DNA of 50,929 nucleotides from Gammaproteobacteria bacterium (GTDB lineage: Bacteria > Pseudomonadota > Gammaproteobacteria > CAIRSR01). Shown here one piece after another: positions 1 through 50,929 of the stretch. The stretch covers positions 1 to 50,929 of the forward strand of contig CAUYTY010000077.1 of NCBI GenBank assembly GCA_963575655.1, in the 5' to 3' direction. The notes below the pieces were generated by a model. That model worked only from the letters and a program-made list of their open reading frames with translations. It did not search any database and had not been told where the DNA came from. The position numbers were made by a program, and so were the translations under genes. Every line of letters begins with the position of its first letter. Position 1 is the first letter of the stretch.

Positions 1-348
1 TAACTGTTTGTTAGAAAGCAGAATTCCTTAATTTAATGGCCGTGAGCCCCGTAGAATGGGCACGTCTTTTCGTCCCACGAATGACCTCCGGCTTGTCCGT
101 GATCCCCACCAATACGCGACGCAGGAGCGTCGCGGGATGCATTCCCACGCGGAGCGTGGGAACGATGTAACCGAATTGGTAACTGTTTGTTAGAAAGCAG
201 AATTCCTTAATTTAATGGCCGTGAGCCCCGTAGAATGGGCACGTCTTTTCGTCCCACGAATGACCTCCGGCTTGTCCGTGATCCCCACCAATACGCGACG
301 CAGGAGCGTCGCGGGATGCATTCCCACGCGGAGCGTGGGAACGATGTA
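1..348. repeat. 169-bp direct duplication (period 179 bp) with palindromes
   Basis: Positions 1-169 recur without visible mismatch at 180-348, separated by the 10-bp spacer ACCGAATTGG. Each unit ends with two short palindromes: CGACGC/GCGTCG (117-122/127-132 in copy 1) and TTCCCACGC/GCGTGGGAA (142-150/154-162, 3-nt loop). The first copy touches the window edge, so the array may continue to the left. Short ORFs across it are duplicated noise and have no recognisable product. The palindromes resemble the REP-like units common in gammaproteobacterial intergenic DNA. Confidence 0.9.
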
Positions 349-367
349 TTCTCGCCCTCACCCCAAC

Positions 368-390
368 CCCCTCTCCCGGAGGGAGAGGGG
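368..390. repeat. GC-rich hairpin (10-bp stem)
   Basis: CCCCTCTCCC (368-377) and GGGAGAGGGG (381-390) pair perfectly across a GGA loop. The same hairpin type recurs at 49854-49876, and related C-rich arms sit inside the other repeat elements of this window. It is followed by CTTTCATC rather than a clear T-run, so a terminator role is uncertain. Confidence 0.7.
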
Positions 391-440
391 CTTTCATCGA
401 CATTGTTGTGTGAGGGAAACGCAAAGTGGGTATACTCCTC

Positions 441-529
441 GCCGGTCCGCGAGGCACAGGTGATGCCAATCGGGTGATTCGCGGCGGTAGCTGGAACAAC
501 AATGCCAGCAACGCCCGCGTAGCTAACCG
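441..529 (+). pseudogene. truncated FGE-sulfatase (SUMF1)-like C-terminal fragment
   Basis: Reading + strand from 444, the frame gives GPRGTGDANRVIRGGSW followed by NNNASNARVANR. This is the hallmark core of formylglycine-generating-enzyme-fold (C-type lectin-like) proteins. The asparagine-rich stretch, coded by AAC/AAT, is also typical of variable or template regions of diversity-generating retroelements. The frame breaks at about 529, where the terminal repeat of the IS1-family element begins, so the expected ending (NNNxGFR-type) is missing. No upstream start or N-terminal domain is visible. It may be a plain FGE-domain remnant or a DGR variable/template remnant. No reverse transcriptase is present in the window. 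Confidence 0.6.
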
Positions 530-1455
530 GGTGGTGTTTCAGACCTGGATATTGCGGTAGCCATTCTTCAAACATGGGTATCGGGTGACTTTCTGCCATA
601 ATTTTGAAGTATTATCGTGCGCAACGAGAACTTTACTTGGAAAGAACCTCCAATGGCTAACAGAGCTGTTTTGTGTCCATGCTGTAAATGTGATCATGTC
701 GTTAAACGCGGCAAGACGGAACTTGGAAAACAACGCTATCTCTGCCTGAAGCCGGAATGTGGTAGGAAGACATTCATTTTAGATTATACCTACCAGGGGT
801 ATTTGCCAGAAGTCAAGGAGCAGATCATCGACATGGCAATGAACGGCAGCGGGATCCGTGATACTGCGCGGGTATTGGGAATTAGTCCAGGGACGGTTAT
901 TAGCAAAATAAAAGAAACAAGAACCCTATATGGAACCAGTCAATCGGTCACTACTGGAAAGACTGAATTCAGATGACATTCTTTCTGATATTCAGAAAGT
1001 TGAAGGTGCTGAAGTGGATGATAATGTGGAGCTATGTCGGCAACAAGGAAAATCAACGCTGGCTTTGGCATGCTATTGACCATGCTACGGGAAATGTTCT
1101 TGCGTATGTGTTTGGCAAAAGGAAAGATTCGGTATTTTTGTCCTTAAAAGAACTCCTCAAGCCGTTTGGGATTTCTCGATTTTATACTGACGATTGGGGG
1201 GCTTATGAACGGAATTTACCAGTCGAACAACAAATCATTAGCAAGAAGAATACTCAAAAAATCGAGAGGAAACATTTAATGTTACGGACACGTATCAAAC
1301 GGCTTGCCCGGAAAACCATTTGCTTCTCCAAACTTGAGAAAATGCATGATATTGTGATTGGTCTCTTCATAAATCGCTATGAATTTGGCGTCTTAGTCTG
1401 AAAAATATCTAAATTATGGAACATTACTGGCCATATCCAGGTCTGGAACACCACC
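530..1455 (+). mobile_element. decayed IS1-family insertion sequence
   Basis: Imperfect terminal inverted repeats lie at 529-554 and 1431-1456 and match at 24 of 26 positions. The outer GGTGGTGTT(T/C)CAGACC end resembles IS1-family termini, which begin GGT. They enclose the frameshifted IS1-type transposase at 653-1401. The 8-9 bp directly outside the two ends do not match, so there is no target duplication. The left flank is an FGE-like gene and the right flank is a ribbon-helix-helix gene, suggesting a deletion or rearrangement after insertion. The exact boundaries are inferred from the repeats. Confidence 0.7.
653..1401 (+). pseudogene. IS1-family transposase, two frameshifts
   Basis: The first segment (ATG at 653, residues MANRAVLCPCC onward) has the zinc-finger Cys pairs and the helix-turn-helix of InsA, with MAMNGSGIRDTARVLGIS. 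The middle (from about 918) reads QEPYMEPVNRSLLERLNSDD and then VEGAEVDD in another frame. From about 1022 a third frame gives MWSYVGNKENQRWLWHAID, YTDDWGAYER and the IS1-type ending RIKRLARKTICFSK with INRYEFG. The first shift lies in an A-rich run near 911-918, the second at GATGATAATG near 1015-1023. Removing one base at each site restores one continuous single-ORF transposase. The first change is +1 rather than the -1 programmed shift of classical IS1, so this copy is most likely dead. Confidence 0.85.
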
Positions 1456-1867
1456 CATCATCGAATAGACCAATGTTCGGATCGAAAGAAGCCGTAAGGA
1501 CACGTACACCGGTCGCATAGTCTATTACCTTTGTTGAGCGAAGATGAGTGGGAGAGGGATTGATTTTGTCAGTGTGTAGCGCATTCTCAATAGGAGATGG
1601 CGATGAGCTATTGTCGTCAGCGACAAGATTGGCAACACTATTTTCCGCCATGCTGACAATGGGTATACTTTCATACTGTTCGGGCGTAGGCGCCTCTGTG
1701 GTCGTTGTTTGAGAAGCGCTGGTCTGCCCTTGGTAATAGTGTTCGAGCGCCAACCGCACGAGCGTTGACGAACTCTTGCCGGTACGATTGGACAATTCTC
1801 GTAACAACGTGGCTTCCTTATCGGTAAGTCGGGCGGTAATCCGTAATTCTCCATTATTATCATTCAT
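1424..1867 (-). CDS. ribbon-helix-helix (CopG/Arc-like) protein, C-terminus altered by IS end
   Basis: The 147-residue protein starts at ATG 1867, with GGAGAG 7-12 bases upstream. A longer TTG start at 1882 lacks a site. Residues about 7-46 (ELRITARLT, then helices DKEATLLRELSNRTG and SSSTLVRLALEHYYQ) fit a ribbon-helix-helix DNA-binding fold, as in antitoxins and small plasmid or chromosomal repressors. The rest is Ser/Thr/Pro-rich and shows no domain. The last ten or so residues (GWCSRPGYGQ) and the stop are encoded by the right terminal repeat of the neighbouring IS1-family element, so the native C-terminus has been replaced. No toxin partner is adjacent. The function is unknown beyond likely DNA binding. 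Confidence 0.65.
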   Translation of the reverse strand: MNDNNGELRITARLTDKEATLLRELSNRTGKSSSTLVRLALEHYYQGQTSASQTTTTEAPTPEQYESIPIVSMAENSVANLVADDNSSSPSPIENALHTDKINPSPTHLRSTKVIDYATGVRVLTASFDPNIGLFDDGWCSRPGYGQ

Positions 1868-1993
1868 GGTATGACTCTCCAAATGTTAGAATTTTACGTA
1901 CTAAGACTGTCTTGGACTATTTACGTTAACTCGCGAAGGGTGCGAGTGAGGAACGAAGCTCATCATTCGCGTTATCCAGTCTATATTAGACAT

Positions 1994-2162
1994 TAGACAT
2001 TATCGGAAACCTCACCCCCCGCCCCCCTCTCCTTAACAGGAGAGGGGGAGAATTATTCCGTTGTTATGCTTAACTCCTGAACGGAACAGGCAAAAAATCT
2101 CCCCCTCTCCTGTTAAGGAGAGGGGGGCGGGGGGTGAGGTTTTGGGTTTCCGATAATGTCTA
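1994..2162. repeat. inverted-repeat (MITE-like) element, family TAGAC
   Basis: TAGACATTATCGGAAAC (1994-2010) is repeated inverted at 2146-2162 (GTTTCCGATAATGTCTA). Inside, C-rich and G-rich arms around CTCCTTAACAGGAG also pair, so the whole 169 bp could fold into one long hairpin. Both outer ends are TA, as expected for elements that target TA (IS630/Tc1-like). A relative with TAGACCTTATCGGAAACC ends sits at 35110-35210, and solitary ends occur at about 2245-2262 and at 34590-34605. It has no coding capacity. Confidence 0.8.
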
Positions 2163-2298
2163 TTATCTGAAACCCTCTAATCAGTTTTCTGAGCGCCAAT
2201 GAAATCAACAAGTTGCATGTCTGGCAGGCGCTCGGAAGGGGGGGTCGGATAATGTCTATTGATTTCTATGTTGTTACGGCTTAAGTGGGTAGCCAATC

Positions 2299-3225
2299 AT
2301 GTCGATTTCTTCGCCAGTTCGTCTTGGGATCATTGGTGTGGGGCGTTGGGGGAGCATTTGTGTTCGGACGTTAGCGGCCATGACGACGGTAAACCTGGTG
2401 GCGATTGCTAGTAGTAATCCAGAGACTGCTACTCTTGCGCCTCACGGTTGCCACATATTTTCAGACTGGCGTGATCTAATACGGTCAGCCGATGTTGAGG
2501 GTTTGATCATTGCTACCCCGCCAGCGACCCATGCGATTATTTCTAACGTCGCCATTGCGGCCGGTCTTCCGATCTTTGTTGAAAAACCGCTCACTCTGTC
2601 CTCAGTAGAATCCCACCAATTGCGCACGTTTGCCGAAATGCAGGGCGCTCGGGTATTTTTCGTTGATCATATTCACCTCTTTAGTTCAGCCTTCCGACGC
2701 CTCAAGGAATTGGTGGTGGACGCTGGTCCTATTCTCGCTATCGAAGGTTTGGCCGGCAATTATGGCCCCTATCGAAAGGATGTCTCGACTTTGTGGGATT
2801 GGGGGGCTCACGATGTTGCCATGCTGATCGGTTTGGTGGGGACATCGCCCGTCCAAGTTATGGCGCAACGACTAGACTGGCGACAGATTGAAGGTAATCA
2901 AGGTGAAACGATTCGTTTGAATCTATCCTTCGGAAAGGTGGAAGCCAAGATTATCGTTAGTACACTGCGTGATAAGGTGCGTCAATTTAGGGTGCGCTGT
3001 GAAGGAGGCGACCTGCTTTACGACGACCTTGCCCCTGCCAAGCTCACCAGCAATGGCGTCGCTATTGAGATAGATCCCGCACCGCCACTAACGTTAGCGC
3101 TAAGTGAATTTGCAGCGGCTATTCGTGGGGGGAGTATTCATTTATCTGGGCTCGACCTTGGCGTTGCTGTGGTCGAGGTTTTGGAGCGTGCTGGGTCTAC
3201 ACTCCGTAGTGCTGGTCCACTCTGA
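2299..3225 (+). CDS. Gfo/Idh/MocA-family oxidoreductase
   Basis: A 308-residue NAD(P)-dependent dehydrogenase of the glucose-fructose oxidoreductase/inositol dehydrogenase superfamily. The N-terminal Rossmann fold is visible as LGIIGVGRWG (residues about 9-18), followed by IIATPPATH and the signature EKP at about residues 97-99. The second half is the alpha/beta substrate-binding domain with WDWGAHDVAML. Such enzymes oxidise or reduce sugars and sugar derivatives, but the substrate cannot be told from sequence. The ATG at 2299 has only a weak ribosome-binding site. It lies alone between repeats and the FecR-domain gene, 68 bases away on the same strand, and nothing nearby suggests a pathway. 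Confidence 0.85.
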   Translation: MSISSPVRLGIIGVGRWGSICVRTLAAMTTVNLVAIASSNPETATLAPHGCHIFSDWRDLIRSADVEGLIIATPPATHAIISNVAIAAGLPIFVEKPLTLSSVESHQLRTFAEMQGARVFFVDHIHLFSSAFRRLKELVVDAGPILAIEGLAGNYGPYRKDVSTLWDWGAHDVAMLIGLVGTSPVQVMAQRLDWRQIEGNQGETIRLNLSFGKVEAKIIVSTLRDKVRQFRVRCEGGDLLYDDLAPAKLTSNGVAIEIDPAPPLTLALSEFAAAIRGGSIHLSGLDLGVAVVEVLERAGSTLRSAGPL

Positions 3226-3293
3226 ATCTCGATTGTTTAGAGTGATTTCGTATCGATTATTCATCCATGTGTTTTCCTTCTGGAGTTATTACC

Positions 3294-3968
3294 ATGTCTC
3301 CTTTCTATGGTTTGTGTCGATCTTTTTTCTCCATCTTTGCTGTCTTGGTTGTAGTCGCGTTTCTTGGGAGGGTTGAACCGATCATGGCGGCGTCGGGAGT
3401 TCCCGCTGGTCATGTGACCCGATTGGTCGGTTCGGCGGTTGTTGGGGAGGATGGAGCGGTCGGACGAGCGGCGGCTTCAGGGCTGCCGGTACGGGTGGGT
3501 AATAGTATCGTTACTGGGGCTGATGCCCGTCTTGAATTGCAGTTGCAGGACGGTAGTCGAGTCACGCTGGGGGCGGATACCCGTTTCCGCATCGATGAGT
3601 ACACCTATGCGCCGCGTCGTAATTTGGGACGTGCGGTCTTCGAACTGGTCAAGGGGGTTTTTCGAGCAACCAGTGGTGCTATTACTCGGCTGCGTGCCCC
3701 GTTGTTCGAGGTTCATACCTCCTATGCCACGCTGGGTATCCGTGGTACCGATTTCTGGGGTGGTTTCCACTTTGGAAATGACCTAGATGTGGTGCTGTTA
3801 CGTGGTCATGGGGTGTATGTGCGCAATGAGTCAGGGAGTGTGGAATTGACTCGGGTTGGTGCGGGTACCACGGTTACCGGTCCTACGGGTGTCCCCAAAT
3901 CTCCGCATCCTTGGAGTAGTGCCAAGCTGGATGCCGCCAAGGCAAGTGTTGCCTGGCCGGTTCGCTGA
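3294..3968 (+). CDS. exported FecR-domain protein
   Basis: A 224-residue protein starting at ATG 3294, preceded by GGAG seven bases upstream. An in-frame ATG at 3267 lacks such a site. The first about 35 residues form a Sec-type signal with a hydrophobic core (FFSIFAVLVVVAFLG). The body fits a FecR/LysM-associated periplasmic beta domain: LPVRVGNSIVTGADARLEL, DGSRVTLGADTRFRI, GVFRATSGAI, and VHTSYATLGIRGTDFW. The last motif (ATLGIRGTDF) is the most characteristic of this domain. It lacks the N-terminal cytoplasmic and transmembrane parts of true FecR anti-sigma regulators, so a stand-alone periplasmic or surface role is more likely. The 3' end is followed by about 290 bases without a gene before the rpsL promoter. 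Confidence 0.8.
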   Translation: MSPFYGLCRSFFSIFAVLVVVAFLGRVEPIMAASGVPAGHVTRLVGSAVVGEDGAVGRAAASGLPVRVGNSIVTGADARLELQLQDGSRVTLGADTRFRIDEYTYAPRRNLGRAVFELVKGVFRATSGAITRLRAPLFEVHTSYATLGIRGTDFWGGFHFGNDLDVVLLRGHGVYVRNESGSVELTRVGAGTTVTGPTGVPKSPHPWSSAKLDAAKASVAWPVR

Positions 3969-4262
3969 TGGATTCGTTGAGTTTGGTAAGGTTATTGCCT
4001 AAGACACCTGGAATAGAAAAAAGTTATCTTGTGAATCAGTATGTTGTTGTTTAATTCTGAAATCTAGGTTGAACTTTACGGAAAAAGCCGCGATGATTGC
4101 CGGCCTTGTGAGCGACCCTTCATCGCATCCTTGTTCCCAGTGTTTGTGTTGAACCTATTGAGAATCAAGTGGATGCCTTGGTCGTTGGGGTAGTGCGGCG
4201 ACCTCTTGAGAGGGGTGTCTGACGAAGAAGTTGTAGGATTTATCCCAGCTCTGCTTTTTCTA

Positions 4263-4292
4263 TTGACGGCAGAGTTTGGGTGTCGATAGAAT
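4263..4292 (+). promoter_or_regulatory. candidate sigma70 promoter of the str-S10-spc-alpha cluster
   Basis: TTGACG (4263-4268) and TAGAAT (4287-4292), separated by 18 bases, match the -35 and -10 consensus at 5 of 6 positions each. Transcription would start near 4299-4300, about 127 bases before rpsL and immediately before the hairpin at 4303-4330. The rest of the gap from 3969 to 4262 shows nothing else convincing. Confidence 0.7.
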
Positions 4293-4302
4293 TGCGGATC
4301 TT

Positions 4303-4330
4303 TGGCAGACCCAGCGGTTTGGGTCTGCCA
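4303..4330 (+). terminator. 10-bp hairpin with T-run in the rpsL leader (terminator or attenuator)
   Basis: TGGCAGACCC (4303-4312) pairs perfectly with GGGTCTGCCA (4321-4330) across an 8-base loop and is followed by TTTTG. It could terminate transcription arriving from upstream. Because the best promoter would start transcription only a few bases before it, it may instead act as a 5' leader hairpin or attenuator of the ribosomal cluster. Confidence 0.65.
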
Positions 4331-4426
4331 TTTTGTGTAACGAGTATCATTTTTCGCCGCATCTATGCGGTTCGGCCGCCCATCGGGTGGCACGGTGTTT
4401 GGTCAGGGGTTGGAGATTGTCAATCG

Positions 4427-4801
4427 ATGGCAACGACGAATCAGTTGGTACGCAAACCGCGGGTAAGGCAGCAGGGCAAGAGTAGCGTTCCTGCCCTTGA
4501 CAGTTGTCCGCAGAAGCGGGGGGTGTGTACCCGCGTCTATACGACCACGCCTAAAAAGCCGAACTCGGCCTTGCGTAAGGTGGCGCGTGTGCGTCTCACC
4601 AATGGCATGGAAGTGACCACCTATATCGGTGGCGAAGGCCACAATTTGCAAGAGCACTCGGTAGTGCTGATCCGCGGCGGTCGCGTTAAGGACCTTCCGG
4701 GTGTGCGTTATCACGTGGTACGTGGTTGTTTGGATACCTCCGGCGTGAATGCGCGCCGTCAGGGTCGCTCGAAGTACGGCGCCAAACGACCCAAGTCGTG
4801 A
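4427..4801 (+). CDS. rpsL: 30S ribosomal protein S12
   Basis: The 124-residue protein of the decoding centre begins [12 protein letters not shown], so the start is ATG 4427 rather than the in-frame upstream codon at 4280. GGAG lies 11 bases upstream. The conserved [19 protein letters not shown] segment carries Lys43, and the [17 protein letters not shown] segment carries the second classical streptomycin-site lysine. Both loops look wild type. It is the first gene of the str operon. The following 157-base gap to rpsG is where S7 binds and represses in E. coli, and the longer gap here leaves room for such a site, though no fold was verified. Confidence 0.98.
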
Positions 4802-4958
4802 GGAATTTCCTGGTAGGCGGATGAGGCTGTGGCGCATTCAGATATGTGTCCGGTTGTCTTGTCCGTCTCCAAATGAATTTTACCGTGCCGTTGCCCTGAT
4901 GGCAGTCAGGTCATCATGGTTTTAGGTACGTCGCAAAGAATCTCGTCAGGTACAGACT

Positions 4959-5429
4959 ATGCCTAGAAGAAGAGTTGCTGAAAAACGGACGATCCTCCCG
5001 GACCCAAAATACGGGAACGAGATCCTGGCCAAGTTTATTAACGTCGTGATGAAGTGCGGCAAGAAGTCTGTGGCCGAACAGATTGTCTATGGGGCGCTTA
5101 CCCAGCTTCAGACTAAGCGCAACAGCGACCCGATGGAAATCTTCAACAAGGCACTGGATAACGTCCGTCCAGCGGTCGAGGTAAAGTCCCGCCGTGTCGG
5201 CGGTGCTACCTATCAGGTGCCGGTGGAGGTTCGTCTGGTTCGTCGTACAGCGCTGGCAATGCGCTGGTTGGTAGACGCTGCGCGTAAGCGCGGCGAGAAG
5301 TCCATGGGGATGCGTTTGGCAGGTGAGATCCTGGAAGCCTACGAAGGCAAGGGTACGGCCGTAAAGAAACGTGAAGACACCCACCGCATGGCAGATGCCA
5401 ATAAGGCATTTGCTCATTATCGCTGGTAG
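4959..5429 (+). CDS. rpsG: 30S ribosomal protein S7
   Basis: A 156-residue primary 16S rRNA-binding protein that organises the 30S head. It begins [20 protein letters not shown] and contains the family core [27 protein letters not shown] and [15 protein letters not shown], ending [17 protein letters not shown]. Length is normal for the short E. coli B-type form. In the classical str operon S7 is the autogenous repressor. fusA follows after 35 bases. Confidence 0.98.
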
Positions 5430-5464
5430 TATCAGCGGCTTGAATCGCAACGAGGTTTTGTGCT

Positions 5465-7570
5465 GTGCCACGTAAGACGCCCATCGAGCGCTACCGAAAT
5501 ATTGGCATCATGGCCCACATTGATGCCGGTAAAACCACCGCTACTGAACGTGTTCTGTTCTATACCGGGGTCTCCCATAAGATGGGCGAGGTGCATGACG
5601 GCGCCGCTACCATGGACTGGATGGTCCAGGAGCAGGAGCGCGGGATCACCATCACCTCTGCGGCAACGACCTGTTTCTGGTACGGGATGCGTAAGCAGTT
5701 TCCAGAGCATCGCGTCAATATCCTTGACACTCCCGGTCACGTTGACTTCACCATTGAGGTGGAGCGTTCGTTGCGGGTGCTAGATGGGGCCTGTGCCCTG
5801 TTCTGTGCCGTGGGTGGCGTTGAGCCTCAATCGGAAACGGTGTGGCGCCAGGCCAATAAATACGGTGTGCCGCGTCTTGCCTTCGTCAACAAGATGGATC
5901 GTGCTGGCGCCGATTTCTTGCGGGTGGTGGGACAGATCAAGTCTCGTTTAGGTGCGACGCCGGTCCCCTTACAGCTCCCCATCGGGGCTGAAGAGAACTT
6001 CAAGGGTGTGGTAGATCTGGTCTCCATGAGGGCCATCTATTGGGACGACGCAACCCAAGGTATGTCCTTTACTGAGGAGGATATCCCTGCTTCTATGGCG
6101 AAGGCGTGCAAAGAGTGGCGCGAGAAGTTGGTCGAGGCCGCCGCCGATGCCTCCGATGAAACCATGGAAAAGTATTTGGAAGGTCAGGAGCTGACCATCG
6201 AAGAAATTAAGGCTGGGTTGCGTGCGCGTACCCTGCGTAATGAGATTGTCCCGGTTCTGTGTGGCTCTGCCTTTAAAAATAAAGGCGTGCAGGCCATGTT
6301 GGATGCCGTTATTGAGTATCTGCCCTCACCGGTGGACAAGCCCCCGATTCGGGGTAACGCCGATGATGCCGCTGGTACGGAGATCTCGCGTCGCGCCTCT
6401 GACGATGAGCCGTTCTCGGCGTTGGCTTTCAAGATCATGACCGACCCCTATGTCGGTACTCTGACCTTTTTCCGTTGTTACTCCGGGGTTTTGACCTCGG
6501 GTTCTACGGTCTACAACCCGATTAAGAGCAAGCGTGAGCGGATTGGGCGTCTCTTGCAGATGCATGCCAACTCACGTGATGAGATTAAAGAAGTGCGTGC
6601 CGGTGACATCGCGGCAGCGGTGGGCCTGAAGGATGTGACGACCGGTGAGACGTTGTGCGCCATGGACCAGCCTATCACCTTGGAGCGGATGGAGTTCCCT
6701 GAGCCGGTGATCTCGGTTGCGGTGGAACCCAAGACCAAGGTCGACCAGGAAAAAATGGGCATTGCCCTGTCCAAGCTTGCCTCTGAGGACCCCTCCTTCC
6801 GGGTGCGCACCGATGAAGAATCGGGCCAGACCATCATCTCCGGGATGGGTGAGTTGCACCTCGAGATCATCGTCGATCGCATGAAGCGTGAGTTCAGCGT
6901 GGAATGCAATGTGGGTGCCCCGCAAGTGGCCTACCGTGAGACGATCCGCACGCAGGTGGAGCAAGAGGGCAAATTTGTCCGTCAGTCCGGTGGTCGCGGT
7001 CAGTATGGTCACGTCTGGTTGCGTATTGAGCCCAAGGAAGCGGGTACTGGTTATGAATTCGTCAATGGCATCGTGGGTGGTGTGATTCCCAAGGAATATA
7101 TCCCTGCGGTGGATAAAGGCATTCAGGAGCAGTTGCAGAACGGGGTTATCGCGGGCTTCCCGGTGGTGGATGTCAAAATCACGTTGTTTGACGGTTCCTA
7201 TCACGACGTGGACTCCAGCGAAATGGCCTTCAAGATTGCCGGTTCGATGGGCTTCAAGGAAGGGTGCCGGAAGGCGCGTCCGGTGTTGCTCGAACCGATC
7301 ATGAAGGTGGAGGTAGTTACCCCGGAAGATTACATGGGCGATGTCATGGGCGACCTCAATCGTCGTCGCGGCATGGTTCAGGGGATGGAGGATGCACCTG
7401 CGGGTCGGATTATCCGTGCCGAGGTCCCGCTCGCCGAGATGTTCGGTTACGCGACGGACCTTCGCTCTGCTACCCAGGGCCGTGCTACCTATACCATGGA
7501 GTTTTGCAAGTACCTGGAAGCACCGAATAATATTGCCGAGGCGGTAGTCAAGAAGAAGACCGCCCGATAA
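5465..7570 (+). CDS. fusA: translation elongation factor G
   Basis: The 701-residue GTPase drives tRNA-mRNA translocation and, with RRF, ribosome recycling. It starts at GTG 5465, with GAGGT upstream. G1 is AHIDAGKTT (about residues 17-25), switch II is DTPGHVDF and G4 is [10 protein letters not shown]. Domains II-V follow, with the domain IV segment [11 protein letters not shown] and the C-terminal block [16 protein letters not shown]. Length and motifs match the housekeeping EF-G1 class. It is separated from tuf by 193 AT-rich bases, much longer than usual. Confidence 0.98.
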
Positions 7571-7763
7571 TTACTCAGTTTGCCTTTATCGTAAAACCAA
7601 GAAGTTAGGACGTTTTTGGTTATTTTGGTTTTTGTGAAGTCGAACTGTGGGTTGATTATCTGCTTTAGTTTTTTTGAATTGAAAGAAAATTTTCAGTTGT
7701 TTTCTTTTAATTAACAATGATCAATAACGATTTTTCGCGACCTGGCTAGAGAGGTAGACGAGC
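7571..7763 (+). other. AT-rich fusA-tuf spacer
   Basis: This 193-base gap is clearly more AT-rich than the flanking genes. It holds the palindrome GAAAATTTTC (7685-7694) and the AU arms AAAGAAAA/TTTTCTTT (7682-7689/7700-7707). A weak promoter-like pair, TTGATT (7652-7657) and TGAATT (7675-7680), has 17-base spacing. It may carry an internal tuf promoter, but the match is poor. Confidence 0.4.
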
Positions 7764-8954
7764 GTGTCCAAGGAGAAATTTCAGCGAACCAAGCCCCACA
7801 TGAATGTCGGTACCATCGGCCATGTTGACCACGGTAAGACGACGTTGACGGCAGCAATGACCAAGGTGTTGGCCGCACGTTTTGGTGGGGAATACAAGGC
7901 CTACGATCAGATCGACGCGGCCCCTGAAGAGCGGGCGCGTGGTATCACCATCGCGACGGCGCATGTTGAGTATCAGTCAGAGAAGCGGCACTACGCCCAT
8001 GTGGACTGTCCGGGTCACGCTGACTACGTCAAGAACATGATTACCGGTGCTGCCCAGATGGACGGGGCGATCCTGGTGGTGTCGGCGGCGGATGGTCCGA
8101 TGCCTCAGACCCGTGAGCACATCCTACTGGCTCGTCAGGTAGGTGTGCCCTATATCGTGGTCTACATGAACAAGGCGGACATGATCGATGACGCCGAACT
8201 GCTGGAATTGGTTGAGATGGAGGTGCGGGAGCTGCTTGATAAATATCAGTTCCCTGGGGACGCCACGCCAATTATCATTGGTTCTGCGCTTAAGGCGTTG
8301 GAGGGAGATACCTCCGATATGGGAATTGGTTCCATCATGAAATTGGTGGCGGCGATGGATTCCTATTACCCACAGCCAGTTCGAGCGATAGACAAGCCAT
8401 TCCTGATGCCGATCGAGGATGTTTTTACCATCTCCGGGCGGGGTACGGTGGTGACCGGGCGCGTTGAGCGTGGGGTTGTCAAGGTTGGGGACGAAGTCGA
8501 GATCGTTGGCATACGTCCTACCACAAAAACTACCTGCACTGGCGTGGAGATGTTCCGCAAGCTGCTCGACCAGGGTGAGGCGGGGGATAACGTTGGGGTG
8601 CTGTTGCGCGGGACCAAGCGTGACGACGTAGAGCGTGGGCAGGTGTTGGCTAAGCCGGGCTCGATTACGCCGCATACCCGTTTTCTGGCCGAGGTCTACA
8701 TCCTTTCCAAGGATGAAGGTGGACGACATACTCCATTCTTCAAGGGATACCGTCCTCAGTTCTATTTCCGGACTACGGACGTGACCGGTGCCGTTGAACT
8801 ACCCGAAGGGGTAGAGATGGTTATGCCGGGGGATAATATCCAGATGACGGTTTCGTTGATCTCTCCGATTGCCATGGAGGAAGGCCTACGTTTCGCCATC
8901 CGTGAAGGTGGGCGCACTGTGGGTGCCGGTGTAGTCGCCAAGATCCTCAACTGA
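7764..8954 (+). CDS. tuf: translation elongation factor Tu
   Basis: The 396-residue GTPase delivers aminoacyl-tRNA to the ribosomal A site. The start is GTG 7764, with GAGAGGT upstream. It shows the P-loop [10 protein letters not shown], the effector-region motif [25 protein letters not shown] (most enterics have NKCD) and domain [17 protein letters not shown]. It ends GVVAKILN. rpsJ follows after only nine bases, so tuf and the S10 genes are probably co-transcribed. Many gammaproteobacteria have a second tuf copy, but none lies in this window. Confidence 0.98.
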
Positions 8955-8963
8955 GCGTAGACC

Positions 8964-9275
8964 ATGGCAAATCAAAGAATTCGTATTCGGCTTAAGGGTT
9001 TCGATCACCGTCTGATCGACCGTTCGGCGCGTGAGATTGTTGAGACCGCGCGTCGTACTGGCGCTCAGGTGAGAGGTCCGATCCCCCTGCCGACCAAGAT
9101 GGAACGTTTTACGATCCTCGTCTCTCCGCACGTGGATAAGGATGCCCGTGATCAGTACGAGATTCGTACCCATAAACGTCTGATGGATATCGTGGACCCC
9201 ACGGATAAGACGGTCGACGCCTTGATGAAGTTAAATCTGGCGGCGGGTGTGGATGTTCAGATTAGGTTGACCTAA
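8964..9275 (+). CDS. rpsJ: 30S ribosomal protein S10
   Basis: A 103-residue protein of the 30S head that also acts as NusE in transcription antitermination. It starts [19 protein letters not shown] and ends [16 protein letters not shown], as in enterobacterial S10. In E. coli a long regulated leader (the L4 target) precedes rpsJ. Here it follows tuf by nine bases, so that leader cannot be present at this place. The next gap, to rplC, is 163 bases. Confidence 0.98.
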
Positions 9276-9438
9276 TCTGAGAGGCTTCTTGTCGAGAAAT
9301 CATTGGAGTTACGGTGATTGAGAGGCATACCTGCCTCGACCGGGTTTCTGTTCTCGATAGGAATACATCAACGGTTATTTTTTGTGGCCGTTCTATGGCG
9401 CTGGTCAATCGTAATCGGTGCCTAGTGAGGATAATAGA

Positions 9439-10083
9439 ATGACTATTGGTATCGTCGGCCGTAAGGCTGGCATGACGCGTGTATTTAAAGACGATGGGAC
9501 CTCGATTCCGGTGACGGTGATCGAGGCTGAGCCCAATCGGATTACCCAGGTGAAGACCGTCGAGGTTGACGGTTATCGTGCCCTTCAGGTAACTACCGGT
9601 ACTCGTCGCCCCTCTCGGGTTACCAAGCCGATGGCTGGTCACTTCGCTAAAGCCAGCGTTGAGGCTGGTCGTGGTCTGTGGGAGTTTCGCCTTGCAGACG
9701 GTGAAGGAGAGAATCTCGCTCCGGGTGCCGAATTGAAGGTGGATATTTTCCAGAACGGCCAGAAGGTCGACGTGACTGGTGTCTCTCTCGGCAAGGGTTT
9801 TGCCGGCACCATCAAGCGCCACCATTTCACAATGGGCGACGCTACCCACGGTAACTCCTTATCTCACCGTGCCCCAGGTTCTATCGGTATGCGCCAGACC
9901 CCTGGGCGGGTATTCAAGGGCAAGAAGATGTCGGGCCATTTAGGGGCCGCGAAATGCACCGTCCAGAATCTGGAACTGGTGCGTGTCGACCCGGCGCGTA
10001 ATCTCTTGCTGGTGAGTGGGGCTGTTCCGGGGGCTCCGGGTGGTGATCTAGTAGTCAGGCCTGCCGTTAAGGCCCGGACGTAA
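9439..10083 (+). CDS. rplC: 50S ribosomal protein L3
   Basis: A 214-residue early-assembly protein near the peptidyl transferase centre. The ATG at 9439 ([16 protein letters not shown]) follows GAGGATAAT. An in-frame GTG at 9418 is less likely. Core motifs are [14 protein letters not shown]-like (here [20 protein letters not shown]) and [21 protein letters not shown], which contain the conserved Gln methylated by PrmB in E. coli. rplD follows after seven bases. Confidence 0.97.
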
Positions 10084-10090
10084 GGGGGAG

Positions 10091-10741
10091 ATGCCGATGG
10101 AATTAGCTCTGCACGGTACCCAGGGTGCCCAAGCTGCCGTTGTTGAAGTGGTCGATGCTGTGTTCGGCCAAGAGTTTAACGAACCTCTGATCCACCAGAT
10201 CGTCGTCGCCTATCTGGCGGCCGGTCGGGCGGGTACCAAGGCGCAGAAGACCCGTGCCGAAGTCCGTGGCGGTGGTCGCAAGCCTTGGCGCCAGAAGGGC
10301 ACCGGTCGTGCCCGCGCTGGTACCTCTCGTAGTCCACTCTGGCGTGGTGGTGGTCGAACCTTTGCTGCTCGTCCCCAAGACCACAGCCAAAAAGTCAATC
10401 GTAAGATGTATCGCGGTGCGATGCGCTCCATCTTCTCCGAATTGGTCCGTCAAGGCCGCTTGGTGGTAGTGGACGAGGTCCAGCCGATTACTCCCAAGAC
10501 CCGCGAACTCCTTTCTCTGCTCAAGTCCATTCCCCGGTTGATGGGGAACGAGGGTGGCGGATTAGATAGCGTGCTCATTGTCACCGATACCCTGACCGAG
10601 CACCTGTATCTAGCCGCACGCAATCTGCCCGAGGTGGATCTTGCCGAGGCCATGATGGTAGACCCGGTGAGTTTGGTCAGTTTCGACAAGGTGCTCGTGA
10701 CCGTGGGTGCCCTGCGTCAGATTGAGGAGCGATTCGCATGA
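10091..10741 (+). CDS. rplD: 50S ribosomal protein L4
   Basis: A 216-residue protein lining the peptide exit tunnel, and in E. coli the repressor of the S10 operon. It begins MPMELALHG with AGGGGGAG directly upstream. The tunnel loop [14 protein letters not shown]-type segment is present ([19 protein letters not shown]), followed by [18 protein letters not shown]. The C-terminus, [20 protein letters not shown], is canonical. Its last codons overlap the rplW start by four bases (ATGA), which indicates translational coupling. Confidence 0.97.
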
Positions 10742-11034
10742 ATCAGGAACGTCTACTGAAGGTGCTGTTGGCGCCGCGCGTCTCCGAAAAGACGATGACC
10801 CTCAATACCACGCTCAACCAGGTAACGTTTCGGGTTCTGCCCGATGCGACCAAGCCCGAGATCAAAAAAGCGGTTGAATCGCTTTTCGGTGTTCAGGTCG
10901 AGGCGGTGCGGGTGGTTAATGTAAAAGGCAAGGTCAAGCGTTTCGGCCGGAGATTGGGTAAGCGTGGTGATTGGAAAAAAGCCTACGTGACCCTCGCCCC
11001 TGGTTCTTCGATCGATACCATGGGGATCCAATAG
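10738..11034 (+). CDS. rplW: 50S ribosomal protein L23
   Basis: A 98-residue protein at the tunnel exit and docking site for trigger factor and SRP. It begins [19 protein letters not shown] and contains the family segment [22 protein letters not shown], followed by [20 protein letters not shown]. It overlaps rplD by four bases. It is followed by an unusual 148-base AT-rich gap before rplB. Confidence 0.97.
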
Positions 11035-11182
11035 TCGATCCGTGGGCGTGAAGTTCAAAAGTCTAAAGTCAATACAAAAAATCGAAGCCAAAAAATTGAG
11101 TGGTTCTTTTTGAGCGGAAAGTTTTATTTGATTTTTGTTTTTGGCTTTTCTTTTAAAGCAATTAGTGATAAGGTTTTAAATT
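11035..11182 (+). other. AT-rich rplW-rplB spacer with 10-bp inverted repeat
   Basis: In most gammaproteobacteria rplW and rplB are about 20 bases apart, while here the gap is 148 bases. AAGCCAAAAA (11085-11094) pairs perfectly with TTTTTGGCTT (11138-11147) across 43 bases, and the right arm runs into TTCTTTT. It may be a weak intrinsic terminator or attenuator, an RNA processing site, or a neutral insertion. No ORF is present. Confidence 0.5.
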
Positions 11183-12010
11183 ATGGCCATCGTCAAGGCA
11201 AAGCCCACTTCACCAGGGCGTCGTTTTGTGGTCCAGGTGGTGACACCGGGACTGCATAAAGGTAGCCCCTTCCGGCCCCTGGTCGAAAGCCAGGTGAAGA
11301 AGGGGGGCCGCAATAACCAGGGTCGGATCACCACGCGTCACCAGGGCGGTGGTCATCGTCAGCACTACCGGATTGTTGATTTCAAGCGGGACAAAGACGG
11401 AATTCCAGGTAAGGTCGAGCGTTTGGAATATGACCCGAATCGGAGTGCCCACCTTGCCCTGATTCTGTATGTCGATGGTGAGCGGCGTTATGTCATCGCT
11501 CCCAAGGGCTCCAAGGTTGGGGATGAAGTAATCTCCGGCGATGAGGCCCCCATCAAGCCGGGTAATTGTCTGCCCCTGCGTAATGTGCCAGTCGGTTCGC
11601 TGGTTCACTGTGTGGAGATGAAACCTGGCAAAGGTGCCCAGATTGCCCGCAGTGCGGGGTCTTCGGCTCAGTTGATCGCTCGAGAGGGTCCTTATGTGAC
11701 CCTGCGGTTGCGTTCTGGTGAGATGCGTAAGGTCCACTCCGAGTGTCGGGCGACCATCGGCGAAGTAGGTAATGAAGAGCATTCTCTGGCCTCTCTGGGT
11801 AAGGCTGGCGCTAAGCGCTGGCGCGGTATTCGACCCACCGTGCGCGGTGTGGCGATGAACCCAGTGGACCATCCCCATGGGGGTGGCGAAGGGCGTACCT
11901 CGGGTGGTCGTCACCCGGTCAGTCCCTGGGGCCAACCCACTAAGGGTCACAAGACTCGTAAAAATAAGCGTACGACCACTATGATCGTCCGTCGGCGTCA
12001 TCAGAAATAA
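11183..12010 (+). CDS. rplB: 50S ribosomal protein L2
   Basis: A 275-residue protein essential for subunit association and peptidyl transfer. The N-terminus is [17 protein letters not shown], the RNA-binding OB domain contains [19 protein letters not shown], and the C-terminal block is [16 protein letters not shown], with the conserved His of the HGGGEG motif. Length is standard. It starts at ATG 11183 after the AT-rich spacer, and its nearest upstream purine run is GTGATAAGG. Confidence 0.98.
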
Positions 12011-12031
12011 AGGCTAAGAGAGGTCGGAAAG

Positions 12032-12310
12032 GTGCCACGTTCCATCAAGAAAGGGCCATTTGTCGATCTACATTTGGCCAAAAAAGTAGAGGGGGTTTCG
12101 GCCTCCGGGAGTAAGCGGCCAATTAAGACCTGGTCGCGCCGCTCCATGGTTATACCGGATATGATCGGGTTGACCATTGCTATTCATAACGGCCGTTCGC
12201 ATGTCCCGGTAATGATTACCGAGAATATGATCGGCCACAAACTGGGCGAGTTTGCCGCGACGCGTGTTTTTAAAGGGCATGTGGCGGACAAAAAGACCAA
12301 GAAGAAGTGA
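12032..12310 (+). CDS. rpsS: 30S ribosomal protein S19
   Basis: A 92-residue head protein that contacts the A-site finger. The start is GTG 12032 after AGAGAGGTCGGAAAG. It begins [19 protein letters not shown] and contains [24 protein letters not shown], then [15 protein letters not shown], all canonical. The gap to rplV is 11 bases. Confidence 0.97.
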
Positions 12311-12321
12311 CGGGGTTCGCT

Positions 12322-12657
12322 ATGGCCGAAGCAAAAGCTACGTTGCGCTACGCGCACATCTCGGCGCAGAAGACCCGCCTGGTCGCGGATTTGGTCCGTG
12401 GTCTGCCGGTGGGTCGGGCGCTTAACGTTCTCACCTTTACTAACAAAAAGGCCGCAGGCCTCGTCAAGAAGGTATTGGAATCGGCCATCGCCAATGCCGA
12501 GCACAATGCAGGGGCCGATGTCGACGACTTGCGGGTCGCTGCCATCTGGGTCGACGGAGGGCCTGTTGCCAAGCGTATGCACGCTCGCGCCAAGGGTCGG
12601 GGCTCGCATATTCTGAAGCGTACCAGTCACATTACTGTGACTGTCGCAGACAAGTAA
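12322..12657 (+). CDS. rplV: 50S ribosomal protein L22
   Basis: A 111-residue protein whose hairpin reaches the exit-tunnel constriction. ATG 12322 ([19 protein letters not shown]) is chosen over an in-frame GTG at 12307, which overlaps the rpsS stop, because the product then has normal family length. The hairpin segment [20 protein letters not shown] is intact, with none of the insertions or deletions known from macrolide-resistant variants. Confidence 0.97.
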
Positions 12658-12668
12658 CCGGGGTCAGC

Positions 12669-13490
12669 ATGGGTCATAAAGTCAATCCGATCGGCATTCG
12701 CCTCGGTATCGTCCGCGACTGGAATGCCAAGTGGTATGCCAATAGCAAGGACTTTCCCGATTATCTCAATATGGACATCGAGATCCGGGATTATCTACAC
12801 AAGAAACTCGCTGCTGCCTCAGTGAGTCGGATTCATATCGAGCGTCCAGCGCGTAATGCCCATATCACCATCCATACCGCACGGCCGGGGATTGTGATTG
12901 GCAAGAAGGGCGAGGATATCGAGGCGTTGCGCAAAGATTTGGCCCAGCGGATGAATATGCCGGTGCGTGTCTCCATCGAGGAGATTCGTAAAGCTGAGTT
13001 GGATGCCCAATTGGTGGCCGAGAGCATCGCGCAACAGCTCGAAAAGCGCATCATGTTTCGCCGTGCGATGAAACGTGCCGTAACCAATGCCATGCGTATC
13101 GGTGGATTGGGGATCAAGGTGCGGATCTCGGGGCGTCTCAATGGTGCTGAGATTGCCCGTAGCGAGTGGTATCACGAAGGGCGGGTCCCGCTTCATACCT
13201 TCCGCGCCGATGTTGATTATGGCCTGGCCGAGGCCCGTACTACCTACGGGGTGATCGGTGTAAAGGTCTGGATCTTCAAGGGCGAGGTCCTGGGTGGTCG
13301 TGATGCGGTCGCAGAGGCCGTGCCTGAGAAGTCGGCGGGTGGTCGTGAGCGTGGCGAACGCGGGGAGCGTGGCGAACGCGGCGAGCGCTCCGAGAGAGGG
13401 GAAAGAGGTGGACGCGGCGAGCGCGGCGACCATCGAGGTGATCGGGGGGATCGCGGCGATCGAAGTGATCGGGGCGAGAGAGGTTATTAA
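12669..13490 (+). CDS. rpsC: 30S ribosomal protein S3 with RGE/RGD-repeat tail
   Basis: The 273-residue protein has the KH-type RNA-binding domain ([17 protein letters not shown]) and the C-terminal domain at the mRNA entry ([22 protein letters not shown]), ending in [11 protein letters not shown]. Most proteobacterial S3 proteins stop near 210-235 residues. Here residues about 226-273 (13344-13487) form an extra tail of RGE and then RGD triplets ending GERGY, with balanced Arg and Asp/Glu. The DNA there is a degenerate repeat (GAGCGTGGCGAACGCGG-type units) that could vary by slippage. The tail probably projects from the ribosome and is disordered. Its role is unknown. Confidence 0.97.
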
Positions 13491-13492
13491 TC

Positions 13493-13906
13493 ATGTTACA
13501 GCCCAAGAGAACTAAGTTTCGCAAGCAGCAAAAGCTGCGCAATCGCGGCGTGGCTACCAGTGGTAACCAGGTGAGCTTCGGGGCCTATGGTCTTAAATCT
13601 CTGGACTGGGGGCAGCTTACTTCACGTCAGATTGAGGCCGCACGTCGTGCGGTGAGTCGTTATGTCAAACGCGGCGGCAAGCTTTGGATTCGGATCTTTC
13701 CCGACAAGCCGATTACCAAAAAGCCCCTGGAAGTGCGTATGGGCAACGGTAAAGGTGGGGTGGAATTCTGGATTGCCCAGGTTCAACCTGGTCGGATGCT
13801 CTACGAAATGGAAGGGGTGACCGAAGAGATTGCCCGCGAGGCCTTTCGTTTGGCCGCTGCCAAACTTCCAGTACAAACTACCTTTGTGACGCGGACGGTG
13901 ATGTGA
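13493..13906 (+). CDS. rplP: 50S ribosomal protein L16
   Basis: A 137-residue protein near the A site, beginning [19 protein letters not shown]. Core segments are [29 protein letters not shown]-type (read in parts) and the C-terminal [23 protein letters not shown]. It follows the rpsC stop by two bases. The Arg that is hydroxylated in some bacteria lies in the RMGNGKG region. Confidence 0.97.
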
Positions 13907-14106
13907 TGAATGCCTTGGAGCTGAGACAAAAAGGCGTTGAAGAGTTAAACGCCGAACTTTTGGCCCTGTTGCGCGAGCAATTTAATCTGCGGATGCAGAG
14001 GGCGTCGAGCCAACAGTTCACCAAAAATCACCAGTTTCAGGCGGTACGCTGTAGCATTGCTCGCGTCAAGACCGTGTTGAACGAAAAGAATCGGGCGGGT
14101 CAATAA
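13906..14106 (+). CDS. rpmC: 50S ribosomal protein L29
   Basis: A 66-residue helical-hairpin protein close to the tunnel exit. It contains [20 protein letters not shown], then [11 protein letters not shown] and the terminal [13 protein letters not shown] 13906 overlaps the last base of the rplP stop. A GTG at 13903 would add one Met and cannot be excluded. Confidence 0.95.
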
Positions 14107-14117
14107 AAGGCAGATCC

Positions 14118-14387
14118 ATGAGCGAGCAGGCGGAAAAAGTTACGCGCAAGGTGGTCGGGCGGGTCGTTAGTAATAAGATGGACAAGACCATCACGGTGTT
14201 GGTGGAGCGCCAGGTTCGGCATCCTCTCTATCAAAAATATATGCGCCGTTCCACCAAGTACCACGCTCACGACGAGGAAAACACCTGCCGTGAGGGCGAT
14301 GTGGTTGCTATTGAACAGTGTCGGCCTTTGGCCAAAACCAAAAGCTGGCGGTTGGCTGAAGTCCTCGAGCGCACACGCGAAGTTTGA
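14118..14387 (+). CDS. rpsQ: 30S ribosomal protein S17
   Basis: An 89-residue OB-fold protein binding 16S rRNA helices in the 30S body. It has the family motifs [21 protein letters not shown] and [16 protein letters not shown], then [20 protein letters not shown]. It ends the S10 block. The 99-base gap that follows carries a promoter-like signal for rplN. Confidence 0.97.
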
Positions 14388-14409
14388 ATGTGACGAAAAA
14401 GCCGAGGGC

Positions 14410-14463
14410 TTGGTTTTCATACACCCTCGTGCTACTATCGCACGCTTTCGCGGGCTGAGGGTG
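14410..14463 (+). promoter_or_regulatory. candidate spc promoter and hairpin upstream of rplN
   Basis: TTGGTT (14410-14415) and TACTAT (14433-14438) are spaced by 17 bases. Overlapping them, CACCCTC (14422-14428) pairs with GAGGGTG (14457-14463), and GTGC (14429-14432) pairs with GCAC (14440-14443). In E. coli the spc operon also has its own promoter before rplN. The hexamers match only moderately. Confidence 0.45.
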
Positions 14464-14486
14464 GGACGCGGTTCGGAGAGATTACA

Positions 14487-14855
14487 ATGATTCAGATGCA
14501 GACCATCCTTGATGCCGCCGATAATAGCGGTGCGCGCAAGTTGATGTGTATCAAGGTTTTGGGTGGTTCGAAGCGGCGTTACGCGGGGGTTGGGGATATC
14601 ATTAAGGTGAGTATTCGGGAGGCGATCCCGCGTGGCAAGGTAAAGAAGGGAGATGTCTATGACGCCGTGGTCGTGCGTACCCGTAAGGGAGTGCGGCGCC
14701 CCGATGGATCTCTGATCCGTTTCGACGGCAATGCTGCGGTACTGCTCAACAATCAGCTTCAGCCTATTGGTACCCGCATCTTTGGCCCAGTGACCCGGGA
14801 ATTGCGTAGTGAGCGTTTTATGAAGATTATCTCGCTCGCCCCCGAGGTGTTGTAA
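14487..14855 (+). CDS. rplN: 50S ribosomal protein L14
   Basis: A 122-residue protein at the subunit interface and the binding site of the silencing factor RsfS. It begins [18 protein letters not shown] and contains [22 protein letters not shown] and [13 protein letters not shown], with the terminal [11 protein letters not shown]. Length is standard. It is the usual first gene of the spc operon. Confidence 0.98.
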
Positions 14856-14870
14856 AGCGGAATCGAACCC

Positions 14871-15191
14871 ATGCAGAAGATTAGAAAAGGCGACCAGGTT
14901 ATCATCGTCGCTGGTAAAGACAAGGGTAAACAGGGTACCGTCGAACGCGTGATGCCCGAGGAGGGGCGCGTTGTGGTTGAAGGCGTGAATATCGCCAAGC
15001 GCCATACCCGTGGTAATCCGGGGCGGAACGTGAATCCTTCGATTGTTGAAAAGGCGATGCCGCTCCACATCTCTAATGTGGCCCTGTATAACTCTGCTAC
15101 CCACAAGGGTGATCGAGTTGGGTTCCGATTTTTAGAAGATGGGCGCAAGGTTCGCTATTTCAAGTCTAATAAAGAGATTATAGACATCTGA
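14871..15191 (+). CDS. rplX: 50S ribosomal protein L24
   Basis: A 106-residue assembly-initiating protein with the KOW motif [21 protein letters not shown] at the N-terminus. It continues [12 protein letters not shown] and [31 protein letters not shown] 14871 follows the rplN stop by 15 bases. The downstream gap to rplE is 104 bases. In E. coli the S8 repressor site lies around the rplE start, so this spacer is where one would look for it. Confidence 0.97.
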
Positions 15192-15295
15192 CGTTTAGGT
15201 GGAGATTCGGTCGTGTCCCTTTACGGGAGATAGATCCCAAAATCCCAGTGGATGCAGATAATCTTCCACAACGTGCAGTTAGGTGAATACCGATC

Positions 15296-15835
15296 ATGTC
15301 CCGACTGAAAACCCATTATCGCCAGGTCGTCGTTCCGCAACTCATGGAGCAGTTCGGCTATAAGAGCGTGATGCAGGTGCCGCGTATTACTAAAATCACC
15401 CTCAATATGGGGGTGGGCGAGTCTATTTCTGATAAGAAGGTCCTGGAAAGCGCGGTGGGTGATTTGACCCGCATCGCGGGTCAGAAACCGGTGATCACTA
15501 AGGCTCGCAAGTCGATTGCTGCCTTCAAGGTTCGCGAGGGATGGCCAATTGGTTGCAAGGTGACCCTGCGCCAGGTCCGTATGTACGAATTTTTGGACCG
15601 CTTGGTGAATGTTGCGATCCCACGAGTCCGTGACTTTCGTGGTATCAGCCCCCGTTCGTTTGATGGGCGTGGCAATTTTAGCCTCGGGGTGAAAGAGCAG
15701 ATTATCTTTCCCGAGATCGATTACGATAAGATCGATCGGCTGCGAGGTTTGGATATTACGATTACTACCACGGCTCGTTCCGACGAGGAGGGCCGGGCGC
15801 TGCTTCAGGCGTTCAATTTTCCCTTCCGGAGCTGA
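15296..15835 (+). CDS. rplE: 50S ribosomal protein L5
   Basis: A 179-residue 5S rRNA-binding protein of the central protuberance. Canonical segments are [39 protein letters not shown] and [16 protein letters not shown], then [19 protein letters not shown]. rpsN follows after three bases. Confidence 0.98.
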
Positions 15836-15838
15836 TCC

Positions 15839-16144
15839 ATGGCAAAGACCTGCATGGCCAATCGTGAGAAGCGTCGCGTTCAGTTGGCCAAGAAGTACGC
15901 CGCTAAGCGCGTTGATCTCAAGAAACGTATTATCGATGAAAGCCTCAGCGACGAAGAACGCGCTGAAGCTGCCCACCAGCTTTGGGCCTTGCCTCGGGAT
16001 TCTAGTCCGGTTCGTCAGCATAATCGCTGCCGGATTACGGGTCGCCCCCATGGCTATTACCGCAAATTCGGTCTGGCACGCAATAAACTGCGTGAAGCTG
16101 CAATGCGTGGCGATATTCCCGGCTTGGTTAAGGCAAGCTGGTAG
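15839..16144 (+). CDS. rpsN: 30S ribosomal protein S14 (zinc-free type)
   Basis: A 101-residue head protein of the long, Cys-less class, beginning [16 protein letters not shown] and ending [21 protein letters not shown]. The C-terminal signature [19 protein letters not shown] is present, but the CxxC pairs of the short zinc form are absent. This contrasts with S4 and L36 in the same cluster, which are zinc-type. Confidence 0.97.
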
Positions 16145-16183
16145 CGAGCTGTCTACTAATCACTGAATCAGGAGTACTACCGG

Positions 16184-16579
16184 ATGAGCATGACTGATCC
16201 TATTGCGGATATGCTGACCCGGATCCGCAACGGCCAGGCGTTACAGAAGGTCGCGGTGGCCATGCCATCCTCCAAGCTTAAGCGGGCGATTGCCGAAGTG
16301 CTTAAGGGGGAAGGCTATATCCAGGATGCTGCCGTTCAAGACGTGGACGGTAAGCCGGTGTTGACTATTACCCTTAAGTATTTCCAGGGCGCCCCAGTCA
16401 TTGAGAGGGTGAGTCGGGTAAGTCGGCCAGGGTTGCGTATTTATAAGGGCCGTAATGCCCTTCCTAAAGTGATGGGGGGGTTGGGGGTTGCTATCATTTC
16501 GACCCCGAAGGGGATCATGACCGACCGCGCAGCGCGTGCTGCGGGACAGGGCGGCGAAGTCCTGTGTCATGTCTTTTAA
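16184..16579 (+). CDS. rpsH: 30S ribosomal protein S8
   Basis: A 131-residue central-domain assembly protein, and in E. coli the translational repressor of the spc operon. It begins [18 protein letters not shown] and ends [20 protein letters not shown] followed by [12 protein letters not shown] precedes ATG 16184. The gap before it is 39 bases. Confidence 0.97.
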
Positions 16580-16592
16580 CGGGTGACCATCG

Positions 16593-17120
16593 ATGTCCAG
16601 AATTGCGAAGAAACCCGTCACTCTCCCGGCTGGAGTACAGATCGGCGTTGAGGGTGAATGTGTATCCGTCAAGGGGCCGAAGGGGGAGTTGAAGTTTAAT
16701 GCCTTCCCTCAGGTTCAAATTGCCCAGGAAGGTAATACGCTTCAGGTGAGTCCGCTGACTGCCGAGGCCGATCGTCACGCAGGTACGGCGCGGGCTCAGA
16801 TCGCCAATATGGTTAAGGGGGTAACGGCCGGTTTTCTGCGTAAGCTGGAACTGGTTGGAGTCGGTTATCGTGCCCAGGCCCAGGGTCGTAAGCTTAATTT
16901 GACGCTGGGTTATTCTCATCCGGTGGCCTTCGATGTGCCGGAGGGGGTATCCATCGAGACTCCCACCCCTACCGAGATCCTGATCAAAGGGGCGGATCGC
17001 CAGTTGGTGGGTCAGGTTGCGGCGAATATCCGCGCCTATCGGCCACCAGAGCCCTACAAGGGCAAGGGCGTGAAGTATTCGGGCGAAGTTATCGTCCGCA
17101 AAGAGGCTAAGAAGAAGTAA
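16593..17120 (+). CDS. rplF: 50S ribosomal protein L6
   Basis: A 175-residue protein with two homologous domains near the factor-binding site. Signatures are [24 protein letters not shown] and [20 protein letters not shown], then [20 protein letters not shown]. Length is normal. It lies 13 bases after rpsH. Confidence 0.97.
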
Positions 17121-17131
17121 GGGGGTTCGGT

Positions 17132-17485
17132 ATGGAGAAGAAGGTTGCTCGACTGCGGCGCGCTCAACGTACCCGCGCCAAGATCCGCGAACTTCGCGTT
17201 ACGCGTCTGTGCATTCACCGCACCCCGCGCCACATCTACGCCCAGGTGATCAGCCCCGATGGAGGGCATGTTTTGGTGGCGGCTTCTACTGTGGAGTCGA
17301 CCCTGAGATCCAGTCTGTCTTATGGCGGCAATGTTCAGGCGGCGGCGGCAGTAGGTCGATTGGTGGCGGAACGGGCGTTGGCTGCAGGTATTACGGCTGT
17401 TGCTTTTGATCGTGCTGGCTTTCATTACCATGGGCGAGTTAAGGCCTTGGCGGATGCGGCGCGTGAGCAAGGTCTGAAATTCTGA
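17132..17485 (+). CDS. rplR: 50S ribosomal protein L18
   Basis: A 117-residue 5S rRNA-binding protein. The N-terminal basic part [20 protein letters not shown] is followed by [13 protein letters not shown] and the C-terminal [22 protein letters not shown]. It is followed by a 109-base gap before rpsE, where most relatives have under 20 bases. Confidence 0.97.
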
Positions 17486-17594
17486 GGAACATCTTGGAAA
17501 TGTGGGGATTGGCACTGGTGTGTTAAAAGTAGTTGCACGCCCGTCCTTTTCTGTACTTCAAGGTGAGTGAATTCTGAATAATTAAGGTCGAGTC

Positions 17595-18101
17595 ATGGCA
17601 TCTTACGACGTTCCCAAGAACAACGATGGATTGCAGGAAAAGCTGGTTGCGGTTAATCGTGTCGCCAAGGTTGTTAAAGGTGGCCGCCAGTTCGGTTTCG
17701 CTGCCCTAACTGTAGTAGGGGATGGGGCTGGCCGGGTGGGTATCGGTCGTGGCAAGGCGCGAGAGGTTCCAGCGGCCATCCAGAAGGCGATGGAGAGCGC
17801 ACGTCGCAATCTGCGCAAGGTCCCCCTCAATGGGCAGACCTTGCACTACCCCATGACCGCCGAGCACGGTGCCGCGCGGGTCTATATGCAGCCCGCCTCC
17901 GAAGGAACCGGGATCATTGCCGGTGGTGCGATGCGTGCGGTTTTTGAGGTGGTGGGAGTCAAGGATGTCCTCGCCAAGTCTATGGGGTCCACCAATCCTA
18001 TTAATGTGGTACGTGCCACCCTCAAGGGGTTGCGGACTATGCACGCCCCCGAGATGGTTGCAGCCAAGCGTGGCAAGACCATCGAAGAGATTCTGAGTTG
18101 A
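17595..18101 (+). CDS. rpsE: 30S ribosomal protein S5
   Basis: A 168-residue protein of the decoding-fidelity region and mRNA entry tunnel. The double-stranded-RNA-binding domain contains [17 protein letters not shown] and [17 protein letters not shown], and the C-terminal domain [19 protein letters not shown]. The loop where spectinomycin resistance maps (VVKGGRQF) looks wild type. Confidence 0.97.
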
Positions 18102-18104
18102 GCC

Positions 18105-18296
18105 ATGGCTGACAAAACCCTAAAAATAACTCTAGTACGCAGTCGTTACGGCCGTTTACCCTCTCATCGGGCAACGTTGGTCGGCTTAGGTCTGCGGCGT
18201 ATCGGTCAAACCGTGGCGCGTGAGGACACCCCTGCGATTCGGGGAATGATCAATAAGGTTTCTTATCTACTTCGTGTCGAGGATGCGACGCCATGA
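18105..18296 (+). CDS. rpmD: 50S ribosomal protein L30
   Basis: A 63-residue protein beginning [17 protein letters not shown], with the canonical [21 protein letters not shown]. It starts three bases after rpsE, and its last four bases overlap the rplO start, so the genes are probably coupled. Confidence 0.96.
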
Positions 18297-18727
18297 GATT
18301 GAATACTCTCAAGCCTGCGCAAGGCTCCAAGCCCGCCCCCAAGCGGTTGGGCCGTGGTATTGGGTCGGGCCTTGGTAAGACATCGGGACGCGGTCATAAG
18401 GGTCAAAAGGCCCGCGCGGGTGGTTATCACAAGGTCGGTTTTGAAGGAGGGCAGATGCCGCTACAACGGCGCTTGCCTAAGTTCGGATTTTTATCCTTGA
18501 CGGCTGAGGATGTGGCAGAGGTGCGTCTCTATCAGCTTGGTCAGATTAGCGAAGCGATTGTGGACCTGGCGGTCCTCAAAGCTGCGGGGATTGTGCCGCG
18601 CACCGCCAAAGGGGCCAAAGTCATTGTTCGTGGAGCCCTAGATCGTCCTGTTACGCTTAAGGGTGTGGCGGTAAGTGCGGGGGCACGGGTAGCAATCGAG
18701 GCGGCGGGCGGTTCCGTTGAGACTTGA
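18293..18727 (+). CDS. rplO: 50S ribosomal protein L15
   Basis: A 144-residue late-assembly protein. The N-terminal glycine- and basic-rich extension [20 protein letters not shown] is diagnostic, followed by [18 protein letters not shown]. It overlaps rpmD by four bases and its stop shares one base with the secY start. Confidence 0.97.
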
Positions 18728-20073
18728 TGGCCACACTTAACGCAAATCCCGGTCTGGGGTTAGGAAAATTCACCGAGCTCAAGCAGCGTCTCCTTTTTCT
18801 CCTTGGGGCCTTGGTGGTGTTTCGGATCGGGGCTCATGTCCCGGTACCTGGTATCGACCCCCAGGCGTTGGCGGATCTGTTTCGGGCTCAGAAAGGTACC
18901 ATCCTGGACATGTTCAACATGTTTTCAGGTGGGGCGTTGCGACGCCTGACGGTGTTTGCCTTGGGGATTATGCCCTATATCTCAGCCTCCATTATTTTGC
19001 AGTTGCTCACGATTGTGCATCCAAAGTTAGAGCAGCTCAAAAAGGAAGGCGAATCTGGTCGGCGTAAGATTACTCAGTACACCCGTTATGGAACGGTTAT
19101 TCTCGCGAGCGTCCAGGCATTGGGCGTGGCGATTGCCCTGGAGGCCCAAGTCGCTGGGGGCTATTCCGTGGTGATCGAGCCGGGTTGGGGATTCCGTTTT
19201 ATTGCAACGATCTCTCTGGTGACCGGTACGCTGTTCCTGATGTGGTTGGGTGAGCAGGTCACTGAGCGTGGAATTGGTAACGGTATCTCCATGATCATTT
19301 TCGCGGGTATCGTGGCTGGTCTACCGGCAGCGATTGGTGGTACCTTGGAATTGGCTCGTACCGGTGAAATGCATGCTTTGTTGGTGTTGTTCTTGCTCGC
19401 TATTGCAGTAGCCGTGACCGCTTTTGTGGTCTTCGTAGAGCGAGGCCAGCGGCGTATTACCGTTAATTACGCCAAACGTCAGCAGGGGCGACGGATGTAT
19501 GCTGGTCAGACTAGTCATCTACCGCTCAAACTTAACATGGCTGGAGTTATTCCTCCGATTTTCGCCTCTTCGATTATTTTATTCCCTGCTACCCTGGGGA
19601 GCTGGTTTGGTCAGGCGGAAGGGATGGAATGGCTTCACGAAATTACCTCTACCTTGGCGCCAGGGCAGCCGATCTATGTATTGACCTATGCCCTTGCTAT
19701 TGTCTTTTTCTGTTTCTTCTATACGGCTTTGGTGTTTGATCCCAAAGAGACCGCAGAGAATCTGAAGAAGTCGGGGGCGTTTATTCCGGGATTTAGGCCG
19801 GGTGACCAGACGGCACGTTACATCGATCAAGTGATGTCGCGTCTAACGATGGCGGGTGCTGTTTATATTACGGCGGTGTGTCTGTTACCTGAGTTTTTGA
19901 TTCTAAACTGGAATGTTCCGTTCTATTTTGGCGGTACTTCGTTGTTGATCATCGTGGTGGTGGTAATGGACTTCATGGCGCAGGTTCAGGCCCATATTAT
20001 GTCTCACCAGTACGAGGGATTGTTGAAGAAGAACCTGAAGGGTGGCGGTGGCCGGTCGGGACTGCTCCGTTGA
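18727..20073 (+). CDS. secY: preprotein translocase subunit SecY
   Basis: The 448-residue polytopic channel subunit of the Sec translocon has ten predicted transmembrane helices. It begins [20 protein letters not shown]. Visible features are the plug region ([17 protein letters not shown]), [17 protein letters not shown] and [19 protein letters not shown], then the cytoplasmic SecA/ribosome-binding loops around [18 protein letters not shown] and FKPGFRPG-like (here [16 protein letters not shown]). ATG 18727 overlaps the rplO stop by one base. A TTG three bases earlier is less likely. Confidence 0.98.
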
Positions 20074-20096
20074 AATAGAACCTAGGGGAAATATCG

Positions 20097-20210
20097 ATGA
20101 AGGTGCGTGCTTCCGTTAAAAAAATGTGTCGCGAGTGTAAGATCATTCGGCGCAAGGGGGTAGTGCGGGTAATCTGCACTGACGCCCGACACAAGCAACG
20201 TCAGGGTTGA
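20097..20210 (+). CDS. rpmJ: 50S ribosomal protein L36 (zinc-binding type)
   Basis: A 37-residue protein, [19 protein letters not shown] followed by [18 protein letters not shown]. Cys11, Cys14, Cys27 and His32 form the zinc ribbon of the C+ class. AGGGGA lies ten bases upstream of ATG 20097. Its position between secY and rpsM is the standard one. Confidence 0.97.
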
Positions 20211-20396
20211 GTAGCCCTGCTTGGTGATTTTCGGATGGGTCGTGAGCGAGAATTTCGCGATTTTCGTTTGCGACCAGGAAGAGATACCGGCATGAGAGTA
20301 GCGATTTAACAAGAGACCGGAGGGGTGCCTTGCGGTCTCCCTCTGTGCCATTTAGAATTTCCAGTTTGCTGAGTAACGGTCCCAGGAGAGAAGTGG
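20211..20396 (+). promoter_or_regulatory. rpmJ-rpsM leader with hairpin (possible S4 target)
   Basis: In this 186-base spacer GAGACCG (20313-20319) pairs with CGGTCTC (20333-20339) across 13 bases. In enterics the alpha operon starts here, and S4 represses translation by binding a pseudoknot around the rpsM start. The position fits, but the fold was not demonstrated. No T-run follows the hairpin. Confidence 0.35.
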
Positions 20397-20753
20397 ATGG
20401 CCCGTATTGCTGGTATCAACATTCCGGCCCAGAAACATACCGTGATTGGCCTCCAGGCCATCTATGGCATTGGAGCGAGCCACGCCCGGGCAATCTGTGC
20501 CGCCACGGGGGTGGCCCCGGCGCGCAAGGTTCGCGATCTAAGCGAGGCTGAGGTCGATGCCCTGCGGGCTGAAGTAAGCAAGTACACTGTCGAGGGGGAC
20601 CTCCGGCGCGAGATATCGATGAGCATCAAACGACTCATGGACCTCGGCTGTTATCGCGGTCTACGTCACCGTCGAGGGTTACCGGTACGCGGCCAGCGTA
20701 CCCGTACCAACGCCCGTACCCGTAAGGGACCCCGTAAGCCCATCAAGAAGTAA
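20397..20753 (+). CDS. rpsM: 30S ribosomal protein S13
   Basis: A 118-residue head protein that contacts the P-site tRNA and 50S bridges. It begins [20 protein letters not shown] and contains [13 protein letters not shown], the basic [20 protein letters not shown] and the terminal [21 protein letters not shown] lies directly upstream of ATG 20397. Confidence 0.98.
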
Positions 20754-20776
20754 GGCCCCGGCCTGACAGGAAAACT

Positions 20777-21166
20777 ATGGCTAAAGCAGTCAGCCGCGTC
20801 CGCAAGCGCGTCAAAAAGAATGTTGTAGATGGTGTGGCCCACGTCCACGCCTCTTTCAACAACACCATCATCACTATCACCGATCGTCAGGGAAATACCT
20901 TGGCGTGGGCTACCTCTGGCGGGAGCGGTTTTCGTGGCTCGCGTAAGAGTACGCCCTTTGCCGCGCAGGTTGCGGCCGAGAAGGTAGGTTCAGTGGTGAA
21001 GGAATTCGGAATGAAGAATGTCGAGGTCCGGGTTAAAGGTCCCGGCCCGGGGCGAGAGTCTGCTGTGCGCGCCCTGAATGCGGGTGGCTTTAAGGTAACC
21101 AGCATCAGCGACGTAACTCCCATCCCCCATAATGGCTGTCGCCCTCCCAAGAAGCGGCGCGTCTGA
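20777..21166 (+). CDS. rpsK: 30S ribosomal protein S11
   Basis: A 129-residue platform protein beginning [20 protein letters not shown]. Family segments are [37 protein letters not shown] and [18 protein letters not shown], then [20 protein letters not shown]. The spacing to rpsD is 15 bases. Confidence 0.98.
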
Positions 21167-21181
21167 GGCTGGAGGCTTCCT

Positions 21182-21808
21182 GTGGCAAAATACATCGGCT
21201 CTAAATGTCGTCAGTGTCGCCGTGAGGGAGAGAAACTCTTCCTCAAGGGCGAGAAGTGTTTTACCGCGAAGTGCGCGGTGGATCTACGTCCATTTCCTCC
21301 TGGTCAGCATGGTCAGCGCCGTACGCGGCTCTCTGATTATGCCGGGCAGTTGCGTGAGAAACAGAAGATTCGTCGTATCTACGGTGTCCTGGAGCGGCAG
21401 TTCCGCCTTTATTATGAAGAGGCTGACCGCATGAAGGGTTCCACCGGTGAGAACCTGCTCAAGGCGCTAGAATCGCGGTTGGATAGCGTGGTGCACCACA
21501 TGGGCTTTGGCGCTTCGCGCTCCGAGGCCCGTCAGTTGGTACGCCATAACACGATTACGGTCAATGGTAAGCGGGTCAATATTCCCTCTTATCAGGTGCG
21601 TCCTAACGACGTGGTTGCCGTGGTGGACAAAGGCAGGGAGCAACTGCGCATTAAGGCAGCGTTGGAGGCGGCGAATCAGCGTGGCGTTCCCGCGTGGTTA
21701 GAGGTGGATGCCACGAAGATGCAGGGTATCTTCAAGAGCCTGCCGGAACGTAGCGATCTGCCCGCCACCATCAGCGAGCAGATGGTCGTTGAGTTGTATT
21801 CCAAGTAA
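21182..21808 (+). CDS. rpsD: 30S ribosomal protein S4, zinc-type (four-Cys) form
   Basis: A 208-residue primary assembly protein, translated from GTG 21182 with GGAGG upstream. The N-terminus [20 protein letters not shown] carries Cys9 and Cys12, and [10 protein letters not shown] carries Cys26 and Cys31, at the same positions as the zinc-binding Thermus S4. Most gammaproteobacterial S4 proteins lack these cysteines. The remaining body is canonical: [20 protein letters not shown] and the S4 RNA-binding domain [21 protein letters not shown]4 also serves as alpha-operon repressor in enterics. Confidence 0.97.
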
Positions 21809-21823
21809 GCAGCGGGACCCCCA

Positions 21824-22834
21824 ATGCAGAGCGCAGTGCCGGACCTTCTTAAACCTCGTTTGGTCGATGTCCAGGTCGTTAGCCCGTTTCGGGCGCGAGT
21901 GACGGTCGAGCCTCTTGAACGTGGTTTCGGCCACACCCTAGGCAATGCCTTGCGGCGGATCCTGCTCTCCGCCATTCCTGGGGCGGCGGTGGTCGAGGCC
22001 GAGATTGACGGGGTACTCCATGAGTACACCACCAAAGAGGGTGTTCAGGAAGATGTCATTGACATCTTGCTCAATCTCAAGGGATTGGCCATCCGTATGG
22101 TGGGTAGTCGGCCTGAGTCGTACATGACCCTGGCTAAAAAAGGCCCTGGACAGGTATTAGCGCGGGACCTTCAATTGGAGCCAGACCTCGAGATCTTCAA
22201 TCCCAATCACCTCATCGCCAATCTTACCAAGGAAGGTGAGTTGAATATGCGGCTTAAGGTGCAACGGGGGCGGGGTTATCAGCCGGCCTTGGTGCGTCAG
22301 GTGGGAGATGAAGAGAGTCGTCCTATCGACAAACTACTGCTTGATGCCTCTTTCAGCCCAATTCGGCGGGTTACCTATAACGTCGAGAGTGCCCGCGTTG
22401 AGCAGCGGACCAATCTGGACCGATTGGTTATCGATCTGGAGACCAATGGCACGGTAGACCCCGAAGAGACTATTCGGATCGCCGCGACTATCCTTCAAGA
22501 CCAGCTTGCCGTATTCGTGGAACTCCAAGGCAAGGAAGAGTCCATGAATCAGAATCGGGGGTTGGATTTCGACCCGCTTCTGCTGCGCCCGGTGGATGAT
22601 CTGGAACTTACCGTGCGCTCGGCGAATTGCCTGAAAGCTGAAAGCATCTATCTCATCGGTGATCTGATCCAGCGCACCGAAGTCGAGCTGCTCAAGACTC
22701 CTAACCTGGGCAAAAAGTCGCTCACCGAGATTAAAGATGTGTTGGCCTCGCGTGGCTTGTCGCTTGGGATGAAATTAGAAAACTGGCCCCAGCCCGGGTT
22801 GCGTAATAACGTCGAAGAAAAAGCGCCGATATAA
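21824..22834 (+). CDS. rpoA: RNA polymerase alpha subunit
   Basis: The 336-residue subunit that nucleates core RNA polymerase. The N-terminal dimerisation domain shows [20 protein letters not shown] and the Arg-containing [11 protein letters not shown] segment. The C-terminal domain contacting UP elements and activators has [39 protein letters not shown] and the terminal LENWPQPGL. Length differs from E. coli (329) only by the short ends. It is followed by an exceptional 272-base gap before rplQ. Confidence 0.98.
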
Positions 22835-23106
22835 CTACGGGTAACTGTTGAAACTCCTCTCTTGTTAGTCTTTGGGCGTAATAATAGAGAACCAGAAGAT
22901 TTATGGTTAGCCTCAAAGATGAGTCGGATTCCATCTAACATTTCTGTAAACGCATCGAAGATTGCTTTTCTATAAGAGATGCATGCGGATTGTTGATAAC
23001 CTCCGATTATTGAGTAAGGCTTGAGAGGAAAACGGTTACGACTTCGCGCAGCGTGTGCAAGAGTGTGCGCTGTGTATTCGAGAAAGTAAGCTCCAAGGTA
23101 CCGACC
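22835..23106 (+). other. 272-base rpoA-rplQ spacer
   Basis: In E. coli this gap is only a few tens of bases. Here it holds no convincing ORF, no clear sigma70 promoter and no strong hairpin. The only translation signal seen is AAGG at about 23096 before the rplQ ATG. rplQ may depend on read-through or on a promoter not recognised here. Confidence 0.5.
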
Positions 23107-23493
23107 ATGCGTCATTGCAACAGCGGGCGGCAACTCAGTCGCAACGCTAGCCACCGTCACGCCATGTTCAAAAACATGGCCGGCTCCCTGTTCCAGAATG
23201 AGATCATTCGCACCACCTTGCCTAAGGCAAAAGAGTTGCGCAGGGTTGCTGAACCCCTGATTACCCTGGCCAAGGTTGATTCCCTTGCCCATCGTCGATT
23301 AGCTTTTGATCGCCTTCGGGATCGAAAGACGGTCACCAAGCTTTTTAATGAGCTAGGGCCACGTTACCGGAATCGTCCGGGTGGCTATCTGCGTATCCTT
23401 AAAGTCGGTTTTCGTCCTGGTGACGCCGCCACTATGGCAATCGTCGAACTGGTGGACCGACCCAATTCAAGTCTGGGAGATGTCTCTGCCTAA
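23107..23493 (+). CDS. rplQ: 50S ribosomal protein L17
   Basis: A 128-residue protein located near the exit tunnel. ATG 23107 gives the canonical [20 protein letters not shown]. An in-frame upstream codon at 23053 would add 18 unrelated residues. Core segments are [20 protein letters not shown] and [20 protein letters not shown]. It is the last gene of the ribosomal cluster, followed by a 12-bp inverted repeat. Confidence 0.97.
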
Positions 23494-23596
23494 CTGGTAG
23501 TGGCTGGTTGCTGGTCTGCGCATTGGTTAGAAGACGTGGTGGATTCGCGGTTATCCTTGGGTCTTGTAACCAATGCGGGTGTTCATGGGTTGGTGG

Positions 23597-23630
23597 TTTC
23601 GTTCCCTGGTCGCAATCGCAGGGAACGAAA
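23597..23630 (+). terminator. 12-bp perfect hairpin after rplQ
   Basis: TTTCGTTCCCTG (23597-23608) pairs perfectly with CAGGGAACGAAA (23619-23630) across a 10-base loop. It sits between rplQ and the convergent aldolase gene, about 100 bases from the rplQ stop. There is no following T-run, so it may be a Rho-dependent end stabiliser or a REP-like palindrome rather than a classical terminator. Confidence 0.55.
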
Positions 23631-23692
23631 TAGTCGGTGGAGAAGGGTAAAGGGAGTTTGCTCGTCGTTCCTCGCGCAATAGCACAACCGTG

Positions 23693-24742
23693 CTATGCCA
23701 CAGTCACTTCCTTTGCCGCATAGACGTCTTGAATTGCATTGAGCAGCGCTACGCCTTCCTTCATGGGTTTTTGGAATGCCTTACGCCCGGAGATGAGCCC
23801 CATCCCACCCGCACGCTTGTTGATAACTGCGGTGCGTACTGCTTGATGGAGATCGTCTTTCCCAGATTCCCCACCAGAGTTGATCATCCCAACGCGTCCC
23901 ATATAGCAGTTGGCTACTTGATAGCGTACTAAGTCGATGGGGTGGTCGGTGGTGAGTCTGCTATAGACCTTGGCGTTGGTCTTGCCGAATTTGATAGCGT
24001 TGTAACCGCCGTTATTTTCCGCCATTTTCTGTTTGACGATATCGGCATTGATGGTCGCTGCCAGATGATTGGCCTGTCCAGTCAAGTCGGCGGCAACGTG
24101 ATAGTCCTTATCGCCAACCTTGAAGGCCGGATTGCGCAGATACGCCCAGAGAACGGTGGCCATGCCAAGTTCGTGTGCGCGTTCAAACGCATCAGAGACC
24201 TCTTGGATCTGACGGCGTGAATTTTCTGAGCCGTAGAATATCGTTGCACCCACGGCTACTGCGCCCAGATCAAATGCCTGTTCTACCGTAGCAAATAGCG
24301 TTTGGTCGAATATATTAGGATGGGTGAGTAACTCGTTGTGATTAATTTTCACAATGAAGGGAATTTTATGTGCGTAGCGGCGTGCCACCGAAGACAATAC
24401 CCCGAGGGTCGATGCCACACCGTTACAACCACCCTCAATAGCAAGTTTTAGAATATTGTCGGGGTCGAAGTAGATTGGATTCGGCGCAAAGGATGCCCCA
24501 CCGGAGTGCTCAACACCTTGGTCTACGGGGAGCAGCGAGAGATAACCGGTATTTGCCAGTCGTCCGCTGCCATACAGTGCCTGTAGGCTCCGCAATACGC
24601 TAGGTTTGAGATTCTTTGTCACCACCACGCGATCTATGTAGTCCGGTCCCGGTAGCTGCAACGTATCCTTAGGGATTCCTTCGCAGTGATGTGCCAGTAA
24701 ATACTCCGCTTCACCTGCCAATAACTGAGTAACGTCGGTCAT
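23693..24742 (-). CDS. fbaB: class I fructose-bisphosphate aldolase (FbaB/DhnA type)
   Basis: A 349-residue Schiff-base aldolase interconverting fructose 1,6-bisphosphate with glyceraldehyde-3-phosphate and dihydroxyacetone phosphate. ATG 24742 ([16 protein letters not shown]) is preceded by GAGGAG, and a longer ORF start at 24856 has no support. Lys237 in [12 protein letters not shown] aligns with the Schiff-base lysine of E. coli FbaB. Other blocks are [20 protein letters not shown] and [13 protein letters not shown]. It is last in the minus-strand run ubiC-ubiA-acyltransferase-fbaB, 130 bases after the acyltransferase. Shared transcription is uncertain. Confidence 0.93.
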
Positions 24743-24872
24743 GGTGTTCTCCTCTCGGTTGGGGATCTCGGAAATATACTCCTGATTCCAGTTCACTTCC
24801 ACTAGGAAAATATGTATCAGATATCCGACAGGAATAATCAGAAAAACCGAGATCAAAGAATTGGTTGGTGGT

Positions 24873-25754
24873 TCAATATAGTTCTACCTCTCCTTCAGGG
24901 CGGACCCTGAATCGTTTGTAGCCCCATTGGTATTGCGCTGGATGGCGACGAATACAATTCTCTACCCCCGCATTGAGGTGAGTGCAGCCTTGCACTATGT
25001 CGGGGTCACTGATCTCTGGATCACCAGGGATAAAGTGAATATGAAATCCTTCCCCACGCGGGAGACGTTCTGCATAGATGAAATACACCGGTACCCGGTC
25101 TTTTGCAGCCAATCGTGGTAATAGAACCATGGTATTGGTTGTAACATTGAAGAATGGTGCGAATACGCCCATTCCTCGGCCGGGGTTATGATCCGGAAGG
25201 ATAACGGCCACCTCACCTCTTGCTAGGGTTTGATAAAGGGATTTTATTCCTTTTTTGTCAGTAGCGGCGAGCCGTGCACCATTCCGGCTACGGACGGCAT
25301 GTACCCGTTCCCCTAGACCAATTAAACGCAACGGGCGATAGAGTATGGTGATGGGATAATGCGCGGAGAGATAGATACCGGCCATTTCCCAGCCTCCCAG
25401 ATGAGGTCCAGCCAAAATTATCCCGCGACCTTGATTAAAGTCTGCCCGAAAGGCCTCTTCACCACTCACCCCTTTAACCAATCCCAATATCCGTTGTGCG
25501 TCCCATAACCACAGCGGCCCGATCTCGGTAATGCTCTTACCGATCTCAATCAGGGTACGGCGTATCAAATGCCGACGTTCAACCTCTCCCATCTCTGGGA
25601 AACAGAGACGCAGGTTGATCTCGACGATGCGTCGAGTCTTATTTGGAAATAGGCTCACCATCCCTCCAAACACCGCGCCGATACCCTGAGCAGTGCGCAA
25701 GGGCAAAACCGAAAAGAATTGCACCAGCCCCCAAATCAATTGCTCACGCATCAT
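24873..25754 (-). CDS. lipid A biosynthesis (LpxL/HtrB-like) acyltransferase
   Basis: A 293-residue member of the lysophospholipid acyltransferase superfamily that acylates lipid A at the inner membrane. The start chosen is ATG 25754, preceded by GGGAGAG. An upstream TTG at 25775 lies within that site. The catalytic HxxxxE motif is GPHLGGWE (His and Glu). Further blocks are [26 protein letters not shown] and the terminal [13 protein letters not shown]. An N-terminal hydrophobic anchor ([13 protein letters not shown]) is visible. The exact acyl position (LpxL versus LpxM-like) cannot be decided. ubiA lies 109 bases upstream. Confidence 0.85.
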
Positions 25755-25863
25755 TATGTGATTCTCTCCCAGCAATGATCGTAACCAGAAAATAATACTC
25801 AGTGAAAATCGATTATTTGCGGATATTGTTGTCTGTATCTATTTCTTAATCTTGCTCTGGCTC

Positions 25864-26754
25864 TTAGTGTAAATAGTCGAGGACCACCCCCAAAAAAATT
25901 GTTAGACCGAACCAGTGATTATTGAGGAATGCTCGGAAACAACGTGAGGGATCTCGGTCTTTGGCCAACCACTGCTGGTAGATAGCGAAACCGGCTGCCG
26001 TGATTAGGCCAAGAAAATAGATGCTCCCCCGTTCCGATTGGATCCCCGCCTCGACGAGCAAGAGCAGCATCGCCGCGTGGGAGATACCTACCGCCAATCG
26101 ATCATGGCGACCGAAGAGAATGGCAGTGGATTTTATACCAATCTTCAGATCATCCTCGCGGTCGACCATGGCATAAAGGGTGTCGTAGGCCACGGCCCAT
26201 AATACTGTGGCGGTGAATATTGTCCACGCTACCGAAGGCAGCGTACCCGTTTGGGCAGCAAAGGCCATGGGTACCGCCCAGCCGAAGGCGACTCCTAGAT
26301 AAAATTGAGGCAGGTGGGTATAACGTTTCGTGAAGGGATAACTCGCCGCAAGTAATCCTCCAACTACGGAAAGTTTGATAGTAAGAAGATTCATGAGCAG
26401 CACCAATCCAAAAGAGATCAGCGCCAGCACTATAAACACCCCCACCGCCTCGGTAGAACTTACCTTACCCGTCGCTATTGGGCGTTCCTGGGTACGACGC
26501 ACGAAGGGGTCGAAATTGCGGTCGGCGTAGTCATTGATGGCGCAACCGGCGGCGCGCATTAATGCAGTGCCCGCGACGAACACTACCACCACCAAAGGGG
26601 TGGGGTGACCCTGACCTGCAATCCACAAGGCCCACAGAGTTGGCCACAACAACAGAAAAATACCAATGGGGCGGTGGAAACGGGTGAGAATCCAGTATTG
26701 ATGCAGACGATCCAGCACCAAATACATTATGGCAGTACGAGAAGTCTCAGGCAT
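25864..26754 (-). CDS. ubiA: 4-hydroxybenzoate octaprenyltransferase
   Basis: A 296-residue integral-membrane prenyltransferase that attaches the polyprenyl chain to 4-hydroxybenzoate in ubiquinone synthesis. Both Asp-rich Mg-diphosphate motifs are visible: NDYADRNFD (about residues 73-81) and [22 protein letters not shown] and the [19 protein letters not shown] region are typical. Several hydrophobic helices span the sequence. It is 18 bases downstream of ubiC, which makes its substrate, so the pair forms the usual ubiCA operon in this order. Confidence 0.96.
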
Positions 26755-26772
26755 GTCCGAGAACCAGTAAGA

Positions 26773-27345
26773 TTACCCAAGGGGACCATTCTGGGCGGGT
26801 AAGAAAACCTCTGCCACCAATAGTGGTCGTCCCCCCATCCAAAATAGCGAGCGTCGCCCCCAGAGGAAGGCGGGTGTTACCGCAAGGGAAGAGGTGGCCC
26901 GCTGGTAGAGCCGGTGACGGGGTTGAAGGCTTGCTATTTCTACTCCCCCGCGTATCACAGAGGGGTCGGCAAACAAAACTGCTCCCAGCGGACGATTTCC
27001 CAGGCGTAGCAGACACCGCGCAGGACCGGTCAGGGTTGTAACGGGGATTACCGTGCGTGCGTAGACCCAGGATTGGTCGTTGCATAACAATTGGACCTCT
27101 CGTAACCAGACTCGGCTGTGACGCTCTATACCCAAGGCCAGTGCCTCCCCCGCGTCAGGTCGTCCCCATACCTGGCGCAGTACCCGTACCTGCATCTGCC
27201 CCGGACAGGCCCGCAGTACGCGCCGAGTGAGCGATCCGGTATCGATTAACCACGGCGCGACCTGTCGTGAAGCGTGGGGCCGAAGGAGGGATAGGGTACG
27301 CAGCCAGCGGGGGGTACCGAGAATGTTGTGACGCAGAGAGATCAC
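26773..27345 (-). CDS. ubiC: chorismate lyase
   Basis: A 190-residue enzyme that removes pyruvate from chorismate to give 4-hydroxybenzoate, the first committed step of ubiquinone synthesis. Characteristic parts are PWLIDTGSLTRRVLRAC, WVYARTVIP, GNRPLGAVLF and the C-terminal WGRRSLFWMGGRPLLVAEVF, with the conserved Arg and Glu. The apparent start is GTG 27345, with no good ribosome-binding site, so the N-terminus may be longer or shorter by a few residues. The neighbour ubiA uses its product. Confidence 0.93.
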   Translation of the reverse strand: MISLRHNILGTPRWLRTLSLLRPHASRQVAPWLIDTGSLTRRVLRACPGQMQVRVLRQVWGRPDAGEALALGIERHSRVWLREVQLLCNDQSWVYARTVIPVTTLTGPARCLLRLGNRPLGAVLFADPSVIRGGVEIASLQPRHRLYQRATSSLAVTPAFLWGRRSLFWMGGRPLLVAEVFLPAQNGPLG

Positions 27346-27765
27346 GAGAAGGGCAAGTACAAGGCGATGTGTGGTTCTGGGAGCAACGTACTAAAGCGAG
27401 CAGATGGTACAGGATCCCATCGCCATTGCCAGCAGTGCCAGCAGTGCCAGCAAAAGCTTCGCAAGGGCATTGGCGTTTGTTTGTGTATCAGATAACTCAC
27501 TTTCCTGTTATGGAGAAAGAGAGATGAGAGATGGCATGGATGTGTGGCTAGAATGATGACTAGGGTCATGGTTGCCAGAATCCGGACCCATCAACATTCC
27601 TTTCAGTAAAAATCAATGACTTTCCTACGCTGCCTTGAGACAATCCCTGCGACCACCGCCCTAGTGAATCTCTACTTGATGGATTCTCCTCAGAAAATGG
27701 ATGAAAACGTGGCGCACAGAGGACGGTACGCTCTCACCAACTTTCTGCGTTGAACGACCCGAATT
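27346..27765. other. ubiC-yhcC divergent intergenic region with 9-bp tandem repeat
   Basis: This 420-base region separates divergent genes. GCCAGCAGT is repeated twice (27428-27436, 27437-27445) and followed by the partial GCCAGCAAA. Short ORFs across it are cysteine/tryptophan-rich readings of this repeat and are not convincing. Promoters for both genes should lie here, but none is clear. Confidence 0.5.
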
Positions 27766-28692
27766 ATGAATCTAGCGGACCGTGTCCATACCTTTGGCCA
27801 GGTACTTCTGCGCCGCTACGGTGAACGGGTGCATAAGGTGGCTATCAATGCCGGCCTTACCTGCCCCAATCGTGACGGTAGCAAGGGGCGAGGTGGGTGT
27901 GTCTTCTGCAACAACGCATCGTTTAACCCCAATGCCCGTCGTCCGCCCAGCGTGTCGGAGCAGATTGCCGCTGGGCGAGCTGTCATCCGCCGGCGTACCG
28001 GGGCAAAGCGCTACCTGGCCTATTTTCAGGCCTACACCAATACCTACGCCGAACTTGAAACCCTACGCAGCCTCTACGATGAGGCACTGGCAGAGCCGGA
28101 TGTGGTGGGTCTGTCGGTGGGGACCCGTCCGGATTGTGTCGATCCTGGGGTCATCGAATTGCTGGCGGAGTATCGAGCGCGAGGCAATGAAGTCTGGTTA
28201 GAACTGGGGTTACAGTCGGCCTTTGATACCACTCTGGATCGGGTCAACCGTGGTCATGGCTTCGCTGAGTACCGTACCGCCTTACTCGCGGCTCGATCGG
28301 CGGGATTACCTGTTTGTACCCATTTGATTCTTGGTCTGCCCGGAGAAACCCCTTGGCACTATCGCGTAACCTTGGAACGAGTTCTCGAACTTGGGGTCGA
28401 TGGTCTCAAGCTTCATCCTTTGCACGTGGTTCGTGGAACTCTCCTTGGTCACGAATGGCGTCAAGGTGAATACCAACCCTTGACCCTTTCCGAATATCTA
28501 ACAGCGGTTGCCGATTTGGTGGAGTTGACCCCACCCGAGGTCATATTCCACCGTCTTACCGGTACCGCCGAACCTGAATTGTTGCTCGCGCCTACTTGGT
28601 GCTCCAAGAAATGGGCAGTACTCAATGGCATTACGGCGGAACTCGTGCGACGTGGTACCTACCAAGGTGATCGTTGTAGTGTCTCTCGATAG
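27766..28692 (+). CDS. yhcC: radical SAM protein, YhcC/TIGR01212 family
   Basis: A 308-residue radical S-adenosylmethionine protein. The iron-sulfur cluster cysteines are Cys33, Cys45 and Cys48 in LTCPNRDGSKGRGGCVFC, the unusual CX11CX2C spacing of this family. Other blocks are YFQAYTNTYAELETLR, GTRPDCV, WLELGLQSAFD and THLILGLPGET, then KLHPLHVVRGT. The substrate of this family is not firmly established, though it is distantly related to Elp3-type radical SAM domains. It converges with icd on a shared terminator. Confidence 0.92.
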   Translation: MNLADRVHTFGQVLLRRYGERVHKVAINAGLTCPNRDGSKGRGGCVFCNNASFNPNARRPPSVSEQIAAGRAVIRRRTGAKRYLAYFQAYTNTYAELETLRSLYDEALAEPDVVGLSVGTRPDCVDPGVIELLAEYRARGNEVWLELGLQSAFDTTLDRVNRGHGFAEYRTALLAARSAGLPVCTHLILGLPGETPWHYRVTLERVLELGVDGLKLHPLHVVRGTLLGHEWRQGEYQPLTLSEYLTAVADLVELTPPEVIFHRLTGTAEPELLLAPTWCSKKWAVLNGITAELVRRGTYQGDRCSVSR

Positions 28693-28732
28693 GAACTCAC
28701 CAATGACGCATCATTGTGTGTCTTGGTTAAAA

Positions 28733-28765
28733 AAACGGGCGTCCCGTTTACCGAGACGCCCGTTT
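28733..28765. terminator. bidirectional intrinsic terminator between yhcC and icd
   Basis: AAACGGGCGTC (28733-28743) pairs with GACGCCCGTTT (28755-28765) across 11 bases. It is flanked by an A-run on the left and TTTATT on the right, so it can terminate both converging transcripts. It lies 41 bases after the yhcC stop and 26 after the icd stop. Confidence 0.85.
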
Positions 28766-28790
28766 ATTCAGAGGAGAAACGCGAATTGAG

Positions 28791-32351
<3,561 letters not shown>

Positions 32352-32644
32352 ATGAATCTCTTGCTGGATCCCTCATTTCAGAATTTACCTCGTGAAGTGC
32401 CTCTTCCTGTACCGGAAATTAAGGTGATGCGCTTCGATTGGGCGATTAAGTCCCTGTTGCAAGACAAAGCCAACTTCGATGTTCTGGAAGGTTTTATCGG
32501 TGCGCTACTGGGTGAAGAAGAGATTGCTATTGAGCAAGTGTTAGAGAGTGAGAGCAATGCCGAAGAGGGGCATAAGTTCAACCGGGTAGATTTACTTGTT
32601 CACGATTGATTGGGTCGCAAGTTTATCGTTGAGGTGCAAAATCA
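32352..32644 (+). pseudogene. PD-(D/E)XK nuclease-family (Rpn/PDDEXK_2) fragment
   Basis: The frame begins MNLLLDPSFQNLPREVPLP and continues MRFDWAIKSLLQDKANFDVL and FNRVDLLVHD, then meets TGA at 32607-32609. Beyond it the same frame continues LGRKFIVEVQNQ until the IS end at 32645. Asp of VDLLV and Glu/Gln of VEVQ are the catalytic residues of this nuclease family, which is found in recombination-promoting transposase-like (Rpn) proteins. The gene is therefore broken twice: by a nonsense codon and by truncation at the IS1-family element. The remaining C-terminal half is not in the window. GAATACC before the ATG is a weak ribosome-binding site. Confidence 0.75.
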
Positions 32645-33907
32645 GGTGGTGTCTTACGTTGACCTAACTGGCAGAGCGGGAAAGGAAATCCACTCATGAA
32701 TTGTCCAAACATGATCGGTAAGACCAGCAGCCATGGCTGGTGTTCGATCTTTCCATTTTTCACGATCATCCTTAATACGCAGTGTTCGCACAGGCCAGCG
32801 GAAATTGTAGCTGAGTGCTACAAAGTATGTCATTGCATTGTGCATTTCCCAATTCTTTGAGAAACGGTAACTCTTACGGGTCTTCCGGGCATTCTGGCCA
32901 CGGTCGGTGGCATTGAGACGTTCGATGAATGCGGTATTGATAAAGGAGCTGACTATCGAGCGCGCCAGCCATAGGATCAATAACTCCAGAGTACCGAAGA
33001 CCACGGTTCGTTTCACATCCACAACTCGACCCTTCTTGCGAGTTTTACGAACGGTGGCATAACACAAGTCATTTGGCATGACTCGCTTTGGGTTCGGAGG
33101 ACGACCTGGCCCTGGTCGTTTAGGTTGTGCCACTTCGGTTGCGTAAACTTTCTCAATTGCAGTTTGGTAAGGGGCGTGTTCGTCGGATGTAAGTAACAAA
33201 TCAGTTCTTCCTTTAGTACGTTTACTAACATCTTCAACTAGTTGAAGACAATTCTCCGCCGTACGCTTTCCTGGAACCACGGACAGTACCAACCGACTTT
33301 CCGCATCAATAGCAATATGATCCCAATTATCCCCGCAGTTCTCTCCTTCTGGAGTGCAATTCGCTTCCTTCTTGAATACAAAACTCCATTTTTCATCAAA
33401 CTGTACTTCCCTTGTCTGGGGAGAGAACGCAACCAACTCGTCATGTACCAAGACCGCGTGATTTCCAGCCAAGCGTGCGTAACGAGTCACTGTATTCTGG
33501 TTCACATGAATTAGACGCGCCGTCTGCCGCACTCCACATCCTTCACGCAGATGTTCCAACAGGGATTCTACTTTTTCTTCGGGTAAACGACTTTGCTCAA
33601 ATACACTCCCCTTTCGTTCCGAAAAATATTTCCTGCACGTACGGCAACAAATACCTCGAATCCGATGAGAATGCCCACTCCACCCATGCCACCGCAAGTT
33701 TCCTTTGCCGCGAATTCGGAAATCAGGACAATCTACGTTGCGACAACAAAATACCTCAATTGGGTGTGCAGCCATCACTTTAACCTCAAGTAATTGAGAA
33801 TAAAAATACGCACTACGCTCGTAAAACAACAGCATTACTTTTTGTAACTGACAGAATTATAGAATGTTTTTGTCGTAGCGTAGGTTAGGTCAACGTAAGG
33901 CACCACC
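32645..33907 (-). mobile_element. IS1-family (ISMhu11-like) insertion sequence, apparently intact
   Basis: Terminal inverted repeats at 32645-32668 and 33884-33907 match at 23 of 24 positions (GGTGGTGTCTTACGTTGACC at the left end). The 1263-bp element carries one full-length transposase on the minus strand whose stop lies in the left repeat. The 8-9 bases outside each end differ (CAAAATCA versus TGCTATTC), so there is no target duplication. The left flank is the broken PD-(D/E)XK gene and the right flank is the HPt gene, implying an adjacent deletion or recombination. Confidence 0.85.
32654..33775 (-). CDS. IS1-family (ISMhu11-group) transposase
   Basis: A 373-residue DDE transposase read from ATG 33775, with GAGGT upstream. 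The longer ORF from 33835 adds 20 residues without a site. The N-terminus has zinc-finger cysteines (FCCRNVDCPDF, ICCRTCRKYF) and a helix-turn-helix, GVRQTARLIHVNQNTVTRYA. The catalytic part shows VQFDEKWSFV, LLLTSDEHAPY and the IS1-type ending FIERLNATDRGQNARKTRKS with RFSKNWEMHNAMTYF. A single uninterrupted frame and greater length than IS1 InsAB point to the ISMhu11-like group. It looks functional. Confidence 0.88.
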   Translation of the reverse strand: MAAHPIEVFCCRNVDCPDFRIRGKGNLRWHGWSGHSHRIRGICCRTCRKYFSERKGSVFEQSRLPEEKVESLLEHLREGCGVRQTARLIHVNQNTVTRYARLAGNHAVLVHDELVAFSPQTREVQFDEKWSFVFKKEANCTPEGENCGDNWDHIAIDAESRLVLSVVPGKRTAENCLQLVEDVSKRTKGRTDLLLTSDEHAPYQTAIEKVYATEVAQPKRPGPGRPPNPKRVMPNDLCYATVRKTRKKGRVVDVKRTVVFGTLELLILWLARSIVSSFINTAFIERLNATDRGQNARKTRKSYRFSKNWEMHNAMTYFVALSYNFRWPVRTLRIKDDREKWKDRTPAMAAGLTDHVWTIHEWISFPALPVRST

Positions 33908-34159
33908 TGCTATTCCACTCTCGAGCCAATCTTTTGCACTTACCTCTAACTCGCATGCTTGACGTGATAGCTCGGGATAGCCAAAAGTTCCGCCTGAACC
34001 AGCCAATTTGTGTAGACGCGCGTGGAGGTCCGCCAAAATGGTGGAGGGAATCTCCGGTCCTTGTTCGGAAACGCAGCTGGCCAGATCGTCCAAGGTATTT
34101 TTTATCTGACTGGCATACTGCTCATTTAGAGCAGCAAGTTGCGCGGCAAAATCAGACAT
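33890..34159 (-). CDS. histidine phosphotransfer (HPt) domain protein
   Basis: An 89-residue single-domain protein that relays phosphate between receiver domains. The start is ATG 34159 (MSDFAAQLAALNEQY), which overlaps the end of the preceding response-regulator gene by eight bases. The phospho-accepting histidine is His50 in ARLHKLAGSGGTFGY. The final residues GGALR and the stop are encoded by the terminal repeat of the IS1-family element, so its last helix may be shortened. It forms a pair with the upstream receiver protein, and the sensor kinase is not in the window. Confidence 0.8.
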   Translation of the reverse strand: MSDFAAQLAALNEQYASQIKNTLDDLASCVSEQGPEIPSTILADLHARLHKLAGSGGTFGYPELSRQACELEVSAKDWLESGIAGGALR

Positions 34160-34547
34160 GAGCGCTGCTCCAGATCCGCAGCACCTCATTTGATAATTGC
34201 ATGGGGTCAAAGGGCTTGGCGATTACATTGAGAGCACCCAGCGATTGGTAATACACTACTTCGGGGGGCTGTACTTTGGCAGTGAGGAAGATTACGGGGA
34301 TTGTTGCAGTGGCAGAATTAGCGCGCAGCCGCTGCAAAGTGGTAGGGCCATCCATTCCTGGCATCATGACATCCAACAGGATGAGATCGGGCGCAAAACT
34401 ATCTACCGTATTCAAGGCATCGGGTCCGTTGCCGCAGATCTTCACTTCGTAGCCACCCACCATTTCCAGTGCCAACTTAGCCACGGCTTGGATATCGAGT
34501 TCGTCCTCTACATAGAGGATGCGTTTGAGAGTTCTATTCGAGACCAT
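34152..34547 (-). CDS. single-domain response regulator (CheY-like receiver)
   Basis: A 131-residue receiver domain with no output domain. The acidic pocket is Glu14/Asp15 in ILYVEDELD, the phosphorylation site is Asp59 in LILLDVMMPGMDG, and the conserved Thr and Lys are in VIFLTAK and VIAKPFDP. AGGAG lies 12 bases before ATG 34547. It overlaps the HPt gene by eight bases, so the two are translationally coupled and probably act in one phosphorelay. Confidence 0.88.
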   Translation of the reverse strand: MVSNRTLKRILYVEDELDIQAVAKLALEMVGGYEVKICGNGPDALNTVDSFAPDLILLDVMMPGMDGPTTLQRLRANSATATIPVIFLTAKVQPPEVVYYQSLGALNVIAKPFDPMQLSNEVLRIWSSAHV

Positions 34548-35109
34548 GGTGAAAGGAGACTCCTGAGGAGAGGGTCGTGAATAATCTCTTAGACATTATC
34601 GGAAATCCCTGCCGTTGATTACCGCCTCACTATTCCGATAGGGAGTTCCAGATCCAGTACGCAGAGATATGAGGTGGAATGTGGGTTCACCATCTATAGA
34701 GCCTAGATTCCGACACTCCCTGCCGGAATGATTACTCGTTCACGGGAAGTCCTCGATAATATCTGTTTGTCGCAGTAAAGTAACAGACTTTTTTACAACC
34801 TCTCAAAAAATCACGCAGGGTGTTAATCTGCGCGTTGGCTAGATTACTCATCAGAATGCTAGATAACCCAAGTTGCTACCCATAGCATGTTACATCACCA
34901 TCTCGGCAGGGATCGCCGGAATCCAGTACACAGGGACGTGAGTTACTGTCGTGGTTTGAGTTAAGTAAACGAGGTGTCGTAGCTTAGACGGATAGTCGAT
35001 GGATAGATAAGTCCATAAGTCCTTAGGTTTCTCTTTTTTATTCTTGGACCGCCCGTACCTCTTCCAGAGGTATCACCGGGAAGATGGTGGTTGGGATGGT
35101 TTTACTCAA
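34548..35109. other. intergenic region with repeat-family fragments
   Basis: No gene is present. It holds a solitary TAGACATTATCGGAAA end (34590-34605), an imperfect palindromic unit at 34632-34730 (ATTCCGATAGGGAG against CTCCCTGCCGGAAT) and a solitary AACCCAAGTTGCTACC end (34865-34880). A second fragment with CGGCAGGGATCGCCGGAATC begins at about 34904. Three different dispersed repeat families are thus represented in under 400 bases. Confidence 0.65.
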
Positions 35110-35210
35110 TAGACCTTATCGGAAACCTCCTCATCACACACCACAGTCAATATAAATCATGAGGTTGCGTTGTCCGGCAGAGCTAGGTAGGGGGTTTCCG
35201 ATAAGGTCTA
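35110..35210. repeat. 101-bp inverted-repeat (MITE-like) element, family TAGAC
   Basis: TAGACCTTATCGGAAACC (35110-35127) is a perfect inverse of GGTTTCCGATAAGGTCTA (35193-35210). Both ends are TA. It resembles the element at 1994-2162 in its ends but not in its interior. On the minus strand the last three bases of its right end read TAG and serve as the stop codon of the FapA gene. Confidence 0.85.
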
Positions 35211-37217
35211 ATACTCCGCTATTGGTTTGTAGCGCCAGGAAAAGTTGGCTGAACTGCCCGAGAATAACCTATTTTGTATAGTATCAAGGTTTCGTGTCTT
35301 TGCGATAAGCGCCTTTAAACCTTCCCCCGAGAAAGTATCAGTGCTGGAATCAACTCTCAGAGTACGTACAATGGTTTCACCCTTGATTGACGAGATTGTG
35401 CATTGAATGTCGGTTCCGACTGAATCAGACTCTTGCTTCAGTTCGCGTAATTGTTCTTCAAAATCGCTATAGGTGCGCTGAAGTTCTTCCAGGGTCGATT
35501 CTAATGCCCGTAGTTGTTGCGTAAGTGTGGCAAAACGGTTGGTAATTTTGAAAAGGTTATCTTGTTGCGCTGGTGTAATTTGAATTTCACCTTTGCTAAG
35601 TCTTTCCTTGAGGGCCAGGAAATTACCAAATTCCTTTTGTCCTCTGATCGACTCTATTTCTTTGCGTGTGGTTTCAAGTTTTGGAAAAATTCCTGTCATG
35701 CGTTTACGTAGTTCCGTCTGTTTTTTCTCAGTTGCCAATTGGTTGGGGGTGAGCATAGTGACAACCGTCTCTTGGTGGCGATGGACGTTAGATACGGCGA
35801 TGGTTGCCGATTGCGCAATAATGATGCAGCCCGCCGCCGTCCCTATCTCTACCCGATTACCAATGATCTGGCATCTGGTGGCCGATTCCAGTATGAGATG
35901 ACCGCCAGAGATTGTACATCCCTCCGCGTGTTTGATATGGATGGTGCCGTTGGGTGCATCGAGTACCGCAGCAGAGGCGCGACCTTGCACGGTGATCTCT
36001 CCACCGGGACTGCTTGCCCTACCGTTAACCAGATTTTTCCCCAGGAGAATGGTGCCACCACGTGAAATGATGGTGCCGAATACGTCGTTGTGGAGAATTA
36101 TGTTCTTGCCCTCGACAATCCGTTGCTCCTGAACCTCTCCGAATTCCTCGTAGTTGTCACCACTTAATTTCAAATTTCCGGTGGTGCGTATATTTACCCC
36201 TGCGCGATTCACGATTTTCTCAGCGATCGAGATCTGATTGCAAGATTTATCAATAGTTACAAAACCAGTCAGGTTCGCGACAATGTACTGCCCATCGGGT
36301 CGGACCTCGACACGAGTTCCAGGACCAGCGAGTTTGGTAAGGTCAAGATCTGTAGGAGGTGCCGCCTCAACTAGCTCTCCCGTGACTTTTCTGCCCGGCA
36401 CGCCGAGGATGCAGGGTATTTTCCGTATCAACAACTCGTCCTTCATTACTTGGGGAAAGTGGTTTTGGAATGCGCTGAGATCAACGACACCGCCTCGCAA
36501 AAGTTTTGGCGAATTGTCGCGACGCAGCGACTTATTCTTTTCTTCGATTTCTGCATTTTTTCCTGCAACAGGCTCGCGCCATAGCGCCACCTTCGTGCGT
36601 TCAATTCCGCCGTCCTTGGAAATTACTCGCCGTACCACAGTCTCTTCAATGCCCGCCCGAACTCCGTTGGTCCACAGATGTGCGACAAATTCGTCGAAAT
36701 TGAGTTTGGTTGGCTCAAGTTGTGCTGATCCCTTTTTCAGGATGACCGATGAGGCGTTACCGACTTCTTTACTTACTGACGGATCGTCAATGCTTTCCAG
36801 AAATACCGCTTCAAATAGATATTCTGCGCTGGTCCCGTCGGTACTGAGTTGGACCGCTCGATAAATAGCCCGACGTTTCAATGTGAAAACCCGAATGTCC
36901 GTCGCAAGGCGCACCGGTGCGGTGAGTTTGCTAACCTGTTCCAATTCATAGAGTAGGCGATTAAAATTGACAAACTCTAAACCAAAAAAATAGGCACCAT
37001 CTGCGAACACGCTATCGACAAAGCGCATGAACCGATCATCGATACCAACCTTTGTGGTATCGACAAAAAGTCCCTCAGGCCGTTTGATTATGAAAGATGG
37101 TAGTGATGCTTCACCGGTTCCATAAGTCGGGCGAGCGAGGGCAGCGTCTTTTGCTGAGACGTGTAACACCGGGTTACTATTTGCCGTAGCGGCAGGTAAT
37201 ACCTGTGGGGAGATCAT
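35208..37217 (-). CDS. FapA/DUF342 family protein
   Basis: A large protein of 669 residues from ATG 37217, which has GAGGGTG upstream. ATG 37229 would add four residues. The middle part has the DUF342 polymer-like beta repeats (IRTTGNLKLSGDNYEEFGEV, VEGKNIILHNDVFGTIISRG, GNRVEIGTAAGCIIIAQSA). The C-terminal part from about residue 490 is a predicted coiled coil, rich in Lys, Glu and Gln. Family members include Vibrio FapA, which binds the phosphotransferase protein EIIA-Glc. The role here is not known. The stop lies in a MITE-like end, so the native C-terminus may have been changed. Confidence 0.8.
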   Translation of the reverse strand: MISPQVLPAATANSNPVLHVSAKDAALARPTYGTGEASLPSFIIKRPEGLFVDTTKVGIDDRFMRFVDSVFADGAYFFGLEFVNFNRLLYELEQVSKLTAPVRLATDIRVFTLKRRAIYRAVQLSTDGTSAEYLFEAVFLESIDDPSVSKEVGNASSVILKKGSAQLEPTKLNFDEFVAHLWTNGVRAGIEETVVRRVISKDGGIERTKVALWREPVAGKNAEIEEKNKSLRRDNSPKLLRGGVVDLSAFQNHFPQVMKDELLIRKIPCILGVPGRKVTGELVEAAPPTDLDLTKLAGPGTRVEVRPDGQYIVANLTGFVTIDKSCNQISIAEKIVNRAGVNIRTTGNLKLSGDNYEEFGEVQEQRIVEGKNIILHNDVFGTIISRGGTILLGKNLVNGRASSPGGEITVQGRASAAVLDAPNGTIHIKHAEGCTISGGHLILESATRCQIIGNRVEIGTAAGCIIIAQSATIAVSNVHRHQETVVTMLTPNQLATEKKQTELRKRMTGIFPKLETTRKEIESIRGQKEFGNFLALKERLSKGEIQITPAQQDNLFKITNRFATLTQQLRALESTLEELQRTYSDFEEQLRELKQESDSVGTDIQCTISSIKGETIVRTLRVDSSTDTFSGEGLKALIAKTRNLDTIQNRLFSGSSANFSWRYKPIAEY

Positions 37218-37342
37218 GGCCACCCTCATCTTTTATGTAATGTAATGCAAGTTGTCACCTCTTCGCTGTATCGGCAGCGAATATCGAAATTCAACGGTCA
37301 TGAAGTATCTGGCGAGCCAGTTTTTTTGTAACTTATTAACAT

Positions 37343-37559
37343 AACCCAAGTTGCTACCCACATTGAGTAATTCTTTGATCGCCCTCCCCCCAACCCCTCC
37401 CGTTGGGAGGGGGAGAAAACAACGCCAGCCATTGATATTGGCCACTAGAGCTGAATATCTTCACTCCCTTCTCAACGGGAGGGGGTTGGGGGGAGGCGAT
37501 CAAAAAACTACTTGTCTGAAAAGAATTATGGCCTGAGACCGTAGGTGGCAACTTGGGTT
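37343..37559. repeat. 217-bp MITE-like element with 5-bp target duplication (copy A)
   Basis: The ends AACCCAAGTTGCTACCCAC and GTAGGTGGCAACTTGGGTT are inverted repeats with one mismatch in the outer 17 bases. The flanking pentamer AACAT occurs on both sides (37338-37342 and 37560-37564). Inner arms around GATCGCC and GGCGATC, with C-rich and G-rich tracts, also pair. A near-identical copy lies at 49475-49694. It has no coding capacity and sits upstream of fapA, between fapA and the next minus-strand gene. Confidence 0.9.
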
Positions 37560-37598
37560 AACATAGGATCTTACACGGCATAACGCTGGTGGCCTTTT

Positions 37599-38099
37599 TC
37601 AAGGAAGATCAAATTCGACCTGATCGGTAGTTAAACCCGCAAGGGTAAAAAAGTCCTCTCCTAACGCTGAAATGGGGGCATCTTGACATTTGAGGTTGGT
37701 CAGTAGTTTTCCGTTTTTTTCCACAGCGACTCCGTCCTTAGTTCCCCAGCCCTTACCAATTGCCGTATAGACGATATAGTTATACTGGCCGTTGATAAAT
37801 CGCAGATAGCTCCCGCCTCCGCCCGAAAACATTAAGGTTTGTGCGCGGATATTAGAGCGATAAGACGGTGTGCTTGACGTTGGAAATATAAATTCAGGTG
37901 CAGTTTTTGGTCCGAATCGATAATGCAGATAGCCAGTTGTTGATGAAATATCTTGTGATGCGCACACCGAAACAATCTTCTTTCCAAGCGAACAAGAGAA
38001 AATCGTTTTCTCTTGACGAGTACAATGCGAATCTGTGGCAATTGCCGGTAGGGTAATAAGGCTGGCCAGGCCAATCAATACCTGCATATTTAGTTTCAT
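37599..38099 (-). CDS. small secreted protein of unknown function
   Basis: A 166-residue protein with a clear signal peptide (MKLNMQVLIGLASLITLPA, likely cleaved after AIA). The mature part contains four cysteines (HCTRQ, FSCSLG, VCASQ, KCQDA), which suggests disulfides in the periplasm. A central glycine patch, MFSGGGGSYLRFINGQYNYI, is the most distinctive stretch. I do not recognise an enzyme family. It stands alone between two repeat-rich spacers, with the MITE-like copy A 40 bases downstream. Confidence 0.7.
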   Translation of the reverse strand: MKLNMQVLIGLASLITLPAIATDSHCTRQEKTIFSCSLGKKIVSVCASQDISSTTGYLHYRFGPKTAPEFIFPTSSTPSYRSNIRAQTLMFSGGGGSYLRFINGQYNYIVYTAIGKGWGTKDGVAVEKNGKLLTNLKCQDAPISALGEDFFTLAGLTTDQVEFDLP

Positions 38100-38212
38100 G
38101 GTAGAGTCTTTTGGAAGTTTTGTGAGTTGAGTTAGGTGTAACCGTTACTACTTTCCCAACAGAGGTTAGGGGCCAACAGATGTAGGCCCCTTTGTCTTAG
38201 GAGGTAGGCCTT

Positions 38213-38306
38213 TCGGCAGGGATCGCTAAAACTCAGCTGCTATGGATGGTATGGGCGGCGATTTACATCCCTGAGTTTTGGATTCCGGCAATCCCTGCTC
38301 GAATGA
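38213..38306. repeat. palindromic repeat unit (family GGCAGGGAT)
   Basis: GGCAGGGATCGCTAAAACTCAG at the left is answered by CTGAGTTTTGGATTCCGGC and ATCCCTGC at the right, giving an imperfect stem of more than 20 pairs. Related units occur at 34632-34730 and near 34904. It is non-coding and lies in the 379-base gap between the small secreted protein and the GH19-type gene. Confidence 0.65.
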
Positions 38307-38442
38307 CTGCTGAGTTAAGTCGTTAGCGAGTTGGGTTGGCTGAATTTTCTCTGGAAATCTACCCCTGTGGGAGGGTCGATTAAGAAATGTAACTCATCGG
38401 TCGTAAGTTGAATCAGTAACTATTTGGTAGGTTCTTTCTCAA

Positions 38443-38463
38443 CCCCCTCCCGTCGGGAGGGGG
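38443..38463. terminator. GC-rich hairpin downstream of the GH19-type gene
   Basis: CCCCCTCCC (38443-38451) pairs with GGGAGGGGG (38455-38463) across GTC, 16 bases after the minus-strand stop at 38479. On that strand it is followed by TTGAGAAAG rather than a T-run, so termination is possible but not typical. Confidence 0.4.
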
Positions 38464-38478
38464 AGTGAGCCGTTGTAC

Positions 38479-39303
38479 TTAGGCTAGCAACGCATAGAAT
38501 TCTTTAAAGTTCTTGATGCGATCAGCTAAACCGATGGTGCCGCCATTAACCTTTTCGGTAATATCGGTTACTATCGCATCGGTTGCACCTTTATCAGCCA
38601 ATGTATTAAGTGAACGGGATTGCCAAAACCACGCAGCCGACAATAACGGATATTTGGATGCGACCAGATCGGGATTGTCTAAGAGGTTTTCCTCTACTGT
38701 TGCATCAAATGATCGATAATTATTCTTGCCGGTTAGTTGGATATAGCCACGTCCCCGGAATTTATAGCCTTCCTTGCTGGCCTCATCACCGTTACCCATT
38801 CGTCCACCATAAACCCGTGATGCGATTTTCTCCGGTTGTCTTGCGTAACTATCCGCTAAGTCACCCGGAAAATACTTGGAAAATATCTTTTTCAAACCGT
38901 CGGCAGAATAATTCAAATTCTCTTGCGTAGCCTTAAATTCTGCACTCTCGTGTGCGCATTGCGCCAAGAAGTGGGCCAATCGCAGAGGTGAATTGATCTG
39001 GAATTTCTCGGCGCAGTCGGGAATTTGAGCAATGACCGCATTAGGAATATGACCCGAGAGTTTGTCCAATTTTAACCCGGCAACATCGGGGACGATCGTT
39101 TCGCCAGCGGGCACGGACTCCGGCGGGAACATCTTGCTAAACGTTGCCGGTCCAATAATACCATCGGCAGTTAACCCATTGTCAGATTGCCAGGTTTTTA
39201 CTGCTTTTTCGGTTCCCGGACCAAAAATACCGTCTGCTTTTAATCCTAACTCAGTCTGTACTTTTTTTACATTGTCACCGGTTGAGCCTACTTTTAGTAA
39301 CAT
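38479..39303 (-). CDS. peptidoglycan-binding and GH19 chitinase/endolysin-like protein
   Basis: A 274-residue two-domain protein. Residues about 4-60 form a PG_binding_1 domain with two half-repeats (LKADGIFGPGTEKAVKTWQ and LTADGIIGPATF). Residues about 85-272 are a glycoside hydrolase family 19-like catalytic domain. It has the catalytic-Glu motif LAQCAHESAEF, then YKFRGRGYIQLTGKNNY and LSAAWFWQSRSLN. There is no signal peptide, so release may need a holin or cell lysis. Such genes are often phage-derived, but no other phage gene is nearby. It may be a lone endolysin-like acquisition or a cell-wall enzyme. Confidence 0.82.
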   Translation of the reverse strand: MLLKVGSTGDNVKKVQTELGLKADGIFGPGTEKAVKTWQSDNGLTADGIIGPATFSKMFPPESVPAGETIVPDVAGLKLDKLSGHIPNAVIAQIPDCAEKFQINSPLRLAHFLAQCAHESAEFKATQENLNYSADGLKKIFSKYFPGDLADSYARQPEKIASRVYGGRMGNGDEASKEGYKFRGRGYIQLTGKNNYRSFDATVEENLLDNPDLVASKYPLLSAAWFWQSRSLNTLADKGATDAIVTDITEKVNGGTIGLADRIKNFKEFYALLA

Positions 39304-39598
39304 GGTTGCTTATCCTAAATAAGAAGCATTTGAAGTGTATTGCGTACTTGCGTATATCATTGCCAACCTGTTGTTAATCATTGGAGTCCATGCACCATTA
39401 CGCACTATTGGAACCAAGTCTCCCGTTACATATGGTTATGTTTTCCCGAATAATTTCCCTCCTATTCCATGACCAAACCGAATGTCCCACTAAACACCTG
39501 CGCAGAGATGGCGTCTGTTGTTTCGTAACTTGCCAAGCCGAGGGTGATTTTTCTGATCTTATCGTCCTTTGTCGAACGGAGGAACGATGTGACTGGAT

Positions 39599-42500
39599 CT
39601 AATCGGTTATAAATTCCGAATTTTGGCGTAATGGCTCATACAATTGTTGTGCCCAATATTCAAAACCCTGGTCATCGCTGACATTCCATAGGGTGTCAAA
39701 ACAGGGAAATGCACGTTTTAAATAAGGGTCCTGCTGAATTTCACCGTTATGATAACCGCCTTCGTATTCCTTGCGTGCAAGGTCACGAGCGGTTTCTGGA
39801 TGAGCGTCCGTCTTTTCCAACCAAACGAATGCGGTTCGACAAGCCAGCGGGAAGGGTCTACGCATTCCCAGGCACCACCCCTCCAATACGACACTTAACC
39901 GAGCGTAAGCCGTCGTAGGGACGATGGCTGACAATTGGACGATGCCATCGGTCCCGACTTGGAGGGTAGAGAGATCCAGCCCAGCAGCACAACCTGCAAG
40001 ATGACGCAGCCAGGGTCGTACCAGGCTGTGCCATTTGGGTCGCCCATCCCGTCCCTTGACCTCTTTAGGACGAACCAGGATCTGCGCCCATCTTCCTTTT
40101 GCGTTGCGGCGCAGACCCGGCAACCAGTCTTCCAGAAGGATACGTGGTCCGTCAAGGGACGAAAATTCCAGACGGATTTCCTGTGGCATATTCTGTACCA
40201 ACGACCACTCGCGATACAATCTTTCTGCATATTCATAGGCCGCCCAGGCGGGATCAGAGAATTTCGCCAAGGCTGGTTCCGCGAATCCAGCCATGGGTAA
40301 TTCTCCACGGCGACGTTGTCGTTCCTGATGTTTCTTAAATTGTGTACGGGCACTACCGTAGGGTGCGGTTAATGCCGCGTGCAGAACCTCGTCGCCCAAG
40401 GTATAACTTTTTAGGGCATCGAAGACAAATGGTTCCAAGTCGCTATTGGTCGCCTGATTTGTTTCAAACCAAACCTTGAGTCGTCCATTGAAAAATGTCC
40501 GAACCGGATAACGTAGGAAACCAGCGAGAGTTTCTAGGGTAAGCGGGGCCTCCGGGGTGTAGGGGCTTAAGTTGGAACTATCTGAGCTTGCTTTAATTGC
40601 TGACGCATCATGCGCTGCTGCTGGATGGGTCGATCGCCATTCGTCTGCGTAGGAAAAGAGGCGTTCGTCGTGACCCTTGACCCCGGTGGGTAGGAAATAG
40701 CGAGGGCTAAAGGGCTGTAAGGGATGTTCCAGCGTCAATCGCTCCAGCAAAATGCGACCAGCATCGCAGGCTATCGTTTCATATTCCGCATCGACCTCTT
40801 TTTCAAAATACTCCTCAGCTTGCCAGCCAACAATAATGGTATCCCTCAACTGCTCTACCAATACCGAAGGGGGGTGTTCGCCATTATCTTGTACACTCCG
40901 CCCCACCCAACTCAAGTAGAATTTTCGGCGGGCGGAGAGAAGGGCCTCCAGAAATAGATAGCGGTCGTCCTCGCGACGTGAGCGATCGCCGGGGCGATAG
41001 CCACCGTTATTCATCAGATCGAAACTAAAAGGAAGTTGGCGGCGTGGATAATCGCCATCGTTCATCCCCATGAGACACACGACTTCAAAGGGGATGGCGC
41101 GCATCGGTAGCAGTGTGCAAAAATTTACACGACCCGCTAGGAATCGTTGCGATAGTTTGTCAGTACCCTCCGTTCCGGCCAGCCACGCCTCACGTACTAC
41201 TGCAAGAGATAATTCCGTCTCTTTTGTAACACTTGATTCAAATCCCGCATGTTGACATCGTTCCTCCCAATCCTCCAGATTACTTGCCAATTGTTCTAGG
41301 ATTAAAGTATCACGCTCACTGGTGGGTAGAAAAAATGCGGCTAACAACCGGCGGAGACGCTCTTTCCAGATCGTAGGTGGAGCGGGTTCACTGAGTTCAT
41401 GCCAGAATGAGCGCAGGATTTCCAATAATCTGGCGAGTGGCCCCACTAAAGTTGCACTCAGACCGCCAATTTCTTCGTAGGGTTCGATTCCGTTCCAGGG
41501 TTCACCGCTACCTACGCTATAACCCAATAACATACGATTCAAACCAAATTGCCAACTGTTCTGCTCTAAACCAGAGGGGAGGTCTAGTGTTGTGCGTTGC
41601 TCGGCATCTAGGCCCCAGCGAATACCGGCCCCCTCGATCCAACTGCGTAGTGTGGCCAAGTCGGCCTCGGCAATATTAAAACGCTCGCGAATTGCTGATA
41701 CTTCTAGGAGGTCGAGCAAGTCACTTACCGCAAAGCGCGATTCGGGCAGACGCAATAGAAGGTCCAAAGCGATTAATACAGGATTCCGACCACGCTCTCG
41801 CTGGTCGGCCAGACTAAAAGGAATATACTGGGGGGAATCGCTCCCGAACTTTCCGAACACCGCACGAATATGGGGTGCATAGCTGTCGATATCCGGAACC
41901 ATAACGATAACGTCGCGAGGCCGGAGACGTTTACTATTTCCCGCAGGTGTGTCTTGGGTAGTAAATAATGCCAACAATTGGTCGTGGAGGATCTCGACTT
42001 CCCGTTGTGAGCTATGAGCGATATGAAAGACCAGTGAGGTATCATCCGGGCTAATCAATGGACGATCGTCAGGGGCTTGTGGTAAAGGCATCAAATCGAG
42101 GATAGACTGTTGGATCTGTTGCAGCAAACTGCGCTCATCTTCAGCACCAAAGTCATCGAACAAATCAATGCGTTGAAACCATTCCTGATAGTCTTCCGGG
42201 GAATCGAATTCATCCAGCAGTCTAATATAATCACGACCTTGTCTGCCCCACGCGGCCAGGAGTGGATTGGCGTGGAGGTGTAATTCTTCGTCTTTTAGTT
42301 CCGTTGGCATCTGTGGTTTGGATTGCTGACGGCGCCGTTGCGCACGGAGTAGATCCTTGTGCTCAATAATGTCGGCCCAGTAATAGCGGCAAGGATTATG
42401 AACACACAAGAGAACCTGGCAGAATCGAGCAAGGGCGGCCAGGGCATAGATCATTTGTTGGGGTAGGGAGGAGATGCCGAATACCACAATTCGTCGTGGC

Positions 42501-43126
42501 AGCCGTGATGGTCGCTGTTTCACTTGTTCTAGGCTGGCGAGGAAGCGTTCGTGCAGCAGTGCCCGGCTGGTTTGTTGGAGATCAATTGGGACATCTTTCA
42601 ACAACGCTCGCCACAGTGCGGGTTGCCAATGTTGTTCTTTGGGAATGGGGTGTGGTTTGCCGTGGGCGTCGCGCAATTGGTCACGACCATCGGCCCAGTC
42701 GCGCAACCAATCTGCTCGATAGACCTGATATTGGTCAAATAGATCCGCCAGACAGGTTACCAGTTGTTGTTGTTTGCGCGCATCCCAATCCTCCACTGGG
42801 ATTGTTTCGGTTCCCTCAGTGTAACGCCGTAAGGGTTCAAAACACGGGTCCGCGAGCATTTTCGGTAGCAGGCGGAATAATCGCCAGGTCAGCATCTCTC
42901 GATCGAAAAGCGACTCCTTGGGTACCGCGTCACTACCCAACACTGCTTGATAGGCACTCCAAAGAAATCGTGCGGGCAATTGTAGTTTAATCGCCGCACA
43001 GATACCCAATCCTTCATTATCGGCCAGTGCAAACTTTAGCCATTGGGCCATGCCATTGCTCTGGACGAGTACGATTTCATTTTCCAAAGGCTTCAAAGGA
43101 TGGTCACGTAACCACTCCACGACCAC
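39599..43126 (-). CDS. recC: exonuclease V subunit RecC (start uncertain)
   Basis: RecC, of 1175 residues as drawn, is the Chi-recognising scaffold subunit of RecBCD in double-strand-break repair. Family blocks are IVLVQSNGMAQWLK, ARFLWSAYQAVLG, ADLFDQYQVYRADWL and CRYYWADI, then VMVPDIDSYAPHIRAVFG, RLLEVS-like DLLDLLEVSAIRERF, FCTLLPMRAIPFEVVCLMGMN and RSRREDDRYLFLEALLSA. The drawn start is GTG 43126. However, the frame stays open upstream and encodes LAIIHSNLLENLRTV, the conserved RecC N-terminus (LRVYHSNRLD in E. coli), with no ATG, GTG or TTG available. recB and recD are not adjacent. Confidence 0.95.
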   Translation of the reverse strand: MVVEWLRDHPLKPLENEIVLVQSNGMAQWLKFALADNEGLGICAAIKLQLPARFLWSAYQAVLGSDAVPKESLFDREMLTWRLFRLLPKMLADPCFEPLRRYTEGTETIPVEDWDARKQQQLVTCLADLFDQYQVYRADWLRDWADGRDQLRDAHGKPHPIPKEQHWQPALWRALLKDVPIDLQQTSRALLHERFLASLEQVKQRPSRLPRRIVVFGISSLPQQMIYALAALARFCQVLLCVHNPCRYYWADIIEHKDLLRAQRRRQQSKPQMPTELKDEELHLHANPLLAAWGRQGRDYIRLLDEFDSPEDYQEWFQRIDLFDDFGAEDERSLLQQIQQSILDLMPLPQAPDDRPLISPDDTSLVFHIAHSSQREVEILHDQLLALFTTQDTPAGNSKRLRPRDVIVMVPDIDSYAPHIRAVFGKFGSDSPQYIPFSLADQRERGRNPVLIALDLLLRLPESRFAVSDLLDLLEVSAIRERFNIAEADLATLRSWIEGAGIRWGLDAEQRTTLDLPSGLEQNSWQFGLNRMLLGYSVGSGEPWNGIEPYEEIGGLSATLVGPLARLLEILRSFWHELSEPAPPTIWKERLRRLLAAFFLPTSERDTLILEQLASNLEDWEERCQHAGFESSVTKETELSLAVVREAWLAGTEGTDKLSQRFLAGRVNFCTLLPMRAIPFEVVCLMGMNDGDYPRRQLPFSFDLMNNGGYRPGDRSRREDDRYLFLEALLSARRKFYLSWVGRSVQDNGEHPPSVLVEQLRDTIIVGWQAEEYFEKEVDAEYETIACDAGRILLERLTLEHPLQPFSPRYFLPTGVKGHDERLFSYADEWRSTHPAAAHDASAIKASSDSSNLSPYTPEAPLTLETLAGFLRYPVRTFFNGRLKVWFETNQATNSDLEPFVFDALKSYTLGDEVLHAALTAPYGSARTQFKKHQERQRRRGELPMAGFAEPALAKFSDPAWAAYEYAERLYREWSLVQNMPQEIRLEFSSLDGPRILLEDWLPGLRRNAKGRWAQILVRPKEVKGRDGRPKWHSLVRPWLRHLAGCAAGLDLSTLQVGTDGIVQLSAIVPTTAYARLSVVLEGWCLGMRRPFPLACRTAFVWLEKTDAHPETARDLARKEYEGGYHNGEIQQDPYLKRAFPCFDTLWNVSDDQGFEYWAQQLYEPLRQNSEFITD

Positions 43127-43316
43127 GGTCCGCAGATTCTCCAGCAGATTAGAATGAATTATCGCCAGACCTGTTTGAAGAGGTGCGATTTCTGGTTTTA
43201 GGTTAGTGGGTGATGTTTTTTGTTTTATAAATGTATCTCCGTACTAGCACTTTTGCAGTAATCGTTTGCTTCTCCTTTCCTCTAGGAGGGAGAAAGTGGT
43301 TACGTAATTTGGATTA

Positions 43317-44780
43317 CTAACCGTCTAAATCGCCGCTGATGGCACGTTGATAGAGTTCTGTATAATGGCGTGCACTCTCTGTCCAGCTATAATCGGCGGC
43401 CATAGCAACTTTCATCATTTGCTGCCATGCCTGGTAGTTGTTGTAGTACAGGTCTAATGCCCGAATAAGGGTTGAGATCAATGCGGGGATGGTTGGTGCG
43501 TCGAAAACGAAACCGGTGGCGCATCCGGTTGTGATATTACCAGGGGTAGCGTCGATGACGGTATCTGCCAATCCCCCGGTGCGGCGTACTATGGGTAGAG
43601 TTCCATAGCGTAGGCTATAGAGTTGGTTGAGCCCGCAGGGTTCAAAGCGAGAAGGCATGACGAAGGCATCGGCCCCTGCCTCGATCAAATGGGCAAGATC
43701 TTCGTTGTAACCCACCTGTACCGCTACCTGAGAAGGAAAACGTGTTGCTAGGTCGCGCAATCCCTGCTCGAAGAATTTATCACCTGACCCCAATACTACG
43801 ATCTGCACCGCGTGGTGGAGCAGATCAGGTAATCCTGCGAGTATCAAATCAAATCCCTTTTGCTCGACCAGTCGCCCAATAAATCCTAATAGCAATACCT
43901 TGGGACGTACCGGCAGCACCATCTGCCGCTGTAATGCCGCTTTGTTTGCGGCCTTTCCGGAGAAATCGGTGGGGCTATAACGGTGGGGGATACGGGTATC
44001 GTTTTGAGGATCCCAGTAGTCGTAGTTGGCCCCGTTGAGAATACCTACCAAGCGATCAGCTCGTGCCCTTAGTAATCCTTCTAGGCCGTAGCCGAAGGCG
44101 GGTGTCCGAATTTCTCGGGCATAGGTAGGGCTGACTGCTGTCAACAGATCGGAATCGGCGAGGCCGCCTTTAATAAAAGAGACCTGACTGTAAAATTCAA
44201 TTCCCTCGGGGGACCATAATGCCATGGGTAGACCCAAATCAACAAAGGTGCCCCACGAAAATAGCCCCTGATAGGAAAGATTATGCAGAGTGAAAATGGT
44301 CCTGGGGCGGTATCCTTTTAATGCAAACAGGGCTGGTACCAGGCCCGTCTGCCAATCATTGCAATGTACTACCTCGGGAATCCAACCTAGTCCTGCCCGT
44401 CCCTCGGCCAATGCGACTACCGCTCGCGAGAATAGGGTGAATCGCTGGGCGTTATCGGGCCAATCCCCTTTTCCATCGCCGTAAAGACCGCCGACACGAT
44501 CGAAATAGATTGGACAGTCCACTAGATACAGGGGGACATCGGTGCCTGGTAAGGTACCCTCTAAAAGTCTTACCGGAGTTGCTGCTCCCGGTAGCTCAAG
44601 AAGTCGTACCAGGGTCAACCGTTCACAACGGGCTAACGCCTCGGGGTAAGCTGGCAATATCAAGCGAACATCGTAGCCTAAGGCACGCAAAGCGGGAGGT
44701 AGCGACCCAGATACATCGGCTAGCCCCCCGGTCTTTGCCAAAGGGTGAACTTCGCTGGTGGCAAACAGAACGGTTGTCAT
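43317..44780 (-). CDS. glgA: glycogen synthase (ADP-glucose type)
   Basis: A 487-residue GT5 glycosyltransferase that extends alpha-1,4-glucan from ADP-glucose. The substrate-binding motif is PLAKTGGLADVSGSLP near the N-terminus. Other blocks are VVHCNDWQTGLVPAL, FTLHNLSYQGLF and TAVSPTYAREI, then LLGFIGRLVEQKGFDL and the C-terminal MPSRFEPCGLNQLYSLRYGT and RRTGGLADTV, with the catalytic Glu. Upstream of ATG 44780 the ribosome-binding site is weak. No other glycogen gene lies nearby. Confidence 0.95.
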   Translation of the reverse strand: MTTVLFATSEVHPLAKTGGLADVSGSLPPALRALGYDVRLILPAYPEALARCERLTLVRLLELPGAATPVRLLEGTLPGTDVPLYLVDCPIYFDRVGGLYGDGKGDWPDNAQRFTLFSRAVVALAEGRAGLGWIPEVVHCNDWQTGLVPALFALKGYRPRTIFTLHNLSYQGLFSWGTFVDLGLPMALWSPEGIEFYSQVSFIKGGLADSDLLTAVSPTYAREIRTPAFGYGLEGLLRARADRLVGILNGANYDYWDPQNDTRIPHRYSPTDFSGKAANKAALQRQMVLPVRPKVLLLGFIGRLVEQKGFDLILAGLPDLLHHAVQIVVLGSGDKFFEQGLRDLATRFPSQVAVQVGYNEDLAHLIEAGADAFVMPSRFEPCGLNQLYSLRYGTLPIVRRTGGLADTVIDATPGNITTGCATGFVFDAPTIPALISTLIRALDLYYNNYQAWQQMMKVAMAADYSWTESARHYTELYQRAISGDLDG

Positions 44781-44922
44781 TGTAGATTGGCGGATTACGG
44801 ATTAGGATGAATGAATAGAGTGCAGGTTGGATGAAATGTCGCTAAAGTGTTTTCACCAATGTAACCGTTCCTTTACTCCGCAGGGAAGGTGGAATGGTTA
44901 CTCACCAGCCGCACTAATGTGT

Positions 44923-46110
44923 TCAAAATAGTAAATCATAGCTAATTGAAAATAACCAGGCGTTTCCATAAGGCACGCCCGCGTTAAAAGTAGGTCCCCC
45001 TTTGTCGAGCCAGCGATCAATTTGGGTCTTGATGGTGCTGTTGGGCGTTAGTTCATAACGTAACGAACCAGACAATGTTGCCCAACGTTCTACGCTAAGC
45101 GGGTCGAGGTTCGCTGGATTGATCACGTTGGTATCTGCATTTGCTGGGGTGAGTCGCTGCTTAAAATAATTGTAGGTGAGCATCGGTAGGTAGTGGTCGA
45201 TACGGTACCCGAGCCCTAGCAGAAAAGAATACTCCGCCTCACCGGCCTGCTTGCGATTCATGTAGAGATATTCATTGTGCAGCAACCAGTGGTGATAGTC
45301 TCCTACGAACGACAAGGCGTAAATTTGCTGGCGGGCCTTAGGTGAATCGGGGTATGGCACCGTGGAGGGAGAGGTGACCCGATCCTGGTATTTCGATTGA
45401 ATATATGCCAATCGTATTTCGAACCAATCCTTCACTAATGACAGATCGGTACCGACGAGATCGCTCCATTTTGAATCAGTTCGACTATTCCGGCCGTAGT
45501 AAATTTTCCAGTAGGGATTATCGTTCTTGGTTTCGCTACCGGCAAAGATATTTATAGCGGCAGTCCAGCTACCCCACTGGGCACGATAGAGCAGATTTGC
45601 ACCATTGTAGTTGACAATCTCCCAGCCATATTGTCCAGGAGGCAAATATATCCAGGGATAGGAAAAGCCAACATCCTGGGACTCTGAGTAATAAAAGAGC
45701 GGGAGGCGTTTACGGCCCACCTGAAGCGTCATGTTGTTGGTAAGACCAAGGTTGGCATAGATCCACTCCAGATCGATCTTGCCGTTACGGGCACCGCGCG
45801 CGACTACCTGGCCGGTGAGTGAGAATTCTGAATTGAAAGTTGCCGTTTCCTGCCAACCAAGTCGTGAGACCGGGTTTAATGTCCAATTATTACCTGAGTA
45901 AATGCCTCCCTGGGCATAGTCGACAACATAAATCGGCGTGTTGTAACCGTTAAAATCTTGCGGAGGATCACCCTTGAAGATCTTTCCAGCAGAAAGGGTT
46001 AGAAAACCCAAGCCGGAGAATTCAACGCCACCACTTTTCTGCGATCCGCCAATCGCTTCGCACGGCAATAGGACGATGGCTAACAACGTAATCGGGAGCA
46101 AAAGGTTCAT
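44923..46110 (-). CDS. outer-membrane beta-barrel protein (porin-like)
   Basis: A 395-residue exported protein with a signal peptide (LLLPITLLAIVLLPCEAIG). The body is made of alternating amphipathic strands rich in Tyr, Trp and Asn (YANLGLTNNMTLQVGRKRLP, GSWTAAINIFAG, YALSFVGDYHHWLLHNEYLY). It ends in a final strand with a C-terminal Phe (ISYDLLF), the usual signature for barrel insertion. The pore type cannot be told. It overlaps the GGDEF/EAL gene by four bases (ATGA), so synthesis is coupled to that signalling protein. It could be a phosphate or other solute porin, or part of the sensor. Confidence 0.78.
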   Translation of the reverse strand: MNLLLPITLLAIVLLPCEAIGGSQKSGGVEFSGLGFLTLSAGKIFKGDPPQDFNGYNTPIYVVDYAQGGIYSGNNWTLNPVSRLGWQETATFNSEFSLTGQVVARGARNGKIDLEWIYANLGLTNNMTLQVGRKRLPLFYYSESQDVGFSYPWIYLPPGQYGWEIVNYNGANLLYRAQWGSWTAAINIFAGSETKNDNPYWKIYYGRNSRTDSKWSDLVGTDLSLVKDWFEIRLAYIQSKYQDRVTSPSTVPYPDSPKARQQIYALSFVGDYHHWLLHNEYLYMNRKQAGEAEYSFLLGLGYRIDHYLPMLTYNYFKQRLTPANADTNVINPANLDPLSVERWATLSGSLRYELTPNSTIKTQIDRWLDKGGPTFNAGVPYGNAWLFSISYDLLF

Positions 46111-48500
46111 GTCTGTTCCTCGTGCTTGGGAATCAGCATGGTTCTAATGCGTTCGGCGGCACTATCGAATTCATTGATAGGGACGGGGCGGGAGAAAAAG
46201 AATCCCTGCGCATAGCGGCATTGCATCCTTCTTAATAATTCTAATTGTTCCTTATTTTCCACACCCTCTGCCACCACACGCATCCCCAAGGTTCGTGCCA
46301 TAACGACAATCGCTTCGACGAGGGCGTAATCGTCAGTGTCGTCACCCATATCGCGGACAAAAGATTTGTCGACCTTGATGGTGTTCACCGGGAAACGCTT
46401 CAGATAGGACAGCGAGGAATAGCCAGTACCGAAATCATCAAGGTAGATGATGAATCCCTGTTCACGTAGTGCGCCGAGCCACTGTTGCGCCCGACGTACA
46501 TCTGACAAAAGGACCCCTTCGGTAAGTTCTATCATGAGATGTGAGGCATCGATACCGTGGCGTTGAATTGCTTCAGCCAACGTCGCTGGTGGTAACCCGT
46601 CAGGGATCTGGCGTCCCGAGATATTGATCGAGAGATAGTAATCCTTGCCTTCATTTTTCCAATTCGCCAATTGTTGACAGGCGGTTTCAAGGCCCCAGAG
46701 ACCAATATCAATGATTAGCCCGGTTTCCTCCGCGAGTGGGATAAAGGCATCGGGGGGGACTAGCCCTTTTTCGGGGTGACGCCAACGAATGAGGGCCTCG
46801 GCGCCGACGAGGCGATTGCTAGTCAGGTCAACAATCGGTTGGAAGAAAAAGCTGAATTCGTTTCGTTTCAAGGCCAACTGCATATCGGTTTCCATGGTTC
46901 GACGCCGTTCGACGGCCTCGGCCATGCTTCGATCAAAAAAGCTGAAACGATTGCCACCGTTCAATCGGGCATGATCGAGGGCCAATTCTGCATTGCGCAA
47001 TAGAAAGGGCAGGTCATTTCCGTCATGTGGGTAGATGGTAATGCCGATACTCGCCCCGAGTTTGATCTGTGTGTTTTCAATGTTGTAATCTTGCTCGAGT
47101 GCTTCGATCAATCGTTCTGAGACAAAAGTAACTGTTTTTGAGTCGGCAATCCCGTGCAGAATGAGGGCGAACTCGTCACCTCCCAATCGGGCGATGGTGT
47201 CGATCGGTCTCAAATGATTGCATATCCGTTTGCAGACCATTTTCAGTACCTCATCTCCGGTTGGCAATCCTAGTGCCTCGTTGATCCGTTTGAATCCGTC
47301 GACATCGATTTGTATCAGGGCAAAACCGGTATCCTCTTCGATGGTGTCACTTTGCTGGATGGTTGATAACAACTTTTGTTCAAAACCGGGGCGATTAGCA
47401 ACACCCGTCAGCGGGTCAGTGACTGCCTGTTTTTTGGCTAGATCTTCGGTGTACTTGCGTTTGGTAATATCACTCACCAAACCCTGAACCCGATTTTCTC
47501 CAATTGGGCTTAGCACCAGATTTAACCAGCGGGTGACTCCGTTGGCAGCTACGAATTCTAGGTCGTCAGTAGCCAGGCTATTATTTTCGATACAAGTTAC
47601 AACCAGTTCCGTGGGCCGTGCGGGTAGGACCCAGGTAAGATCACTAATTCGTTGTGCGGATGGAATCGTCGAATCAGGGAATTCGAATAATCGCACCAAT
47701 GCCGGATTTGCCGACTCAATCTGTCCCTCTTGGTCAGCAATGAAAATACCGGTTTCAGCGTTATCAAAGATCGCACGATATCGCTTCTTATCCATTTCGT
47801 GTCGCAGTCGTAATTGGTGTTCGTCCTCCAGAGAGGTGACCAATCGGCTGGCTAGGGCATTGATATCTTCGGCCAATCGGCCGACCTCGGTATAAGTCTG
47901 ACCGTGTGGTACCACCAAACGATCGCCTTTGGTAGCGTCCATGTGGTGTAGGTAATCGGACATCCCCTTGATGGGATTGACGACCCAGCGCAAGACAACG
48001 AACACGATCGCAATTACCAACGCAATCAATTGCGTTACGAGCACGGTGGCAACGAAACGGACATTTTGGCTAACCAGGCGATCGATTTCTTGAGTATTTG
48101 GGTAGATCTCGATCTGGCCCACTGGTTCATTCGGGGTAAACGGGGAATAGATGGTACGAACGAGACGTTCCTGATTTGCCTGTGGTGTCAGCGTGTTTCG
48201 ATAATTGCTGGCAAGTTCCTGCTTATCAGTTTTGATCACTACGCCGAGGACGGTGCTGTTTTTAAGAAGACCACGGACTACCTCGGCGGCGAGAGTTTGA
48301 TCATGAACAAAGCAGGCGATACTCGCAGTACTTTCGATGGTGTCGAGTAATTCGCTGAGTCCCTCGGTAACCCGCAGTCGGGTGTGTTCGTGGGTTACTG
48401 CAACGGTGCGGGCCATGAAGATCGTACCTACCGCCATTGCGATTCCTACGACCACCATCGTAGTGAAAAAGAGGATACCTTTGTGCCAATGAGTCCGCAT
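46107..48500 (-). CDS. membrane PAS-GGDEF-EAL (c-di-GMP) protein
   Basis: A 797-residue protein. There are two transmembrane segments (about 8-30 and 148-172) bracketing a periplasmic domain of about 115 residues, followed by a HAMP-like linker and a PAS domain (RYRAIFDNAETGIFIADQEG). Next come a GGDEF domain with intact RLGGDEFALI and an EAL domain with GAEALIRWRHP, ELTEGVLL, YLDDFGTGYSSLSYLKRFP and KVDKSFV. Both active sites look complete, so it may make or degrade cyclic di-GMP depending on input. It lies between a periplasmic binding-like protein gene and the barrel gene, with which it overlaps. Confidence 0.92.
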   Translation of the reverse strand: MRTHWHKGILFFTTMVVVGIAMAVGTIFMARTVAVTHEHTRLRVTEGLSELLDTIESTASIACFVHDQTLAAEVVRGLLKNSTVLGVVIKTDKQELASNYRNTLTPQANQERLVRTIYSPFTPNEPVGQIEIYPNTQEIDRLVSQNVRFVATVLVTQLIALVIAIVFVVLRWVVNPIKGMSDYLHHMDATKGDRLVVPHGQTYTEVGRLAEDINALASRLVTSLEDEHQLRLRHEMDKKRYRAIFDNAETGIFIADQEGQIESANPALVRLFEFPDSTIPSAQRISDLTWVLPARPTELVVTCIENNSLATDDLEFVAANGVTRWLNLVLSPIGENRVQGLVSDITKRKYTEDLAKKQAVTDPLTGVANRPGFEQKLLSTIQQSDTIEEDTGFALIQIDVDGFKRINEALGLPTGDEVLKMVCKRICNHLRPIDTIARLGGDEFALILHGIADSKTVTFVSERLIEALEQDYNIENTQIKLGASIGITIYPHDGNDLPFLLRNAELALDHARLNGGNRFSFFDRSMAEAVERRRTMETDMQLALKRNEFSFFFQPIVDLTSNRLVGAEALIRWRHPEKGLVPPDAFIPLAEETGLIIDIGLWGLETACQQLANWKNEGKDYYLSINISGRQIPDGLPPATLAEAIQRHGIDASHLMIELTEGVLLSDVRRAQQWLGALREQGFIIYLDDFGTGYSSLSYLKRFPVNTIKVDKSFVRDMGDDTDDYALVEAIVVMARTLGMRVVAEGVENKEQLELLRRMQCRYAQGFFFSRPVPINEFDSAAERIRTMLIPKHEEQT

Positions 48501-48689
48501 TATTCACATCACCAATAGGTAAGTCGAATTCAACATTGAAGTGTATCCCAACGTTAACCTAGAAGAAGATCGCCGTTATGGCATCTGTTTAGCCGAATTC
48601 AGTCTCGATCGAGAAATTCCCCTTCCCGTTGGGAAGTGGCAATTATCGATAGCTGTTGGAATGGTACCTTCAATAAGGTAGGTAATCAT

Positions 48690-49124
48690 TTATCGCGCAG
48701 TTAGGTCGAGAATTACTTTTACCCGAGTGTCCACCTTCGTTCGATCCAGGTAACCTACCGCTCCAGGGGTGCTACTAATAAAGTTGAGTAGATCCTCGGT
48801 GCTGCGCGCTTGGCGGGGCGGTACGATCCTGCCGGAAAATTGAAGTCGTGCCCAATAAGAATTGATGTCGGATAATTCTTTATTAACCAGCAGATGATAA
48901 AAATTCGCCTTTTCGGGTTGATCAGCCGGTAGATCTATTGGTTGCGCAGATATGCCTGATGGCAATTGACGAAAACGGCCCAGAAAGATATTGATCACGT
49001 CTTCACGATTCAACTTATCGATACCGCTCCCCGGATGGATGATGACTACCACTTCAGAGGCATTCACCATCGAATACACGAGAAGTAGAAAGGAGAGTAA
49101 CAGGGGGATGTAACGATTCGACAT
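48690..49124 (-). CDS. small periplasmic phosphate-binding-like (PBP_like_2) protein
   Basis: A 144-residue protein with a signal peptide (LLLSFLLLVYSMVNA). The mature part resembles one lobe of PstS-type binding proteins: VVIIHPGSGIDKLNREDVIN, IFLGRFRQLPSG, YWARLQFSGRIVPPRQA and FISSTPGAVGYLDRT, the last being the typical anion-binding TPGAVGY motif. It is much shorter than transport PstS, and no pst permease genes are present. A sensory role through the downstream GGDEF/EAL protein, 189 bases away on the same strand, is plausible but inferred. Confidence 0.8.
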   Translation of the reverse strand: MSNRYIPLLLSFLLLVYSMVNASEVVVIIHPGSGIDKLNREDVINIFLGRFRQLPSGISAQPIDLPADQPEKANFYHLLVNKELSDINSYWARLQFSGRIVPPRQARSTEDLLNFISSTPGAVGYLDRTKVDTRVKVILDLTAR

Positions 49125-49474
49125 GGGTAGTTGAGACGAAGTCCAATGTTCGTTCCAGGTAACTGAGTAACTGACGCTTAACGCCTCTTTAGATTACGCA
49201 ATATCCGCTCGGCGGGAAGGTCTTAGATAATCTAACGGAGGCAACGGAAGTCCAACCGAAATGACGCGATCGGCTTTAAAAACAGGGTAAATGCCATACA
49301 TAAAATATAGTTGAAGGGCGTAGGTTGGATCGACGAAGGGGGTTCAACACCACCGCTGTCGTGAAAATTGGCTCTAATCGTACCACACATTGATGTTGGG
49401 TTTCCCTCGTCAACCCGGCCTACGTGTTATTCCTATCAATTATTCCTAATCATAATATTAGTGCCAGATAAGAT

Positions 49475-49694
49475 AACCCAAGTTGCTACCTACATTGAGT
49501 AATTTTTTGATCGCCCTCCCCCCAATCCCCTCCCGTTGAGAGGGGGAGAAAACAACGCCAGCCATTGATATTGGCCACTAGAGCTGAATATCCTCACTCC
49601 CCCTCCCAATGGGAGGGGGTTGGGGGGAGGGCGATCAAAAAACTACTTGTCTGGAAAGAATTATGGCCTGAGACCGTAGGTGGCAACTTGGGTT
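49475..49694. repeat. 220-bp MITE-like element with 5-bp target duplication (copy B)
   Basis: This is the same element as at 37343-37559, with only scattered differences. It has outer ends AACCCAAGTTGCTACCTAC and GTAGGTGGCAACTTGGGTT. The pentamer AAGAT flanks it on both sides (49470-49474 and 49695-49699). Inner arms from GATCGCCCTCCCCCC to GGGGGGAGGGCGATC allow a long hairpin. Confidence 0.9.
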
Positions 49695-49824
49695 AAGATA
49701 ATACCGTTAGTGTCATTGTTAGTATTTACCGGCTTAATAATGCTAGAAATAACTGTCGCTGCCATCAAAAGAAAGTTCTCTTCATTCTTATCGTGGATCT
49801 GTTCGTGAGGAGCATAAAATATTT

Positions 49825-49913
49825 AACCCAAGTTGCTGCCTAGCGCGTTTTTTCCCCTCTCCCTCCGGGAGAGGGGCTTTTTCGTTTCTCACCGCATAGG
49901 CAGCACTTGGATT
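49825..49913 (+). repeat. 89-bp relative of the AACCCAAG element, containing a terminator-like hairpin
   Basis: The ends AACCCAAGTTGCTGCCTA and TAGGCAGCACTTGGATT match those of the larger elements with one deletion and one substitution. The interior is different: CCCCTCTCCC (49854-49863) pairs with GGGAGAGGGG (49867-49876) and is followed by CTTTTT, which would act as an intrinsic terminator on the + strand. There is no target duplication. Confidence 0.75.
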
Positions 49914-49993
49914 AATGAACATTCCTCTGAAACTTGTTGATGACAGTTACCTATTGTGATTTTTTGTCTAGTTACCGCACGATTGAATTTCCA

Positions 49994-50899
49994 TCAATGC
50001 CACAAATTCACCGTGATCCCTTGTTCGCGTAAACGTTCGGAGCGTTTGTGTAGATAACGTTGTACGTCGAGTTCTTCGTGGTATGCGCCGGAGGCCACGT
50101 AATCCAGCAAGGATTGCACATGAAAAGCCTTGAACATAGCATCCAAGCGCAGGATCTCCCGACCTTGATCAAACAGCAGTAGGCACGGTAGGGCGTTTAA
50201 TCGTAGAGTCTCGGCCCAGTTTTTCGCGGTTTGTCCAATGCCGTCCGGGGTGATTAGCGGGGTATCGCTCCAGCGGTTGAGTTGTACCACATGAAAAGCC
50301 TGCAACTGTTTTAAAGTGTCGGGGGTTTGCAATACTTCTTTGTGCAAGTGTCGGCTCGCTTCCGAATTAGATTCCTCGAACAATACCACGACCGGCTTTT
50401 TAAGCGTTCCCGCGTTGAGATTGTGTGGTGGTGCAGCGAAGAAATCTTCTTGAATCAACTCCTCACTGGAGGATGGTGGGTGCGAACGCTCGAGAAACTT
50501 GCCAAAACTCATTTGTGTTTCCTGTTTCTCCGCTATGTAGCGCATGGCTGTCATGAATTTATCAAGATCGTCATAGCCGTTGAGGCGCAATGCTACTTGC
50601 CCGGCCTCATTCAAAAATAGCAGGGTGGGTGTGGCCCAAATACCTAGTTGGACGCTAAATTGCTTTTCTGTTCCCGAGGCATTAAAACCAAGTGTCGCCG
50701 TGCCAGAAATCTTTCGATCACCGTGCAGATTGAGATCTACAATATCGAAGTGCGTCTGCAAATATGCGCGAGATTGAGGCGGAGTCAGATTATCGTGGAT
50801 GAACTTGGCGCAATATGGACAACCATCTTGATAAAAGAATAACAGTAACCGTTTGTTTTGTGCAGCGGCTTCTTTTATAGCAAAGCCATTATAAAGTGA
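49994..50899 (-). CDS. thioredoxin-fold (SoxW/DUF255-like) protein, start disrupted
   Basis: The open frame encodes a thioredoxin-like domain with the redox motif CPYC in LLLFFYQDGCPYCAKF, then QLGIWATPTLLFLNEAGQ (cis-Pro loop). A second thioredoxin-like half follows (KKPVVVLFEESNSEASRHLH and LRLNALPCLLLFDQGREIL). The only ordinary start, TTG 50761, would remove the CPYC motif. Upstream, the same frame has no ATG, GTG or TTG before TAA at 50900-50902. Beyond it ATG 50914 reads M-S-W-V-stop. Either a nonsense mutation has broken the gene or a non-standard start is used. There is no signal peptide in the visible part. A periplasmic or cytoplasmic thiol-reduction role is likely but untested. Confidence 0.7.
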   Translation of the reverse strand, partial: SLYNGFAIKEAAAQNKRLLLFFYQDGCPYCAKFIHDNLTPPQSRAYLQTHFDIVDLNLHGDRKISGTATLGFNASGTEKQFSVQLGIWATPTLLFLNEAGQVALRLNGYDDLDKFMTAMRYIAEKQETQMSFGKFLERSHPPSSSEELIQEDFFAAPPHNLNAGTLKKPVVVLFEESNSEASRHLHKEVLQTPDTLKQLQAFHVVQLNRWSDTPLITPDGIGQTAKNWAETLRLNALPCLLLFDQGREILRLDAMFKAFHVQSLLDYVASGAYHEELDVQRYLHKRSERLREQGITVNLWH

Positions 50900-50929
50900 T
50901 TAAACCCATGACATATTCAATTGATTTCC

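Follow-up and report, generated by a model that had tools for sequence, protein, structure and literature searches.

Two repeats in the window (the whole 50,929-nucleotide stretch analysed) are, judging by their sequence, short gene-less mobile elements bearing IS982-family end sequences, and it is very probable that both are non-autonomous MITEs whose movement was due to an IS982-family DDE transposase acting in trans. These repeats, copy A and copy B, are 215 bp and 218 bp long and about 95% identical over 217 bp, have inverted ends of 17-18 bp, and are each flanked by perfect direct repeats, the sequence of which differs between A and B. The preliminary description of this DNA had named two copies with near-identical inverted ends and relatives near positions 49825, 34865 and 32222. 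All were found again, the first relative being full-length but degenerate and belonging to another family (~89 bp) with the same ends, and the other two the left end and the right end, respectively, of older decayed copies. The features are as follows:

32223..32239, minus strand: solitary right end of a decayed copy (12-mer with one mismatch)
34866..34882, plus strand: solitary left end of a decayed copy, ACCCAAGTTGCTACCCA
37337..37343, no strand: left target duplication of copy A, TAACATA
37344..37558, plus strand: copy A, 215-bp MITE, starts ACCCAAGTTGCTACCCA, finishes TAGGTGGCAACTTGGGT
37559..37565, no strand: right target duplication of copy A, TAACATA
49469..49475, no strand: left target duplication of copy B, TAAGATA
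49476..49693, plus strand: copy B, 218-bp MITE, 95% identity to A
49694..49700, no strand: right target duplication of copy B, TAAGATA
49826..49914, plus strand: degenerate copy from the ~89-bp hairpin MITE family, same ends, right end altered, without a perfect duplication

Copies A and B in the window

The 12-mer AACCCAAGTTGC has six perfect copies in the window, four of which are the ends of A and B, and with up to 2 mismatches it occurs 13 times vs 4.4 expected. Copy A is a nearly full-length foldback hairpin (z-score -11.1 as RNA and -9.2 as DNA), and the bases after the solitary left end at 34866 resemble the core of an element at C11:10693-10856. A search of plasmid DNA with copy A as query gave no match, and neither A nor B yielded an empty orthologous site in the relatives, where the flanks of copy A do not align. 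In line with the preliminary description, no IS982-type transposase gene was recognised in the window, where the sole transposase ORF found is IS1-like (32654-33835, 393 aa; NF033558, 57.9 bits, below the cut-off). This ORF sits between 35-bp inverted repeats (32634-33918).

Other repeats are present in the window. At the contig start (1-348) a 169-bp sequence is present as two identical direct copies at a spacing of 179 bp, and another foldback repeat, with ends TAGACATTATCGGAAACC..., occupies 1988-2168 and is also present in L064 and L130, as well as within a 217-type element at C261:61419-61805. The start of this TAGACATTATCGGAAACC-ended repeat is also the point where an IS982 transposase remnant on contig C250 breaks off.

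Copy number and families across the genome

The genome search for the ends that the preliminary description had proposed gave, for the 12-base AACCCAAGTTGC with up to 1 mismatch, 297 matches per strand in the 4.22-Mb genome vs 11 and 15 for the reversed control, or about 284 elements' worth of ends after the control was subtracted. The exact 17-base end ACCCAAGTTGCYACCTA was found 139 + 145 times in this genome, 29 + 27 times in G001 of the same genus, 62 + 76 times in G002 of a sister genus, and once among all other genomes of the 274-genome sample of the class, and the end search in a further sister-genus genome, G003, gave background level only. The 217-bp element itself gave no match in any of the 36 other genomes searched, among them G001. 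When a collection was scanned for copies of ~80-110 bp with perfect ends, one Armatimonadetes contig was obtained, from a scan in which records of this genome were possibly left out; the repeat on it, which thus comes from another phylum, is a ~99-bp foldback whose perfect ends are the same (L152 4860-4960, JADLDR010000064.1).

From 1.09 Mb of stretches, selected partly for holding copies, 97 end pairs were resolved. Sequence clustering gave families of ~87-100 bp (33 copies, mean identity 84%), ~143-152 bp (21 copies, 95%), 215-238 bp (the A/B type, 8 copies, 86%), ~165 bp (4 copies, 93%) and ~122 bp (2 copies), together with a shorter form related to the 215-238 bp family (5 copies, 133-149 bp) and single older copies. 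The main families are thus 87-238 bp long, below the 500 bp taken as the upper size of a bacterial MITE, lack a transposase, have inverted ends of 17-18 bp and are present in multiple copies, as is usual for bacterial MITEs. By sequence comparison, at least four families (about 89, 145, 165 and 217 bp) have little in common except their ends, and the ~165-bp family resembles the ~89-bp family on both sides. Many contigs begin or finish 36-54 bases within such elements, positions which suggest that near-identical MITE copies probably broke the assembly.

End pairs spaced 790-1081 bp were considered as autonomous copies and rejected on their contents: at C250:26555-27635 an integrase-type transposase ORF is inserted inside a ~89-bp element, and the pairs at C33:10894 and C133:16103 enclose unrelated coding sequence. 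In 3 of 10 copies related to the 217-bp family (C33:38965, C213:25793 and C261:61419) the core is inverted relative to the outer arms, an arrangement that would result if the long inverted arms recombined or if template switching took place between them. MITE copies with identical flanks at C193:11090-11177 and C213:27030-27117 represent a duplicated or redundantly assembled segment.

Target duplications and element boundaries

Duplications were scored in the 83 copies of 80-245 bp with both flanks present. Perfect duplications were found at 44 of them: 6 bp in 31 copies, 7 bp in 10, and 5, 8 and 9 bp in one copy each, the 217-bp family having them at 7 of its 8 copies. In the shuffled control (left flanks vs right flanks of other copies) 3.8% were perfect, and nearly all of these chance matches were 6 bp because the target is biased. 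TA starts 41 and ends 43 of the 44 perfect duplications, TAATTA being the commonest, so that the target form is nearly always TA-N(1-5)-TA. The transposition reading of the preliminary description, which had called for duplications to be confirmed across many copies, is therefore borne out at this wider scale. Its fixed length of 5 bp did not survive: perfect duplications do flank A and B, at 7 bp each, and the family ranges over 5-9 bp, mostly 6 bp.

The difference in length follows from where the boundary is placed. The preliminary description had bounded the copies as AACCC...GGGTT, outside which the direct duplications read AACAT (A) and AAGAT (B); the copies are real, and each end shifts by one base, to ACCC...GGGT. 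Since T is the first and A the last base of most targets, a frame of AACCC...GGGTT with a 2-bp-shorter duplication is possible at most copies, and it would make 4 bp the commonest duplication. The GTTTTA duplications at C83:4175 and C195:17289, in which G follows GGGT, fit only ACCC...GGGT, and with the end fixed by these two copies we rejected AACCC...GGGTT with 5-bp duplications as a general rule. The ACCC...GGGT boundary also suits the IS982 family, whose ends begin 5'-AC (PMC7335449).

We found one empty paralogous site within the genome. At C217:1883-1969 an 87-bp copy lies between two TATCTA sequences, and its flanks, when joined, match C195:22705-22789 at 88% identity, where a single TATCTA is uninterrupted. 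A second candidate empty site (C217:40382 vs window 1964-2060) lies at the margin of another repeat, and we left it out of the count.

These observations bear on whether recombination or slippage, and not transposition, could have copied the repeats as structural intergenic sequences of the REP or terminator-like hairpin kind. The MITE cores are strong foldbacks, and similar GC-rich hairpins without the ends occur elsewhere, as that reading would expect; the defined ends, unrelated flanks, matched target duplications and the empty site argue against it, and we regard it as highly improbable, though the MITEs might still have a secondary regulatory role. The GC-rich hairpin repeats were observed at C99:2782-2922, C22:49865-49997, C11:6602-6735 and C184:24863-24915, most of them with ends GTAAYCGTTCACTCCCCC; their hairpin is that of the 217-bp core, and they are without IS982-type ends.

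IS982 elements with the same ends

At a contig end of G001, an open frame, MEEMIIIIYCIC..., comes directly after a MITE-type end, and this genome has a similar start at C250. The partial proteins match NCBIfam NF033520 (IS982 family transposase) below the whole-protein cut-off, and a search with NF033520 gave copies scoring above the cut-off both here and in G001. The IS982 element of G001 (L131, C329) is 1205 bp long, with ends ACCTAAGTTGCTACCTA / TAGGTGGCAACTTGAGT, duplication TAAAATTA, and an intact transposase of 272 aa (NF033520, 189.2 bits vs a cut-off of 130; PF13612, 61.7 bits). A MITE-type end is combined with a transposase start or C-terminus at about fifty places in G002, most of them at contig ends, and the final 19-52 transposase codons adjoin the MITE-type end. 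In addition, an annotated IS982 on a Pseudanabaena plasmid (L150) has ends ACCCAAGTTGCTACCTA and the duplication TACGTA, and one on a Rhodothermus plasmid has ends related to those of the MITEs. Ends common to the MITEs and an IS982 element, as expected of IS982-derived MITEs, were thus found in G001 (L131), G002, Pseudanabaena (L150) and a remnant in this genome itself (L109), and the same target type that flanks the MITEs flanks IS982 in G001 and Pseudanabaena and the roughly fifty places in G002. Direct repeats of this family vary over 2-10 bp, and those found here are 5-9 bp, mostly 6-7. Compared with the wider IS982 consensus AC(N)6T(N)5TT, ACCCAAGTTGCYACCTA has T at position 9, and CT, not TT, at positions 15-16.

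The only matching-end IS982 transposase gene found in this genome is the remnant at C250:67442-67756 (L109), which is broken off after ~103 codons, where another repeat (TAGACCTTATCGGAAACC) starts at the contig end. Counting from the end, this remnant matches the 145-bp family without a difference for 22 bp, 4 beyond the shared inverted repeat, and a DNA search with the first 90 bases of the remnant gave no second copy beyond the shared 22-base end. No intact IS982 with the exact MITE ends was found in the assembly, which is fragmented into 261 contigs and could be missing a collapsed copy. Given the broken state of the one matching gene found, we presume that MITE movement in this genome is probably past or rare, and the MITE family may be one orphaned of its transposase.

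Another IS982 subtype, with ends ACCTGAGTTCGACG, is represented by near-identical intact transposases at C51, C122 and C188 and by a partial one at C195; at C51 this subtype has the duplication TAGGTA of the same TA-N-TA form. With intact genes and the same target, this subtype might have spread the MITEs, or might still move them, by cross-mobilisation; however, its ends match those of the MITEs at few positions only (ACC..AGTT), and IS982 elements with ends nearly identical to the MITE ends exist in the sister genomes, so we consider this unlikely.

Further, IS110-family sequence adjoins ACCCAAGTTGCCACC at C8, C27, C30, C73 and C204, and an IS110-family element joined to the MITE end sequence could be imagined as the mobilising partner. 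The IS110 sequence starts inside the end of an apparent MITE, which is what would be seen if IS110 used that end as an insertion target, and IS110 elements are not known for inverted-repeat-bounded insertions with 6-7 bp duplications; an IS110 partner has next to no probability in our estimate, and we rejected it. The junctions in question (L061 on C204, L037 on C8, L059 on C27, L063 on C30 and L062 on C73) join the element, whose L061/C204 protein matches NF033542 with 218 bits, to the initial ~16 bases of the MITE end, as though this end served as its insertion target, and may be compared with IS1111 and QMITE2 of Coxiella.

Discussion

In the mechanism favoured here, an IS982-family DDE transposase would recognise the 17-18 bp ends ACCCAAGTTGCYACCTA and make a staggered cut, usually of 6-7 bp, at AT-rich TA-N-TA targets, the element would be joined to the cut target, and gap repair would duplicate the target. 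We infer that an IS982 transposase is the mover of the MITEs and that the short ends alone are sufficient, because the families share little else. We also put forward, tentatively and as a possibility we would not favour, that one IS982 end type repeatedly spawned unrelated MITE families in this lineage, short ends being enough and differing GC-rich hairpin repeats having been captured, and that the resulting elements either persisted after their own transposase was lost or now depend on the second IS982 subtype.

Elements of the IS982 family have ends starting with 5'-AC and variable direct repeats of 2-10 bp (PMC7335449). The elements described here share with this family (PMC7335449; NF033520, PF13612) the AC-starting ends of ~17-18 bp, the variable duplications and, in their partners, a DDE transposase, but those in the window are without a transposase and are 89-220 bp long vs ~1 kb. 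This kind of element is already known, since an IS982-derived MITE has been published: MITECca01 of Cardinium cOegib, ~240 bp long, with 169 copies and lineage-specific, is presumed to be mobilised in trans by an IS982 element, and ISCca4 is its listed counterpart (PMC9769881). Our elements are similar to MITECca01/ISCca4 in size, IS982-family ends, high copy number, restriction to a lineage and presumed in-trans mobilisation, whereas the ends, the core sequences and the host differ, and here several families exist per end type and no intact same-end partner was found in the assembly. Chunjie of Geobacter and QMITE2 of Coxiella are likewise families of bacterial MITEs that include truncated copies and variants of different size, and QMITE2 is also targeted by an IS110-group element, IS1111 (PMC10969869); unlike the present elements, they are not described as IS982-related in PMC10969869, and their copy numbers are lower. 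That review of prokaryotic MITEs gives other abundant families too, among them ERIC, which reaches 711 copies (PMC10969869). What is notable here is the copy number and how many distinct families have one end in common.

The MITEs account for many of the repeats, and probably for many of the contig breaks, in this genome, and they constitute a clear instance of a MITE burst in a bacterium linked to the IS982 family, which has been little studied; the target preference of this IS group (TA-N-TA) was obtained from dozens of copies. An intact current IS982 partner would be recognised by the end sequence ACCCAAGTTGC. These elements are of use for annotation and for the study of how MITEs come to outnumber their partner.
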